From: Acidobacteriota bacterium
GTDB taxonomy: Bacteria > Acidobacteriota > Blastocatellia > RBC074
DNA length: 64,000 nucleotides
Assembly (NCBI GenBank): GCA_016196035.1
Contig: JACPYM010000066.1
Coordinates: 1 to 64,000, forward strand
Direction of reading: 5' to 3'
Shown: piece by piece, positions 1-64,000 of the stretch
How positions within the stretch are numbered: the first letter of the stretch is position 1
How the letters are laid out: each line of letters opens with the position of its first letter
Position numbers and translations under genes: made by a program
Notes under the pieces: generated by a model
The model's input: the letters and a program-made list of their open reading frames with translations, nothing else
Databases searched by the model: none
Told to the model about the DNA's origin: nothing

Positions 1-2
1 AA

Positions 3-1707
3 CGATATGCTTTCTACACACGGATGGTTGCGCTTGGGACTCCTTTCGAGTTTCGTCACCCAAAAGGATAACCCGCTACAACGCAATCATCCGTTTCTTT
101 TTCAATGACCGAGCTTACCCACAAAATCCAGTGGGATCAGAAGTTTGAGGAAGAAGCAGATTGTTTACAAGGCGCTCCCCATGGCATTAGAGAGGAGAGG
201 CCTTGCTTAGCTGAGGGGCCTTGCGGTGGTGTTGCGCAGGTTCCGCCCCGCAATGGTTGTACGCCAGCCGATGGTACTGAGTGTGATTTTGGAGACCTCC
301 TTTTACCATCTGGAAATAATGGGGATCTTTGTTGTAAGGCTTCCCCTATCCTAATTGACCTTTCCGGAAGAGGGTTTAGCCTTAGCGATGTTGTTGGTGG
401 AGTGCCGTTTAACTTAACCGGTAGCAATCCTAGCCTTCAGGCTGCCTGGCCGACCCAAAGTTCTGGCAATGCCTGGCTGGCATTAGACCGTAATGGTAAT
501 GGAACCATAGACGATGGCTTGGAATTGTTTGGCAATTTCACCCAACAATCACCTTACTCTGACGGTGAGAATGGTTTTCACGCATTAGCCGAGTTTGATA
601 AGCCGGAGAACGGCGGTAACGAAGACGGCTGGATTACCAGCGCTGACGGTGTGTTTGCGTCTTTGGCAAGACATTAACCACAATGGAATTTCAGAGCCAG
701 CCGAGCTACTTACCCTTGCTTCGCAAGGCATTACGATGATCTCTTTAGAGTATGTTTCGACGCCGATAGCTGATCAACACGGTAACCAATTCTTGTTTAA
801 GGGGAGAATTATTACGGCAAATGGTGAAAAGGTAATTTATGATGTTTTCTTAAAGTCGGCAGTCATTGCACCCCGTCAGTGGCAAGTCCTAAGGAGTTCA
901 AACAATACCTTGCTAGACCCGCCCCCAACCTTTGGAATTACGAGCGACCTGCCAGTACCGGCTGATTACGATGGTGATGGCAAGGCCGATAGAGCAGTCT
1001 GGCGGTTAAGCGATGGTAATTGGTTCATCGTGAAGAGTTCAAATGACACAACTACTGCTGTGATTACGTGGGGAATCTCCGGTGATGTGCCAGTGCCAAA
1101 AGATTATGATGGTGACGGTAAAGCCGACCTAGCTATCTGGCGGCCATATGAAGGTAATTGGTACATCAAACGCAGCAGTGATAGTCAATATCAGATTACT
1201 CAGTGGGGAGCAGCTTATGCCCCGTACTACGATGTGCCGGTACCCGCTGATTATGATGGCGATGGTAAGGCTGATTTGGCTATTTGGCGTCCCATCGAGG
1301 GTAATTGGTACATCAAGCAGAGTAGCAATGGCGCGAGTGTCATAAAGACCTGGGGTACATCTGGTGATGTTTTAGTGCCAGCTGATTATGATGGTGACGG
1401 TAAAGCTGACTTAGCCGTCTGGCGACCAGCAGAAGGTAACTGGTACATCAAACGCAGTAGTGATGATCAGTATCAGATTATTTCGTGGGGCGCTGGCTTC
1501 GACCCCTATTTCGATATACCTGTCCCCGCCGATTATGATGGCGATGGCAAGGCCGACGTCGCGGTCTGGCGGCGAAGGGAAGGCAACTGGTACATCAAGC
1601 AGAGTAACAATGGCGCAAATGTGATAAAGCAATTAGGAGTAAATGGCAACATGCCGATACCACGAGATTATGATGGTGACGGTAAAGCTGACTTGATAGT
1701 GTGGTGA
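3..1707 (+). pseudogene. Frameshifted FG-GAP repeat surface protein
   Basis: The first readable frame (105-677) carries an acidobacterial-style segment with SPILIDLSGRGFSL and NAWLALDRNGNGTIDDG. It stops at 677, while the continuation LRLWQDINHNGISEPAELL is in another frame from about 655 on, so a frameshift lies near 655-662. From about 940 to 1707 the second frame holds six repeats of about 50 residues around the motif DYDGDGKADLAVWRP, the calcium-binding FG-GAP/VCBS type of extracellular proteins. Upstream, YAFYTRMVALGTPFEFRHP (3-68) and RYNAIIRFFFNDRAYP (from about 74) sit in two further frames, which suggests a second break near 66-74. The 5' part lies outside the window. The last six repeats resemble those at the end of the S8 peptidase at 40093-45726. 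I read it as a decayed secreted protein gene; sequencing error is the alternative. Confidence 0.7.
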
Positions 1708-1830
1708 GTAGGTATACCACAAATATGACTATTAGTTGTTACCTTGATTACGGTATGAACTTATGCTTTACAAAGTTGCTCATGCATATGGTGGGTAGCC
1801 ATGCAGTATGACAGCCTGGAACAGCGGTAA

Positions 1831-2742
1831 TTACCCGGACATATTGGCTGTCACACTTTACCACTCATTGCCCAACGCCCCAGTTTAATCCTCATCTACA
1901 ACGCTTTCACTTCCAGCGCCGCCGCGCCCAATGCGCAGAACACGCGATTGAGTTTGACCAACACGCATCCGGTCAACAAAAGCTATGTGCATCTGTTTTT
2001 TGTGGAGGGCGCGTCGTGCAGCGTGGCGGATGGCTTTGTGTGTCTGACGCCGAATCAGACGACCAGTTTTCTGGCTTCGGATTTGGATCCGGGGACGAGC
2101 GGTTACGTCGTCGCTGTGGCGGTGGATGCGTTGGGCTGCCCGATCAGTTTCAACCATCTGATCGGCGATGAATTCGTAAAATTCAGCAGCGGTCACGCGG
2201 CCAATCTGGGCGCTGAAGCGGCGACGGCGATTGCGGGCGGCTTGCCGCTTTGCGATGGCAATACGACGACGGTTGAGCTGCGTTTTGATGGGAGCAGTTA
2301 CAGCCTGCTGCCGCACGTGCTGGCGGTGGACAATCTGGCTTCGCGCGCGGATGGCAACGAGACGCTGCTGATTTTGAATCGCATCGGCGGCAGTCTGGCG
2401 ACGGGCGCGGCGACGTTGGCGAATGTGTTTGGGATTCTTTATGACGATGCCGAAGCGCCGGTGAGTTTCAGCTTCGCGGCGGCGACTTGCCAGTTGCGCA
2501 GCGTGTTGTCGGGCAGTTCATTGCGCACGGTGCCGCGCTACGAGCAATTCATCCCGGCGGGCCGCACGGGTTGGTTGAAGGCTTCGGTGACAAATTTGGG
2601 CGCAATGACGGGCGCGGTCTTGAACTTCAATGAGAATGCGACGGCGCGGGGCGGGGCGTTCAATCAGGGCCACAACCTGCACAAGCTGACGACGACGAAT
2701 GCGGGGGCGGTGACGATTCCGGTGTTCCCGCCGGGCTGTTGA
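1831..2742 (+). pseudogene. 5'-truncated secreted/surface protein of unknown function
   Basis: The reading frame opens after a TAA at 1828-1830 and has no convincing start or signal peptide. Coding similarity begins at once with [20 protein letters not shown] and runs through to a TGA at 2740-2742. A TTG at 1948 is the first conventional start, but the conserved-looking sequence clearly begins before it, so the 5' end has been lost. The protein part is rich in small polar residues and beta-type segments ([32 protein letters not shown], ending in [10 protein letters not shown]). I recall similar uncharacterised extracellular proteins from Acidobacteriota but no named domain. With the frameshifted gene upstream it makes a small graveyard of surface-protein genes. 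Confidence 0.6.
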
Positions 2743-2756
2743 ATCAATGGATGTTT

Positions 2757-3250
2757 GTGTCAGTAGCCCGCGTGTAAGCAAAGGCCCGACTAGCCTACAG
2801 CGGTTTTCAGTTGAGTGAGTAGATAGGAAACGATTTTGCCCAATGTTTATAGGCTTTCGAAGTTTTTACTTCTACTTATTCCAGCGAAAACCGCTGTAAG
2901 CAAGCCCTTGCTTACGGCTTGTCATTACCAAAATCTGTGCACGAATCCAGCCCGCGAATGCGGGCGGCAGCATAAAGCCTGGGGCGGAGGCGTCAGCCGG
3001 AACCCCAGGACGGCGCCAGATGCAGCCCCAAGCCTGCGAAGTGGGCGGCAGACTTGCGCGCAGTGGAGCACGATCTGCCGCCCGCCATCGCGGGCTGGGC
3101 GCGTAATCGCCAATGTTCCCAGGGTTCCGCGCCACCGCGCTCCACCCTGGGCTTTACACTGCCGCCCACATCCGCGGGCTGAAAACCAGGCGCGCGCGAT
3201 TCGTGCACAGATTTGGGTAATGACGAGACTTACGCGCGGGCTACTGACAC
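2757..3250. repeat. About 494-bp nested palindromic element
   Basis: The outer arms 2757-2779 and 3228-3250 are inverted copies with two mismatches. Next inward, 2918-2946 pairs with 3199-3227 (core AATCTGTGCACGAAT, about two mismatches). Further inward, GGGCGGCAG-type blocks and a CCTGGG block also pair with each other in reverse orientation. A separate 13-bp inverted repeat (TACAGCGGTTTTC, 2796-2808 and 2886-2898) sits in the left half. Short open frames on both strands are by-products of the symmetry; I see no gene. It fills most of the gap between the truncated gene and the CE15 esterase and looks like a non-autonomous mobile palindrome. Confidence 0.75.
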
Positions 3251-3391
3251 CGTACACTGACATGAAAACCGATCTTAGCTTACCTGCTTCGTGCGCTTCA
3301 TTGCTTCGTAGTGCAAGGCTTGTAAAATGCCTGGGCGGCGTTGCTGTGCATTCAGGCGTGGCAGCGCAAAACCCGAAAAGGAGATGTTTCC

Positions 3392-4705
3392 GTGTCGCTC
3401 CAACCATACTCATTCAAATTGACAGCGCTGGCGTGCGCGCTTTGGTTCAGTGTTTTGACGCCATCAGCACGAGCGCAAAACCAGCCCTTCGTCGCCAATT
3501 ATGACGAAGCCAAAGTCGGCAGTTACGAATTGCCCGATCCTTTGCGGCTCGCCAACGGCAACGCTGTCACCGATGCCAAGGCCTGGCGCGCGCGGCGGCA
3601 AGAGATTTTGCGACTCTTTGGCGAGCACGTGTATGGCTTCACGCCCGCGACAAAAACGCGCATTGCGTTTGCTGAAACCAAACGCGACGAGAATGCGCTG
3701 GGCGGCTTGGCCGTGCGCCGCGAAGTCACGGTGTATCTGCTTGGACGCAAGGACGGCCCGCAAATGCATCTGCTGCTCTTTGTGCCAAAAGCGGCCCGGC
3801 AGCCTGCGCCTGTGTTCATGGGGTTGAGCTTCAACGGCAACCACGCCGTGCATCCTGATCCCGGCATCACGCTTTCGACCGCGTGGCTGCCCAATACCAG
3901 AGACGGCGGCGTCGTCAACAACCGCGCCACTGTCAAAGCGCGCGGCAGCGAAGCCAATCGTTGGGCCATCGAAATGATCGTCAAACGCGGTTACGCCGTC
4001 GTGACAGCCTATTGCGGCGATTTGTTCCCCGATCACAACGAAGGCCTGAAAGATTCGATCATCCCACAGCTTTATCGAAACGGGCAGACGGCGCAGGCCG
4101 CCAACGACTGGAATGCGCTGGGCGCGTGGGCGTGGGGGATGAGCCGCGCAATGGATTACATCGAAAAGGACAAGACGCTCGATGCCCGGCGTGTCGCCAT
4201 CATCGGGCATTCACGGCTGGGCAAAGCTACGTTGTGGGCGGGCGCGCAGGATGAACGCTTTGCGCTGGTCATTTCCAATGAAAGTGGCGAAGGCGGCGCG
4301 GCGCTGGCGCGGCGTAATTTCGGCGAGACGGTCGAACGCATCAACACCAGTTTCCCATACTGGTTCAACGCCAATTTCAAACAGTACAACCGCAACGTCG
4401 CGGCGCTGCCCGTTGATCAACACATGCTGCTGGCGCTGATTGCGCCGCGTCCGCTTTACGTCGCTAGTGCCGTCGAAGACCAGTGGTCAGACCCGCGCGG
4501 CGAATTCCTCTCGGCCAAAGCGGCTTCGCCAGTGTATCGCTTGTTGGGCACGGATGGCCTGGGCACGACCGAGATGCCGGGCTTGCAGCAGCCAGTCATG
4601 ACGACCATCGGCTATCACATCCGTGCGGGTAAGCATGATGTCACCGAGTACGATTGGGAACAGTATCTGAACTTCGCCGATAAACATCTGCGGACGAAGA
4701 AATAA
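3392..4705 (+). CDS. Glucuronoyl esterase-like alpha/beta hydrolase (CE15 type), secreted
   Basis: Predicted 437-residue exported hydrolase. The GTG at 3392 is preferred because AAAAGGAGA lies 7-8 bases upstream and the protein then begins with a clean signal peptide (hydrophobic [13 protein letters not shown], cleavage after SARAQ). The motif [16 protein letters not shown] at about residues 270-285 is the nucleophile elbow of carbohydrate esterase family 15. [12 protein letters not shown] follows and a His-containing C-terminal segment ([15 protein letters not shown]) would supply the catalytic His. CE15 enzymes cleave the ester between lignin alcohols and glucuronic acid of xylan, so the role would be plant-biomass breakdown in the periplasm or outside the cell. 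It stands alone, between two palindromic elements. Confidence 0.85.
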
Positions 4706-4807
4706 TGTACAGCCGGCTGCCAGCCGGCTGAAAGTTCGCGCGAATTTGGGGCTGGCTTTCGGCCTTACAACGTCTGAGCAGGCAGTTGGCTGGCAGCCGA
4801 CTGTACA
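4706..4807. repeat. Palindromic element, 20-bp arms
   Basis: TGTACAGCCGGCTGCCAGCC at 4706-4725 is matched in reverse by 4788-4807 with one mismatch. The left arm additionally contains its own small repeat of CCGGCTG. It starts directly after the TAA of the CE15 gene and ends 13 bases before the ABC permease start, so it is nearly the entire intergenic region and may act as a terminator or mRNA stabiliser. Confidence 0.75.
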
Positions 4808-4820
4808 TTGCGGCAAACAA

Positions 4821-6401
4821 ATGATGAGCTTTGTTGACATCCTCATGCTGGCGCTGCGCAATTTGCGCCAGGCCAAACTGCGCACGGCGCTGACCGTCAT
4901 CGGCGTCGTCGTCGGCGTTGCCGCGATTATTACGATGGTCAGTTTCGGCATCGGCTTGCAGCGCAACATCATCGGCCAGGCCTTTGCGCGACTGGATGCC
5001 TTCACTGCAATCACCGTGTTGGGCGCGGATACGGAAGACCTGCTGGCGTTGAACGAAGGGCGCACCGCGTTGGATGAAGACGAAGAGGGAGCCGCAAAGC
5101 CTGGGAATGCCGAAGCCGTAGCCAGCCCCGCGCCGAGTGCAACTCCGGCCAGCAATGGCCCACCGAATGCGCCCAGCCGGCCGCGCCGCGTGTTGGATGA
5201 AACGACGCTCGCCGAGATTGGTAGGCTGAAGGGCGTGCGGTTTGTCGCGCCAATTGTGACGTTCAATTGCTTCACGCGCTTTAACGACCGCACGCGGGTG
5301 CAAACGATTGCCGGGGCGACGGTGGGCGATGATCCGCGTTTCAAAACCTTTCTGGCGGGCGGCGGTTTCCGCACTGCCGATGCGCACGAAGCCGTCATCA
5401 ACGAAAACTTCCTCACCGCGTTTTCGCCGGAAGCCTTTCGCCGTCGCCGTAATCGCCGGGGCGGGCCACCACAAGGCGGGCCGTTTCAAGCCACTTCGAC
5501 CAAGAGCGATGAAGAGCGCGTGCGCGATGCGCAAGCCGCCCTGGGCAAAGAGCTTACGCTGCTCTCGCAACCCGGCGCAGCAAGTGTGACGGGCAGCATC
5601 TTTGGCATTCCGTTGCTCAATCCCGCTTCGACACCCATTGGCGTGGCTGATGACAGCCGCCTTGAGAAACATGCCTTTCGCATTGTCGGCGTGCTGAAAA
5701 CCGAAGGCGGCTTGAATTTCAGCCCCTTCGGCAATGCCAATTTCTTTTTGCCGCTGGAACAGGCCAAACGCTTGCGGCTGGCGAATCTGTCGCCGATGGA
5801 ACGCATGGGCGAGGCGCTGACCGGGCATGACGATGTGCCTAGCTATCGCGCGTTGGAATTGCGCGTCACCGATCCGAGCCAGATCAAACCCGTCACCGCC
5901 GCCTTGGAAAAGCTGGGCCTGCGCGCATTTTCAGTCACGACCCAACTCGAAGAGATCGAACGCATCTTCCTGATCATCAACAGCAGTCTGGCGTTGATTG
6001 GCGGCATCGCCTTGCTGGTGGCGTCGTTCGGCATTTCGAACACGATGATTATGTCCATCCGCGAACGCACGCGCGAGATCGGCATTATGAAAGCCATCGG
6101 CGGTTCGGACGGCGAGATCATGAAAATCTTTTTTGTCGAAGCCAGCCTGATTGGCCTGCTGGGTGGGACGTTGGGCGTGCTGGCGGGCTGGGGCGTAGAC
6201 CGTTTGGCCAACACGCTGGCCAACCAGTGGATCGTGCGGCAAGCAGGCCAAACCATGCGCCACATCGAATTCTTTTCGATCCCCTGGTTTTTGTCGGGCG
6301 GCGCGATCCTGTTCGCCGTGTTCATCAGCCTGATTGCGGCGATCTATCCGGCCTCGCGCGCCGCCAAAGTAGACCCGATCAAGGCACTGCGCTATGAGTA
6401 A
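4821..6401 (+). CDS. ABC transporter permease, MacB/FtsX type
   Basis: About 526 residues. The ATG at 4821 (or 4824) is chosen because the family N-terminus follows at once: ILMLALRNLRQAKLRTALT, then the first membrane helix with GVVVGVAAIITMVSFGIG. A long periplasmic MacB-PCD-like domain covers about residues 55-380. It has a Pro/Ala-rich low-complexity stretch near residues 85-120 and an unusual basic, Gly-rich stretch (FRRRRNRRGGPPQGG). Three C-terminal helices follow from about residue 385 in the FtsX arrangement, with the cytoplasmic SIRERTREIGIMKAIGG loop and the ending SRAAKVDPIKALRYE. Such permeases act with a MacB-like ATPase in export or mechanotransmission; no ATPase gene is adjacent here. 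No good ribosome-binding site is seen. Confidence 0.88.
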   Translation: MMSFVDILMLALRNLRQAKLRTALTVIGVVVGVAAIITMVSFGIGLQRNIIGQAFARLDAFTAITVLGADTEDLLALNEGRTALDEDEEGAAKPGNAEAVASPAPSATPASNGPPNAPSRPRRVLDETTLAEIGRLKGVRFVAPIVTFNCFTRFNDRTRVQTIAGATVGDDPRFKTFLAGGGFRTADAHEAVINENFLTAFSPEAFRRRRNRRGGPPQGGPFQATSTKSDEERVRDAQAALGKELTLLSQPGAASVTGSIFGIPLLNPASTPIGVADDSRLEKHAFRIVGVLKTEGGLNFSPFGNANFFLPLEQAKRLRLANLSPMERMGEALTGHDDVPSYRALELRVTDPSQIKPVTAALEKLGLRAFSVTTQLEEIERIFLIINSSLALIGGIALLVASFGISNTMIMSIRERTREIGIMKAIGGSDGEIMKIFFVEASLIGLLGGTLGVLAGWGVDRLANTLANQWIVRQAGQTMRHIEFFSIPWFLSGGAILFAVFISLIAAIYPASRAAKVDPIKALRYE

Positions 6402-6622
6402 TGCAGTGCCGGTTGTGCAAGTGAATTTTACGTTGGCTGGGCCGTCGAGATTCTTTGTCGAAGCGGTTGACTACACGGGGTTTCGGCCAGAGAATCACCG
6501 CCGTAACGAAACAAATTAAGCACCACTAGAGAGCAGTTGCGACGCGCGGGCGAGGCGCGTCCTACTCCTCTCAAAACGAAGAAAAATACCCCCCCTTCCT
6601 GAAGCAACATTCGGAGGGAACC

Positions 6623-7618
6623 ATGAAAGTCCATCGTATTGTGCGGCGCTTTGTGCGGCAGCTATGCGGGCAAAGCTGTCTGGCGCTGCTGTGGTTATTG
6701 GGCGTGGCTGCCCTTGTGCAAGCCCAGACCGCCAGGTCTGCGAACGAGGCTGTGCTCAGCCTCGACACGCAGGTTGTGTCGCTGACCGTCACCGTCAGCG
6801 ACAAACAGGGCCGCCATGTGTCCGGCCTGGAGCAAGGCGCGTTTGCCTTGTTTGAAGACCAAGTGGCCCAGGAAATCAGCTACTTCACCAATACCGACAC
6901 ACCGGCTTCGATTGTCGTCGTGTTCGATTTGTCGGGTTCGATGCGCGACGAAAAGATCAAACGCTCCCAACTGGCGCTCGAACGCTTTTTGCAGAACTGC
7001 CACGCCGATGACGAGTATTCGTTGATCGGGTTCAACGACCACGCCTGGGTGGCGTTAGACCGCACACGCGATCCGCAGCAGTTATTGCGGCAATTCAGTA
7101 GCGTGAAACCGGAAGGGAATACGGCGCTTTATGACGCCGTCGCGTTGGGCTTGCGGCAGTTGGAAAAGGCTCGTTATCCCCGGCGCGTGCTGTTGGTCAT
7201 CAGCGATGGCGACGACAATCATTCGCGCGCCAGTTTGCGCCAGATCAAACGCCAGGTGAATGAATCCGCTGCGTTGATCTATGCCATTGGCGTGCATGAT
7301 TTTTCGTTGCGCAACCAAATCGGCGGATTGATTCTGCACGAACTGACAGAGCCGAGTGGCGGCAAGGCGTTCTTCCCGAAAGATGGCGAGGCCATGTCGG
7401 AGGCGTTTGAAAAGATCGCGCTCGAATTGCGGCAGCAGTATTCCATTGGCTATACGCCGTCGAATTTTTCCGCCGACGGCAAGTGGCGCAAGCTGAAAGT
7501 CAAAGTCACACCGCCTCCCGAAACGCCGGGCATCGTCGTGCGCGCCCGCGTAGGCTATTACGCCAATCCCAAACGACCCGGGGCCGCTGCCGAAGAAGTC
7601 GAAGCGGCGCATCGCTAG
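6623..7618 (+). CDS. VWA-domain protein of the VWFA-related Acidobacterial type
   Basis: 331 residues. The ATG at 6623 follows GGAGGG by four bases. The N-terminus has an Arg-rich stretch and a hydrophobic segment ([17 protein letters not shown]) that reads as a signal peptide. A short beta domain follows ([18 protein letters not shown]). The VWA domain has a complete MIDAS start DLSGSM at about residue 110, the Thr-loop segment [11 protein letters not shown] and the SDGDDNHS motif. The tail segment [27 protein letters not shown] is typical of TIGR03436, the acidobacterial VWFA-related family. It is presumed to act outside the inner membrane; its partner is unknown. The gene ends four bases into the convergent OsmC-like gene. 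Confidence 0.9.
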
Positions 7619-8085
7619 TCGTTTTGTTGGATGGTTGCCGGCGGGCGAACGATCAGCGCGTCTTCGACGTGCGGGTCACTGTGCAAAGTGATGTGCACCG
7701 GGCAGCGGTTGGCGATGTAAAGCAAACGTTCGCGCTGCTCTTCGGTCACTGCGCCGGTGACGTAAATCAAGCGGCTGATGTGTTGAATCTCTTTTTTCGC
7801 GGCCTTCTGTTCGTCGCTGCACGATTCGCAATCGTCCGCGTGAATGCGGTCGAAACTTAGCAGCACCTCGACCTCGGTGATTGGCAGTTGCTTGCGTTCG
7901 ATATACATCCTGAGCGTCATCGCCGTGCACGCGCCCAACGCCGAGAGCAGCAATTCATACGGCGACATCCCTTCATCGGTGCCACCTGCTTTGACCGGCT
8001 CGTCGGCCACCAGCGTGTGCGCCCCCGCCGTGATTTGGGTGCGGAAGCCATCGGCCAGCGCCAGTTTTACGCGAACATCATTCAT
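7615..8085 (-). CDS. OsmC/Ohr family protein
   Basis: 156 residues, close to the normal family length. The N-terminal part [23 protein letters not shown] carries the first redox cysteine of OsmC proteins, and the second lies in [12 protein letters not shown] near the C-terminus. OsmC/Ohr proteins are cytoplasmic thiol peroxidases that reduce organic hydroperoxides. A charged insert [16 protein letters not shown] in the middle (residues about 83-98) marks the OsmC subgroup more than Ohr. The gene converges on the VWA gene with a 4-bp overlap of the stop codons and is probably monocistronic. Confidence 0.85.
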
Positions 8086-8108
8086 TGTGCTTCCTCGGAA
8101 AAGACCCG

Positions 8109-8162
8109 CCGCAGATTATCGCAGAAAGGCGCAGATCAGCGTTTGTCTGCGATAATCTGCGG
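8109..8162. repeat. 17-bp perfect inverted repeat between OsmC and decarboxylase genes
   Basis: CCGCAGATTATCGCAGA (8109-8125) and its exact complement (8146-8162) flank a 20-base spacer. It lies upstream of the OsmC gene start and downstream of the decarboxylase stop, so in the minus direction it could terminate decarboxylase transcription. No T-run follows. Confidence 0.7.
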
Positions 8163-8193
8163 CTCAGGTTTTCGTTGCTTCAGAGGCGCGCCA

Positions 8194-9633
8194 TCACAAC
8201 AGTGGCAACTCTGCCGTGAGCAGTTGCAGCCCCAGAATTTTCCAGCGCGCAATCGCCGCGCGGATGTCGTCTTCGGTCGTGCGCGGATTGATCGTGCACA
8301 TGCGCAGCACCGTTTGGCCGCGCAGGATCGTCGAACTGGCGAAGGCAAACCCGTCTTCGCGCACGGCATTGACGAGTTGCTGATTCAACCTGTCGAGTTC
8401 ACTTTCGCCCACACCCACAGGCGCAAAGCGAAAGGCGACGATGCCCAGCGTGGCGGGCGAAACGATTTGCCAGCAGGCGTCTTCGCGCAACACTTGCTCG
8501 GCCAATTCCGCCAATTCCAGCCCGCGCGCCACCGCCGCGCGAAAGGCCGCGACGCCAAAGGCCTTGAACGAGAGCCACAATTTCAACGCGCGGAAGCTGC
8601 GCGTCAGTTGATAACCCTGCTCGTAAAAATTGACCTCGGCCATATTGAGTTGCGTGTCTTCCAGATATTCCGGCAGCACGTGAAAGGTCTGCTTCAACCA
8701 GCGCACATCGCGCACCAGCACGCAGCCGATTTCGTAGGTCTGAAACAGCCACTTGTGCGGATCGAGCGCCAGCGAATCCACTTCGCCCAATCCCGCCAAT
8801 AATGCTTGGCCGCGTTCGCACAACACCGCCGCCACGCCATACGCGCCGTCAACGTGCAGCCATAAATCTTCAGCGCGGCAAAACTGCACCAGTTCCGGCA
8901 GCGGATCAATCGCGCCTGTGTTGGTCGCCCCCGCATTGGCGATCACGCAAAAGGGCCGCCTGCCATTGGCGCGGTCAGCGGTGACAGCGGCTTGCAACGC
9001 GGCCAATGGCAGGCGATACGCCGCATCGCTCGGCAGCTTGCACAACTGTTCGGGCGCAAAGCCCAACACGCGCAAGGCACGTTCAGAGGCCGAGTGCGTT
9101 TGATCTGAAAAGTAAACGACCGCATCGGCGAAGCGGTCATTCAGCTTGACGTGGCGCGCCACGGCCAGCGCCGTCAAATTGGCCGCTGACCCGCCCGACA
9201 CGAAATGCCCGCCCGCCGTTGCAGGCAAGCCGCACAATTCGCGCAACCAATCCACCGTTACCAATTCGATTTGCGCGGGCGCCGAACCGCCCAGCCACGA
9301 GCCTACAAAAGGATTGAAGCCGCTCATCAGCACATCGGCCAGCACGCTGACAAAATTGACCGGCGTCGGGATGAAGGCGAAAAAACGCGGATGCCCGATG
9401 TTGCCCATAAACGGCCAGACATCGCGCTGCAATTGCGCGAAGAGTGTTTCAATGCCGGTTGGCGCTTCGGGCAAGGGCTCGCGCAAGCGGGCTTCGAGTT
9501 CGGCGCGCGTGCCGACGCGGATGGCGGGTTTGTCGTTGAGTTGTTCAAAGTGGGCGACGATCTCGTCAATGGCTTGGTAGCCGAGACGGCGCATTTCTGC
9601 GGGTGAGAGATCGAGTTGATCGTTGTTGGGCAT
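8194..9633 (-). CDS. Group II pyridoxal-phosphate decarboxylase (aromatic amino acid decarboxylase-like)
   Basis: 479 residues, the usual length for this family. The N-terminal segment MRRLGYQAIDEIVAHFEQL and the middle GNIGHPRFFAFIPTP match aromatic-L-amino-acid decarboxylases. SGGSAANLTALAVAR binds the cofactor phosphate, HVDGAYG holds the Asp that contacts the pyridine nitrogen, and DPHKWLFQTYEIGCVL contains the Schiff-base lysine. The C-terminal segment ends near NPRTTEDDIRAAI. The reaction is loss of the alpha-carboxyl group from an amino acid; whether the substrate is Tyr, Trp, Phe, Glu or Asp cannot be told from motifs. It lies just downstream of the vapC gene on the same strand with a 6-base gap, so read-through is possible. 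Confidence 0.9.
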   Translation of the reverse strand: MPNNDQLDLSPAEMRRLGYQAIDEIVAHFEQLNDKPAIRVGTRAELEARLREPLPEAPTGIETLFAQLQRDVWPFMGNIGHPRFFAFIPTPVNFVSVLADVLMSGFNPFVGSWLGGSAPAQIELVTVDWLRELCGLPATAGGHFVSGGSAANLTALAVARHVKLNDRFADAVVYFSDQTHSASERALRVLGFAPEQLCKLPSDAAYRLPLAALQAAVTADRANGRRPFCVIANAGATNTGAIDPLPELVQFCRAEDLWLHVDGAYGVAAVLCERGQALLAGLGEVDSLALDPHKWLFQTYEIGCVLVRDVRWLKQTFHVLPEYLEDTQLNMAEVNFYEQGYQLTRSFRALKLWLSFKAFGVAAFRAAVARGLELAELAEQVLREDACWQIVSPATLGIVAFRFAPVGVGESELDRLNQQLVNAVREDGFAFASSTILRGQTVLRMCTINPRTTEDDIRAAIARWKILGLQLLTAELPLL

Positions 9634-9639
9634 TACTGG

Positions 9640-10032
9640 TTAAGGCGCGATCTGAACGTTCGGGTAGCGCTGAATCTTCCCATCCAGCGTGACCAGCAGG
9701 CAGCCGTAAATTCTGGCCGTGGCGACAATCAGTTGATCCGCTGGATCGCGATGGAAATTGCCGGGCAGATGATTGGACTCGACCGCAATTTCCGGTGTCA
9801 GGTCTAGCAGTTGGATACCCGGTTCAGCCAAGGCAAAGTTGAACCAATCTTTGATCGGGAAAGGCAGCGGCAATCTACCCAACAGGTCGAGTTTCGCCAC
9901 CTCCCAGCACGAAAAGACGCTGACTCCCAGCCCTTGCGTGACGTGTGCTTGCACATAGGCTCGCTGCGCCGCCGGAAGCTGACTATCCCGATGCACCCAC
10001 CAAACCCAAATATGCGTATCAAGCACGATCAT
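9640..10032 (-). CDS. vapC: VapC-like PIN-domain toxin
   Basis: 130 residues. The start ATG at 10032 overlaps the antitoxin stop in an ATGA arrangement, which supports translational coupling; an upstream start five codons earlier is less likely. The PIN fold is visible from MIVLDTHIWVWWV (first acidic residue), through SCWEVAKLDLLGRL (conserved Glu), to DPADQLIVATARIYGCLLVTLD (the distal acidic cluster). PIN toxins are Mg-dependent RNases that cut tRNA or rRNA and stop growth when freed from the antitoxin. Confidence 0.88.
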   Translation of the reverse strand: MIVLDTHIWVWWVHRDSQLPAAQRAYVQAHVTQGLGVSVFSCWEVAKLDLLGRLPLPFPIKDWFNFALAEPGIQLLDLTPEIAVESNHLPGNFHRDPADQLIVATARIYGCLLVTLDGKIQRYPNVQIAP

Positions 10033-10271
10033 CGGTAAATTTCCCAATCACTTTCCGGCACGGCAGGCTCAAAGGGGTCGTGGTAGACGATGGGCATACC
10101 GCGCAATGGATAGCGCTCTGCTTCATTCTTCGCGTCAGTCTCGGCACTTGGCGCTTGGAAAAAACTTGAACGCACGATGACCTCGACCCGTTCTCCGGTC
10201 AGGAAAGGCAGATTGCTCAAGGTCAAGCTGCCGTCCGGCGCGACTGTTGTTTCGACACGATAAGCTTGCAT
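10029..10271 (-). CDS. Antitoxin partner of the VapC-like toxin
   Basis: About 80 residues if started at the ATG at 10271, which has GGAG six bases upstream; the ATG at 10283 is the alternative. The N-terminus MQAYRVETTVAPDGSLTLSN followed by LPFLTGERVEVIVR looks like the AbrB/SpoVT-type or other small beta DNA-binding antitoxin often paired with PIN toxins. The acidic, Pro-rich tail (HDPFEPAVPESDWEIYR) would bind the toxin. The stop overlaps the vapC start. The antitoxin class is inferred from context and shape, not a clear motif. Confidence 0.75.
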   Translation of the reverse strand: MQAYRVETTVAPDGSLTLSNLPFLTGERVEVIVRSSFFQAPSAETDAKNEAERYPLRGMPIVYHDPFEPAVPESDWEIYR

Positions 10272-10296
10272 TGTTTTCTCCATTAAACACTTCCTA

Positions 10297-11415
10297 CTAA
10301 ACAATCCACCCGCCGCCAACCACTACATCACCATCATAAAACACCGCTGCCTGTCCCGGCGTGACCGCGCGTTGTGCTTCATCAAACGCCACCAGCACGG
10401 AACCATCCACTTGTTGCGTTAGCGTCGCCGCCGCCTCTTCCGCACGCGAACGAATCTTGACCGTGACGCGCAATGGTTTGGTCAACGCGGCCACAGCGAT
10501 CCAATTGACGCGCCGCACGATCATGCTGGTCTTGAGCAAATCATCCACACCGCCAACCACCACGCGGTTGCGTTTGGCGTCCACTTCAATCACGTAAAGC
10601 GGATCAGGCGAAGAGATGCCCAGGCCGCGCCGCTGGCCGACGGTGTAACGATGAATGCCGGTGTGCCGGCCCAAGACCTGCCCGCTGACCGTGATGATTT
10701 CGCCCGGCGCGAGCGCGGCATTCAGCACCGGCAACGTCTTCACGTTCGGCTTTTCTTCGGCCAGATAGCGTTCGATAAATTGTGCGTAGTTGCCGTCCGG
10801 GATAAAGCAAATCTCCTGGCTTTCGGGTTTGTGCGCGGTCGGCAACCCGGCGGCGGCGGCGATGTTGCGCACTTCCTGCTTGGTCATTTCGCCGAGCGGG
10901 AACATGGCGTAGCGCAACTGCTCCTGCGTCAGTTCAAACAGGAAGTAGGATTGGTCTTTGGCGTGATTGACCGCGCGCAGCAACAGCCAGCGGCCCCGCG
11001 CTTCGTCGTATTGCACACGCGCGTAATGGCCGGTGGCGACTTTGGTGGCGTCGGCGGTCTTCGCCAATTCGACCAGCTTGTCGAATTTCAAAAACGAATT
11101 GCAGGCCACGCACGGGCTGGGCGTCAGGCCGTTGAGGTAGTTGTTGACGAACGGACTCACCACATCGCGCTCGAATTCATCTTCGAGATTAACGACGTAA
11201 AAGGGGAAGCCGAGCTTGTGTGCCACCGTGCGTGCGTCATACAGGTCGTCGAGCGAGCAGCAGCGCGACGGCAATGGTTCGCCGTCCGGCCCGACGTTGA
11301 TGCGGCGCTGGTTCCAGAGCTGCATCGAAAAGCCGACCAGTTCGTGTCCTTGTTGTTGGAGCAGCGCGGCAGTGGTTGAACTGTCAACGCCGCCGCTCAT
11401 GGCTACTGCGATCAT
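10297..11415 (-). CDS. mnmA: tRNA-specific 2-thiouridylase MnmA
   Basis: 372 residues, full length. The N-terminal PP-loop is [15 protein letters not shown] at residues 5-19. The two catalytic cysteines are seen in [13 protein letters not shown] and in [38 protein letters not shown] marks the central domain. The enzyme adenylates U34 of tRNA Lys/Glu/Gln and replaces O2 with sulphur passed on by the cysteine desulphurase relay. The upstream coiled-coil gene ends only 15 bases before it on the same strand, suggesting one transcript. Confidence 0.96.
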
Positions 11416-11430
11416 AGATAAAATCTTCTT

Positions 11431-11757
11431 TCAACTTGGTCTGGTTTCAAGCATTGCCACCCGGCTAGCCAAATCAGCCCGCTCGCGTCGTTCGTTGAAA
11501 ATGTCATCACGTAACAGGCTAACATCGCGGCGAATTTCACGGACGTAATCTTCCAGCGCGCCCAATCGGTCTTCAATTCCGCCTATCCGGTTTTCTAATA
11601 CGGTAAAGCGTGCGTCAAAGTTGGCTGGCAAAGGTTGTGTGTCATACGCCTTTGCCTCAAGCCGCTCCATGCGCCCGTTTAACTCGCCCATGCCCCGGTG
11701 TAGCAAGAGCAGTAATTCACGGTCAGACAATTCTTGAGTATCGCTGTCTTCGGTCAT
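11431..11757 (-). CDS. Small coiled-coil protein of unknown function
   Basis: 108 residues from the ATG at 11757, preceded at a proper distance by AAGGA; a start at 11763 is possible. Longer versions of the frame overlap the divergent promoter region and read as unrelated hydrophobic sequence, so they are rejected. The protein is strongly charged and helical, with heptad-like [38 protein letters not shown] and [17 protein letters not shown]. No enzyme motif is visible. The same strand and a 15-base gap link it to mnmA. It diverges from the AAA+ ATPase gene across about 127 bases that must carry promoters for both directions. Confidence 0.65.
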
Positions 11758-11884
11758 TGGCATTTTCCTTTCGCTTGGCAACATCCTCGACACCCATGCT
11801 GTTTCCAACAATCCATTTCGGATGCTAAGATGCCCGCTCATATTAGCACACACCATCATCAATGCAGGGACTGAACTAGAAGAC

Positions 11885-12733
11885 ATGGCACAAACCAAAC
11901 CCAACAGCGGCACGCTCAAAACCGAACCCAAGAGCGCGACCATCGAAAAATATCTCATCAAAAAAGAGCCTTACTACCTCAACATCAAAGACGAAGCGAC
12001 GATCTTCGAGACGGCGTTTCAATCCAAACTGCCCGTGATGTTGAAAGGCCCGACCGGTTGCGGCAAGACGCGCTTTGTCGAAGCGATGGCCTACCGCCTG
12101 GGCCGCCCGCTGATCACCGTCGCTTGCCACGAAGACCTTTCGGCCACCGATCTGGTGGGTCGCTTCCTGATCGAAGCCGAAGAGACCGTCTGGCACGACG
12201 GCCCGTTGACCACCGCGCTCAAACACGGCGCGATCTGTTACCTTGACGAAGTCGTCGAAGCGCGCAAAGACACCATCGTGCTGATTCACCCATTGACCGA
12301 CGACCGCCGCGTGTTGCCTGTCGAAAAGCTGGGCCAGTTGTTACAAGCGCCTGATGAATTCATGCTCGTGACCTCGTACAACCCCGGCTATCAGAGCGTG
12401 CTGAAAGACTTGAAACAATCCACGCGCCAGCGCTTCCTTTCGATTGAATTTGATTACCCGACTGCCGACAAAGAGACCGACATCGTCGCGCACGAAGGCG
12501 GCGTCAACGAAGCCACCGCGCGCGACCTGGTCAAGATTGGCGAGAAGGTGCGCAACTTGAAAGGCCACGGCCTGGAAGAAGGTGTTTCGACGCGCTTGCT
12601 GGTGTACGCCGCGCAATTGATCGCCAAAGGCATTGACCCGGTGACCGCGTGCGATGTGGCGATTGCCAGCCCGATTACAGACGATGCCGAATTGCAGCGC
12701 GGGATTCGGGAGATCGTGACGACGGTGATTTAG
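11885..12733 (+). CDS. MoxR/NorQ/CbbQ-type AAA+ ATPase
   Basis: About 282 residues from the ATG at 11885; upstream codons back to 11822 are unlikely to be translated because they overlap the divergent promoter region. Walker A is GPTGCGKTR, Walker B is [10 protein letters not shown] and the arginine-finger segment is [11 protein letters not shown]. The insertions and the sequence [17 protein letters not shown] fit the NorQ/CbbQ branch of MoxR ATPases. These hexameric motors work with a large VWA partner (NorD/CbbO) to remodel or insert metal into a target protein. The expected partner is present at 14729-17857, but two restriction-modification-type genes now sit between them, all in one direction with gaps of 17, 1 and 9 bases. 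Confidence 0.9.
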
Positions 12734-12750
12734 CGACCAATGATGAAAGC

Positions 12751-13587
12751 ATGACGCCTTACAAGGAATTCACGCGGCGGTTCAAACTGCTGATCAGTAA
12801 GAACCCTCATCTCATCACGACAACCCTGAGTAACATTTTTACGATGAGGTTGATTGGCAACAAAACGTATGGCGACTTGGCCGAGATTGCCATTGCTGAA
12901 TTCATCAATCAGTTCATGTACGATTTCAAATCCGTGCACGTCGGCAAAGACCTGTACCGCTCCAAAGCGCACGAAGAAGACATCAAGATTATCAATGAAG
13001 TCACACGCGACGAGTTTCCAGTCAGCCTCAAAGCATATGGAGAAGGCCCATTACAACTTTCGACCGACAAAAACTTCATACTGTTTCCGGCCTTGCAGAA
13101 ATTTGGGCAGGTGATTGAAGGTGAACGGCAGCTTGGCGCGTTGTGGGCGTCTCCGGCCTTTCGTGATTTCGGCAGCCTGAATATCCTGCCTTTGATATAT
13201 GACGAAAGAAACAAACGCTGCAATATCCTGGTGTTTGATTACGAAGCGGCTAGGCTGAATGTGCAGCGCGTTGTCTTGGAAGATGAAGGCAAGGGCAGAA
13301 AGCATCCGGTCTATCGTTTCTACGATGGCGACGGTAACTATGTATGCGAGGTGCGTTATGGCGGCGGTACTGCCAACGCTTTGCAACGAGGGCTTTGGAC
13401 GCATACCAGAAATGGGTTGAAGTACTTTGATAGTGTGACTAACGGCTGGATTAGTTATTCCCACAGCCAAGTGTTGGTCAGACTCTTCTCGCACGCTCTG
13501 ATTGCCACCAACAGCGGGCATCAAGCCGCGCTAGATAATCTCAAAGAAGACATCGAATCACAGAAACAAACAGCGAGCCTTATCTGA
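12751..13587 (+). CDS. Probable type II restriction endonuclease
   Basis: 278 residues. The ATG at 12751 is the first start after the ATPase stop. I do not recognise the exact family. A candidate PD-(D/E)xK-like core is GDLAEIAIAEFINQF followed about 45 residues later by EFPVSLKAYGEGPLQLST, where the S-L-K triad after a beta strand would hold the catalytic Lys. The main argument is position: it lies one base before an adenine methyltransferase gene in the same direction, the standard type II pair. The region is visibly more AT-rich than its neighbours, in line with recent transfer. A non-nuclease accessory protein remains possible. Confidence 0.6.
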   Translation: MTPYKEFTRRFKLLISKNPHLITTTLSNIFTMRLIGNKTYGDLAEIAIAEFINQFMYDFKSVHVGKDLYRSKAHEEDIKIINEVTRDEFPVSLKAYGEGPLQLSTDKNFILFPALQKFGQVIEGERQLGALWASPAFRDFGSLNILPLIYDERNKRCNILVFDYEAARLNVQRVVLEDEGKGRKHPVYRFYDGDGNYVCEVRYGGGTANALQRGLWTHTRNGLKYFDSVTNGWISYSHSQVLVRLFSHALIATNSGHQAALDNLKEDIESQKQTASLI

Positions 13588-13588
13588 T

Positions 13589-14719
13589 ATGCAAGCACTT
13601 GCTTTATTTGATGACCTGGTTGTGACCGTTCCGAAAACGGAAGGGATTAAGTATGCTGGGTCTAAATTAAAGCTGTTGCCGCACCTCCTTTCGCTGGTTC
13701 AACAAGTCAATCCCAAAACGGTGTTTGATGGTTTTGCCGGGACTACTCGTGTTTCTCAAGCGCTGGCGCAAAGCGGTTACACCGTGATTGCCAATGACCT
13801 GGCGGTCTGGTCAGAAGTTTTTGCGACCTGCTATCTCTTGAATGATTACCCGGCTGCGCATTACAAAAGGTTGATAGACCATCTGAATCAGCTTCCACCT
13901 GAAGATGGCTGGTTTACCGAACTTTATGGAGGCGACGCATCTGAAGTTAGTTCCACTAGCCAGGATGGTCTCAAGAAACCATGGCAAAGCCACAACACAC
14001 GGCGGCTGGACGCGATACGAAATGAGATTGACGGTCTTGCCTTATCCAACGCGGAGCGCGCGGTGCTCTTGACCAGTTTGATTTTGGCACTGGACGAGGT
14101 TGATAGCACCTTGGGGCACTATGCGGCTTACCTGAACGAATGGTCACCGCGTTCTTACAACCGTTTGCGGCTCAAGGTGCCGCAGCTTATTCCCAAGCGG
14201 GCAGCACATTCAGTTCACCGCCAGGATGTCTTTGAATTGTTGGCTGATGTTGAGGCTGACTTGGCCTATTTTGATCCGCCTTATGGGTCTAACAATGAAA
14301 AGATGCCGCCCTCGCGGGTGCGTTATGCGGCTTATTACCACCTCTGGACAACAGTCTGCTTGAATGACCGCCCACCTGTGTTTGGCAAGGCTAAACGCCG
14401 TGCAGATACTTCGGACGTTGTTGCTCCCTCGGTTTTTGAAGAGTTTCGCTGTGATGCCAATGGGCATTTCATTGCGCTAGACGCCATTGAACGCCTGCTC
14501 AAGTTGACCAAAGCGAAACACATTATTTTGTCGTACAGTTCGGGTGGGCGGGCGACCGCCGCAGGCTTGAATAATGCGATCAGCGCGGCTGGACGGCTGG
14601 TTGATGTGATAGAAGTTGATTACCGCAAAAACGTCATGGCCGGTATGCGGTGGACTAACGAATGGGTGCGCGAGGCTGAAGCCCCCAATCGGGAGTTTCT
14701 TTTCTTAATCGAGAAGTAG
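13589..14719 (+). CDS. D12-class N6-adenine DNA methyltransferase
   Basis: 376 residues. Alpha-class motif order is visible: motif X as [14 protein letters not shown] near residue 21, motif I as [15 protein letters not shown] near residue 45 for S-adenosylmethionine binding, a target-recognition stretch, then motif IV as YFDPPYGSN near residue 226. This is the Dam/EcoRV/DpnIIA-like group that methylates the exocyclic amine of adenine. It would protect DNA from the nuclease encoded just upstream (one base between stop and start). Two sampled rows (13621 and 13921) carry 27 and 29 G+C of 60, against 33 and 43 in rows 14881 and 15121 of the following gene, so it looks acquired. The target sequence cannot be predicted here. 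Confidence 0.9.
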
Positions 14720-14728
14720 CGCTGTTTT

Positions 14729-17857
<3,129 letters not shown>

Positions 17858-17870
17858 CCTTCGTGACGCA

Positions 17871-18848
17871 ATGGAAATTAAGAACCAAATTCTTACCGGA
17901 GATTGCAAAGTAGTGATGCAGAAGTTTCCTGCCAACTGCCTCTCTGCTTGCATTACTGACCCGCCCTACAACTACGAATTCATCGGCCACAAATGGGACG
18001 CGGCGGAAATCGAAAGGCGAGTGAGTCGAGTACAAGACAGCAAAACCCTGGTTAAAAACATTCCCTATGGCAGCGGCCTGGCTGGTGGCGTAAGAAACGC
18101 ACGCTGGTATAACCGCGTCCGGCAAAACATTCTGGATTACGAAGAATGGTGTTACGAATGGGCGGTGGAACTATTCCGGGTTTGCAAAGAAGGAGCCGTC
18201 GTCGCGGCCTTCAACAGCACGCGCACGATGGCCCATTTGCAAGTGGCATTGGAGCGCGCTGGCTTTTATGCGCGGGATTGCATCGTTTACCGCCGCCCCA
18301 GCGGCATCCCGAAAGGTTTGAACCTGCAAGCAAAGTTAAAGCAGATGGGCGTCGAAGAACATCAGGAATGGGAAGGCTGGCATAGCTGTCTCAGGAGTGA
18401 ATGGGAAGCCATCGTGGTCGTGCAAAAGCCCCTCATCAACAATTATGTCGAGACCTTGTTGAAGAATGGCGTCGGGTTATTTCGTGCCCTCAATGAAGAC
18501 GGGTCGTTTCAATCTAACATCATCGAGAACATCCCGCGCGATGCCGAAGAGCAGGAAAATGTTCATTGCACCGTCAAACCCCTGGCCTTGATGGAAAAGC
18601 TGGTTCAAATGTTTGTGCCTGCCTCGCCAGAGCATCTGGTGCTTGATCCGTTTGCTGGCTCCGGGACAACGCTCGTAGCTGCCAAGAAGCATGGTTGCAG
18701 CTACGTTGGAATTGAAACTGTACCTGAGTATGTAGCGATAGCGAGAAAGCGGCTTGGTCAGATTGAGCGGCATAAGGTGACAAGAAAGAAAGCGCCCGCT
18801 AACGGCTTACCTTATACGCCGCCGCTTTGGCTTGAAGAAACTGTTTGA
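17871..18848 (+). CDS. Beta-class site-specific DNA methyltransferase (N4-cytosine or N6-adenine)
   Basis: 325 residues. Motif order is beta-class: motif IV ITDPPYNYEF near residue 25, a long target-recognition region, then VKPLALMEKLVQMF and motif I LDPFAGSGTTLVAAKKHGC near residue 260, followed by YVGIE. DPPY favours N6-adenine but does not exclude N4-cytosine. The gene runs on from the VWA gene in the same direction and converges with the nuclease gene at 18799-19362, overlapping it by 50 bases. It would be the protecting methylase of that second restriction-modification system. Confidence 0.9.
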   Translation: MEIKNQILTGDCKVVMQKFPANCLSACITDPPYNYEFIGHKWDAAEIERRVSRVQDSKTLVKNIPYGSGLAGGVRNARWYNRVRQNILDYEEWCYEWAVELFRVCKEGAVVAAFNSTRTMAHLQVALERAGFYARDCIVYRRPSGIPKGLNLQAKLKQMGVEEHQEWEGWHSCLRSEWEAIVVVQKPLINNYVETLLKNGVGLFRALNEDGSFQSNIIENIPRDAEEQENVHCTVKPLALMEKLVQMFVPASPEHLVLDPFAGSGTTLVAAKKHGCSYVGIETVPEYVAIARKRLGQIERHKVTRKKAPANGLPYTPPLWLEETV

Positions 18849-19362
18849 GGTCAAACCCTGTCAACTGCTGAATGAAATTGTAAGTAGCATTGCCCGTCAG
18901 CACCTGCCAACCGCTTAGCAGACAAGCGTTGATGGCATTCCCAAGATTATCCTCCCGCACGATCAACAAGATCGGTTGATAGTTCTGCTCAGTGAGCAAT
19001 TTTCCATAGCCCTTGAACTTCTTCAGTGTGCCGGAGTCGCCGGAGCCAATGCGGTATTTGGTGTCAATCGCTTGGCGATCAACGATAAAGTCGCAAGGCT
19101 CATCCGCTCCGATCCGCAAGGCTGGTTTGAAGCCTGGACAAGTCTGGCGGCATAGTTCAATCACCAGCCGTTGCCAGCACATGCCCAACTCGCGCCCCCA
19201 GTATTGACGGTTTTCCCGCTTCAACTCAGGCGTAATAGCAAAAGCCGCCATCAATAGATCAACCTCGTTGTTTTCTTCCTGGTAGGTTTTGCGGGAGAAC
19301 GAGTCCTGATATTGGCTCAGAATTTGGCCGAGGGAGGTTTCAATTTTTTCGCTTTCGTTCAT
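18799..19362 (-). CDS. Type II restriction endonuclease, ApaLI-like
   Basis: 187 residues. The segment EPCDFIVDRQAIDTKYRIG followed by GSGDSGTLKKFKGYGKLL has the D-x-K layout of PD-(D/E)xK nucleases (Asp in CDFIVD, Asp and Lys in IDTKY) and strongly recalls the ApaLI-like restriction enzyme family. QPILLIVRED continues the core fold. If the family assignment is right the site could be GTGCAC, but closely related nucleases can differ. The gene converges with its methyltransferase and overlaps the controller gene upstream by 23 bases, the usual C-R gene order in which the controller delays nuclease production. Confidence 0.75.
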   Translation of the reverse strand: MNESEKIETSLGQILSQYQDSFSRKTYQEENNEVDLLMAAFAITPELKRENRQYWGRELGMCWQRLVIELCRQTCPGFKPALRIGADEPCDFIVDRQAIDTKYRIGSGDSGTLKKFKGYGKLLTEQNYQPILLIVREDNLGNAINACLLSGWQVLTGNATYNFIQQLTGFDLKQFLQAKAAAYKVSR

Positions 19363-19579
19363 TGCGCTCTTTCAGGCAATCGCTCAATTTGACGCCTAAT
19401 GCTGCTGCGATGCGGTTGGCGTTGAGCAGCGTGATATTGCGTTCGCCACGTTCGACTGCGCCGATATAGGTGCGATGCAAGCCTGCCAGATCAGCCAGCG
19501 CTTCCTGCGATAAGCCTTGAGCAAGGCGTAATCTTTTGATGTTGTCGGCAAAAACTTGCGTCACATCCATACGCCACAT
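19340..19579 (-). CDS. XRE-family controller (C) protein of a restriction-modification system
   Basis: 79 residues from the ATG at 19579; an ATG at 19570 would give 76. The helix-turn-helix is RLRLAQGLSQEALADLAGLH followed by RTYIGAVERGERNITLLN, the standard XRE pattern, with the C-protein-like continuation ANRIAAALGVKL. The ending is very basic. It overlaps the nuclease gene and is preceded by a near-perfect C-box, so it should bind as dimers, first switch on its own operon and then limit it, giving the methylase time to act in a new host. Confidence 0.88.
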   Translation of the reverse strand: MWRMDVTQVFADNIKRLRLAQGLSQEALADLAGLHRTYIGAVERGERNITLLNANRIAAALGVKLSDCLKERNERKRKN

Positions 19580-19590
19580 TTAACCCCAGT

Positions 19591-19620
19591 GATGACTATC
19601 AGGCGACAGACTATGAGTAG
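19591..19620 (-). promoter_or_regulatory. C-box operator of the controller protein
   Basis: Read on the minus strand, the stretch contains ACTCATAGTCTGT, then CTGATAGTCAT. This follows the known two-site controller operator (GACTTATAGTCCGT ... GATTATAGTCA, as remembered for Esp1396I) almost position for position, including the spacing between the two AGTC half-sites. It ends 12 bases upstream of the controller gene start, where such boxes normally lie. Confidence 0.75.
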
Positions 19621-19685
19621 CATCGTGAATGTGCTACATTCCGCGCGGCTCAGAATTGGAGGGTTTGTCGTGAAGGAGTGGAGTG

Positions 19686-20480
19686 ATGAAGTTTGATGAG
19701 TTGGATGAAAAGATGCGCGTCTACGAAACCGCCCACGATCATTGCGCCGTGCCGGGGATGTTTCTGGCCGCGCGGATTGACGGGCGCAGCTTCACGCGGC
19801 TGACGCGCGAGGTGCAGCAGTTCGAGGCGCCCTTTGATGAACGCTTCCGCGATCTGATGGTGGCAACGACGGAGCATCTGATGCAGTGCGGCTTTCGGGT
19901 GATTTATGGCTACACGCAAAGCGATGAGATTTCGCTGCTGTTTCATCCGCTCGAAAATGCTTTTGGCCGCAAGCTGCGCAAGTACGATTCGATTCTGGCG
20001 GGCGAGGCGAGCGCGAAGTTCGCCTTGCTGCTGGGCGCGCACGCGGCGTTTGATTGCCGGTTGTCGTTGCTGCCCAATGCCGGGCTGGTGCGCGATTACT
20101 TCCGCTGACGCAACGAGGACGCGCACCGCAATGCGTTGAATGGCTGGTGTTACTGGACGTTGCGCAAGGACGGTTTGGATGTGACGCGGGCGACGAAGCA
20201 GTTGGAAGGCATGTCGGTGGCAGCCAAGAACGAGTTGTTGTTTCAACACGACATCAATTTCAACGACGTGCCGAACTGGCAAAAGCGCGGCAGCGGCTTG
20301 TATTGGGAAAGCTACGAAAAGCCTGCCCTCAATCCGCAGACGGGCGCACAGGTCTTTGCCCTACGGCGGCGCATCAAGGTAGATTACGAACTGCCGATGC
20401 GTGATGCTTACAGCGAGTTTGTGTTGAGTTTGTTAGCGCGGGAAACCGCCGTCACGCTTCAGCCCACACCTTATGAATAA
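19686..20480 (+). pseudogene. Thg1-like tRNA 3'-5' polymerase gene with an in-frame TGA
   Basis: Start ATG 19686 has AAGGAG seven bases upstream. The frame encodes the Thg1/TLP family: FLAARIDGRSFTRL with the first metal-binding Asp, GYTQSDEISLLFHP with the second metal site, and DAHRNALNGWCYWTLRK. Thg1-like bacterial enzymes add nucleotides in the 3'-to-5' direction to repair tRNA 5' ends. A TGA at 20106-20108 interrupts the frame between DYFR and RNEDAHRN. The same frame continues without shift to 20480. In homologues I expect Trp at this point (YFRWR), so one G-to-A change of TGG explains it. It could be a nonsense mutation, sequencing error or read-through. The stop overlaps the MFS gene by 8 bases. 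Confidence 0.8.
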
Positions 20481-21714
20481 AGTCTCCTGGCGATTGGTTT
20501 CGATTTTGGGAGCGTTGACGGCGTTCGGCTCGCTCTCGATTGATATGTATTTGCCGAGCTTTCCGACGCTCGAAAAAGAATTGCGCGCGAGCGGTTCCGC
20601 CGTCCAGTTTTCGCTGGCGGCGTTTTTTATTGGGCTGGCGTTGGGACAGGCGTTTTACGGGCCGTTGGCGGATCGGTTCGGGCGTAAGCGTCCGCTGTAT
20701 TTTGGCGTCGCGCTTTATGTGGTGGCGTCGGTGGGTTGCGCGTTGGCTCCGAATATCGAGAGCCTGATTGCGTGGCGTTTTGTGCAGGCTGTGGGCGGCT
20801 GCGCGGGGATCGTGATTGCGCGGGCGATGGTGCGCGATCTGTTCGATCACCATTCGTCAGCAAAGGTCTTCTCGTTGCTGGTGCTGGTGCTGGGCGTGGC
20901 GCCGATTCTGGCGCCGGTGCTGGGCGGCTATGTGCTGAAAGCTTATGGCTGGCGTGCGATCTTCGTGATTCTGGCGGTGTTTGGCGTGGGCTGTTTACTA
21001 GCGGCAATTTTCGGTTTGCAGGAGACGTTGCCGGAAGCGGCGCGGCATACACACGACAATCCGATTCGCACGGCAGTGCGCGTATATGGGCAGTTACTGG
21101 TTGACCGGCGGTTTAATGGTTATGCGCTGGCAGGTGCCGTGGCGCAGGCCGGGCTGTTTGCGTACATCTCGAATTCGCCGTTTGTGTTCATTCAGTTCTA
21201 TGGCGTGCCGGAGCAGGTTTTCGGAATCCTATTCGGTGTGAATGCATTTGGGTTGATCGCCGCTTCGCAAATCAATCATCGGCTGCTGGCGCGCTGGAAG
21301 CCGGATGAGATTTTGCATTGGGTAGTGTTGCTGATCGCATGTTTCGGCTTGGTGATGTTGCTGATGGCATGGACGCGCTTGGGCGGGATGTGGACGGTCT
21401 GGCCGCCGCTGTTTGCCTTTGTGTCGGCGCTGGGGTTTTCGTTCCCGAACATGATTGCGGGCGCGATGGCGCATCAGGCCGAACGTGCCGGGAGCGCTTC
21501 AGCGTTGGTGGGCACGTTACAGTTTGGGGCAGCGACGTTAGCAGGTTCACTGGTGGGCGTGTTTCATAATGCATCGGCGGTGCCGATGGCGGCGGTGATT
21601 GCGGGTTGTGGCTGTTTGGCGCTGTTGCTGCACCGGATAATGATTCAGCCTTTGGTGCGTGAATTGGGGCAAGTAGAGGTGGAAGAGGAAGTGGATTTAC
21701 AAATTGTGGATTGA
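20473..21714 (+). CDS. Bcr/CflA-family multidrug efflux MFS transporter
   Basis: 413 residues, twelve expected membrane helices. The N-terminal helix with LSIDMYLPSFPTLEKEL and the loop GQAFYGPLADRFGRKRPL are diagnostic of the Bcr/CflA branch of drug:proton antiporters. WRFVQAVGGCAGIVIARAMV and the helix-5 motif VLGVAPILAPVLGGYVL also match. The ending EVEVEEEVDLQIVD is acidic. The start overlaps the 3' end of the Thg1-like gene, so the two are likely cotranscribed. Confidence 0.92.
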   Translation: MNKVSWRLVSILGALTAFGSLSIDMYLPSFPTLEKELRASGSAVQFSLAAFFIGLALGQAFYGPLADRFGRKRPLYFGVALYVVASVGCALAPNIESLIAWRFVQAVGGCAGIVIARAMVRDLFDHHSSAKVFSLLVLVLGVAPILAPVLGGYVLKAYGWRAIFVILAVFGVGCLLAAIFGLQETLPEAARHTHDNPIRTAVRVYGQLLVDRRFNGYALAGAVAQAGLFAYISNSPFVFIQFYGVPEQVFGILFGVNAFGLIAASQINHRLLARWKPDEILHWVVLLIACFGLVMLLMAWTRLGGMWTVWPPLFAFVSALGFSFPNMIAGAMAHQAERAGSASALVGTLQFGAATLAGSLVGVFHNASAVPMAAVIAGCGCLALLLHRIMIQPLVRELGQVEVEEEVDLQIVD

Positions 21715-21720
21715 TGAGAC

Positions 21721-21817
21721 TGATGCGGTACCGGGAGCGGTAGCGACCGGGTTAGTCTGGCCTTGAGCCGATTGAATCAGAGGCTAACCCGGTCGCTACC
21801 GCTCCCAGTACTGCATC
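21721..21817. repeat. GAGCGGTAGCGACC-family palindrome
   Basis: The left arm 21721-21755 and right arm from 21784 are inverted copies with two or three mismatches; the innermost 24 bases match perfectly. The core GGGAGCGGTAGCGACCGGG recurs at 61745-61830 (both arms, in a gene) and as a single diverged arm at 47740-47773. Here it fills the gap between two convergent genes and may also serve as their terminator. Confidence 0.8.
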
Positions 21818-21820
21818 TTT

Positions 21821-22768
21821 TCACTTCGTCGGCGTAATTTCGACCTTCCGATACAGAATCTTGGTGTGATCGCCTTGCAGCATGATCGGGCCAGGCGCGG
21901 CTTCGTCGCTGTCGAGCGCACCGCCGGTGATGCCGGGGATGGTTTCGTTATCAATCAACGTTTGGCCGTTAAACACGACCGTGACTTTGCGACCCACCAG
22001 CGTGATGTCCAATGCTTGCCACTCACCAGGTTTCTTCGCCGCGTTCACCAGCGGTTTGAGCCAGCCGTACACCGCACCCATCCGCAAACTATCGAGCACT
22101 TGATCGAAGCCGTCGCTGATCTGCACTTCGTAACGCCCGCGCAGATAGACGCCGCTGTTGCCGTTGGGCACGGTTTGGAATTCGACGTGCGCTTTGAAGT
22201 CGGTGAATTTCTGCTGGCTGATGATGTCGGCGCAGGGTGTCTTGTTGGTCATAACGCCGTCGGCCACGCTCCAACAATCAGGGTGTAAGTTGTTGCGCAG
22301 CTTCCAGCCGGTCATGTCTTTGCCGTTAAAGAGTTGAATCGGCTTACCCCAGGCGACAGCTTTGCTTGGCGTCAGGGCGGGCGCGCGTTTGCCTGTCCAT
22401 TGAATCGTTTTGCCGTTTTCGTCAATCACCGTACCAACGAGTTGTTCACCGTTGAGTTTGCCGGTGAAGACGAGTTCTTTGGGCGCGACTTCGTATTGTG
22501 CGGGAATGACGATGGTGAGTTGGCCGTTGGCAAATTCGGCTTTGCTGGCGTAACGCATGCTGCCGAAGCGTCCTACGAAACTGGCCATCAATTCGTTCTC
22601 TTTGCGCAAACGGACTTCCAGCCAGGACGGATAGCTGACGCCGTCGGCGCCTTGCACGGTCAAATCCCAGCGGCCCAGCACGGTATCGGCAAAGCCGGGT
22701 GCATTTTGCGCACCGGCATTGATGGTCAAAAGGGTCAGCAAGCAAATTAGGGCAAGCGTTTGTTTCAT
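21821..22768 (-). CDS. DUF1080 (3-keto-disaccharide hydrolase-like) secreted protein
   Basis: 315 residues with a signal peptide (MKQTLALICLLTLLTINAGAQ). The C-terminal two thirds is the concanavalin-like DUF1080 fold: PIQLFNGKDMTGWKLR, FTDFKAHVEFQT, GNSGVYLRGRYEVQISD and GPIMLQGDHTKILYRKVEI. An N-terminal beta region of about 100 residues precedes it. Members include enzymes acting on 3-keto sugars; a glycan-related periplasmic or surface role is likely. A metallophosphoesterase gene lies upstream on the same strand. Confidence 0.88.
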   Translation of the reverse strand: MKQTLALICLLTLLTINAGAQNAPGFADTVLGRWDLTVQGADGVSYPSWLEVRLRKENELMASFVGRFGSMRYASKAEFANGQLTIVIPAQYEVAPKELVFTGKLNGEQLVGTVIDENGKTIQWTGKRAPALTPSKAVAWGKPIQLFNGKDMTGWKLRNNLHPDCWSVADGVMTNKTPCADIISQQKFTDFKAHVEFQTVPNGNSGVYLRGRYEVQISDGFDQVLDSLRMGAVYGWLKPLVNAAKKPGEWQALDITLVGRKVTVVFNGQTLIDNETIPGITGGALDSDEAAPGPIMLQGDHTKILYRKVEITPTK

Positions 22769-22801
22769 CGAATCAGTTCCTCAATAAATTTCAGCCGCAG
22801 T

Positions 22802-23659
22802 TCAAAAGGCGCGTAATTCCAACAACGTGATTTCCGGCGGGCAGCCATACCGCAACGGCGCGATCACTGTGCCCAAGCCGCGATTGACATAAATTTGTGT
22901 TTCACCCAGTTGCGAATGGCCGCGCATGAAGCGGCGGCTCTTACGCACCAGCCAGCGGCGGCGGCGCTCTTCGCGTCCCGTCAGCAAGCGCCAGTTGATT
23001 TGGCCGCCGTGCGTGTGGCCCGACAACACCAGGTCAATGCCCGCCCGCGCGGCTTCGCGGATGATGGTCGGGTTGTGCGAAAGCAGAATGCGCGTTTCGT
23101 CACGCGAAGTGCCAACCAACGCTTGCGGCAAATCTGCGTGCTTGGTCAGGATGTCGTCAATGCCCAGCAGGCGAATGTGCGCGCCAGCGCGTTCGAGTTT
23201 GAGATTCTCATTCGTCAACACGCGCACGCCTTGGTCGTGCAAGGCCGCAGCCATCAACGGGCCATCCGTCCAATGATCGTGATTGCCCAGCACGGCAAAA
23301 ACGCCCAGCGGCGCGCGCAAGGCGCCCAACGTGCGCGCGCACGCGCCGATGTAAGCGCGCGTGTGCGAAACGTAATCGCCCGTCAGGACGATGACATCCG
23401 GTTGCAACGTGTTGACGTGCCGCACGGCTTCGGCGATTTCGTTGTCGCTCAGGAAAGGGCTGTGATGCAGATCGGAAAGTTGCGCCAGCCGCAAACCGTG
23501 AAAGGCGTGCGGCAGCTTGGGAATCCGGATTTGGGGTTGGGTAATCTCGAACTGATGGGCTTCGACAAAGGCGGCTTGCACCAGCGCCGCGAAGGTCTGA
23601 CGCCATTGATACCGTTCCGGGCGGCGCCGGGTCAGGCGCGCAAATACGTTATGTTTCAT
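22802..23659 (-). CDS. Calcineurin-like metallophosphoesterase (YkuE type)
   Basis: 285 residues. The metal-binding motifs appear in order: LAQLSDLHHSPF (Asp-x-His), VLTGDYVSH, FAVLGNHDHWTDGP, LLSHNP and LVLSGHTHGGQINW. The N-terminus is basic with a short hydrophobic stretch (TFAALVQAAFVEAH) and could be an uncleaved membrane anchor. YkuE-like enzymes cut phosphomonoesters or diesters of lipids or nucleotides near the membrane; the substrate is unknown here. Confidence 0.9.
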   Translation of the reverse strand: MKHNVFARLTRRRPERYQWRQTFAALVQAAFVEAHQFEITQPQIRIPKLPHAFHGLRLAQLSDLHHSPFLSDNEIAEAVRHVNTLQPDVIVLTGDYVSHTRAYIGACARTLGALRAPLGVFAVLGNHDHWTDGPLMAAALHDQGVRVLTNENLKLERAGAHIRLLGIDDILTKHADLPQALVGTSRDETRILLSHNPTIIREAARAGIDLVLSGHTHGGQINWRLLTGREERRRRWLVRKSRRFMRGHSQLGETQIYVNRGLGTVIAPLRYGCPPEITLLELRAF

Positions 23660-23892
23660 CCAGCGTTAGCTCCGTAAGGGGGGTGAACTCAAAAGCTCTG
23701 CTGTCTTTTTCTTTGCACCGCGTAGGTTGAATTGTTTGTTGAGTCATCTATTGAATCATCATGGGATGCGAAACAGTGCGCGAATTATACGAACTACGCG
23801 GCGCATTGCGCAACGCCGATTTGCCAAGCGGCGCGCGGTTGCGGCATCTTGCGCACGCTTCTGATTTACTGCAAAAGGATACCCTCTAGCGC

Positions 23893-24594
23893 GTGTCACC
23901 ATCACCCGTCATCAGCGTCATCATCCCGGTTCTCAACGAAGCCCGGCAAATTCAGGCCTTGTTGCGCGAATTGACCTGTCTGCCCGAAGTGGCCGAGGTC
24001 ATTGTGGTGGATGGCGGCAGCACAGACGGCACAGCCGCGTTGGCGCAACAGGGCGGGGCGGCGCGTGTCTTGGAATTCGGGCGCGCCAACCGCGCTTTGC
24101 AAATGAACGCCGGCGCGGCGGCGGCGCGCGGCGAAGCGCTCTTGTTTTTGCACGCCGATGTGCGCTTGCCGTTGACGGCGCTCGCCGACATCCGCGCCGC
24201 GTTACAAGATGAACAGGTGGTAGGCGGCTGTTTTGCCTTTGGCTTTCCGGCTCACGTGCCGCGCGCTTACCGCGTTTACGCCTGGGGCATCAACCTGCGC
24301 ACGCGCTGGTTCCAAACGGCTACCGGCGATCAGGCGCTCTTCGCGCGGCGCACAGTGTTTGAGCAGTTGGGCGGCTACCCGGCTCTGCCGTTGATGGAAG
24401 ACCTCGAATTGTTCGAGCGGCTCAAACGCCAAGGCCGCGTCTGCGTTCTGCCGCACCCGGTGTGCGTCTCGCCGCGCCGCTGGCAACAGCACGGCTTGGT
24501 GCGCACGGGGTTGTTGATGTACGCCTTGCGCTTGGGCTATTGGCTGGGCTTTTCGCCCGCCCGGCTCAAACGATTTTTTCTGGACGTGCGTTGA
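23893..24594 (+). CDS. TIGR04283-type family 2 glycosyltransferase
   Basis: 233 residues from a GTG at 23893. The GT-A start VISVIIPVLNEARQIQALL, the nucleotide-sugar site VIVVDGGSTDGTAAL, the DxD-like LFLHADVRLP and the acceptor-side TATGDQALFARRTVFEQLGGYP are the signature of the rSAM/selenodomain-associated transferase 2 group. It is cytoplasmic or membrane-associated; the product is unknown. The 233 bases upstream hold no convincing gene. A promoter for the GntR gene begins six bases after its stop. Confidence 0.88.
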   Translation: MSPSPVISVIIPVLNEARQIQALLRELTCLPEVAEVIVVDGGSTDGTAALAQQGGAARVLEFGRANRALQMNAGAAAARGEALLFLHADVRLPLTALADIRAALQDEQVVGGCFAFGFPAHVPRAYRVYAWGINLRTRWFQTATGDQALFARRTVFEQLGGYPALPLMEDLELFERLKRQGRVCVLPHPVCVSPRRWQQHGLVRTGLLMYALRLGYWLGFSPARLKRFFLDVR

Positions 24595-24600
24595 CTGCGC

Positions 24601-24630
24601 TTGACGCTGCTGCTGGAGAAACGCTATAAA
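24601..24630 (+). promoter_or_regulatory. Candidate sigma-70 promoter of the GntR gene
   Basis: TTGACG at 24601-24606 and TATAAA at 24625-24630 are separated by 18 bases. It lies directly after the glycosyltransferase stop and directly before the operator-like palindrome at 24641, so the regulator gene probably has its own autoregulated promoter. Confidence 0.55.
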
Positions 24631-24640
24631 GCGCCGATTA

Positions 24641-24656
24641 AGTGGTCTAGTCCACT
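24641..24656. promoter_or_regulatory. DasR/NagR-like operator
   Basis: AGTGGTCTAGTCCACT is an almost perfect palindrome and closely resembles the published dre/NagR-box consensus of GlcNAc regulators (ACTGGTCTAGACCACT). It lies about 10 bases downstream of the candidate -10 box and 33 bases before the start of a HutC-type GntR gene, the place for an autorepressor site. A half-site CTAGACCAGT also occurs at 31040-31049, upstream of the permease gene. Confidence 0.65.
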
Positions 24657-24689
24657 AGGCATCTGATCAACCGAGCGAGCCTGAAAAAC

Positions 24690-25451
24690 ATGACAAGCAA
24701 TTTGCTGGGCGCAGGCGTCAAACTAAATAAGCAGAGTTTCACACCGCTCTATCACCAAATCGAACAGGCCCTGCGCCGCCGCATCGAAGGCGGCGAACTG
24801 GCGCCGGGCGCGGCGATTTCGGAACGCGAACTGTCGGAAAGCCTGGGCATCAGCCGGATGACGGCGCGCCAGGCCTTGAGCGCCTTGCGGGACGAAGGGC
24901 TGATTTATTCCGAACGCGGGCGCGGCACCTTTGTCGCCGAACAAAAGCTGGATGTGCAAACGCGCCAGTTGCTCGGCTTCAGTGAAGACATGCGGCGGCG
25001 CGGCTTGGAGCCTGGCTCGCGTCTACTGAACTTCAAACGCTTCCGGCCCGAGGCCGCGCAAGCGCAAAAGCTGCGCCTGGCCGAAGGGGAGGAAGCGTTT
25101 GAGTTGACGCGGTTGCGGTTGGCTGATCGTGTGCCGATGGCGGTTGAGACCTGTTTGCTGCCGGTGCATTTGTGCCCGCAACTCAAGCGCGCCGATGTCG
25201 AGCGCGGCTCGTTGTATCAGGTTTTAGAGCAGCGTTACGGCGTGCGGCTGGGCCGGGCGGATGAAGTTTTAGAAGCCGCCTGTGCGACCAAAAGCGAGGC
25301 AGCATTGCTTTCGATCAAACCGCGCGCGCCGGTGCTGGTGGTGCAGCGCACTGTGTATGCTGCCGATGACGCCGTGATCGAATCGGTACGCTCGGTCTAT
25401 CGCGGCGACCGCTATCAAGCGGCGATTCAATTGAAACGGCAGGGCCGTTGA
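24690..25451 (+). CDS. GntR/HutC-family transcriptional regulator (NagR/DasR-like)
   Basis: 253 residues. The N-terminal winged helix shows PLYHQIEQALRRRIEGGEL, the recognition segment ESLGISRMTARQALSALRDE and the wing ERGRGTFVAEQK. The C-terminal UTRA domain (from about residue 95: RQLLGFSEDMRRRGLEPGSR) binds a small effector. NagR/DasR-type members sense phosphorylated GlcNAc or GlcN. This fits the operator just upstream and the GlcNAc-kinase-like and NanE genes downstream. The effector assignment is inferred. Confidence 0.88.
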   Translation: MTSNLLGAGVKLNKQSFTPLYHQIEQALRRRIEGGELAPGAAISERELSESLGISRMTARQALSALRDEGLIYSERGRGTFVAEQKLDVQTRQLLGFSEDMRRRGLEPGSRLLNFKRFRPEAAQAQKLRLAEGEEAFELTRLRLADRVPMAVETCLLPVHLCPQLKRADVERGSLYQVLEQRYGVRLGRADEVLEAACATKSEAALLSIKPRAPVLVVQRTVYAADDAVIESVRSVYRGDRYQAAIQLKRQGR

Positions 25452-25464
25452 ACCAATCCCAAAG

Positions 25465-25493
25465 CAAATCTCAAATTACGAATTTGAAATTTG
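25465..25493. repeat. Short inverted repeat upstream of the TonB receptor gene
   Basis: CAAATCTCAAATT (25465-25477) and AATTTGAAATTTG (25481-25493) form an AT-rich hairpin with one mismatch in the 73-base gap between regulator and receptor genes. It could be an operator or a small attenuator; no T-run follows. Confidence 0.5.
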
Positions 25494-25523
25494 TCAGTCT
25501 CGCAAAATTCCCTAGAGGTAAGT

Positions 25524-28500
25524 ATGCAAATGAAAAAGCTGGCAAGCAGCTTAATCCTGGCGCTGTTTTGTGTTTTCACTGCCAACGCGCAAGACACTTC
25601 GGCGCTGTTGACGGGCGCGGTCACCGATCCGCAGGGCGCGGTCGTCGCCAATGCCAAAGTCATCGTCAGCGACATCCGCACTGGCGTGGCAAAGACCGTG
25701 ACCACCAATAGCGCGGGCGCCTATTTCGTGCCCGGTTTGCAACCGGGCGAGTTCACTGTCAGCGCCGAAGCGCAGGGCTTTCAGAAACTGACCAAACGGG
25801 GGCTGCGCTTGGAAATCGGCCAGCGCGCCACGGTGGATTTGCAATTGACCGTCGGCGGCACGGAAATGACGGTCGAGGTCTCGTCGGCTGCGGTGCTGTT
25901 GCAGGCTGAATCGTCCGCGCTGGAGCAGGGCGTCGAACAGAAGCTGGTCGAAAACCTGCCGCTGATTGACCAGAACGTCATGCAGTTGGTGCAAATCACG
26001 CCGGGCGTGGTGTCGGGCAATCCGAGCAATCCGGCAGCCATCGGCCTGATCGGCAATCGCAGCTTTTTCGATTCGAACTTTTCGGTGAATGGCGGGCGCG
26101 GCAGCACCAACGATGTACTGGTGGACGGCGTCGCCAACACCATCGGCGATTTCAACGGCGTGGGCGCGACGCCACCCGCGCGCGCCGTGCAGGAATTCAA
26201 AGTCGTGAGCGGCGCGCTTTCGGCGGAATACGGGCGCACGGGCGGCGGTGTGGTGACCTACGCGACGCGGCCCGGCGGCAGCCGTTATCACGGCTCGGTC
26301 TTTGAGTTTCATCAGAACAGCGAATTCAACGCGAATGGTTGGTTTAACAACAAGAATCGTATCGCGCGCGTCAGCAACCGCCGCAACCATTTCGGCGCGG
26401 ATTTCAGCGGGCCGGTGGACATTCCGAAACTTTATAACGGCAAGAACAAGACGTTTTTCTTCTTCAACTACGAAGGCCGCCGCAACCGCGACCCGGTGGG
26501 CACGCTGTTGACGGTGCCGACGCTGGCGCAACGCAACGGCGATTTTTCAGACACGCGCAATCGCGCGGGCGCGCTGATTTCGATCTACAATCCCTGGACG
26601 ACGCGCAACGCGCCGGGCAGTACGACGCAATTCATCCGCGATCAATTCGCCGGCAACAAGATCAATTGCGCGGCCCTCAATCCCGCCACCAACAAATCGT
26701 TCTGCGACCCGGTGGCCGTGGCCGCGCTGAAGTTTTACCCCGAACCGAACCGCGCGGCGGACGACACGGGCGGCTCGAACAACTACGTCGCGGCGGGCAC
26801 CAACATCCTCGACCAGAATTACTATTCGATCCGCGTGGATCACAATTTCTCGTCGAAACAGAGCGTGTATGTGCGTTGGACGCGCATGCGGCGCGATGAC
26901 GAACAATTCAATCCGCTGGGCAATATCGCGGGCAATGGGCGCGTGGTGATTGATAAATTCACGCACGCGGTCATCAACCATTCCTACACGCTGAGCAATT
27001 CGCTGTTTAACAACTTCCGCTATGGCTATGTGCGCTCGCACGCGAACCAGGTGCCCTTCGGCACGGGCTTCGACCCGACGACGCTGGGTTTGCCGCGCTA
27101 TCTGAAAGACAACGCGGCGGTGCTGCAATTTCCGACCTTCAACCTGGGCGCGAACGGCTTCAGCTATTCGGCGCTGGGTTCGCGCGGCTTCAACAACCAG
27201 CCGCGCGACACGACGACCGTGGCCGACACCGTGACCAAAGTCTGGGGCAAGCACACCTTGAAACCGGGTTTTGAATTCCGGCTGATTCGCTTCCACCCGT
27301 TCCAGGTTTTCGACACGACGGGCAATTTCAGCTTCAACGCCAGCTACACGCAGGCCGACCCGAACGTCGGCTCGACCAGCAGCGGCTGGGGCCTGGCCTC
27401 GTTCCTGCTGGGCGCCTATGCGGCGGGCGCGAACCAGGCGATCTATGAATACGGCACGCCGCTGACGATCTATCACCGATACGCGGCGGGCTTCGTGCAA
27501 GACGATTGGCGCGTGCGGCGTAACCTGACGTTGAATCTGGGGCTGCGTTGGGATTTGGAAACGGGCACGGGCGAATCTAGCGACCGGCTGACCGCGTTTG
27601 ATTTCCGCGCGCCCGCGCCGGTCAACACGCCGGCGGTGCGCGCCGCGCTGGGCCGCGATGTCAACGGCCTCTTGCGCTTCGTGGATAAGGGCGAAGCCGA
27701 ATGGGCGGCGGATAAAAAACGCTTCGCGCCGCGCCTGGGGGCGGCCTGGCAACTCAACAACAAGACCGTCGTGCGCGCCGGTTACGCGCTGACCTATTTG
27801 CCGGTCTCGGTCGAAGTGCTCGGCTCGGTCGGCTTCAATTACACGATCAGCAGCGATCAACCCGACACGCGCATCCCGCAAAATTTGCTGAGCAACCCCT
27901 TTCCGACGGGCATTCCGGCGATTATCGGCAAATCACGCGGCGCGGCGTCCTTGTTGGGCCAGGGCATCACCGCCGTCGAAGACCGCATTGGCAGTTCGTA
28001 CAATCAACTCTGGAATCTGGCGGTGCAGCGGCAACTCGGCAAAGCGCTGTTGGCGCAAGCCGCTTATGTCGGCAGCCACGGCGTGCGCCTGCCGCTCAAC
28101 AGTTTCAACCTGAATCAACTCGATCCGGCTAATCAAACGCTGGGCAACACGGCGCTGGCGCAACTGGTGACAAATCCGTTCAACGGCGTCATCACCGATC
28201 CGCTGTCGGCCCTGAGCCGCTCCACGGTGGCGCGCAGCGCCTTGCTGCGCCCGTTCCCGCAATACACGACGATTGCCTATTCGCGCCCGCTGGCGAATCT
28301 GGGCGGTTCGTCATATCACGGCCTGCAATTGAGTTTGCAAAAACGCTTTTCGCAAGGCCTCTCGTTTCTCGGTCATTACACCTGGTCGAAAACGATGGAC
28401 ACGGGCGGCACGGGCAGCGGCATCGCTTTCACCGACACGACCAATATTCAAAACATCTACAACATCCGCGATGAATGGTCGCTCTCGACCCAGGATGTGC

Positions 28501-29114
28501 CGCACCGCTTCCAATTCACCTGGCACTATGAATTGCCGTTTGGTTACCGGCGGCAATTGCTGAGCAAGCTGCCGCGCGCGCTGGATGCGGTCATCGGCGG
28601 CTGGCAAGTGAGCGGCACATACACTTGGCAACAGGGCACGCCGCTCGCGTTGGTAGCGACCAATCGCCTGGGGCTGGGCAACAGCGTGCAGCGTGTCAGC
28701 GTGCGCGCGGGCCAGGACCCGAAGCTGGACAACGGTACAGCGCGCGACAATGTGCGCAACAATCTGGCGTGGTTTAACACGGCGGCGTTTTTCAATGCCA
28801 ACGACGAAATCACCGCGTGTCCGGGTGCGCCCACAGGCGATGACCGCAGCAAGTGTTTCGTCTTCGGCAACGCCTCGCGCACGCTGGGCAGCGTGCGGCG
28901 CGACAATTATGTCAACCTCGACGCCGTGATGGGCAAGACGTTTCGGATCAGCGAGAAAGTCAACTTCGAGTTTCGCGGCGAATTTTTCAATGCCTTCAAT
29001 CGCGTGGTTTTCGCCACGCCGACAACCAGCGTGAACGACCCGCAATTCGGGCGCGTGACCAACATCCTGACGCCGCCGCGCCGGGTGCAGTTGGCGGCGC
29101 GCATCACGTTTTGA
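25524..29114 (+). CDS. Oar-like TonB-dependent receptor with carboxypeptidase-regulatory-like domain
   Basis: 1196 residues from the ATG at 25524 with AGAGGTAAG just upstream. A signal peptide (KKLASSLILALFCVFTANAQ) is followed by a carboxypeptidase-regulatory beta domain (LLTGAVTDPQGAVVANAKVI to about residue 105). A plug domain follows near residues 120-270 (LPLIDQNVMQLVQITPGVV; FSVNGGRGSTNDVLVDG; AEYGRTGGGVV). A long beta-barrel ends in an aromatic residue (RRVQLAARITF), as required for outer membrane insertion. Such receptors are abundant in Acidobacteriota and import or sense glycans and peptides. Its place after a NagR-like regulator suggests an amino-sugar polymer or peptidoglycan fragment as ligand. 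Confidence 0.93.
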   Translation: MQMKKLASSLILALFCVFTANAQDTSALLTGAVTDPQGAVVANAKVIVSDIRTGVAKTVTTNSAGAYFVPGLQPGEFTVSAEAQGFQKLTKRGLRLEIGQRATVDLQLTVGGTEMTVEVSSAAVLLQAESSALEQGVEQKLVENLPLIDQNVMQLVQITPGVVSGNPSNPAAIGLIGNRSFFDSNFSVNGGRGSTNDVLVDGVANTIGDFNGVGATPPARAVQEFKVVSGALSAEYGRTGGGVVTYATRPGGSRYHGSVFEFHQNSEFNANGWFNNKNRIARVSNRRNHFGADFSGPVDIPKLYNGKNKTFFFFNYEGRRNRDPVGTLLTVPTLAQRNGDFSDTRNRAGALISIYNPWTTRNAPGSTTQFIRDQFAGNKINCAALNPATNKSFCDPVAVAALKFYPEPNRAADDTGGSNNYVAAGTNILDQNYYSIRVDHNFSSKQSVYVRWTRMRRDDEQFNPLGNIAGNGRVVIDKFTHAVINHSYTLSNSLFNNFRYGYVRSHANQVPFGTGFDPTTLGLPRYLKDNAAVLQFPTFNLGANGFSYSALGSRGFNNQPRDTTTVADTVTKVWGKHTLKPGFEFRLIRFHPFQVFDTTGNFSFNASYTQADPNVGSTSSGWGLASFLLGAYAAGANQAIYEYGTPLTIYHRYAAGFVQDDWRVRRNLTLNLGLRWDLETGTGESSDRLTAFDFRAPAPVNTPAVRAALGRDVNGLLRFVDKGEAEWAADKKRFAPRLGAAWQLNNKTVVRAGYALTYLPVSVEVLGSVGFNYTISSDQPDTRIPQNLLSNPFPTGIPAIIGKSRGAASLLGQGITAVEDRIGSSYNQLWNLAVQRQLGKALLAQAAYVGSHGVRLPLNSFNLNQLDPANQTLGNTALAQLVTNPFNGVITDPLSALSRSTVARSALLRPFPQYTTIAYSRPLANLGGSSYHGLQLSLQKRFSQGLSFLGHYTWSKTMDTGGTGSGIAFTDTTNIQNIYNIRDEWSLSTQDVPHRFQFTWHYELPFGYRRQLLSKLPRALDAVIGGWQVSGTYTWQQGTPLALVATNRLGLGNSVQRVSVRAGQDPKLDNGTARDNVRNNLAWFNTAAFFNANDEITACPGAPTGDDRSKCFVFGNASRTLGSVRRDNYVNLDAVMGKTFRISEKVNFEFRGEFFNAFNRVVFATPTTSVNDPQFGRVTNILTPPRRVQLAARITF

Positions 29115-29131
29115 AGCCGCTGAACATTGGA

Positions 29132-29249
29132 GCCACAGTAGCGCAACCGGCCGAGGTTGCACGGCTTCATCAACTACAACCAAGATTTACGTTGCGCCAT
29201 GACGCTACTTATGAAACCGCGCAACTTCGGCCGGTTGCGCTACTGTGGC
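29132..29249. repeat. Palindromic element, 29-bp arms
   Basis: 29132-29160 (beginning GCCACAGTAGCGCAACCGG) and 29221-29249 are inverted copies with one mismatch; about ten further bases inward pair imperfectly. It occupies most of the gap between the TonB receptor and DUF4127 genes and accounts for an in-frame but spurious extension of the downstream gene back to 29157. Confidence 0.8.
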
Positions 29250-29291
29250 GCGTCATTGACCACTGACCACGTTTTCATTACTTTCGCGGCG

Positions 29292-31004
29292 ATGAAACTC
29301 TTTCGACAACTCGCAATTCTCTGGTTGGTGTTTGGTTTGCTCACGCCAGGTATAAACGCCCAGACCAAACCGAAACCGCGCCCGCAACTCAAACCCGTGC
29401 CGATGAACAAAGGCCCACTCGGCGCGGCGGGCTACCTGACGCTGGTACCGCTTGATGACCGCCCGGCGGTGGGCCAGTTCGCCCAGATGATCGGAGCCAT
29501 CGCCGATCATCAAGTGACCATGCCGCCGCGCGAATTGCTGGGCCGCTTCACGCAAGCGGGCGACACGGCCAAGCTGGCTGAATGGTTGAAGGCACAGGAT
29601 TACAGCAAGACCGACGCGCTGATCGTCTCGCTGGATATGCTGGCCTATGGCGGACTGGTTGCCTCGCGCGTGCCTAACACGACGCTGGACGCGGCCGTCG
29701 CGCGCTTGGAGTTTTTTCGCTGGTTCAAACAGAAATATCCGCGCGTGCCGGTCTATGTTTTCAGCACAATCATGCGCGTCGCGCCGACAGCCACGGCCAA
29801 AACGCGCGGCACGCACGACAAGCTGGCGCGTTGGGCCGAGTTGATGGATCGCGTGCCCAAGACCGGCGAGCAAAAGCTGGCCGATGAACTGACGCTGCTC
29901 AAACGCGAATTGGAGCCGCAGGTCATTCAGGATTATCTGGCCGCGCGCAAACGCAATTTGCAGGTCAATCTGGCGGCGCTCGATCTGTATCGCGCCGGCC
30001 AGATTGACGAGATGATTCTGTTGCAGGACGACGCGCGCCAATACGGCTTACACCGGCAGGATCAGGACAAGCTGCGCGAACGGCTGCAACAATTGAAACT
30101 CGACGCCAAAATTCCAATCTACAACGGCGCGGACGAGGGCGCGCTGTCGCTCACCAGCCGCGCGGTCTTGGACAAGTACAGCAGCAAGCTGCGCGTGGCG
30201 GTCGTGTACTCTTCCGAAAAGAGCAAGCAGGTGATTGCGCCCTTTGAAGATCATCCGCTGCAATTCACCGTCGAACATCAGGTCTATGCAGCGGGTGGTG
30301 TGATCGTCGAAGAGACTGAGCCGTATGATTACAAACTCTTCGTCAATGCGCCCGAAACAACCCAAAGCGAATTCAACCAATTCGTCGGCAAGCTGCTGGC
30401 TGAACTGAAAGCGGGCCGTTGGGTGGTGCTGGCCGACGTGCTCTTTCCCGCGCCGCATCGCAGCGGAGCCGATGAACGGCTGATCGAAATCCTCAAACGC
30501 GAAAAACTGTTCGACATGTTCGCCGGTTATGCGGCTTGGAATACGGCGGGCAACACGCTGGGCACGGCGATTCCCCAGGCGAACATGCGCGTCTTTTACC
30601 GCCAGAAGCTCAACGACCTGCTCGAACGTTCAACCCGCACGCAGGTCGCGCAGCTTGAATTCCTGTTGCATCGGTTTGCGGGCGATTACCTTTATCACGA
30701 CGTTGTGCGCCCGGCGGTCAACGAACGTTTGCGCGCGGCGGCGGCCAACGACGGCACGGTGACCTATGAACTCACGCCGGAAAAGTACGCTGAGGCCAAC
30801 CGCGAAGTCGAAACGAAACTGCGCGCCGAGCTTGAGCAATTCTTTGCCGAATACTTTCAAGGCCGCACCTACCCGTTGGCCTTTCAACGCGGACAAGAGC
30901 GCGTGCTGAAAATCAACGGCCTCAAAGACCTGAAAATTTACCTGCCGTGGGCGCGCACCTTTGAGGTTGCCGTCGAATTCAAACTGGATCACACCTTGAA
31001 TTGA
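29292..31004 (+). CDS. DUF4127 family secreted protein
   Basis: 570 residues from the ATG at 29292, which begins a signal peptide ([20 protein letters not shown], cleaved after NAQ). DUF4127 features are [50 protein letters not shown] and [16 protein letters not shown], followed by [16 protein letters not shown]. The biochemical function is not known to me; the many conserved Asp/Arg/Asn stretches suggest an enzyme, perhaps carbohydrate-active. The neighbours (receptor, permease, sugar kinase, NanE) suggest a step in handling an amino-sugar compound in the periplasm. Confidence 0.85.
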
Positions 31005-31082
31005 TGGCGGATGGCGGATGGCGGATTTGAGCAGGCACCCTAGACCAGTTTGCAATTGAATGTACGGGCAGTGCGGCTAAGA

Positions 31083-31170
31083 CAGTACCGCGCGCGTGAG
31101 CAAGCGGGATGTCAACGCTGGCGCAATACGGTCTACCATGAGTCTCCGCTTGCTCACGCGCGCGGTACTG
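31083..31170. repeat. Palindromic element with 25-bp perfect arms (ACCGCGCGCGTGAGC family)
   Basis: 31083-31107 and 31146-31170 are exact inverted copies; weaker outer symmetry extends to about 31061-31197 (TGTACG at one end, CGTACA at the other). The same family occurs at 37689-37784 with 29-bp arms, including the downstream CGCTTTTTCTCGTA-like tail. It lies between DUF4127 and the permease gene. Confidence 0.85.
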
Positions 31171-31261
31171 CCCCGGAGCGCGCTTTTTCTCGTACACTGA
31201 TCTGCAATCCGATCTAAAACCTTGCTCGGATCGCAATTCGCAATTCGCAATTCGCAATCGA

Positions 31262-32518
31262 ATGACTGCCCTATTCATCATCCTCATCTTCCTTTGCTAT
31301 GCCGCGCTGATGCTGACGCGCCGTATGCCTGCGATCTTGGCCGTGCCCGCGATGGCCGTGACGATGGCGTTGGCCGCGCGCACCCCGCTCGCGCAAATTC
31401 TGAACGATGTAATCGTGGGCGGCGCGCGGCGTTTGGTGGACGCCTATCTGATGGTATTGGCGGGGGCCTTGCTGGGCCGCGTTGTGATGCAGACCGGCAT
31501 TGCCGAAGGGCTGATCAAGCGCGCGGCGGAGTTTGGCGGCGACCGTCCGTTGGCCGTCGCGGTAATGCTGATGCTGGCGGTGGCGTTGCTGTTCACGACG
31601 CTGACCGGCTTGGGCGCGATCATTATGGTGGGCGGGTTGACGCTGCCGATCATGATGAGTCTGGGTGTGCCGCGTAAACTGACCGGTGTGCTGTTTTTGC
31701 TGGCTTACGGCGCGGGTTTCGTCTTCAACATTGCGGCCTGGGGGCTGTACCAAAAGACGCTCAAACTCGAAGCGCAGAGCATCGGCCAATTCGCGAGCGT
31801 GCTGTTCGCCATTGATGTTTCGCTGATCATCGTCTTTTTGGTTTATGCCGCACGCCGCATCAGTGCGTATGGCGCGTGGGCGGTGGCCGTTGACGACATT
31901 GCGGCCAAACGCGACGTGCCGCTGTATACGCTGCTCGTGCCGCTCTTGCCGCTGGCCTTGCACAAAGGTTTGGGCTGGCCGGTGATGCCGGCGTTTTTGG
32001 CGAGCGCGGTGCTGGCTGTGTTGTTGACGCGCCCGCGCGAATTGGTGCAGCAACTTGCCAGCGCGGCGGTGAAAGGTTTGGAAGACGTGGCGGCGGCAAT
32101 CATCCTGATGATCGGCATCGGGATGCTGCTCAATACGACAGAAATTCCCGCCATCAAAGGCGCGCTCGCGCCGTTGGTGCAAGGTATCAACTTCCGCTCA
32201 CCGCTGGTGTATGTGGCGTTCTTTGGCTTGCTCTCGCCGCTGGCCTTGTATCGCGGGCCGCTCAATTTTTACGGCGTCGGCATCGGCGTGTATTCGCTGC
32301 TGAGCGCGCTGGGACTGTTGCCGCCCGCCGCGTTGGTGGCGGCGGTGATGAGTGTCGCGCAGGTGCAAACCGTCAGCGATCCGACCAATACGCACAACGT
32401 CTGGGTGGCGAATTATGTCGGCATGCGCGTCGAAGAAATCACGCGTGCGACGCTGGCGTGGAAAGTGGCGGTCTGTGTGTTGGGATTGGTGGCTGGCAGC
32501 ATGTTGTATTTGCGCTAG
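31262..32518 (+). CDS. Membrane permease of the GntP/citrate-transporter-like (ion transporter) group
   Basis: 418 residues with about eleven hydrophobic helices and no signal peptide. TTLTGLGAIIMVGGLTLPIMMSLGV and the related C-terminal half (SVAQVQTVSDPTNTHNVWVANY) have the Gly/Asn/Thr-rich re-entrant character of GntP, CitMHS and DcuC-type carriers. The best guess is uptake of an organic acid or sugar acid by ion coupling; substrate unknown. A DasR-type half-site at 31040-31049 lies upstream. It follows DUF4127 and precedes a hydantoinase/oxoprolinase gene. Confidence 0.65.
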   Translation: MTALFIILIFLCYAALMLTRRMPAILAVPAMAVTMALAARTPLAQILNDVIVGGARRLVDAYLMVLAGALLGRVVMQTGIAEGLIKRAAEFGGDRPLAVAVMLMLAVALLFTTLTGLGAIIMVGGLTLPIMMSLGVPRKLTGVLFLLAYGAGFVFNIAAWGLYQKTLKLEAQSIGQFASVLFAIDVSLIIVFLVYAARRISAYGAWAVAVDDIAAKRDVPLYTLLVPLLPLALHKGLGWPVMPAFLASAVLAVLLTRPRELVQQLASAAVKGLEDVAAAIILMIGIGMLLNTTEIPAIKGALAPLVQGINFRSPLVYVAFFGLLSPLALYRGPLNFYGVGIGVYSLLSALGLLPPAALVAAVMSVAQVQTVSDPTNTHNVWVANYVGMRVEEITRATLAWKVAVCVLGLVAGSMLYLR

Positions 32519-32520
32519 CC

Positions 32521-32782
32521 TTCCGCACGAAGGCACACGAAGGAGCACTAGGAAAATAAAGTCTCAGTAGTTCTAACAGCAGGGGAAAGGCTGAGCTGTA
32601 GGACGCAAGCTGATTCCTGGCTCCGGATGCCTGATAGGCCGAAAATGCCGGCAATTTTCAACAACCAGGAATCAGGAGCCAGGAATCAGGAATCAGCCCG
32701 CCAGTACGACGCGTTACCACAGGTTGAAATTTGGAACTGCTGAGTCTTCTTAGTACTCCTTCGTGTGCCTTCGTGGGCGGAA
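32521..32782. repeat. About 260-bp imperfect palindrome
   Basis: The outer arms 32521-32545 and 32756-32782 share the CACGAAGGCACACGAAGGAG block in reverse, with a two-base gap. A second pair (32560-32573 with 32734-32747) and an inner pair built on CTGATTCCTGGCTCC continue the symmetry. AGGAATCAGG is also repeated directly near 32665-32695. It fills nearly the whole gap between permease and hydantoinase genes. Confidence 0.7.
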
Positions 32783-32787
32783 CGATT

Positions 32788-34974
32788 ATGAAAGTTCGCA
32801 TTGGCATTGATGTCGGCGGCACCTTCACCGACGTGGTCGTGCTGGACAACGAGACGCACGAACTCGTCGGGCAATTGAAGCTGCCCACTTCGCACACCGC
32901 GCGCGAGGGCGTGGCGCTGGGCATCGTGTCAGCGCTCGAAGAAGCCATGCGCAAATTCGCCTTGCAACCCGATGATGTCAGCTTCATCGCGCACAGCACG
33001 ACGCAGGCGACGAATGCGTTGCTGGAAGGCGATGTGGCCGAGGTGGGCGTCGTGGCGACAGGCAGCGGTTTTGAAGGCTGGCTGGCGCGGCGCGCGACCC
33101 GGGTGCCGCCGATTGCGTTGACCGCCAGCAAGCAGTTGATCGCGCAACACGCCTTCGTCAATGCGCAGAAGCGCGCGCGCGAACAGGCGTTGGAACAGGC
33201 GTTGGATTTGTTGGCGGCGCGTGGCGTGCGCGTGATCGTGGCTAGCGAAGCGTTCAGCGTAGACCGCGCTGCGGGCGAGACGCTGATTGCCGAAAAAGCG
33301 CGGGCGAAAAACCTGCTCGCCACCAGCGGTCACGAAGTCAGCAGCCTATACGGCTTGCGCGTGCGCACCCGCACCGCCGTCATCAACGCGGCCATCTTGC
33401 CGAAGATGATCGAGACGGCGGAAATGACCGAACGCTGCGTGAAAGACACCGGCATCGGCGCGCCGTTGATGATTATGCGTTCGGATGGCGGCGTGATGAG
33501 CGTCGGCGAAGTCCACAACCGCCCGCTCCTGACCATGCTCTCCGGCCCGGCGGCGGGCATCGCGGGCGCGTTGATGCACGAACGCGTGTCGGACGGCATC
33601 TTTATCGAAGTGGGCGGCACCAGCGCCGACATATCGGTCATCCGCGATGGCAATCCGGCCACGCGGTCCGCGCGTTTGAACGGGCATCGGATGTACCTGA
33701 ACACGCTGGATGTGCGCACGCTGGGCGTGGGTGGCGGCAGCATGATTCGGGTTGACGCAGAGATTGAGCCAGCCGTGAATCACATATTTGAAATTACAGA
33801 TGTCGGCCCACGCAGTGCGCACATCGCGGGGCTGGCTTATGCCTGCTTTACTCCGCCAGCAGAACTTGCCGGTGGGGAAGTCGAAATTATTCAGCCGACG
33901 CCGGGCGATGAAAGGGATTACGCGGTAGTGCGCACGATAGGTGGAAAGCGCGTGGCGATCACTACGACCTGCGCGGCAAATTTGTTGGGTTACATTACGC
34001 CGGGACATTTCGCGTTTGGAAATAAACATTCGGCGGAAATCGCTTTTACTTTATTGAGCGAGAGTTTGGGGCGTGCGGGGAAAGGTTCGTTTGCAACGGC
34101 GGCGAATGTGCTTGAGCTGGCTGGCGGCAAAATCGTGGCGACGATCAACGAACTGATTGCCGAATACCAACTCGCGCGCGATCAAGTCGTGCTGGTCGGT
34201 GGCGGCGGCGGTGCCGCTTCATTGGTGCCATTCACCGCGCAGTTGCTGAAACTGGAACATCGCATCGCCCGCAATGCCGAAGTTATTTCGCCCATCGGTG
34301 TCGCGCTGGCGATGGTGCGCGACACCATCGAACGCAACATCGTTGATCCCACGCCCGAAGATATTCTGAAAGTGCGTCGCGCAGCCGCCGATGCCGCGAT
34401 TGCGGCGGGCGCCGTGGCTGAGAGCGTCGAGGTACAGGTCGAAGTGGATAAGCGCCGCAATCTGGTACGTGCGACGGCGTTGGGCACCACCGAAATGAAA
34501 CGACGTGAGGGCGAAGCAGTGACGCTGACCGTCGCGGATTGCCAAACTGCGGCGGCACGTTCGATGCGGCTGGACGCGGGCGCAATGCGGCTCGCGGCGG
34601 AAACTGTCGGTCATTTGGTTTTCACGGGCGAACAAGTAGAGCGCTCCTGCTTTGGTCTTTTTAACGCGCGGCGGCAAATGTTGCGTGTCGTAGATCGCAC
34701 GGGCGTGATACGCTTACAGCGCAGCACGGCGCGTGTAAGCAATACGACGCTCGCCGCACTCCCAGATGAATTAGCACGCGCGGTCGAGGCGCTGACCGAT
34801 TATGGAGACGCCGGACGCACGATCCCCGACATCTTCATTTTGTACAGCGCACGCTTGGTGAATTTTTCCGGCTTGGCCGAATTGGAACAAGTACAGGCGT
34901 TGACCGAAGTCGAATTGCGGTCGCTCGATCCGGCCACCAAGTTGGTGATCGTGGCATGCCCGAAGCAGGTATAA
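32788..34974 (+). CDS. Hydantoinase/5-oxoprolinase family protein (HyuA-like)
   Basis: 728 residues from the ATG at 32788. The N-terminal ATP-binding segment RIGIDVGGTFTDVVVLDNE, the middle SFIAHSTTQATNALLEGDVA and the hydantoinase A segment MRSDGGVMSVGEV, LSGPAAGIAGAL and EVGGTSADISVI are clear. The ATP-dependent ring-opening of 5-oxoproline or hydantoins is the family reaction. No HyuB-type partner gene is adjacent, so activity on its own or on a different substrate is open. The next gene starts four bases after its stop. Confidence 0.9.
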   Translation: MKVRIGIDVGGTFTDVVVLDNETHELVGQLKLPTSHTAREGVALGIVSALEEAMRKFALQPDDVSFIAHSTTQATNALLEGDVAEVGVVATGSGFEGWLARRATRVPPIALTASKQLIAQHAFVNAQKRAREQALEQALDLLAARGVRVIVASEAFSVDRAAGETLIAEKARAKNLLATSGHEVSSLYGLRVRTRTAVINAAILPKMIETAEMTERCVKDTGIGAPLMIMRSDGGVMSVGEVHNRPLLTMLSGPAAGIAGALMHERVSDGIFIEVGGTSADISVIRDGNPATRSARLNGHRMYLNTLDVRTLGVGGGSMIRVDAEIEPAVNHIFEITDVGPRSAHIAGLAYACFTPPAELAGGEVEIIQPTPGDERDYAVVRTIGGKRVAITTTCAANLLGYITPGHFAFGNKHSAEIAFTLLSESLGRAGKGSFATAANVLELAGGKIVATINELIAEYQLARDQVVLVGGGGGAASLVPFTAQLLKLEHRIARNAEVISPIGVALAMVRDTIERNIVDPTPEDILKVRRAAADAAIAAGAVAESVEVQVEVDKRRNLVRATALGTTEMKRREGEAVTLTVADCQTAAARSMRLDAGAMRLAAETVGHLVFTGEQVERSCFGLFNARRQMLRVVDRTGVIRLQRSTARVSNTTLAALPDELARAVEALTDYGDAGRTIPDIFILYSARLVNFSGLAELEQVQALTEVELRSLDPATKLVIVACPKQV

Positions 34975-34978
34975 AGCA

Positions 34979-36154
34979 ATGCAAAGCACGAACGTGAAAA
35001 TGATTGGCGCAGCCTTTGGAGTGCGCGCGGCACAGGCCGCCGCTTTGGTATTCCCTTCATTCGTCACGCGCCCAAGGGTTACCAAAGCGGCGGCCTGTGC
35101 CGCGCGCACTCCAAAGACGCGGCCCCTTACATTCAAAGCTGTAGGTGGCTGGTTTTTGCTTGCGCTGCTTTTGTGCAGTTCGCTGGGCAATGCCCAGGAA
35201 CGCAAACCGCAGGAGCGCTCTGCGCCAGAGAACAAAGATGAGCAGGCGCAGTTGGCGCACGCGCAAACGTTGCTCAAACAAGCGCGCGAGGCTGTCGGCA
35301 ATGATGATGCCTGGAGCAAGCTGCAAAACCTGACCGTGCGACTCAAACTGGAACGCCCCATCAAATACGTCAGTGTGCAAGGCCCCGACAAAGTCGAAGA
35401 AAAAGAGCGCACGCTCAACGGCAAGATCGAATTGGATTTCGCCGCGCCCGACCGTTACCGGCGCCGGTTCACGACCCAGACGCTGAGCAATTACAACTAT
35501 TCTTTTTCCGAAATCGTCAATGGCGACAAGGCCTGGCGCGACCCGCCCTTGCAAGTGCGCTCTTCGCAGGGCGACAACCGCGTGGTGGATGTCGGGGACG
35601 TTGATCGCACGCTGAACGCGCAGACGCAAAGCGCGTTACAGCAATTGAGCCTTTTCACGCTGATGTATTTGCTGAAGACGCCCGCCGCCGTGCCGGTTAA
35701 ATGGCGCTACGAAGGCAAATATGAGTTCACCGATCAAACCTTGGGCGTGGAACCGAAAGAAGTGGACTTGTTGATGGGCGTGCTGCCCGATGAGTTCCGC
35801 CCGTTCCTGTTTCTCGATCCGCAAACACATCAGTTGGTGGCCGTCGCGCTGGCTTATGTCGAAGCCTTGCGACCCAGCGTGATGGTCGAAGTGGCCGCCT
35901 TGGATCGCGGTTATTTGCGCCGCACTTATCAACGTGCGGGGCAGGAGCGGCGGGCGCGTTCCAAACCAGCCCGTATGCACGAGATGCGCTGGCTATTGTC
36001 AGATTACCGTGCCGTCAATGGCGCACAATTGCCGCATCGCATTGACGTGACGCGCGATGGCGAGTTGCTGGAAACCATGACCGTGCGCGAACTTTCGACC
36101 GAGCGCCCGATCAATCCGAAAAAATTCGAGGGCGAGCCGAAGGTGAAGTATTGA
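34979..36154 (+). CDS. Exported LolA-like protein with a repeat-derived N-terminus
   Basis: 391 residues if started at ATG 34979; ATG 35000 is also possible. The hydrophobic export segment (GGWFLLALLLCSSLGNAQ) begins only at about residue 55. Everything before it, FGVRAAQAAALV to TKAAACAARTPK, is translated from a 37-bp-armed palindrome (35014-35116). No start codon with a ribosome site lies between the palindrome and the export segment. The mature part is alpha/beta with SKLQNLTVRLKLERP, KIELDFAAPDRYRRRFT and a C-terminal YRAVNGAQLPHRIDVTRDG, reminiscent of LolA/LolB-type outer membrane lipoprotein-sorting folds. It overlaps the next gene by one base. Confidence 0.7.
   Translation: MQSTNVKMIGAAFGVRAAQAAALVFPSFVTRPRVTKAAACAARTPKTRPLTFKAVGGWFLLALLLCSSLGNAQERKPQERSAPENKDEQAQLAHAQTLLKQAREAVGNDDAWSKLQNLTVRLKLERPIKYVSVQGPDKVEEKERTLNGKIELDFAAPDRYRRRFTTQTLSNYNYSFSEIVNGDKAWRDPPLQVRSSQGDNRVVDVGDVDRTLNAQTQSALQQLSLFTLMYLLKTPAAVPVKWRYEGKYEFTDQTLGVEPKEVDLLMGVLPDEFRPFLFLDPQTHQLVAVALAYVEALRPSVMVEVAALDRGYLRRTYQRAGQERRARSKPARMHEMRWLLSDYRAVNGAQLPHRIDVTRDGELLETMTVRELSTERPINPKKFEGEPKVKY
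35014..35116. repeat. Palindrome with 37-bp perfect arms inside a reading frame
   Basis: 35014-35050 and 35080-35116 are exact inverted copies (left arm begins CTTTGGAGTGCGCGCGGCAC). The longest perfect arms in the window. Same family as 36545-36649. It is translated as the N-terminal extension of the LolA-like protein. Confidence 0.9.
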
Positions 36155-36534
36155 TGCGCGGGCTGTCGTGTCGAAACGGGGAAACGGATTTGAGCGCAAC
36201 GGCCCGCGCCCTGGCCGCAAAATTACGCCAACAGCACGGCCCGGTTTCAGCTTTTGAGTTAGCGCGGCTACACGGCGTCGAAGTTGTTGCTGACCGCTGG
36301 CAAGTAGCACATGGCCGTATTGTTTATTACGGCGAATGCACGCGCGAACCTTTGCGCATCGTGCTGAATGAAGCCGTGCTCGAACAGGCGGACTACTGCG
36401 AACAGATGCGTGAACTCGTCATCGCGCACGAACTCGGTCATTTGTTGCTGCCGCGTCCTTCGGTTTTCGCTTCAAGCAAAACAATTGAAAGTGCTGCCCA
36501 CGCCTTTGCGCACGAATGGATTGGCAATTGTTGA
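36154..36534 (+). CDS. ImmA/IrrE-type metallopeptidase
   Basis: 126 residues. The zinc motif HELGH lies in MRELVIAHELGHLLLPR at about residues 87-103, and a second conserved stretch ESAAHAFAHEW follows as usual in this family, giving the third ligand. The N-terminal half (ARALAAKLRQQHGPVSAFEL, HGVEVVADRW) matches the ImmA/IrrE domain start. Such peptidases cleave repressors or act in stress responses and are often next to a regulator; here none is adjacent. The ATG overlaps the preceding TGA, so translation is coupled to the LolA-like gene. Confidence 0.85.
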   Translation: MRGLSCRNGETDLSATARALAAKLRQQHGPVSAFELARLHGVEVVADRWQVAHGRIVYYGECTREPLRIVLNEAVLEQADYCEQMRELVIAHELGHLLLPRPSVFASSKTIESAAHAFAHEWIGNC

Positions 36535-36544
36535 CGCGAAGCGT

Positions 36545-36649
36545 CTTTGGAGTGCGGGCGGCACAGGCCGCCGCTTTGATAGTCCAGTTGCTTATTCGAC
36601 AATCCGGAAGACTACCAAAGCGGCGGCCTGTGCCGCACGCATTCCAAAG
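36545..36649. repeat. Palindromic element, 40-bp arms, same family as 35014-35116
   Basis: 36545-36584 and 36610-36649 are inverted copies with about three mismatches and share GGCACAGGCCGCCGCTTTG with the element 1.5 kb upstream. It starts about ten bases after the metallopeptidase stop and ends shortly before the kinase start. Confidence 0.85.
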
Positions 36650-36683
36650 GCTCCGCTCTGCTTGCAAGTGAACAGCGAAATTT

Positions 36684-37709
36684 ATGGCGTACTTTTTAGG
36701 GATTGATGGCGGACAGAGCCACACCACGGCGTTGGTTGCCGATGCGCAGGGGCGCATTGTGGGTTGTGGACACGCGGGTGCAAGCAATCACACCCGCGCG
36801 CCGGGCGGACGCGAACGGCTGACCAACGCCGTTAATCAGGCAGTTGGTACGGCGTTGCGGCAGGCCGGGTTAATTGAACCGCAGGAGGTGCGCGCGTTCC
36901 GATTCGTGAGCGCCTATCTCGCGCTGACCGGTGTACCCGAAGACAAAGTCGCCATCGTCAACGAATTGCTTTCCGCTGAATTTCTGAAAGTAGACCACGA
37001 TGCACCGGGCGCGTTGGCGGGCGCGCACGCAGGTCAGCCGGGCGTGATCGTGTTGGCGGGCACGGGTTCAGTGGCGTGCGGCGAAGCGTTTGATACACGC
37101 GGCGCACGGCGTTACGTGCGCGTCGGCGGACGGGGTTATCTGTTCGCTGATGAAGGCAGCGCCTTTGCCATCGCGCGGCAGGCCTTGGCGCTGGCGTTGC
37201 GGCGGGCGGATCGTGTTGATGGTTACGACGAATTGCAGACCGCGCTGCTTGAATATTTCGCGCGGCCCGACCTGCCCAGCATCAGCGAAGACGTTTATGC
37301 CGACGTAATCTCGCGCGATCAATTGGCTGGCTTTGCCGTCGTGGTGGCGGCGCTGGCCGAACGCAGCGTCAGCGCGGCGCAACCATTGCTTGACCAGGCG
37401 GCGGATGATTTGGCCGAGTTGGCCGAAGCCGTCACGCAGCGTTTGCAAGCCAGCGAGCCGCTCGCTGTCTCGTATCACGGCGGCGTTTTCAAGAGCACCC
37501 ATCTGTTTGCGCAATTCCGCGCCGCCCTTGCCCGGCGCTTGCCGCACGCGCGCCTTGTCACCCCGCGTTTCACTGCGTCCGTTGGCGCATTACTGTTGGC
37601 GTATCGGCAGGCCGGCATAACCATCACTCCCCAACTACTCGACCAATTAGAGCGGTTTGCAATTACGTTTATGGGAGCAGCTTGTGCCGGGACGGTACCG
37701 CGCGCGTGA
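36684..37709 (+). CDS. BadF/BadG-type ATPase, N-acetylglucosamine kinase-like
   Basis: 341 residues. The ASKHA fold is visible: phosphate 1 loop FLGIDGGQSHTTALVADAQG, the SNHTRAPGG segment, phosphate 2 region GVIVLAGTGSVACGEA and GGRGYLFADEGSAFAIARQA. These are hallmarks of NAGK and related amino-sugar kinases, which phosphorylate GlcNAc on O6 in the cytosol. The last six or seven codons and the stop (GTVPRA then TGA) are supplied by the palindrome starting at 37689, so the native C-terminus has been replaced or trimmed. NanE follows, in line with an amino-sugar route. Confidence 0.88.
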   Translation: MAYFLGIDGGQSHTTALVADAQGRIVGCGHAGASNHTRAPGGRERLTNAVNQAVGTALRQAGLIEPQEVRAFRFVSAYLALTGVPEDKVAIVNELLSAEFLKVDHDAPGALAGAHAGQPGVIVLAGTGSVACGEAFDTRGARRYVRVGGRGYLFADEGSAFAIARQALALALRRADRVDGYDELQTALLEYFARPDLPSISEDVYADVISRDQLAGFAVVVAALAERSVSAAQPLLDQAADDLAELAEAVTQRLQASEPLAVSYHGGVFKSTHLFAQFRAALARRLPHARLVTPRFTASVGALLLAYRQAGITITPQLLDQLERFAITFMGAACAGTVPRA

Positions 37710-37784
37710 GCAAGCGGCGCGTCAAGCTTACGCCGTGGGTTGAGTCGTGCAGGCTCCGCTTGCTCACGCGCGCGGTACCGTCCC
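37689..37784. repeat. Palindrome with 29-bp perfect arms overlapping the kinase stop
   Basis: 37689-37717 and 37756-37784 are exact inverted copies, of the ACCGCGCGCGTGAGC family also at 31083-31170. The kinase stop TGA at 37707-37709 lies inside the left arm. Confidence 0.9.
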
Positions 37785-37889
37785 GCAGCGCGGCTTTTCC
37801 CGTAAATTGAAGTGAAAACCAATCTAGTACTCCATCAAGCTGTAAGTGATGGATGCTGAGAGCGCATCCGGGATGTAGGGCGGGATTAA

Positions 37890-38564
37890 ATGTTGCAAGG
37901 CGGACTCATTGTCTCTTGCCAGGCCCCAGCCGGTTCGCCGCTCAACGATCCCTACATCATCAGCGCGCTGGCCTTGACGGCTGAACAACACGGCGCGGTG
38001 GGCGTGCGCATCAAACACGCCGAGCAAGTCGCGGCGACCCGCGCGCGCGTTCACGTCCCAGTGATTGGTTTGGATAAAGTCGAATGCGCCGCTTCACCGG
38101 TTTACATCACGCCGACGTTCGCCAGCGCCGAGCGCCTCGCCGCCAGCGGAGCCGACATCATCGCGACCGATGCCACGCTGCGCCCACGCCCCAACGGCGA
38201 AACGCTGGATGTACTGATCCGGCGCATTCAAGACGAATTGCACAAACCCGTGCTAGCCGACGTGGCGACGCTCGACGAAGGCTTGCACGCGGCGGATTGC
38301 GGCGCGGCCTTCGTGGCGACGACGTTGTGCGGTTATACCGAAGAGACGGCGGGTATGAATTTGCCCGCGTTTGACTTGCTGGAAAAACTGGCCGCACGAC
38401 TGACCCTGCCGGTGATTTGCGAAGGCGGCGTGAGTACGCCGAAAGACGTGCGGCGCGCCTTCGATTGCGGCGCGTTTGCGGTGGTAGTGGGGACGGCGAT
38501 TACGGGCGTTGGGCAGTTGGTTGGCCGCATTGTAACAGCTACCCCACGCGCTACTCCGCGATGA
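37890..38564 (+). CDS. nanE: N-acetylmannosamine-6-phosphate 2-epimerase
   Basis: 224 residues, the normal size of a NanE TIM barrel. The start MLQGGLIVSCQAPAGSPLND, the strand segments AVGVRIKHAEQV and VPVIGLDK, YITPTFASAERLAASGADII with ATDATLRPRP, VLADVATLDEGLHA and VICEGGVSTPKDVRRA are all typical. It converts ManNAc-6-P to GlcNAc-6-P. With the upstream kinase and the NagR-like regulator it supports amino-sugar use; nagA and nagB are not in the window. The 3' end overlaps the convergent purN by 14 bases. Confidence 0.93.
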   Translation: MLQGGLIVSCQAPAGSPLNDPYIISALALTAEQHGAVGVRIKHAEQVAATRARVHVPVIGLDKVECAASPVYITPTFASAERLAASGADIIATDATLRPRPNGETLDVLIRRIQDELHKPVLADVATLDEGLHAADCGAAFVATTLCGYTEETAGMNLPAFDLLEKLAARLTLPVICEGGVSTPKDVRRAFDCGAFAVVVGTAITGVGQLVGRIVTATPRATPR

Positions 38565-39153
38565 AGCGGCGGCCGTCAATTCTTTCTCCCGCCTTCAGCA
38601 GCAGCGCCACCGCCTCCGCATAAACCCGATGTTCTTCCATCAAAATTCGCGCCGACAACGAATCTTCGGTATCGTCCGGCAACACCGGCACGACAGCCTG
38701 TTTGATGATCGGGCCGTGGTCGAGGTGTTCATCCACCAGATGCACGGTGCAGCCCGAAAACTTGACGCCGTAATCCAGCGCCTGGCGTTGGGCGTGCAAG
38801 CCGGGAAAGGCGGGCAGCAGCGAAGGGTGAATGTTGAGCACGCGATGCTGGAATTCGCCGATGAACCAGGGCGAGAGCAGGCGCATGTAACCCGCCAGGC
38901 AGACGACATCCACCTGCGCGGCGTGCAGGTGTTCAGCCAGCGCGCGGTCGTGCTCTTCGCGGGTTTTGCCGCGATGGTCGAGCACGCAGGTGGGAATGCC
39001 GAGTTCGGCGGCTTTCGCCAATCCGCCCGCATCGGCAACGTTGCTGATGACGAGCGCGATTTCGGCGTCGGGGATGCGCCCGGCGCGGACGGCTTCGGCC
39101 AGCGCGAGCATGTTGGAACCGCGGCCAGAGATGAGAATGCCAATGCGTTTCAT
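38551..39153 (-). CDS. purN: Phosphoribosylglycinamide formyltransferase PurN
   Basis: 200 residues. RIGILISGRGSNMLALAEAV, the active-site VLNIHPSLLPAFPGLHAQRQ with Asn/His, GCTVHLVDEHLDHGPII with the catalytic Asp, and the ending EHRVYAEAVALLL are all present. It transfers the formyl group of 10-formyl-tetrahydrofolate to GAR in purine synthesis. purM and purF are on the same strand 10 kb away, so the purine genes are scattered. Confidence 0.95.
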   Translation of the reverse strand: MKRIGILISGRGSNMLALAEAVRAGRIPDAEIALVISNVADAGGLAKAAELGIPTCVLDHRGKTREEHDRALAEHLHAAQVDVVCLAGYMRLLSPWFIGEFQHRVLNIHPSLLPAFPGLHAQRQALDYGVKFSGCTVHLVDEHLDHGPIIKQAVVPVLPDDTEDSLSARILMEEHRVYAEAVALLLKAGERIDGRRFIAE

Positions 39154-39990
39154 AAGGTGATTCAGGATGGAACGATAGATTGTTTTGTAAAGGAGGCGGG
39201 ATTCTACTCTGTGACTAGGCTGGCAACCAACTCTACGGGTGAAGCTCTTTATGCCGCCATACCGGCGGAAGCTTTGAGGTGAGCTTCAGCCCAAGATGGC
39301 CGGAATTTTCCACCACCCGGACTGCGCGCCCGTGCGACTTGCTTTAACCGGCTTGCGCTTGGATTGGCCGGGCGGGCAGCGTGCGCGCGTTTTTGACCGA
39401 GCTTCCCACACTTTCTTGCTCCTCGCATTAAGGGCAGGGCATACGCAAAACTGCAAGAAGAGGTGTGGGCAAAGAGCCGCGCCACGCTCGTATGATTTTT
39501 AGAGCGGAAAAACACTGAGACTGACTGATTTGATTAGGCGGCTAGCAAATGCGTGAGGCATAATGCGGTCGCATTCCAGGTGCCAATAACTTTGCTATCG
39601 TCTAAAGAACCTTCGAAAGAAGATTCCTTTATGAACCCTCAACCCTTACGAATTCAGCGCGGATTGGCTTGTTAATAGCGCATTTCTGCTGAAGGTCATC
39701 CCCAGCGGACTGGTCATGGCATCAATCAGTCCGGCTTATGCTTCTGGCAAAAAAACACCGCTCACTGGGGCAAGTTTAACCCTTTAGGTAAGTACCGACT
39801 GTCTGTCTGTTCGCCAGGCGATGGTTCTCTTGGTTGTCGCCTATGTGGTTGGCCATTGGAACTGCCTGAGCGGCTATGACGATGCTGTTTCTAGCTCTGA
39901 CCCTAAACCAAGGCCTGGCAAATAACTGCTTGCTTTCGTCCCAGTGAGTTTGGTTCTGCCTGGTTTTTGGCGCTGATCACGCCAAAAAAA
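39154..39990. other. 837-bp stretch without a supported gene
   Basis: Short open frames are present but none has both a start signal and recognisable protein sequence. A hairpin-like pair CCCACACTTTCTTGC (39405-39419) and 39453-39469 (GCAAGAAGAGGTGTGGG) lies in the first half. The second half looks like featureless, more AT-rich sequence. Confidence 0.5.
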
Positions 39991-40058
39991 TTTGGTAGTG
40001 GGGTAGTCAGGTGGGACTACAAACTAAAGCCGTCCCACCTGACTACCCCACTACCAAA
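39991..40058. repeat. Palindrome with 27-bp perfect arms upstream of the S8 peptidase gene
   Basis: 39991-40017 and 40032-40058 are exact inverted copies around a 14-base loop (left arm begins TTTGGTAGTGGGGTAGTCAG), next to an A-run. It lies 34 bases before the gene start and would form a very stable leader hairpin. Confidence 0.85.
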
Positions 40059-40092
40059 AATTGATTGTCTCTCTAACCTGCGAGGAAGTTTT

Positions 40093-43000
40093 ATGAAACC
40101 CACAAACAAATCTGCGCGCAAACAAAAAAAAGCCAACGGGAAGTTGCGTGGACTGGCGCTGCTGGTCCTGCTCATGGCTGTCGGTGTTGTAATTTGGCAA
40201 GCCAGCAAGCCGATGCTGGCTGCGAGCAGTATGGCGGCTGCCGTGGAAAGCAGCCGCTTATCGCTCGATACGGCGGTCGAGGTTTATCGCGACAATCGCA
40301 CGAGCGCCAACTGGCAGGCTGTCGAGGCCGCGCGCCAGGTCTATCAAACGGCTTTTACCGAGGCCGTGAAAGTCAACGCCGTCAGTCCCGCTCCAGTCAT
40401 GGCGGCGAGTGCGGCATTACAGCTACAGACGCTAGCTGCCATAAAGAAAAGCTTGACCCCAAACCAGAAGAAGATTAGCTCCCGACTACTCTTCGCCGCG
40501 CGCAAACAACGTGTGCAACTGCCCTTGGAGTTAAATTCAATGCGCACATCAGTACCGACCAGCGCTAGCGGTGACACCTTAGTAGATATCACTGTAATTA
40601 ATCGCACGGCTGGTTTGAAAGTGCTGGACAAGTTTAGCTTCAAAGTCGTCAACGCCAGCCCTGCTGGCAGGGTGATCGTGGCGGAAGTACCGTTGGGTAA
40701 ATTGGAAGAGCTGGCTGCGTTCCCAGAGATTATTGCCATCCGCGAACATGCCAAAGCCTACACCAGCCGCTATGTCCCATCTGGGGCTGAGGCGCAGACG
40801 CTAGTCAAACCTAGCTTTGAAAAACGGGCGGAAGCGTTGCGGAATCGGGTATCCGCAGCTTTGGCTGGGATGGTGTCCAATGTTTCTGAAGGCGATAAGA
40901 CGCACCGGGCGCTGGATGCGCGTGGATTCTTTGGCGTCAATGGTAGTGGCGTAAAAGTCGGAGTGATCTCTGACGGTGTGGATTCGCTGGCGGCGTTGCA
41001 GGCCTCGGGTGATCTGCCTGCCGTGACCGTACTGGACGCGGGGTCAGGCGATGAAGGCTCGGCGATGCTCGAAATCGTTCATGATCTGGCGCCAAATGCA
41101 CAACTTTATTTTGCTACTGCCGACCCCACGCAAGCCACTTTTGCGGCAAACATCATCGCCCTAAAAAATGCGGGCTGCAATATCATCGTGGACGATGTCG
41201 TTTATCTGGCCGAATCGCCCTTGCAAGAAAGCATTGTGGCGGATGCGGTCAATCAAGTAACGGCGGCTGGCGTGCTCTATTTTTCGTCGGCGGGCAATGA
41301 AGGCAACAAAAACGATGGTACTTCCGGCACTTGGGAAGGAAACTTCAATCCCAATGGGACGCCGCCCGCGCTGGCCGGTGGCGGCGCGGCTAATAATTTC
41401 GGCGATGGCGGGCAGTCTATCCTGGTGACTGCTGATTCAGCCGTGGTCCCTCTGTATTGGAGCGATGTTTTTGGCGTTTCGGCGAATGACTATGACCTTT
41501 ACGACATGGACGGCGGACTCACGACCATCTTCGATGCTTCCACCGACACGCAAGACGGTGTGGGCGGCGATGACTTTCCGGTCGAAATCAGCGGCCCGGC
41601 CTTTAGCGGTGAACGTTTGGTCGTACTGCAATTTGCGGGTGCCAATCGGTTCATTAGCCTGCACAATTTCCGTGGCAGACTCGATCCAACTCTCAGCACG
41701 ACGGGTTCGACCATTGGCCATTCCATCGCGGTGAATGCCTTCAGCGTGGCAGCGACCCCTGCGAGTGCGGGGTTTGGCGTAGGACAGCCAAGCGGCCCGT
41801 TCCCGAATCCTTTCACCACTGCCAACGTGACGGAGACTTTCACTTCCGACGGGCCGCGTCGGATTTTCTTCGATTTCGCTGGCAACTTACTGCCAGGCGC
41901 GCCGCCAGGTAATTTCTCTGCGACGGGCGGGATCGTGAGGCAAAAGCCGGATATTACGGCGGCAGACGGCGTGATGTGCGCCGCGCCCGGCTTTAATCCC
42001 TTCTTCGGCACTTCGGCAGCAGCTCCGCACGCGGCGGCCATTGCGGCCCTGCTCAAATCGGCGGGGCCCTTCACCAACGCGCAGATCCGCACTGCACTCA
42101 TCTCTTCGGCGCTCGACATTGAGACAGTGGGTGTTGATCGCGATTCCGGCGCGGGCATCGTCATGGCCTACCAGGCACTGCAAGCCATTGGCGCGACACC
42201 GCAGGCATTCCTGAGTTTGGGAACCGTCGCGTTTACCGAAACAGGCGGCGACAATGACGGATTTGCCGAATCTTGCGAACAATTGAATTACACGATTGGG
42301 CTGACCAACGCTGGCGGAGCGACCGCGACGGGCATCTCGGCGACGCTGACTTCTGCGACGCCAGGCGTGGTCATCAATCAAGGCGTGTCGGCGTATCCGA
42401 ATCTGGCAGTGGCCGCCAGTGCTAACAACACGACGCCGTTTACCGTAACGATTGGCTGCGGCGTGACTTGCGGTGCAACGATCAACTTTACCTTGACCGT
42501 GACGTTCAGCGGCGGAATGAGTCCGCAAATCTTCAATTTCAGCACGGCGATGGGCGCACCTGGCACGCCGATAACCTTCAGTTTCACCGGCCCACCGGTG
42601 GCGATTCCGGATGCCGCCGATTTGTCGGGCAGTAATCCGGGCGCGCCGGTCAACGCCAATCTGGTGGTTGCCGGGGTTCCGGGCAATATCTTCGATATTA
42701 ACTTCCGCTTCGATGGCACCAGTTGTACGAACGCTATTGGTTCGACCACGGTCGGGCTGGATCACACTTTCGTCAACGACTTGAGGCTCACGCTGAGAGC
42801 GCCGGATAACACGACCGTGGTGGTCATTAACAACACCGACGGCAGCGGTAACAACTTCTGCCAGACGCTGCTCGACGACGAATCGGCGGGAGCTTCGATC
42901 CAAAGCGTGGTTTCCGGCAACGCGCCGTTCACCGGCTCCTTCAAACCGAATGCGCCGCTTTCGGGGTTCGACGCTCACGGTGCCAATGGCACCTGGCAAC

Positions 43001-45726
43001 TACAGGCGCAGGATTTCTTCAGCGGGGACACCGGTAACATCCGCGCCTTCTCGCTGGTCATCACGCCGGCGGTTTGCGCGACAGCGGCGTGTTCGCTGAC
43101 GCAGGCGAACATCATGGTAATTCCCGTGTCGCCCGGTACGACGGCAGTGGTCAACTACAGTCCGTCCATCACGGGCGGTTGCGGGGTCGTGACTTGCGTG
43201 CCGCCTTCCGGCTCGACCTTTCCAGCGGGGGTAACGCCCGTCACTTGTACGCCGCAAGCCGGTAGCCCGATCAACTTCACTGTAACTGTCGGTTGCGCAC
43301 CGATCACGCTTGGCCCGCTGTCGGGCGCAGTGGCGGGCACGCCGTACAATCAATCGGCGGTGGCCAGTCCGGCGGGTTCATATACCTACTCAGTGATGAG
43401 CGGGTCATTGCCGACGGGCTTGACGCTGAATGCCGCGACCGGCGCGGTCACGGGCACGCCGACGGTGGCCGGGACCTTCACCTTCACTCTCAAAGCCGCC
43501 GACAATGTGAATCCCTGCATGGGCACGCGGAATTACACCGTGGTCATCACCTGTCCGACGGTCACGCTGGCGCCCACGACCTTGCCCAACGCAACGGTCA
43601 ATGTGGCGTATCCGACGACTCTCACGGGCAGCCCCGCCGGCGGCAACTATACGTTTGCCGTCACCAGCGGCCTATTGCCTGCGGGCCTGACGCTCAATGC
43701 GAATGGTTCGTTCAGCGGTGCGCCGACGCAATCCGGCGTCTTCAATTTCCGCGTCACGGCCGCGGGCTTTGGAGGTTGCACGGGCTTCCTTGATTACGCG
43801 CTGGTCGTCATTTGCCAGACCGTTACGCTCAGTCCAGCGAGCTTGCCGAGCGGGACGGCCGGCACTGCTTATAGTCAGTCGGTTTCCGCTTCGCCTGCCG
43901 GGGCGTATACCTATGCGGTCACGTCAGGCTCCTTGCCGGCGGGGCTGACGCTCAATGGCGCGACCGGCGCGCTCACGGGCACGCCCACAACGACCGGCTC
44001 GTTCTCCTGCACGCTCACGGCTTCGGCGGGTGCGTGCAGTGGTTCGCAAAACTACACTGTGACCATCGGCTGCCCGACGATCACCTTAAGCCCTGGGAGC
44101 CTCGCTGCCGGTCAGGCGGGCGTCGCTTACAGTCAAACCCTCAGTGTCTCGCCTGCGGGCAGCTATACCTTTAGCCTGATCGCGGGAAGTCTGCCCGCCG
44201 GGTTGACGCTGAATGCCTCAACGGGAGTGATCAGCGGTATCGCCACCGCCACGGGCGCGGCAACCTTCACCGTCAAGGCGCAAGCGGCCACTGGCTGCGC
44301 TGCCACGCAAAACTACATGCTGGTCATTGGGTGTCCGACCATCACGGTCAATCCCGCGACCTTGCCGAGTGGCACGACGGGGACGGCGTACAGTCAGGTG
44401 ATTTCGGCTGCACCGGCAGGCGGCAATTACAGCTATGCCGTGACCAGCGGTTCCTTGCCGCTGGGGTTGTCGCTCAATGCCGCGACCGGCCTGCTGAGTG
44501 GCGCGCCAACGACGAATGGGTCCTACACCTTCACGGTGACGGCGACGGGCTTTGGTGGCTGCCAGGGCAGCCGGTCGTACTCGCTGGTCATCGGCGGCGC
44601 TTGTCCGACGATCACGTTGCCGGGCAGCTTGCCCAACGGCAGTATCGGGCAGCTTTACAGTAACACTGTCGCCGCCGCGCCCGCCGGCAGCTACACCTAC
44701 GCGCTGACCGGCTCGCTGCCGCCGGGCGTGACCTTCTTCAATGCGGCGGCGCTGCTGTACGGCTATCCGCTGGCGGCGGGCAGCTATACCTTCACGATCA
44801 CCGCGACACAGGGCGCGTGCACAGGCAGTCAGAGTTATACGGTGCTGGTCGGGGCCGGTGCTTTTGCGGCGCGGGCGCAAGTGGCCGATTACGATGGCGA
44901 CGGCAAAGCCGATCTGGCCCTCTGGCGGCCCGCGAACGGAAGCTGGAATATGCGGATGAGCAGCACGCAGTTGACCCAAACCATGAGTTGGGGCACCACA
45001 GGCGACCTGCCGTTGCTGGGCGATTACGATGGGGACGGCAAGACCGATCTGGCGGTTTATCGCCCCAGCGCGGGCACGTTCTACGTCCGGCGCAGCAGCG
45101 ATGGCGGCTACCTCATCAGGCAGTGGGGCGTAAGTACGGACGTGCCGGTGCCGGGCGATTATGACGGCGACGGCAAGACGGACTGCGCCATTTGGCGGCC
45201 CAGCGAAGGCAACTGGTATGTGTTGCGCAGCAGCGATGGCAACATTGATGTCGTGAATTGGGGCATGGGCGATGCGCCGTATCTGGATGTGCCGGTGCCG
45301 GGCGATTATGACGGCGACGGCAAAACCGATCTGGCCGTGTTCCGGCGTGCGAGCGGGACGTGGCTGGTGAAGCGCAGCAGCGACAGCCAATTCATCATCA
45401 AGCAATGGGGCCTGGGCACAGATGTGCCGGTGGCGGCGGATTACGACGGCGATGGGAAGACCGACATCGCCGTCTGGCGGCAGGGTGTCTGGTACATCTG
45501 GCAAAGCGTGAGCAATCGTTACCGGTTGGAAAACTGGGGGACGAGCGCGGCACCGTACTACGATCAAGCCTTGCCGAGCGATTATGACGGCGATAAGCAG
45601 GCCGATGTCGCGGTCTGGCGCGCGAGTGATCGCACCTGGTATGTGCGGTGCAGCCACGACGGTAGTCTGATGATGCAGGCGCAGGGCCAGGCCGGCGATG
45701 TGCCAGTGGCGCGGCGAACGCCCTGA
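40093..45726 (+). CDS. Giant secreted S8-type serine peptidase with P-domain, Ig and FG-GAP repeats
   Basis: 1877 residues from ATG 40093 (GAGGAAG upstream). A basic N-terminus and hydrophobic segment (LALLVLLMAVGVVIW) start export. The peptidase domain spans about residues 285-690. VGVISDGVDSLAAL holds the Asp, LYFSSAGNEGN the oxyanion Asn and FFGTSAAAPHAAAIAALL the Ser near residue 640. At the usual His position it reads GDEGSAMLEIVHDLAP, so Glu appears to replace His. A proprotein-convertase-like P-domain (about 827-995), an HYR-like domain, six putative Ig repeats of about 85 residues (about 1068-1586) and six DYDGDGKTDLAV FG-GAP repeats follow. It is an extracellular enzyme; a role in surface protein or polymer turnover is a guess. 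Confidence 0.9.
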   Translation: MKPTNKSARKQKKANGKLRGLALLVLLMAVGVVIWQASKPMLAASSMAAAVESSRLSLDTAVEVYRDNRTSANWQAVEAARQVYQTAFTEAVKVNAVSPAPVMAASAALQLQTLAAIKKSLTPNQKKISSRLLFAARKQRVQLPLELNSMRTSVPTSASGDTLVDITVINRTAGLKVLDKFSFKVVNASPAGRVIVAEVPLGKLEELAAFPEIIAIREHAKAYTSRYVPSGAEAQTLVKPSFEKRAEALRNRVSAALAGMVSNVSEGDKTHRALDARGFFGVNGSGVKVGVISDGVDSLAALQASGDLPAVTVLDAGSGDEGSAMLEIVHDLAPNAQLYFATADPTQATFAANIIALKNAGCNIIVDDVVYLAESPLQESIVADAVNQVTAAGVLYFSSAGNEGNKNDGTSGTWEGNFNPNGTPPALAGGGAANNFGDGGQSILVTADSAVVPLYWSDVFGVSANDYDLYDMDGGLTTIFDASTDTQDGVGGDDFPVEISGPAFSGERLVVLQFAGANRFISLHNFRGRLDPTLSTTGSTIGHSIAVNAFSVAATPASAGFGVGQPSGPFPNPFTTANVTETFTSDGPRRIFFDFAGNLLPGAPPGNFSATGGIVRQKPDITAADGVMCAAPGFNPFFGTSAAAPHAAAIAALLKSAGPFTNAQIRTALISSALDIETVGVDRDSGAGIVMAYQALQAIGATPQAFLSLGTVAFTETGGDNDGFAESCEQLNYTIGLTNAGGATATGISATLTSATPGVVINQGVSAYPNLAVAASANNTTPFTVTIGCGVTCGATINFTLTVTFSGGMSPQIFNFSTAMGAPGTPITFSFTGPPVAIPDAADLSGSNPGAPVNANLVVAGVPGNIFDINFRFDGTSCTNAIGSTTVGLDHTFVNDLRLTLRAPDNTTVVVINNTDGSGNNFCQTLLDDESAGASIQSVVSGNAPFTGSFKPNAPLSGFDAHGANGTWQLQAQDFFSGDTGNIRAFSLVITPAVCATAACSLTQANIMVIPVSPGTTAVVNYSPSITGGCGVVTCVPPSGSTFPAGVTPVTCTPQAGSPINFTVTVGCAPITLGPLSGAVAGTPYNQSAVASPAGSYTYSVMSGSLPTGLTLNAATGAVTGTPTVAGTFTFTLKAADNVNPCMGTRNYTVVITCPTVTLAPTTLPNATVNVAYPTTLTGSPAGGNYTFAVTSGLLPAGLTLNANGSFSGAPTQSGVFNFRVTAAGFGGCTGFLDYALVVICQTVTLSPASLPSGTAGTAYSQSVSASPAGAYTYAVTSGSLPAGLTLNGATGALTGTPTTTGSFSCTLTASAGACSGSQNYTVTIGCPTITLSPGSLAAGQAGVAYSQTLSVSPAGSYTFSLIAGSLPAGLTLNASTGVISGIATATGAATFTVKAQAATGCAATQNYMLVIGCPTITVNPATLPSGTTGTAYSQVISAAPAGGNYSYAVTSGSLPLGLSLNAATGLLSGAPTTNGSYTFTVTATGFGGCQGSRSYSLVIGGACPTITLPGSLPNGSIGQLYSNTVAAAPAGSYTYALTGSLPPGVTFFNAAALLYGYPLAAGSYTFTITATQGACTGSQSYTVLVGAGAFAARAQVADYDGDGKADLALWRPANGSWNMRMSSTQLTQTMSWGTTGDLPLLGDYDGDGKTDLAVYRPSAGTFYVRRSSDGGYLIRQWGVSTDVPVPGDYDGDGKTDCAIWRPSEGNWYVLRSSDGNIDVVNWGMGDAPYLDVPVPGDYDGDGKTDLAVFRRASGTWLVKRSSDSQFIIKQWGLGTDVPVAADYDGDGKTDIAVWRQGVWYIWQSVSNRYRLENWGTSAAPYYDQALPSDYDGDKQADVAVWRASDRTWYVRCSHDGSLMMQAQGQAGDVPVARRTP

Positions 45727-45780
45727 GCGTGCGTCGTTGCGGGAAGCTGACCGTCTCGTAGCGGGGACACGCTCGGGCGC

Positions 45781-45825
45781 AAAAAGGGGGCGCGGCTTTT
45801 AGTGAAGCCGTGCCTCCCTTTTTTT
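45781..45825. terminator. Bidirectional terminator between convergent peptidase genes
   Basis: AAAAAGGGGGCGCGGCTT (45781-45798) pairs with AAGCCGTGCCTCCCTTTTT, leaving a T-run on the plus strand and, by the symmetry of the A-run, on the minus strand as well. The gap lies between the S8 gene end (45726) and the S9 gene end (45842). Confidence 0.8.
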
Positions 45826-45841
45826 GATTTGCGCAGTTGAG

Positions 45842-48385
45842 TTACTTGCCCGAACGCCGGTTCGCTGGCGGTTGGGCAGTTGATTTGGTGGCTGCCGCAG
45901 CGGGTTTGTTCAAGTTCGTTTCAAATAACTTGAGAATTCGCTTGTATTCATCCGCCCAACTCGTTGCACGCTCAAAGCCGTGATCTTCGACAGGGAAGAC
46001 AGCCAGTTCCCAATTCTCTTTGCGCAATTCGATCAGGCGTTGCGCCAAGCGCACCGAATCCTGGAAGTGCACATTCGTGTCCACCATGCCGTGACAGATC
46101 AGCAGCGCGCCTTTCAGATTTTGGGCGAAGTAAATCGGCGAACTCTGTTTGTAGGCCTCGGCATCATCCTGCGGCTGGTTCAAAATGTTCGCCGTGTAGC
46201 CGTGGTTGTAATGCGCCCAGTCGGTCACGGGGCGCAACGCCGCACCCGCCGCGAAGACATCCGGTTCGGTGAACAGCGCCATCAGCGTGATAAAGCCGCC
46301 GTAGCTGCCGCCGTAAAGGCCCACACGCTTCGAGTCTACTCCGTGTTCGGCGACGAGGTATTTCACAGCTTCTAAGTGATCGGTCAAATCCTGACCGCCC
46401 ATGTGGCGGTAGATGCCCGTGCGCCAGTCGCGTCCGTAACCCGACGAGGCGCGGTAATCAATGTCAAAGACGAGATAGCCGCGCTCCATCAGCAGGTGAT
46501 GAAACATGTATTCGCGGAAGTAGCTGCTCCACCATTTGTGCACGTTTTGCAGATAGCCCGCGCCGTGGACGAAGAGCACCGCCGGGCCGCCCGCTTTCCA
46601 GTTCGCGGGTTTGTACAACCGCCCCGGAACCTGCGCCCCATCGCGCGCGGCGAATTGCACGATGGGCGGATCAATCCAGTTGTAGCTGGCAAACTCTTCA
46701 AGCGGCGAGGCCGTGATTTGTTTTGGCGTAGCGGAGGCATTGGCCGCCGCCAGATAAAGCTCCGGTGGTTTGTTGCTGTACGAACGCACCAGCGCTATCT
46801 GCGATTCATCGGGCGCAAGCGTCGCCGCGTTGTTGCCGGGTAATGAAGTCAAGCGCGTGCGCGCGCCACCAGCAATGGGCATTGAATAGAAATGGCGCTC
46901 GTACAAACTGCCTTCGCTCGACGTGAAATAGAATTTGGTTTTGTCGTCCGACAGGCGCACGTCGGAGACTTCAAACTTGCCGCTGGTGAGTTGTTGCGGC
47001 GCACCGCCTTCGACAGGAACGCTGTACAGATGCGCCCAGCCGTCCTTTTCGGATTCAAAGAAAATCGTTTTGTTGTCGGGCAAGAAGCCGAGCGAGAACG
47101 CGCCGGGGCCGCCGACCCAAGCCTCGTCGTGCAGGTAATCGAGCACCTGGGTCTTGCCGGTGGCTTGATCAAGCGCCAAGACCCAGCGGTCTTTGTTGTC
47201 AGCGGAACGCGCCAGCAACGCGGCGTTCTTGCCGTCTTCCGAAAGCTGCAGGTTGAGCAGTTGCACATCGCGGTCGGCTGACTTTGGATCATCATTGCCA
47301 TTGGGGGCTTTAACCTTCTGGCCGTGGTCAACGTATTTCACTTCGCCGTTCTCGACATTGATGATGGCGATGCGATTGCGCGTCTGCGCGTCGCCGACTT
47401 TGGTGCGGCCCGGAATGTCTTCGGTGAAGGCGGACTCGGTGACGTAGTTGGGCACGATCGTGCTTTTCGTGCCTGTCGCCGATTGAATGACCGTGGCAAT
47501 GACCGCCGCGCCATCGGGCGTGAGCGTCAGGTTGGTGACGCTTTGCCCGGCGGGCAATTCAAATGGTTTGCGCTTTTCCTGCTTCTTGCGCTTGGCCTCT
47601 TGCTCCTCGCGGTTCAGCGCGCGTTCGCGCACGGCTTCCAGCAATTCGCGCTCTTCTTTTTTGAGGTAGTCTTGCTGCGTCTGTTTCTTGGGCGCTTCGG
47701 GCTGGCGGGCTTGGCCTTGTTGTTGCACATCATCCAGGACTAACCCGGTCGCTATCGCTTCCGGTTCCGTACCGTCGGCACTCTCTGCGCCGCGCCGTCC
47801 ACCGCCAAACGCCAACGCCGGGCCAGCCGGAGCCGCGCCGCCGCCCGTGCGAATGTCGGTCAATTGCCGCAGGGAGCCGCCGTCCAGCGCGAGCACATAC
47901 AGATTGTTGTTGCGCGTGAAATAAACGCTGCGCTGGTCGCGGGTGAAATGCGCGTTGCTCTCGCCTTCCTGCGTTTCGGTCAAACGGCGGCGCTCGTTTT
48001 TGGCATTGTCGTAGAGCCAGAGGTCGCCGTCTTCGGTAAACACGGTCAGCCGTTTGTCTTTGGAAACCTCGCCGTTGGCGGGCGGCGCGAGCTTGGCCTC
48101 GTCTTCGCTGAGCTTGCGCAAGCCGCCGCCATCGCGGTTGACGACGTAAAGATCAGGCTCTTTCAAACGCGGCTCGCCCGCGCGCTTCCAGCGGAAGTAG
48201 ACGCGCTGGCTGTCGGGCGACCAGTACACGCGCGTGGGTTCATAGCCGACCAGGTCGGGGCCGCGCATGATGCTGTCAACGGTAAGGTCGAATTTTTTGG
48301 GCTGTTGCGCGGACGCGGGCGCGGGCAGCAATAGGGCGAATAGGCAAAGCGAAGTCAGTAGGCGGTGCAGTCCGTATTTCTTCAT
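45842..48385 (-). CDS. S9-family prolyl oligopeptidase/dipeptidyl peptidase IV-like peptidase
   Basis: 847 residues from ATG 48385 with GGAG six bases upstream; the longer frame back to 48442 lacks support. A signal peptide (LLTSLCLFALLLPAPASAQ) is followed by a beta-propeller of WD-like blades (for example YWSPDSQRVYFRWKRAGEP, FTRDQRSVYFTRNNN). The C-terminal alpha/beta hydrolase has GLYGGSYGGFITLMAL with the nucleophile Ser, a downstream Asp in VDTNVHFQDS and His in VEDHGFERATSWADE. A highly charged linker lies near residues 240-290. The segment GTEPEAIATGLV is encoded by a copy of the GAGCGGTAGCGACC repeat (47740-47773). It is a periplasmic or secreted peptidase trimming N-terminal peptides. 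Confidence 0.9.
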   Translation of the reverse strand: MKKYGLHRLLTSLCLFALLLPAPASAQQPKKFDLTVDSIMRGPDLVGYEPTRVYWSPDSQRVYFRWKRAGEPRLKEPDLYVVNRDGGGLRKLSEDEAKLAPPANGEVSKDKRLTVFTEDGDLWLYDNAKNERRRLTETQEGESNAHFTRDQRSVYFTRNNNLYVLALDGGSLRQLTDIRTGGGAAPAGPALAFGGGRRGAESADGTEPEAIATGLVLDDVQQQGQARQPEAPKKQTQQDYLKKEERELLEAVRERALNREEQEAKRKKQEKRKPFELPAGQSVTNLTLTPDGAAVIATVIQSATGTKSTIVPNYVTESAFTEDIPGRTKVGDAQTRNRIAIINVENGEVKYVDHGQKVKAPNGNDDPKSADRDVQLLNLQLSEDGKNAALLARSADNKDRWVLALDQATGKTQVLDYLHDEAWVGGPGAFSLGFLPDNKTIFFESEKDGWAHLYSVPVEGGAPQQLTSGKFEVSDVRLSDDKTKFYFTSSEGSLYERHFYSMPIAGGARTRLTSLPGNNAATLAPDESQIALVRSYSNKPPELYLAAANASATPKQITASPLEEFASYNWIDPPIVQFAARDGAQVPGRLYKPANWKAGGPAVLFVHGAGYLQNVHKWWSSYFREYMFHHLLMERGYLVFDIDYRASSGYGRDWRTGIYRHMGGQDLTDHLEAVKYLVAEHGVDSKRVGLYGGSYGGFITLMALFTEPDVFAAGAALRPVTDWAHYNHGYTANILNQPQDDAEAYKQSSPIYFAQNLKGALLICHGMVDTNVHFQDSVRLAQRLIELRKENWELAVFPVEDHGFERATSWADEYKRILKLFETNLNKPAAAATKSTAQPPANRRSGK
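47740..47773. repeat. Single diverged arm of the GAGCGGTAGCGACC repeat in a gene
   Basis: CTAACCCGGTCGCTATCGCT and the following GGTTCCGTACC match one arm of the 21721-21817 element with a few changes. It is in frame in the S9 peptidase gene and lies in a charged linker, where an insert could be tolerated. Confidence 0.65.
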
Positions 48386-48489
48386 CTGCGGCTCCGATTG
48401 AATTGCTGTGATTGGTTTTGAGCAACAAGAACCAAAGAACACGCACGATGGCGCGTTAGGAACAAGCTCAAAGATTTGTTGTTCAAAGT

Positions 48490-48664
48490 CCTGAAAGGGC
48501 GAAATTGAATAGCCCAGGGCAACGCCCTGGGTTGCGGCGAAGCAAGAGACAAGCCCTAAAAGGGCGGAATAAGAGCGCTGAATTTCGCCCTTTTAGGGCT
48601 TGTAAATCATTTTGTGCGGATACCAGGGGCGTTGCCCCTGGCTATTGAATTTCGCCCTTTCAGG
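48490..48664. repeat. REP-like compound palindrome with GCCCTGAAAGGGCG motif
   Basis: The outer arms 48490-48514 and 48640-48664 are inverted copies with one mismatch. Inside, 48550-48566 and 48586-48602 (CAAGCCCTAAAAGGGCG) are exact inverted copies, and an AGGGCAACGCCCTGG hairpin lies on each side. I recall closely similar dispersed repeats in planctomycete, acidobacterial and cyanobacterial genomes. It lies between two minus-strand genes. Confidence 0.85.
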
Positions 48665-48674
48665 GCTTTACGAC

Positions 48675-49214
48675 TCAGCTTAATCTCTTTGCGCTTGAAC
48701 CCGTAAGCAGTTCTGCCATTCGGGTCAGCATCTGGTTAAGCGAGCTTTCGTGTACCTCGACGGTGTAACCATCGGCCACGCATTCAAAAGTCGAATCATG
48801 AAAAGACAAAACGTAGTGTTTGCGTGTCCAGAACCGATCTGGATCGTGGCGCCAATGAACCGAATTCATCCGTTCCAGTTGACGAATCCAAGAGGAAATT
48901 TCGATGACAAATGCGCCATACGGTGTTAGTCCGCGACTCGCCAGCGGATGCCCGTGGAATGCTTCATCATTCGGCGGGCCAAACATTGAACTGTAGCATC
49001 TGGAAAACTTGACGAGCGCAAGCGGTTCATCTTCAATGCTCTCGGTCACACCGCCGATCGTAGTTCCATCCCAGCCAGGTGGTGTGTCTTGCAAATAAAA
49101 GGCTACGACTGTGACGCCTTCGCTGCTCAATACAATCGGCGTCGGCGCTCCCACAGAAGATTGAGGAATGTCAGTGATGGGGACGACACGATCTTTCTCG
49201 TCTACTGAATACAT
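48675..49214 (-). CDS. Hypothetical protein
   Basis: 179 residues. It has no signal peptide and no motif I can name. The first half is beta-rich (TPIVLSSEGVTVVAFYLQDT, ALVKFSRC), the second has WIRQLERMNSVHWRH and KHYVLSFHDSTFECVADGY. The even composition and codon use like the neighbours suggest it is real. It starts 21 bases after the purM stop on the same strand and could be cotranscribed; no link to purine synthesis is apparent. Confidence 0.65.
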   Translation of the reverse strand: MYSVDEKDRVVPITDIPQSSVGAPTPIVLSSEGVTVVAFYLQDTPPGWDGTTIGGVTESIEDEPLALVKFSRCYSSMFGPPNDEAFHGHPLASRGLTPYGAFVIEISSWIRQLERMNSVHWRHDPDRFWTRKHYVLSFHDSTFECVADGYTVEVHESSLNQMLTRMAELLTGSSAKRLS

Positions 49215-49235
49215 CCTGACACTCTCCTTCCAACC

Positions 49236-50267
<1,032 letters not shown>

Positions 50268-50297
50268 AATGCCGTGGAGTAGATTTGCAAAAGGAAG

Positions 50298-50402
50298 AGA
50301 GATTACGGAACAGACGGAAATAACCGAACAGACGGAAGAAACCAGTTAGACCAGTCAGTCTTTTCTGTTTGTTTCGTTATTTCCGTCTGTTCCGTAATCT
50401 CT
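50298..50402. repeat. Palindrome with 27-bp perfect arms between purF and purM
   Basis: 50298-50324 and 50376-50402 are exact inverted copies (AGAGATTACGGAACAGACGG start). The ACAGACGGAA unit appears twice in the left half. In the minus direction it separates purF from purM and could attenuate transcription. Confidence 0.85.
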
Positions 50403-50431
50403 TTTCCGGTTCATTTCTTGATTGATTGCTT

Positions 50432-51859
50432 TCAGTCAGTAGCTAAGGGGACCGCCGTCATCACTTCGCGCTGCCGCGAGGTTTCGACGCTGTGCCCCAG
50501 CAGCGTGGGATATTGCCCGGTGTAACAGGCTTTGCAAAAGCGTGTGTCTTGCGGGTCGCCAACCGCGTCGAGCATGCCCTGCATGCTCAGATACGCCAGC
50601 GAATCAGCGCCCAGGTAATCACGAATCTGTTCGATGGATTGATGCGAGGCGATCAGTTCTTCGCTGGTCGGCGTGTCTACGCCGTAATAGCAAGGTGCGA
50701 CGGTGGGCGGACAACTGATGCGCATGTGCACTTCTTTCGCGCCCGCTTCGCGCACCATCTTGACGATCTTTTGCGAAGTCGTGCCGCGCACAATCGAATC
50801 GTCAATCAAGACGACGCGCTTGCCTTCGATCAGGTCGCGCACCGGATTGAGTTTGATTTTCACGCCGAAGTGGCGAATCTGGGATTGCGGTTCGATGAAG
50901 GTGCGCCCGACATAATGATTGCGCATCAGGCCGAAGCGTAACTTCAGGCCCGATTGCGAGGCGAAACCAATCGCCGCCGCCACGCCCGAATCGGGTACGG
51001 GCACGACGATGTCGGCCTCCACTGGGCTTTCGCGCGCCAGAGCCTTGCCCATCAGGTGACGGCTCTTGTTGACGCTGCGGCCGTAAACCAGCGAATCGGG
51101 CCGGGCAAAATAGACGTGTTCAAAAATGCAATGCGTGTGCGGCTTTTGCGGAAAAGGGTGGGTCGAACGCATGCCGTCGGCATCCACCACGATCATTTCG
51201 CCCGGCGCGACATCGCGCACATATTTCGCGCCGATCAAATCAAAGGCGCAGGTTTCCGAAGCAAAGACCGTCGCGCCCTCCAATTCGCCCATACACAACG
51301 GGCGGAAGCCGCGTGCATCACGAATGGCGATCAGGCTGTCGGGCGTGGTGAAGAGCATCGAATACGCGCCGTCATCGAACATCAAGGCCTCGACAATAGC
51401 TTCGGTCAAATCGCGGCGGCGCGAACGCGCGATGCGATGCAAGACGACTTCGGTGTCAGAGGTCGAAGAGAAAATCGCGCCGTCCTGTTCGAGTTGTTTG
51501 CGCGCTTCGCTGGCGTCGGGCAGGTTGCCGTTGTGGCAGAGCGCGATTTGCCCGTAGCTGCATTTGACGGCGAACGGCTGCGCTTCGTTGATGCTGACTT
51601 TGCCGGCAGTCGAATAGCGCACGTGGCCGATGGCCGCGCTGCCTTGCAAGCGTTTGAGGTTGGCTTCCTGAAAGATTTCGTTGACGTGGCCCATGCCGCG
51701 TTCGGAATAAAGCCGCACGCCATCGGTCGAAACGATCCCGGCGGATTCCTGCCCGCGATGTTGCAGGGCGTACAGTCCCAGATAAGTCAGCCGCGCGGCT
51801 TCGGAGTTCCCGAAGATCCCGAATACGCCGCACTCTTCACGAAATTTATCGAACAGCAT
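50432..51859 (-). CDS. purF: Amidophosphoribosyltransferase PurF
   Basis: 475 residues from ATG 51859; longer frames upstream are Cys-rich nonsense. The N-terminal nine residues MLFDKFREE would be cleaved to expose the nucleophile Cys of CGVFGIFG. ALQHRGQESAGI, HNGNLPDASE, DSGVAAAIGFA and the PRPP loop VVLIDDSIVRGTTSQKIV follow. Cysteines in HMRISCPP and TRFCKACYTGQYP point to the [4Fe-4S]-containing Bacillus-type enzyme. It makes phosphoribosylamine from PRPP and glutamine, the first step of purine synthesis. Confidence 0.97.
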   Translation of the reverse strand: MLFDKFREECGVFGIFGNSEAARLTYLGLYALQHRGQESAGIVSTDGVRLYSERGMGHVNEIFQEANLKRLQGSAAIGHVRYSTAGKVSINEAQPFAVKCSYGQIALCHNGNLPDASEARKQLEQDGAIFSSTSDTEVVLHRIARSRRRDLTEAIVEALMFDDGAYSMLFTTPDSLIAIRDARGFRPLCMGELEGATVFASETCAFDLIGAKYVRDVAPGEMIVVDADGMRSTHPFPQKPHTHCIFEHVYFARPDSLVYGRSVNKSRHLMGKALARESPVEADIVVPVPDSGVAAAIGFASQSGLKLRFGLMRNHYVGRTFIEPQSQIRHFGVKIKLNPVRDLIEGKRVVLIDDSIVRGTTSQKIVKMVREAGAKEVHMRISCPPTVAPCYYGVDTPTSEELIASHQSIEQIRDYLGADSLAYLSMQGMLDAVGDPQDTRFCKACYTGQYPTLLGHSVETSRQREVMTAVPLATD

Positions 51860-51951
51860 TTGCCTACTTTTGCCTACTTTTGGTTGAATGATTGCGCACG
51901 TGTTGAAGTTATGGATGAACGTTGCGTGGAGTAGAAGGCAGTATAAACAAT

Positions 51952-51991
51952 CAGCAGGCGGAGGCAAAAGGCACGCCTCAAACGCCTGCTG
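51952..51991. repeat. Inverted repeat between SDR and purF genes
   Basis: CAGCAGGCG and CGCCTGCTG (51952-51960 and 51983-51991) enclose a second small pair GAGGC/GCCTC. On the minus strand it follows the SDR stop and precedes purF, so it may terminate the SDR transcript; the following bases are ATTGTTTAT, not a clean T-run. Confidence 0.5.
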
Positions 51992-52057
51992 TTTCTCGTG
52001 CTGGGGATAGGCAGCTTTTAGGTGCAGCGCCAATGCTCAACTCAGATAGTTGTTTCC

Positions 52058-52816
<759 letters not shown>

Positions 52817-52896
52817 AGAGATGCTCCTTGAAATTGTGGTTTGAACAGCGGCGCTCACCGTAGCCGTGCGCGGAAACGCTGTCAAGCAAAGCGCGG

Positions 52897-52926
52897 TTGA
52901 CAATCTCACACGGGCTTCTTGATACT
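52897..52926 (+). promoter_or_regulatory. Candidate promoter of the aldehyde dehydrogenase gene
   Basis: TTGACA at 52897-52902 and GATACT at 52921-52926 are 18 bases apart, about 59 bases before the gene start. Confidence 0.5.
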
Positions 52927-52984
52927 GCGGCCCGGTTTCAAATCCCAAATTTCAAATCCCGTTTTGCTACGAAAAGGAGCCGCA

Positions 52985-54427
52985 ATGGAAGCCACTGCAA
53001 CGTCGCAAGTTCGCGTGCACGACAAGTTTTACATCAACGGTCGCTGGACACAGCCGCAAGGCGCCGACTTAATCGAAGTCATCAACTCCACCACCGAAGC
53101 GATCATGGGAAAAGTCCCGGAAGGCACAGCCGAAGACATCAATGCCGCTGTCGCCGCAGCCCGTACCGCGTTCGGGTCGTGGTCAAGCACACCCGTCGAG
53201 ACGCGCGCCGCCTACCTCGACCAAATCGCCGCCAAGTTGAAAGAACGCCAGGCCGGAATTGCCGCGACCATCGCCGCCGAGGTCGGTATGCCCTTGCCCA
53301 TGGCGACCGCCGTGCAAGCCGGGCTGGCGATTACTGATGTCAGCACGACTGCCAAGCTCGCGCGCGAGTTTCAATTTGAAGAGCAGGTCGGCAACGCGCT
53401 GATTGCCAAAGAACCCATCGGTGTCGTCGGCTGCATCACGCCCTGGAACTTCCCGCTGCATCAGATCACCGCCAAAGTCGCGCCCGCGCTGGCCGCCGGT
53501 TGCACGGTGGTGCTGAAACCCAGCGAAGTCGCGCCGCTGACCGCGTTCATGCTGGCCGAAATCATTGACGAAATCGGCTTGCCCGCGGGCGTTTTTAACT
53601 TGGTAACGGGTTACGGCCCGGTCGTGGGTGAAGCCCTGGCCGCGCATCCTGACGTGGATATGATTTCCTTCACCGGTTCAACGCACGCGGGCAAGCGTGT
53701 CAGCGAACTGGCCGCGCAAACGGTCAAACGCGTCGCGCTCGAACTGGGCGGCAAGTCGGCCAACATCATTCTCGACGACGCCGATTTTGAACGCGCAGTC
53801 GCGAGCGGCGTCGGCAATTGCTATTTCAATTCGGGCCAAACCTGTTCGGCGCTGACACGCATGTTAGTGCCCAAGTCGCGCTACGACGAAGCCGTCGCCA
53901 TCGCCAAACGTGCGGCTGAGAAATTCACCGTCGGCGACCCGCTCGGCGGCGCGGCCAAACTCGGCCCGCTGGTCTCGGCCACGCAGCGCGACCGCGTGGT
54001 GGGCTACATTGAAAAGGGGATTGCCGAGGGCGCGACGCTCGTGGCGGGCGGGCCGGAAAAGCCGGAAGGCTTGGAACCCGGCTTCTTTGTGCGCCCGACC
54101 GTCTTCGCCAACGTGGACAACCAGATGACCATCGCGCAGGAAGAAATCTTCGGCCCGGTGCTCTCGCTGATTGCTTACGAAGACGAAGACGACGCGGTGC
54201 GCCTCGCCAACGACACGGTTTACGGCCTATCGGGCGGCGTTTGGTCGGGCGATCCCGAACGCGCCAAACGCGTCGCGCGCCGCTTGCGTACCGGGCAGGT
54301 CGAAATCAATGGCGGCAGGTTCAATCCGCTGGCGCCCTTTGGCGGGTACAAGCAATCGGGCAATGGGCGTGAGTTAGGCAAGTTCGGGTTGGAAGAGTTT
54401 TTGGAAGTGAAGGCGATGTTACTTTAA
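52985..54427 (+). CDS. NAD(P)-dependent aldehyde dehydrogenase
   Basis: 480 residues from ATG 52985, preceded by [55 protein letters not shown], the general base [11 protein letters not shown] and the nucleophile Cys in [14 protein letters not shown] are in place, as is the late [15 protein letters not shown]. It oxidises an aldehyde to the acid in the cytosol. The aldehyde cannot be named. The divergent SDR could feed it in an alcohol-to-acid route, which is only a suggestion. Confidence 0.94.
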
Positions 54428-55003
54428 CGGCCAACCTCGCCAGTAACGATTTCTCAGCGCCGTGATGATCTTTCGCGGGGCTGTTACTCTCAGCTAATCC
54501 TTTGGCAATTGTGTAGCCGAAAAAATTCTCAGTCAATTCTGCATGGTCGCCTGTAATGGCTGACATTCTTATCCCTAACCAGCCTTTTCCTTTAAGGCAG
54601 TAACAACGTGATGCAATCAAGCGGAAGGATTTCTTGCTTCATTCATCGTGTATTCACGTTGCTTTGCTAACTTATCTACGCCAGCAACAGCACGGTGCGG
54701 AATCGCTGCCGCATCCTGCGCTCTGATGGTTGGCGCCTATAGTGTCACGGTGCAGTTCTCCCGGTTCGATTCAACTACTCCGCGACCATCTTTTCTTTTT
54801 GCTTATGTAAATAAGCCTCGGGCGATGTGCGCCTGACAGTGCGGCTTATGTCGCTGTCTACACGGTCAGCGATGACCCAAGCTATAAGGTGAGGTGTGTC
54901 CAGAGGGTGTTGACCGGAAAGAGCGGCGCCATTCTTTTAACTGACGATGAAGAATTCATTGATACGAATGCTGGCATGGTTTGTTAGCTGAGGAGAAGTA
55001 CGT
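54428..55003. other. 576-bp stretch without a supported gene
   Basis: A 62-codon frame at 54648-54836 has no ribosome site or recognisable sequence. An open stretch ending at about 54989 reads AAYVAVYTVSDDPSYKVRC and GAILLTDDEEFIDTNAG, which looks more protein-like and could be the tail of a lost gene. AGGAG shortly before 55004 belongs to the next gene. Confidence 0.5.
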
Positions 55004-56875
55004 ATGAAAACACGGTTTCTTTTGATGATTGCCTGGTTGCTCCTGGCAGTTCCGGCGTTTGCGGCGACTACCTATACCTATAACGGCCCCGCTTTTACCA
55101 GCGGAACCGATCACGTCTCGGTGAGTTTTACGGTGAATGCGCCGTTGGCTCCCTCAACCAGTTACTTGTCGCTTACCGCTGCGGGAGTAACAAGCAGCTC
55201 TGTTTCAGTTGTCGGCCCCGGCGGCGTTTTAACTGGATTCGTTCTGCCAGTAACTACTTTTCAGATACACACGGATGCGGCGGGTAACATAGATTCCTGG
55301 TTTATCTTTGGCGGTAAAAATACCTTGACCGGGGTGGCGCCAACTTCCACGGGAACTGATTGGCAGGCGTATACCATGAATACGATGGCGTTCATTCCGG
55401 GCACGGGGGTTCCGGGCGTCAACCAATCCTCGCTGGTCACGGGCCATTACAACTATGATCAAGCCACGCGCATCACGTTTTACGCTACCTGCGCGGGCGC
55501 TCCGGCGGGCTGCACGCTGGCGGGCAATGGGCAACCTTATGTAGGCGAGTACAGTGGCATCATCAACCCTGCCAACACGAGCGGTTCGTGGTGGGTCGTC
55601 ACGACGGATAATGGCTCCGGTGGCGGGCCGTTGCCGCTGGCGCTGAGCGGCACCTTGCCAGCGGGTGTAGTGGGAACGGTATATAGCGGAGCGCTCACGG
55701 CCACGGGAGGCGCCGCGCCGTATTCCTGGTCTGCCACGGGCGTTCCCAGCGGGCTGACATTCGGCGCGGATGGCTCTCTTTCCGGCATTCCTGACACGGC
55801 GGGCAGCTACACTGTGCAAGCCACGGTGACCGACAGCGTGGGTGCAACGGCAACCGCCAGCGTGCCGGTCTCCATCACCAATCCGGCCCCGGTTGCGTGT
55901 TCGGGGACGAATGCGGTGATCACGGCGTATGTCGCACGCAATCCCGGTTTCATCACGGTGAATGGCGGGTTGAATCTGCTCGATCATTTATGGACGACCA
56001 ATTTGAACCCGGGCAATACGACGTTTCTGGGCGGCTTGGTGAACTGGTACCAGACTGGTTTGATCGTGGATTACACCGGTGTTGCCGATCCGGCGGGTTG
56101 TATTCTGACGAACCTGACCGTCAAGCCGCGCGTGACGATCTCAACCACTTCCTTAGCGAATGGCACTGCGGGAGTCGCGTACTCTGCTCCGGTCTCCGTC
56201 ACTTGGGGAGTAGCTCCGTATACGACTACGATCAGCGGATTACCGGCTGGGCTGAGCTTCAACGGCGTCAATATCACGGGCGTCCCCACAATCATTGGCG
56301 TGTTCAACCTGACGATTAGTGCGGTTGATGCCGTGGGAGTTTCGACGGTAAAGAATCTGAGTTTGACGATTGTGGATCGGGCCATTGTGTTCGCTCCGGT
56401 CTTGCCGAATGCCACGGTGGGCGCGGCCTATGCGGCGACGCTTGTGGCTTCCGGAGGTTATGGCGCGTTCACCTATGCAGCCACGGGGTTGCCGCCGGGC
56501 TTGACGCTCACAGGCAGCAGCCTCAATGGCGTGCCCACGACCGCCGGGACATTTAGCGTAAGCTTGACCGCGACGGACGCAGTTGGCGTCGCCCAGTCAG
56601 TGACAACCACGTTGGTGGTCAACCCTGCGCCGCCGGGCAACTTTACGATCAAAGACGAAGGGCAGGGCAGAATCACTGCTTTGGGCGCCGGGTATCTGAT
56701 GGTTGGAACCAAGAAGTTGATTTGGAACGCCAGCACCAAGATCACTGTGAACACGCCAAGCGGCGAACTGCACGTCATTGATGGGTTCGTAAAAGTGAAT
56801 ATGCGGGTGCAGTGGAAAGGGTTGCGCGACAACGCCACCAATACCGTCTTGACCAGTCAGCTTGAGGTGAACTGA
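55004..56875 (+). CDS. Secreted protein with putative Ig repeats
   Basis: 623 residues with an AGGAG site and a clear signal peptide (FLLMIAWLLLAVPAFA). An N-terminal beta domain of about 190 residues (YNGPAFTSGTDHVSVSFTV, WFIFGGKNTLTG) is followed by one He_PIG-type Ig repeat (ALSGTLPAGVVGTVYSGAL), a spacer with NPGFITVNGGLNLLDHLW, then two more Ig repeats. It ends in a small beta domain (FTIKDEGQGRITALGAGYL). It is presumably on the cell surface; function unknown. A strong terminator follows. Confidence 0.85.
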   Translation: MKTRFLLMIAWLLLAVPAFAATTYTYNGPAFTSGTDHVSVSFTVNAPLAPSTSYLSLTAAGVTSSSVSVVGPGGVLTGFVLPVTTFQIHTDAAGNIDSWFIFGGKNTLTGVAPTSTGTDWQAYTMNTMAFIPGTGVPGVNQSSLVTGHYNYDQATRITFYATCAGAPAGCTLAGNGQPYVGEYSGIINPANTSGSWWVVTTDNGSGGGPLPLALSGTLPAGVVGTVYSGALTATGGAAPYSWSATGVPSGLTFGADGSLSGIPDTAGSYTVQATVTDSVGATATASVPVSITNPAPVACSGTNAVITAYVARNPGFITVNGGLNLLDHLWTTNLNPGNTTFLGGLVNWYQTGLIVDYTGVADPAGCILTNLTVKPRVTISTTSLANGTAGVAYSAPVSVTWGVAPYTTTISGLPAGLSFNGVNITGVPTIIGVFNLTISAVDAVGVSTVKNLSLTIVDRAIVFAPVLPNATVGAAYAATLVASGGYGAFTYAATGLPPGLTLTGSSLNGVPTTAGTFSVSLTATDAVGVAQSVTTTLVVNPAPPGNFTIKDEGQGRITALGAGYLMVGTKKLIWNASTKITVNTPSGELHVIDGFVKVNMRVQWKGLRDNATNTVLTSQLEVN

Positions 56876-56900
56876 TCCTCCATTTTAAGGCGTGATTGAA

Positions 56901-56926
56901 CAGAGGGGCCTTTCGAGGCCCCTCTG
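56901..56926 (+). terminator. Rho-independent-type terminator
   Basis: CAGAGGGGCC, a six-base TTTCGA loop, then GGCCCCTCTG: a perfect 10-bp G+C-rich stem 25 bases after the Ig-repeat gene. The following GCCTTTC is only weakly T-rich. Confidence 0.75.
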
Positions 56927-56952
56927 CCTTTCAGTCGGCTCACCTAAGATTT

Positions 56953-57085
56953 CAGGACTTACGCAAAACGCGCGCGCGATAGCCACAGAGGCACGGAGAC
57001 ACAGAGCTTTGTTACAGTTCTGCCGGAGATCGCGGTCTTCCTCTGTGTCTCCGTGCCTCTGTGGCAAATCTTTGCGTAAGTCCTG
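56953..57085. repeat. Compound palindrome with CACAGAGGCACGGAGACACAG arms
   Basis: The outer 15-bp arms 56953-56967 and 57071-57085 (CAGGACTTACGCAAA) are exact, and the inner 24-bp arms 56983-57006 and 57041-57064 are also exact. The two stems stack in a long hairpin. I recall the inner motif as a recurring intergenic sequence in other soil bacteria. Confidence 0.85.
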
Positions 57086-57235
57086 GATTTTAAGCCCTAC
57101 CGAAAAATTCGGCCCTGGCACTCCTCCAAGCCTTACCTCCCTGCAACTGAAGACCTAAACCGAAAAGCAAAAGTTCGGGTGAACATGGGGTAGTGTCCTA
57201 TGCTTGTGTGGTTGGCTGAAAACATGAACTGCTGT

Positions 57236-57305
57236 CCGCGAAGCCACACGAAAAGCACACGAAGTTAGGCCCAACTCTTCGTGGCTGCTTCGTGTGGCTT
57301 CGCGG
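57236..57305. repeat. Palindrome with 17-bp perfect arms
   Basis: CCGCGAAGCCACACGAA (57236-57252) and its exact complement (57289-57305) flank a 36-base centre that also has AGCACACGAAG/CTTCGTG-type partial symmetry. It shares the CACACGAA word with the element at 32521-32782. It lies 55 bases before the glycosyltransferase start. Confidence 0.8.
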
Positions 57306-57359
57306 ATGAGCTTTTCGGCGAATGCAAAATTCACAGGCACAAGCTAAGATACCGGCCCT

Positions 57360-59654
57360 ATGCAAGATTCGCCGAGTAATCGTCCTGTAAGCCAGCCCTC
57401 GCCTTTGCGCTTCAACTCCGATTTCACCATTGCCGCTTTACTGACGCTGCTCTGCGCGGTCACGCGCTGGCTGGCGCGGCCCGCGTCGTGGTGGGAATGG
57501 GATGAAATCCTGTTCGGGCGGGCGCTGCGTCATTTCGATGTGACCAAACACGCGCCGCATCCGCCGGGCTTTCCGGTCTTCGTGGTCATGGGCAAGCTGG
57601 CGAATTGGTTGCTGCACGATGAATTCCGCGCACTGGTGGCGGTCAATTTCCTCTTCGCCAGTTTGCTGGCCGCCGCGCTGTTCTATTTGTACCGCGAGAT
57701 TTTTGAAGATCGGCGCATTGCCGTGGTCGGTGCGTTGCTGTGCTGCTTCTTTCCGAACGTGTGGGTTTACAGTTGCGCGCCGCGCAGCGATACGCCGGCC
57801 TTGGTGTTGGGTTTGATCGCGTTGACGCTGGTGTTGCGCGGGCGCGTGTCGCGGCGGGCCTTGCTCGCCGGTTGCGCGTTGCTGGGCGTGGCGCTGGGCG
57901 TGCGCGTGACGCTGGCGGCGGTGCTGGGAACCGTGACGGCGTTGGTCTGGTTGGGTTGGTTGCGGCGGCGCGAGTGGCGCTTGGCGGTGTGGTGCGTGGT
58001 GTTGGTCGTGTTAGGCATTGTGAGTTGGTATGTGCCAATGGTGTTGCTGCACGACTGGCAAGCTTACCGCGCAACAGTCGCGGGGCACGGCCACTTCTTG
58101 CTATTCGACGATTCGTTCTTGAGTCCGGGGATCAATGGCTGGTGGTCGCGGCGGTTACAACGTTTCTTTGTGGATTTGTGGGGCGACGCCTGGATTGCGT
58201 GGACGGTTTACGGACTCTCAGCCTTGGGTTTGATCGTGCTGGCGGCGCGCAAACGCTGGGCGGCGCTGGGCTGGTTGCTGGCGGCGTTTGTGCCGTATCT
58301 GCTCTTCACGTTTTTGCTCAACAACCCGATGCAGCCGGTCTTTTATGCGATGCCGTTTCAGCCGCTGTTTGCCGGGCTGATGGCCGCCGGATTGGTGTTG
58401 CTATCCGAACGCGTCTTTGCGCCGCAACGCTTCCCGCGCTTGCAATATGCGGGCGTCGCGCTGGCGATTGGCTTGACGCTGGGCCTGGGCGAATGGGGGT
58501 GGTGGCCCGTCAAGATGATTCATCGCGAACCCAGCCCGGTCTTTCGCGCCATCACGGATTTGCGTGCGCGGCTCGCTCCGCAACGCGATGAATTGCGCAA
58601 CGAAATCCTGTATGACCCGCACGTCAACTTCCTCATGCCTGAATACAAAACGCAGACGCAGGAAACGGTCACCTTGCCCGAACCCAACCTGCTCAATCCG
58701 GCTTATCAAACCGGACGCACCTTTGCCTTGACGCAAGGGCCGCTGCCTTTCGGCAACAGCGCGCTCTATCAATGGAACGCCGCGCGCGGACGCAAGCGCG
58801 TCACGAAGATGAGCCTTGAGCGCTATCTGAAACTTTACCTGACCGAGATTACTTCGTTTTGGCAAACGAACTATCTGGACGGCTGGTACGGCGTCGAAAA
58901 TGATGGCGCGAATTTCTGGCGTTGGATGGGACGGCGCGCGCAGGTGGCGCTGTTTAACGAAGCCGACACCATGCAATTGTCTGTGCGCGGGGACATCGTT
59001 GCCTTGCGCGACGGTAGCCATCCGACCCTGACGCTGCGGCTGGATGGCCGCGAGGTCGCGCGCTTCAAACCGCAACACGAGGCCTTTGAACAAACGCTCA
59101 CTGTGCCCACTGAGGCGGGCCGTTTCTGGTCTGTGCTGACGCTCGAAGTTGATCCCATCGTCACGCCGAAGGGCTTGGGCCTGAGCAACGATGAACGCGA
59201 ATTGGGCTTGCGTTGTTACGAAGTCAAATGGGCGCCGCTCCCGCAAGCTCCACGACAGCCGCTCACGGCCAATCAGTTTATCGGTGAAGGCTGGGACGAG
59301 ATCGAAGCCGATGGCGGCCTCTATTGGCGTTGGATGGCGGAGCGCGGCGTCATCAAGCTGCCGCCCCTGGCCAGCGACGGCAAACTTGAAATCGAACTGC
59401 ACGCCGCTAAACCGGATGGAGGTCAGCCGTCCAGGCTCACTCTCACACTCAGCGGACAGGTGTTGGAAAGCTTCACGCCGCCATCAGACAAGGTGCTGAA
59501 GACCTATCGCGTGCCGCTGTCATTGCACCAAAATCGTCCCAGCGCATTGGTGTTCACTACCGATCAAGTTGTGGAAAAGGATGGGCGGCGCTTTGGCATT
59601 CAAGTGTTTCGGATCAACTGGAAACCGGATGATGGGAAGCCGGTGACGCCTTAG
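57360..59654 (+). CDS. GT-C membrane glycosyltransferase with two C-terminal beta domains
   Basis: 764 residues. The first 400 hold about ten membrane helices of the GT39/ArnT-like fold. The first outside loop has WWEWDEILFGRAL with the acidic Asp/Glu pair used as the catalytic base, and HAPHPPGFPVF follows. A soluble part covers residues about 405-764. Two copies of a domain with the repeated opening GWYGVENDGANFWRWMGRR and GWDEIEADGGLYWRWMAER are clear. The same opening recurs near the C-terminus of the 59817-64000 protein. It would move a sugar from a lipid carrier to an acceptor outside the inner membrane; substrates unknown. Confidence 0.8.
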   Translation: MQDSPSNRPVSQPSPLRFNSDFTIAALLTLLCAVTRWLARPASWWEWDEILFGRALRHFDVTKHAPHPPGFPVFVVMGKLANWLLHDEFRALVAVNFLFASLLAAALFYLYREIFEDRRIAVVGALLCCFFPNVWVYSCAPRSDTPALVLGLIALTLVLRGRVSRRALLAGCALLGVALGVRVTLAAVLGTVTALVWLGWLRRREWRLAVWCVVLVVLGIVSWYVPMVLLHDWQAYRATVAGHGHFLLFDDSFLSPGINGWWSRRLQRFFVDLWGDAWIAWTVYGLSALGLIVLAARKRWAALGWLLAAFVPYLLFTFLLNNPMQPVFYAMPFQPLFAGLMAAGLVLLSERVFAPQRFPRLQYAGVALAIGLTLGLGEWGWWPVKMIHREPSPVFRAITDLRARLAPQRDELRNEILYDPHVNFLMPEYKTQTQETVTLPEPNLLNPAYQTGRTFALTQGPLPFGNSALYQWNAARGRKRVTKMSLERYLKLYLTEITSFWQTNYLDGWYGVENDGANFWRWMGRRAQVALFNEADTMQLSVRGDIVALRDGSHPTLTLRLDGREVARFKPQHEAFEQTLTVPTEAGRFWSVLTLEVDPIVTPKGLGLSNDERELGLRCYEVKWAPLPQAPRQPLTANQFIGEGWDEIEADGGLYWRWMAERGVIKLPPLASDGKLEIELHAAKPDGGQPSRLTLTLSGQVLESFTPPSDKVLKTYRVPLSLHQNRPSALVFTTDQVVEKDGRRFGIQVFRINWKPDDGKPVTP

Positions 59655-59696
59655 CCGCTTCTTTTTTTAGACTTGTGTGTCACTCGAAAGGTCGGG

Positions 59697-59808
59697 CCAA
59701 CCTGGGTACGCAGCGCTTCCAGCGTGCAGACTTGGCCGTTGCTACAATCAAAGTCACTGTGTCTGTCCATCAGTCCTGCACGCTGGAAGCGCTGCGTACC
59801 CAGGTTGG
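59697..59808. repeat. Palindrome with 33-bp perfect arms between convergent genes
   Basis: 59697-59729 and 59776-59808 are exact inverted copies (left arm starts CCAACCTGGGTACGCAGCGC). It ends nine bases before the stop of the convergent YfhO-GT gene. Confidence 0.9.
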
Positions 59809-59816
59809 CGCGCAGT

Positions 59817-62800
59817 TCATTTGTGGGCAGGCTTTGGCGAATTAGGCGGTGTGGCCGCGGCTTCTTCCCAAAGCAACTTTGTCAGCGAAAAGCTCAGCGC
59901 GCGGTCGTCGCGGCTCTTGGGATTGGCTTGGCTGGGCGTGACGGTCTGGTCGGCTTGCAGGCGCAACTCCGACCATTCGCCGCTGCCCTGTTGCGCGGGC
60001 GTTATCAGGTATTCGCGTCCGACAAGGCGGTCGGGCGCGGCGAACTCTTCGAGCAGCGCGCCGTTGAGGAATAATTTGAAAACCGTCGGGCGCGCAAAGG
60101 CCCCTGGCACCTGGCCGGCCACGCGCAAGCGCATGGGCTGTCTCGTGTTGAGCAAGCGCACGACACCTGTGCCATCCATCCATTGCCAGCGCGCTTCGCC
60201 CAAGCCTTCCCAACCGTGAAAGCCGCTCAGGAATTCGGCGCGCGGCGGTGATTTGTCCAGCGGCTCGATTTGCCAGAGCCGGTATTGCGACAGGTGGCCC
60301 ACTTCCGTCCAATGGCCCAAGACTTGGCCTTGTGCTTGTTCCGCTTCGTAATCCATCAGTAGCGCGTAAAAGCGCGCGCCCCGCGCCAACACTTGCCGGT
60401 ACACCGCCGGCCACGCGCCGGGCCGGATTTGCTCCCAACGGAAAACCGAACGGTTGGTGTAAAACCGCAACGCCCCGCTCATCTGCATCGAAACCAGCAG
60501 CGCCTCGCGCGGCGCTTGCGCATCGGCCCAGCGACAGGCGTCGGCATTGAGGCTCTGGTCGCGCGCGTAAGTGAAAAATTGATTCTGCGCATAGAAGCGC
60601 AACATCACGCCGAGTGTCATGGCGAACAAAACGCTTGCAAGCGCCCAGCCCCAACGCCGTCGTGGCGCTTTCCAATTCGCCAGCGTACTGTGCGACACCA
60701 GCAACGCGCCCAGCAACAAGCCCGGCAAACCCGGCAACAGAAAGCGCGTGTCGCCCCAGGCCTCGTAAATGTCATAACAGGAATAGAAGCACAGATACGC
60801 GCCAAACCAAGCCAGCAGCAAAGCACGATTGCGCCACGCCGTCCCGCGCGTGGCGCTCACGCCCAGCCAGGCCAGCAACGGCAGCGGGCTAAGCGAAATC
60901 GCCAGCCAATAGGCGTAGTAACTTAGCCGCTTGCCAAAGCCCGCGAACATCAGCGCGTTGTCCAACTGAATCACGCCATAACCGGTGCGCAACGGATGTC
61001 CATACGCCGTCAGGTTGTACGCGCAAAAGACGGCCCCCAACGGCGCACCGCCCAAGCCAAAACGTAACCACGCCTGCCATGTGAACGGCAGGCAAAAGGC
61101 CAGCGGCGCCAGCAACAACACATTCGTCGGACGCACCAGCACCGCCATGCCAAAGGCCGCGCCCGTCCACCAAGACCAATGCGTTTCTCGCCGCGCGCGC
61201 AAACCTGCCCAGACTGCGGCCAGCGCCCAAAACATCGCGGCAACATCGCTCATCGGTTGCGTGGACATGTGGATGACCGTCGAATTGAACGCCAGCATCA
61301 CTGCACCCGCGCCCGCCCACACGCGCGGCAAACCCAGTTCAAGGCCGATCAAAAATATCAACGGCAGGCTCAACGCCGCCAGCAGCGGATTCACCAGATA
61401 CGGCCCCCATCGCCAGCCCGCCAGCAACGCCGCCGCCGCCAGATGCAACGGAAAGCCCACCGGATAAAACGGCGTCTGCACCACCGGTTCGCCAGGGCGT
61501 CGCACCGTCAGATAAGCCAGCGGACAAAACACATCCGCATCATTCGCCGTCAGGCCGAAACGTTCCAGCTCTTTGACCGGCGGTTTGAGCGGCCCATGCA
61601 ACAGCGTGCGCGCGATGTTGGCATAGCCCGAACTGTCAGAACCGCCCACCGCAAACGAGGAGCCTTGTGCAATCCAAACGAAATAACCGGTCAGCAGCGC
61701 CAACAACAACAAGCGGCCCGGCGAAGCGCGCAACCGCGACAGCAGGGCGGTACGGGGAGCGGTAGCGACCTGATCCCGCCGCCGCCGTAGCAGCCGGGAA
61801 ACCAGGTCGCTACCGCTCCCCGTACCGCCCCATCCACGGCGTCCGGCGATTGCTCCAAGTAGCAAGATCAACACGCCCAAGCCCGCCAGCCGCGCCCCTT
61901 GGTTGAAACTTGGCGAGCGAAAGAGGAACTCGACGCGATGCTCGCCCGCCGGGACGCTCAAGCCGCGCAACGCATAATTCACCCGTTCGACCGGCACGCG
62001 CCGCCCGTCAATAAAGGCGTCCCAGCCGCGATAATACATTTCGCTCAACACCAGAAAGCCCGGTTGCGCATGCTTCGTCTGCAATTCCAGGCGTTGCGGT
62101 TCGTAGCGCGTGATTTTGACCTCCGCGCCTGCCGGATCGCCGGGCGCAGGGAGGTCGAGTTGCTCTTTGCCGTACAACTCTTTTTCAAACAGCGCCACCT
62201 CGCGCGGATCGTAAGCCGCACCGTCGCCAAGTTTGCCGGTCTTGATCGCGCGCAGCACTTCGGCGGTGGTGGACATTTGCAAACGGCGCACGAACCAGGC
62301 GCGCGGCAGAAAATGCTTGTTCTCAAACACCGTGACCGTGCCGAACTGTTGCAGCCGTTGCCAGCGCTCTTCGGGAATGTTCAGCACATCGAGCGCAAAG
62401 GAATTGTTTGTCTCGCTGTCAAACACCGCCGCGCGCGTGATGGTGAGATCGGCTTCCGTGGGAAGGTACGTCAATTCGATTTGTTCAATCGTCACGCGGT
62501 CGAATTTGAAACGCGCCAGATAGCGATGGCCTTGGTAACCGTCTTCGGGCCAGCTTTCGATGACTTTGGCGCGGTCGTGTTTGATGACGGCTTTGACATC
62601 GGCGCGGTCATAGGCCCATTCGGCGGTGTCGCGCCCGGCTTGCATTTGTTGTTCGATGACGCGCCCGTCCGTGGTGAAAAGCTTGATGCCGACGACCGGC
62701 GTGCCGGTGGTGAATTGCGGCGAACTGCCCATCGCCGAGACGAAGGCGAGTTCGTTGATCGTCGCGTGTTTTTTGAAGACCGTGCGCACGCCGGGCTTGA

Positions 62801-64000
62801 GTTGCAGCGTGCTCGGCTCGCCGTTGAATTTGATGCCCTCGTAAGTGACGGTGTCTTTCGAGGCCTGTTCACAGAGCAGGTATTTGACGTTGAGCAGATC
62901 GTAACCGCTGTGTTCGGGATTGAACGCGCTGAGGTCTTCGACCCAGCCTTCCAGCGTCATCTGCCCGGCGATGTCGGTCGTGCGCGTGAGGCGCAGCGGG
63001 TCGTAGCCATTCACGCTTTGCAGTCCGCGCACAATCGAGACGTTGGGGAAGTCCAGCATCTCGTAGCCGTCTTTGAAAGGCTGCGGCGACTGACTCAGGA
63101 TGCGAAAGGCATTCAAATCCTTTTCGCGTTCTTTGATGAATTTGACCGAAGGCGCATCGGCCAGCCGTTCGCGCATATTGAAACTGGGCAGCCGCCATTC
63201 ATACGAGAAGCCGTAAGACATCGCATCCAGCAGCACCAGCGCGACGATGGCGACGGAGATCAGCGCGTTTGGTTTACGCGCATACGCCGCCAGCGCCAGC
63301 ACGCCCAAGCCAAAGAACACCACCGGATAGTAAATGTCGGGATTGGCAAACGAACCGGCTTCGGGCGGCAACGGCAAGTCCATCACTAGCCGTTCGTCAA
63401 AGAAGCAATAAATCACGACCGCGACCGCGACGATGCCGCCAAGCACGGCGGAACTCAGGCCGACCAACCGCCAACGTGCGCGCGCTTCCAATTCTGTCAG
63501 CGTCGTGATGCCGAATCCGGCCAGCAACCCCAGCGCCAAATTAAATTCCAGCAAGTGCCGCCCCGGCGCGCGGAACAGGTTATAGACCGGCACGTTATGC
63601 AAAAAGTGATATAAGCCGAAAGGCAAATTGTCGCCTAGCGCCAAGCCCACTGCGACCACCGCCCACGCCAGCCAGAACCATTGCAACGCGGTTTTACGCC
63701 AGCGGCAAAGCGTGACCAGCGCCAACAGCCACGTCAGCATGCCCACATAACCCGCCGTCTCGGTCGGATTCCAGCGGCCCCAGTACGGCACTTTGTACGG
63801 GTCAAGTGCCGCGCCGCCGAAATAATACGGGAAGAAAAAGCCCAGGATTTGCCGGGGCGGCAGTGAGAACTGCGAGAAGTATTCGTATGTGATGGCCGCG
63901 CGTTCGCTGAAATGCAGCATCTCGCGTTCGGGCAAGAGCTGAATCATAGAGAGCAACGCACCGCACAAGCCCATCGCTGCCAACGCGCCCAGATAACGCC
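59817..64000 (-). CDS. YfhO-like membrane protein fused to a GT-C glycosyltransferase, 5' partial
   Basis: The frame runs off the right edge; at least 1388 codons lie inside. Counting from 63983, residues 1-717 are YfhO-like: membrane helices, YLFHNVPVYNLFRAPGRHLL-like segments, a large outside domain (VQTSVNGYDPLRLTR-type region, YYRGWDAFIDGRRVPVERVN) and a last helix LAGLGVLILLLGAIAG. Residues 718-746 are the translation of a perfect palindrome (61745-61830). After it a second complete GT-C enzyme starts: a helix, then the acidic loop GGSDSSGYANIART, about ten more helices and a C-terminal GWEGLGEARWQWMDGTG domain like that of the 57360 gene. YfhO proteins are implied in glycosylation of teichoic acids or lipids; both halves likely handle lipid-linked sugars. 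Confidence 0.85.
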   Translation of the reverse strand, partial: RYLGALAAMGLCGALLSMIQLLPEREMLHFSERAAITYEYFSQFSLPPRQILGFFFPYYFGGAALDPYKVPYWGRWNPTETAGYVGMLTWLLALVTLCRWRKTALQWFWLAWAVVAVGLALGDNLPFGLYHFLHNVPVYNLFRAPGRHLLEFNLALGLLAGFGITTLTELEARARWRLVGLSSAVLGGIVAVAVVIYCFFDERLVMDLPLPPEAGSFANPDIYYPVVFFGLGVLALAAYARKPNALISVAIVALVLLDAMSYGFSYEWRLPSFNMRERLADAPSVKFIKEREKDLNAFRILSQSPQPFKDGYEMLDFPNVSIVRGLQSVNGYDPLRLTRTTDIAGQMTLEGWVEDLSAFNPEHSGYDLLNVKYLLCEQASKDTVTYEGIKFNGEPSTLQLKPGVRTVFKKHATINELAFVSAMGSSPQFTTGTPVVGIKLFTTDGRVIEQQMQAGRDTAEWAYDRADVKAVIKHDRAKVIESWPEDGYQGHRYLARFKFDRVTIEQIELTYLPTEADLTITRAAVFDSETNNSFALDVLNIPEERWQRLQQFGTVTVFENKHFLPRAWFVRRLQMSTTAEVLRAIKTGKLGDGAAYDPREVALFEKELYGKEQLDLPAPGDPAGAEVKITRYEPQRLELQTKHAQPGFLVLSEMYYRGWDAFIDGRRVPVERVNYALRGLSVPAGEHRVEFLFRSPSFNQGARLAGLGVLILLLGAIAGRRGWGGTGSGSDLVSRLLRRRRDQVATAPRTALLSRLRASPGRLLLLALLTGYFVWIAQGSSFAVGGSDSSGYANIARTLLHGPLKPPVKELERFGLTANDADVFCPLAYLTVRRPGEPVVQTPFYPVGFPLHLAAAALLAGWRWGPYLVNPLLAALSLPLIFLIGLELGLPRVWAGAGAVMLAFNSTVIHMSTQPMSDVAAMFWALAAVWAGLRARRETHWSWWTGAAFGMAVLVRPTNVLLLAPLAFCLPFTWQAWLRFGLGGAPLGAVFCAYNLTAYGHPLRTGYGVIQLDNALMFAGFGKRLSYYAYWLAISLSPLPLLAWLGVSATRGTAWRNRALLLAWFGAYLCFYSCYDIYEAWGDTRFLLPGLPGLLLGALLVSHSTLANWKAPRRRWGWALASVLFAMTLGVMLRFYAQNQFFTYARDQSLNADACRWADAQAPREALLVSMQMSGALRFYTNRSVFRWEQIRPGAWPAVYRQVLARGARFYALLMDYEAEQAQGQVLGHWTEVGHLSQYRLWQIEPLDKSPPRAEFLSGFHGWEGLGEARWQWMDGTGVVRLLNTRQPMRLRVAGQVPGAFARPTVFKLFLNGALLEEFAAPDRLVGREYLITPAQQGSGEWSELRLQADQTVTPSQANPKSRDDRALSFSLTKLLWEEAAATPPNSPKPAHK
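61745..61830. repeat. 28-bp-arm perfect palindrome inside the fused gene
   Basis: 61745-61772 and 61803-61830 are exact inverted copies around a 30-base loop (core GGGGAGCGGTAGCGACCTG). Same family as 21721-21817 and 47740-47773. It lies at the junction of the YfhO-like and GT-C halves and is read through in frame. Confidence 0.9.

Follow-up and report, generated by a model that had tools for sequence, protein, structure and literature searches.

From its sequence, the frame at 19686-20480 on the plus strand was confirmed as the gene of a bacterial Thg1-like protein (TLP) that is broken by one stop codon. We consider it likely that a real and very recent nonsense mutation, TGG to TGA at Trp141, disabled the only gene for a Thg1-like 3'-5' RNA polymerase in this genome. 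Positions without a prefix refer to the window, which is the whole stretch of 64,000 nt that was analysed.

The interrupted Thg1-like gene and its surroundings

Translation of 19686-20480 gives a single frame of 264 residues in which the TGA at 20106-20108 is the sole internal stop, as the initial annotation had described. The TGA is codon 141, it is flanked by ...VRDYFR and RNEDAHRN..., and the next base is C. Profile searches supported the proposed Thg1-like identity. Upstream of the stop the frame hits the Pfam family Thg1 (PF04446) with 103.6 bits, and downstream of it Thg1C (PF14413) with 47.3 bits; both scores exceed the cut-off. Both domains are thus present, but in two open stretches with the TGA between them, and the coding signature of the genome is found in both halves of the frame. 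No second Thg1 gene was found; the TLP is the only Thg1 match in the 9.59-Mb, 139-contig genome, which is 96.9% complete and 0.18% contaminated. This soil-type bacterium was taken, from its relatives, to be an acidobacterium of class Blastocatellia, and its contig C66 holds the window. The features of the locus are as follows.

17871-18848, plus strand: N6/N4 DNA methyltransferase of a type II-like restriction-modification locus (PF01555; PADLOC MTase_II, 3.4e-42)
18799-19362, minus strand: putative restriction endonuclease (weak PADLOC REase_II match, 3.7e-4; assigned mainly by position)
19340-19579, minus strand: helix-turn-helix (HTH) control (C) protein, divergent from the TLP (PF01381; PADLOC Control_protein, 9.4e-26)
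19673-19678, plus strand: RBS-like AAGGAG, 7 nt before the ATG at 19686
19686-20105, plus strand: TLP codons 1-140, palm domain with the catalytic carboxylates D32, D80 and E81 (PF04446)
20106-20108, plus strand: in-frame TGA, codon 141, at an invariant Trp (TGG in 86/86 homologues)
20109-20480, plus strand: TLP codons 142-264 and the TAA stop, Thg1C domain, frame intact (PF14413)
20473-21714, plus strand: Bcr/CflA-type MFS efflux transporter (TIGR00710, 326.7 bits), whose ATG overlaps the TLP stop in ATGAATAA

The putative endonuclease sits between the methyltransferase and the control protein, an arrangement that is kept in two genomes of the same family, here called G006 and G008. Between the control gene and the TLP, 19562-19623 shows about 82-84% identity over 61 bp with the same two genomes and contains ATCAGGCGACAGACTATGAGT, a putative operator of the control protein.

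With the TGA read as Trp, structure prediction returned a model with the TLP fold (pLDDT 88.9, pTM 0.85) which matched solved TLP/Thg1 structures, the best PDB match being 5axk (E 2.4e-18). Residue 141 lies within a long helix, 132-161, of the predicted model, hence a product of 140 residues loses most of this helix along with everything downstream. Translation would mostly end at this point, and the fragment is predicted to retain the metal-binding carboxylates without the rest of the fold, so that it should be inactive.

Conservation and the age of the proposed mutation

A tblastn comparison showed Trp, always encoded by TGG, at the position of codon 141 in all 86 scorable homologous loci, and Trp also in the aligned human enzyme. 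The expectation of a Trp removed by one base change was therefore borne out, and homologues without the residue were absent from the set. Further, the metal-binding carboxylates D32, D80 and E81 are invariant among the homologues and correspond to D30, D75 and E76 of the Bacillus thuringiensis TLP (PMC3701042).

Codon 141 aside, the two halves together match the consensus at every one of the 64 query columns with conservation of 98% or more, and V28A is the only deviation among the 82 columns conserved at 95% or more. Identity after the stop divided by identity before it gives 0.84 (rank 67 of 87), as compared with a median of 0.81 and a 5-95% range of 0.73-0.87 for the homologues. Judged by these alignments the post-stop half is conserved as well as in intact homologues, which along with the Thg1C match agrees with the earlier observation that the downstream half keeps the family motifs. 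We applied a simple substitution model in which nonsense makes up about 3.3% of random changes and 17.6% of them fall on the columns conserved at 98% or more. As there are zero changes at these columns, the neutral divergence since the loss is bounded at about 2% per site. The lack of further damage means that the mutation is recent, that readthrough makes it tolerable or that it is an error; a long-standing pseudogene was rejected, since the gene has no further decay and its post-stop conservation is normal. The suggestion of a recent event was upheld on the same grounds.

The initial annotation also called bacterial Thg1-like proteins rare. This seems overstated, as a single scan found 296 relatives, a Pyrinomonadaceae homologue included, though among the other genomes of the class that were searched, 57 in number, a Thg1 match turned up in just 7.

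Loss in related genomes and the kinase partner

The same restriction-modification set is found beside the same VWA-type protein in G006 and G008. G008 retains a TLP remnant whose residues 2-85 share 81% identity with the present TLP and are interrupted by two TGA codons and one TAG; the gene is wrecked after about residue 75, and no homology was found beyond about residue 85. The break of this remnant (L090:8722-8756) holds a perfect 12-bp inverted repeat, CTGATAGCAGTC...GACTGCTATCAG, which introduces three stops at once and might be explained by a template-switch event. In G006 the TLP is deleted from the locus, with a VWA gene fragment in its place, and no TLP was found in the remaining same-family genomes searched. 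Hence, as read from the assemblies, an intact TLP is missing from all three same-family genomes with the locus, in each through a different lesion.

In most of 80 loci from the scan of relatives the TLP directly follows a P-loop gene of about 150 residues (AAA_33), which usually overlaps the TLP by a few bases; the cluster of P-loop genes contained spurious overlapping frames, hence "most" in place of an exact count. The association of bacterial TLPs with a polynucleotide kinase was described by Anantharaman and colleagues, with the kinase proposed as the source of the 5' phosphate needed by Thg1 (PMC2904730). Genome searches did not find this partner gene in the present genome, in G006 or in G008. 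Nor was it found in G036 and G056, two further genomes of the class that have intact TLPs, and hence a TLP can be kept without this neighbour. Judging by these two genomes the missing kinase does not by itself make a TLP useless, which is a point against the reading as a recent loss. The tRNA-His genes of the present genome encode the G before the acceptor stem (G-1) along with C73; the identity of tRNA-His therefore does not depend on the TLP, which agrees with PMC6471195.

On the sequence of the gene itself, functional readthrough and a base-call error would fit equally well, since the TLP has no other decay. We favour recent loss because the gene is wrecked or deleted at the same locus in two genomes of the family, and because the kinase partner is missing and other genes of the genome are interrupted by TGA and TAG. 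The cell would tolerate the loss because the repair role of the enzyme is probably conditional. UGA is the leakiest stop and in E. coli is mainly misread as Trp, hence the TGA allele is probably a hypomorph and not a null; leaky decoding could leave about 1% of full-length enzyme, which would make it a strong hypomorph.

Decoding of the TGA codon and competing explanations

To the three possibilities left by the initial annotation (recent loss, readthrough or sequencing error) our results add a preference for the first, from the lesions of the relatives, the missing kinase and the other interrupted genes, while dedicated TGA-to-Trp recoding is not supported. The RF2 gene prfB has an intact frame (500.6 bits). 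The genome has two tRNA-Trp genes, both with anticodon CCA, and one of them has the usual 5 bp in its anticodon stem; no tRNA-Trp with anticodon UCA was found. No stops occur within 80 ABC-domain matches. We scanned 911,003 bases, about 9.5% of the genome, for coding signatures and obtained 23 in-frame stops with coding-like flanks (10 TGA, 7 TAA and 6 TAG); most of these seem to be places where adjacent or overlapping genes share a frame. The interrupted genes that we accepted were the TLP, a protein kinase with TGA and a protein kinase with TAG; a methyltransferase-like gene with TAG probably counts as well. The two Ser/Thr protein kinase genes are each broken by one stop, a TGA at L238:7438-7440 (minus strand) and a TAG at L210:3893-3895 (minus strand), and are otherwise intact nearby. 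The proposed search for more TGA-for-Trp cases was negative: within the 0.91-Mb sample, the TGA of the TLP was the only one seen at a conserved Trp position. We rejected general recoding of UGA to Trp, given the presence of RF2, the CCA anticodons, the lack of further TGA-for-Trp codons in this sample and the interruptions by TAG as well as TGA. As far as can be told from the genome, the picture is that of an ordinary nonsense mutation and a selenocysteine system, not recoding.

A gene still under selection is another explanation, in which tRNA-Trp(CCA) reads UGA141 often enough to supply a useful low level of full-length TLP with its native Trp; this we regard as unlikely. A TGA at a Trp codon is the nonsense change whose leak gives the correct residue, and among the stops of E. 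coli UGA leaks most, with mostly Trp inserted and reporter means of 0.2-7% depending on temperature (PMC11126739). The post-stop half of the TLP is fully conserved, but recency alone explains this, and outright loss of the TLP in two genomes of the same family argues against selection for it. In-frame stops under purifying selection have been reported in bacteria (PMC7918605); here RF2 is present, and the sample gave no further TGA at a conserved Trp.

Both tRNA-Trp genes have A at position 24 (A24), as does the classical UGA suppressor tRNA-Trp of E. coli. The copy in a tRNA array also has a C27.A43 mismatch, which would reduce its anticodon stem to 4 bp. The suppressor change is named G24A in PMC13092985, and an anticodon stem of the 4-bp type raised UGA readthrough in E. 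coli about 2.5-fold when the tRNA was overexpressed (PMC13092985). Against this, A24 is shared by all 19 parsable tRNA-Trp loci of the class, and we therefore rejected it as a suppressor-type special feature of this genome. That the A24 tRNA-Trp genes and the 4-bp-stem array copy let a bacterium with the standard code keep its TLP behind a leaky UGA, with a tRNA-dependent leak setting the dose of the repair enzyme, is an idea we hold to be very improbable. If readthrough were functional, an unusual tRNA-Trp gene would be tied to the dose of a tRNA-repair enzyme.

The array tRNA-Trp(CCA) lies at L128:7666-7739 (G000:C67:19666-19737, where G000 is the present genome). It belongs to one of two dense tRNA arrays, G000:C2:167002-168708 (L127) and G000:C67:19564-20826 (L128), with 15 and 12 RF00005 matches, respectively; these come in addition to a broad scattered tRNA set and are possibly parts of a mobile element. 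Further, a tRNA-like gene at L137:446-547 (G000:C24:109947-110045, minus strand) has a tandemly duplicated anticodon arm, with CACGCCGCCCTCTCAAGGCGGAGAG occurring twice.

A sequencing or assembly error at base 20108, the true codon being TGG, would need one substitution only in a gene that is otherwise undamaged. We give it a slightly smaller chance than functional readthrough, as the assembly looks sound where checked (the stop-free ABC-domain matches and the completeness and contamination values above) and the relatives have lost the same gene.

It is most improbable that the two parts work as a split enzyme, in which the 140-residue N-terminal part and a C-terminal part restarted at the TTG at 20136 assemble in trans. 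This TTG lies in frame 27 nt past the stop, and a split Methanosarcina acetivorans Thg1 was reconstituted in vitro (PMC6471195). However, the TTG has no suitably spaced ribosome-binding site, a restart there drops residues 142-150 with the invariant R142, D145, R148 and N149, and in the predicted model the break falls inside one helix.

Selenocysteine at UGA141 has next to no likelihood and was rejected. The genome does possess tRNA-Sec and selB, and in three of its genes, those of two AhpC/TSA-like redoxins and one GrdB-like protein, an in-frame TGA appears to encode selenocysteine. However, codon 141 is Trp in all homologues and Cys in none of the 86, and no SECIS-like hairpin follows it: when the 47 nt after the TGA were shuffled, 199 of 200 versions folded as well or better (z +1.88). 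The three apparent Sec codons, by contrast, are followed by compact hairpins. These three codons are at L204:11205-11207 (minus strand), L209:18708-18710 (minus strand) and L170:6035-6037 (plus strand).

On the reading as a recent nonsense mutation, the TLP would show a tRNA-repair gene that has only just begun to be lost, with two relatives that have also lost theirs, and the pattern supports the view of bacterial TLPs as dispensable and conditional. Further, a UGA-at-Trp allele can pass for a null although readthrough may restore the same residue. The genes with in-frame stops under purifying selection described by Belinky et al. 2021 (PMC7918605) are alike in having a single, possibly leaky stop in a conserved gene, while the present case is one sequence only. 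In M. acetivorans thg1 the codon is UAG, decoded as pyrrolysine by a dedicated system in vivo, whereas here it is UGA and no dedicated Trp suppressor was found; that gene is likewise a Thg1-family gene with one in-frame stop, which is reported as a probable product of neutral change too (PMC6471195, PMC2933860). Compared with the bacterial TLPs of B. thuringiensis (PDB 4KGK/4KGM) and Corallococcus, the present gene differs in the TGA at codon 141 and in having no kinase gene directly upstream or found in the genome. It shares with them the family domains, the catalytic carboxylates and the predicted fold, with 74% identity over the best full-length alignments.

Follow-up and report, generated by a model that had tools for sequence, protein, structure and literature searches.

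A perfect palindrome at the 5′ end of a gene for an exported protein, located in the 64,000-nt stretch of Acidobacteriota DNA that was analysed (hereafter the window), belongs to a REPIN-type family with dispersed copies, and its origin is therefore ordinary mobile DNA. We consider it probable that a REPIN of a RAYT lineage was inserted into an existing gene, and that translation starting from ATG 34979 continues through the element into a longer precursor. The features concerned are collected in Table 1.

Table 1. Positions of the gene, the element and related features; positions are those of the window unless a contig is named.
Feature	Position	Strand	Remarks
Upstream gene, hydantoinase/oxoprolinase-like	32731..34974	+	PF01968, PF05378; stop TAA 34972-34974
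Exported-protein ORF, 391 aa	34979..36154	+	Predicted LolA-like fold; ATG 34979 taken as inherited start
Codons before insert, MQSTNVKM	34979..35003	+	Further in-frame starts GTG 34994, ATG 35000
REPIN-type element	35003..35132	-	Model match 137.8 bits; ends ~35004 and 35120-35131
Left arm, 37 nt	35014..35050	+	GGAG tag and internal REP-like hairpin GCGGC-ACAG-GCCGC
Loop, 29 nt	35051..35079	.	Diverged among copies
Right arm, 37 nt	35080..35116	-	Inverted copy of left arm
Signal peptide coding TRPLTFKAVGGWFLLALLLCSSLGNAQ	35117..35197	+	First codons partly element-derived
Alternative TTG start	35156..35158	+	AGGTGG at 35143-35148, fair Shine-Dalgarno-like
Second element copy	36529..36660	+	Between ORF 36151-36534 and ORF 36684
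RAYT-type (HUH/Y1) transposase gene	C29:237232-237471		Locus L063

The first-pass annotation had described a perfect palindrome with 37-bp arms, lying between the start codon and the export segment of the 391-aa ORF. Both statements hold: the two 37-nt inverted arms are exact reverse complements of each other at a spacing of 29 nt, and the coordinates place them between ATG 34979 and the hydrophobic core of the signal peptide. The 216 nt around the arms have a fold energy of −127.3 kcal/mol, compared with a mean of −79.5 for shuffled sequences (z = −10.9), and none of 200 shuffles was equally low. The 19-nt core of the arms, allowing up to three mismatches, occurs four times in the window against an expectation of 0.02. 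A chance palindrome was rejected on the basis of these fold statistics and the excess of the core in both window and genome.

Throughout the source genome (9.59 Mb in 139 contigs), the core has 48 exact occurrences (23 + 25), nearly always in inverted pairs, while the backward control has none, and the 33-nt arm gives 55 matches with up to three mismatches. Counted by reading the copies, there are about 29 elements, namely two in the window, 19 at loci L001–L019, one split between contig ends C20 and C32 (counted once; both ends carry the same loop), four at L075–L078, one at L079 and two halves at contig ends (L081 and L082). A covariance model found at least 43 distinct places in the genome, sister elements included, and this is a lower bound since 150 of 10754 first-look candidates were scored. 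At contig ends C20, C32, C35 and C75, the assembly breaks fall inside element copies. The L079 copy is degenerate, with another palindrome of the L062 type nested inside it, and the second copy in the window lies directly 3′ of a short metallopeptidase-like ORF (36151-36534) that has sub-threshold Pfam matches only.

The normalised element, of about 128 bp, consists of TTYGACGCGCAGCGTC, arm, loop, inverted arm and GGCTTCGCCAA, with small hairpins at its ends outside the REP pair, and the window copy lies in the minus orientation relative to it. In nearly all aligned copies, the arm unit is GGAG-T-GCG-N-GCGGC-ACAG-GCCGC-CGC, a bulged hairpin. Across 23 copies, from which L077 was excluded owing to its longer loop, the arms are 96.5% identical on average and the loops 65%, compared with 52.7% for shuffled loops. 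Pairing is maintained in 99.4% of the cells of the arm helix across 23 copies, and even the arm position that varies most pairs in all 23 of them (13 U-A, 6 C-G, 3 G-C and 1 U-G). The loops of L001 and L006 are identical but oppositely oriented relative to the end hairpins, which suggests that the loop can flip between the inverted arms. All six frames of the arms are free of stop codons, and whole elements have on average 2.7 of six frames open, compared with 1.6 for shuffled ones (24 copies). In the window copy, the end hairpin at the right end is lost, with GACGCGGCCCC in place of GACGCTGCGCGTC; the insertion edge is therefore imprecise by up to ~11 nt on the signal-peptide side, and this degenerate end suggests that the insertion is not brand new.

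The 391-aa ORF starts 4 nt past the hydantoinase stop. No Pfam family (the best match being sub-threshold) and no NCBIfam family was found for its product, and a PDB sequence search returned weak unrelated matches only. The named relatives of this protein come from Acidobacteria MAGs at all seven loci. The predicted structure has a mean pLDDT of 75, and a fold search with it returned LolA, RseB and MucB matches at E ≤ 0.001 with low query TM-scores (0.17–0.41), the best of which are LolA proteins (top E 2.8e-8, with query TM 0.32–0.41 among the first four matches listed). A LolA-like model would be fitting for the exported protein. There is no indication of a dead gene, since the reading frame past the repeat is intact for all 345 aa, this part represents a conserved family, aligning over most of its length to relatives at up to 48% identity, and it is compatible with the LolA-like model.

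Which start codon is used decides whether the element is translated. In-frame start codons lie before the element (ATG 34979, GTG 34994 and ATG 35000), inside its left arm (GTG 35021 and TTG 35045) and after it (TTG 35156 and TTG 35171). The hydantoinase end was seen in seven of the ten relatives examined, and the gap from its stop to the start of the exported-protein gene is 10, 10, −19 and 18 (GTG) or 48 (TTG) nt in four of them and 36, 111 and 1014 nt in the other three. The n-region of the signal peptide comprises 54 residues with a net charge of +9 here, versus 4–25 residues and +1 to +3 in the nine relatives with an assignable start, and it comes to 15 residues with a net charge of +3 when 35004–35120 are left out. 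One relative (G003, locus L028) was left out of this tally, as its start is ambiguous owing to another palindromic repeat. That repeat (L028:1266-1411), unrelated to the present one, directly adjoins the signal peptide of this relative's version of the exported protein, and a GTG lies at the repeat end. The relative in genome G005 starts with MQSSN, resembling the MQSTN here, although this is a single case among nine relatives and could be coincidental. Homologues with an equal extension but without the repeat, which according to the first-pass annotation would speak against its proposal, were looked for and none was seen among the nine relatives with an assignable start.

Taken together, the operon start gaps and the n-region lengths argue that ATG 34979 is the inherited start and that the element is an in-frame insertion. 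The simplest reading of the sequence is that ATG 34979 is used and that roughly 39–43 insert-encoded residues precede the signal peptide, so the Ala/Arg-rich stretch proposed in the first-pass annotation stands, but its length, given there as about 35 residues, comes nearer to 39–43 once the element ends are counted. We hypothesize that a REPIN of ~128 bp was copied into the 5′ end of the gene, at a site past the start codon but ahead of the hydrophobic signal-peptide core. As 128 nt is not a multiple of three, the frame requires either that 117 nt were inserted or that small changes followed, and since no strain without the insert was found, we infer the empty site. Initiation would most likely still occur at ATG 34979, with the ribosome reading through the element; the arms are stop-free and the loop of the window copy is open in the frame used, and therefore translation most likely passes through. 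The resulting precursor would carry the extra basic residues ahead of its Sec signal peptide. A long n-region can be tolerated by a Sec signal peptide; export would presumably still work, and the extension would be removed along with the signal peptide. An altered or blocked export, as proposed in the first-pass annotation, is at most a possibility.

Alternatively, the REPIN might in effect be an untranslated leader, with initiation downstream at TTG 35156 or another weak start, which we regard as unlikely. The AGGTGG located 7 nt before TTG 35156 could serve such a start, and the repeat would look translated in any case because its arms are open in all six frames. Further, in other copies, such as those at L010, L014 and L018, the element is followed by a gene whose own ATG lies beyond it, and these positions match the caution, given in the accessible text of Di Nocera et al. 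(PMC3733652), that misannotation may account for most N-terminal REPs, which would then be extragenic. However, a start at 35156 would give a very short, uncharged signal peptide (MLALLLCSSLGNAQ) that lacks the basic n-region found in all nine relatives counted above, and in several relatives the start adjoins the hydantoinase stop, a position that here would be upstream of the element. Therefore, the claim that the only usable start codons lie upstream of the palindrome is slightly too strong, given the AGGTGG, although ATG 34979 does fit the operon; likewise, the unusual start that had been offered as an alternative could be TTG 35156, but this is less likely than ATG 34979.

A different consequence of the same insertion would be a crippled gene, with translation or export halted by the long hairpin or the extended n-region, and an ORF that has recently become a pseudogene. 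A very stable hairpin does begin 35 nt past the ATG, and an n-region of 54 residues is far beyond the range of the family. We nevertheless hold this outcome to be distinctly improbable, considering that the remaining 345 aa are free of stops and frameshifts and still align to relatives, and that the degenerate end of the window copy suggests that the insertion is not entirely recent.

The insertion into the exported-protein gene has one partial parallel in the same genome. At L077 (positions 1469-1653 of that locus, on contig C86), the copy has a longer loop and is followed by an NHL-repeat ORF, whose signal peptide is separated from it by a stretch containing a TTG but no ATG, and both this copy and the window copy give stop-free, arginine-rich leaders. 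It is conceivable, but rather doubtful, that REPINs repeatedly supply the n-regions of exported proteins in this organism, such that a selfish hairpin would become a front end tuning translation or Sec targeting. We find it even harder to accept that the 5′ hairpin has come to serve the hydantoinase-LolA-like operon as a regulatory RNA element, acting by attenuation, RNase III processing or slowed translation. Its position at the operon junction and the 37-bp perfect duplex that it would form in RNA are consistent with such a role, and published REPs are often transcribed near gene ends, according to the available text of PMC3733652; however, the same anatomy is found in copies without such a position, and the family is absent from the relatives searched.

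With regard to the class of the element, two GGAG-tagged REP-like units in inverted orientation make it a REPIN by layout, and it is best read as such from its sequence, since the inverted REP pair is able to form one hairpin and the roughly 29 copies are dispersed within a single genome. REPINs lie mostly outside genes; judged by rough ORF context, several copies here (L010, L014 and L018) precede a gene. The genome contains 14 Y1_Tnp genes. An NCBIfam scan of nine of these found two exceeding the RAYT cut-off (L061 and L063), the L063 gene on contig C29 scoring 83.3 bits against the REP_Tyr_transpos cut-off of 80. Nothing convincing of the exact family was found near the 14 genes in a first scan that allowed the arm up to eight substitutions. 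A repeat search around five of the 14 loci (L060–L064) found inverted repeats flanking the RAYT-like gene on both sides in every case, and at C29 these belong to a sister family, TTTGGAGTGCGGCGGC-TCGA-CGCCGCTTTG, which shares the TTTGGAGTGCG...CGCTTTG frame and the GGCTTCGCC-type end with the exact family. The RAYT-like genes at L060, L061, L062 and L064 each have their own distinct flanking palindromic repeats, and beside the C29 RAYT gene (L063/L132, C29:235000-240000), about six 19-nt units, TTTTGRAGTGCGGCGGCTC, are repeated in tandem.

Through this sister family, we infer that the exact family is tied to a RAYT, and mobilisation of the window copy may have been carried out by the RAYT-type transposase lineage to which the C29 gene belongs. 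Among the 147 genomes searched (its own and relatives), the sister motif was found in 30 at up to two mismatches and the exact arm variant, at up to three, in its own genome only; an exact scan of the collected genome contigs with a generalised arm matched no stretch, the records of its own genome possibly lying outside that collection. No target-site duplication was detected in the 20 of 24 intact copies used for the test (mean repeat length 2.35 nt, compared with 2.42 nt for re-paired flanks, and 317 of 500 re-pairings as high), which is compatible with RAYT mobilisation via single-stranded hairpins. A MITE mobilised by a DDE transposase would likewise be a palindromic and dispersed element of ~128 bp, but is highly improbable given the tag-plus-hairpin layout, the sister family on both sides of a RAYT and these 20 copies, whose flanking repeats are no longer than those of re-paired flanks and on which a MITE with target duplication was rejected.

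Insertion of a hairpin into a gene is an event already on record, of which this one is a neat instance and not a novel type. Searches for literature on REPINs and RAYTs in Acidobacteria and on intragenic REPINs returned known REP papers among the results, and a search combining REP, signal peptide and N-terminal extension returned no paper. The present case is an operon-anchored example of a REPIN in a coding sequence, in which the usual objection of a misannotated start is weakened. In addition, the range of RAYT-linked palindromes is widened to include a superfamily with GGAG tags in this acidobacterial class, and the arm covariation and loop inversion among its copies should be useful for studying how REPINs copy themselves.

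As described in the accessible text of Bertels and Rainey (2011; PMC3116915), a REPIN is an inverted pair of REPs separated by a less conserved spacer, predicted to form a hairpin and present in dispersed copies, and RAYT genes are flanked by REPs. The family described here resembles these REPINs in its inverted REPs, diverged spacer, hairpin and dispersal, its genome likewise has a RAYT gene flanked by REPs, those of the sister family, and its layout was also compared with the descriptions available from PMC3733652 and PMC8266576. In published REPs, GTAG or a variant of it tags the base of a short hairpin that is often bulged, whereas the tag here is GGAG, for which the accessible text of PMC3733652, PMC3116915, PMC8266576, PMC2817692 and PMC6006769 contains no word-start match. 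Further differences from the published accounts, as far as their text extends, are the small hairpins outside the REP pair, the link of the exact family to a RAYT only through its sister family, and the location of the window copy inside a gene. For the last of these, precedents are found in Di Nocera et al. (2013; PMC3733652), whose available text reports GTAG/CGTC REPs and REP dimers within ORFs of several species, often contributing 20–30 aa, with most cases in Opitutus terrae and Rickettsia conorii and some of them N-terminal. The element here is similarly N-terminal within an ORF, but unlike those cases its upstream start is backed by operon context and the insert lies directly before a signal peptide. 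The Rickettsia palindromic elements (RPE-1 and others), which the same source describes as translated in frame inside genes, are alike in being in-frame palindromes but belong to a different phylum, and the likeness is one of description only.
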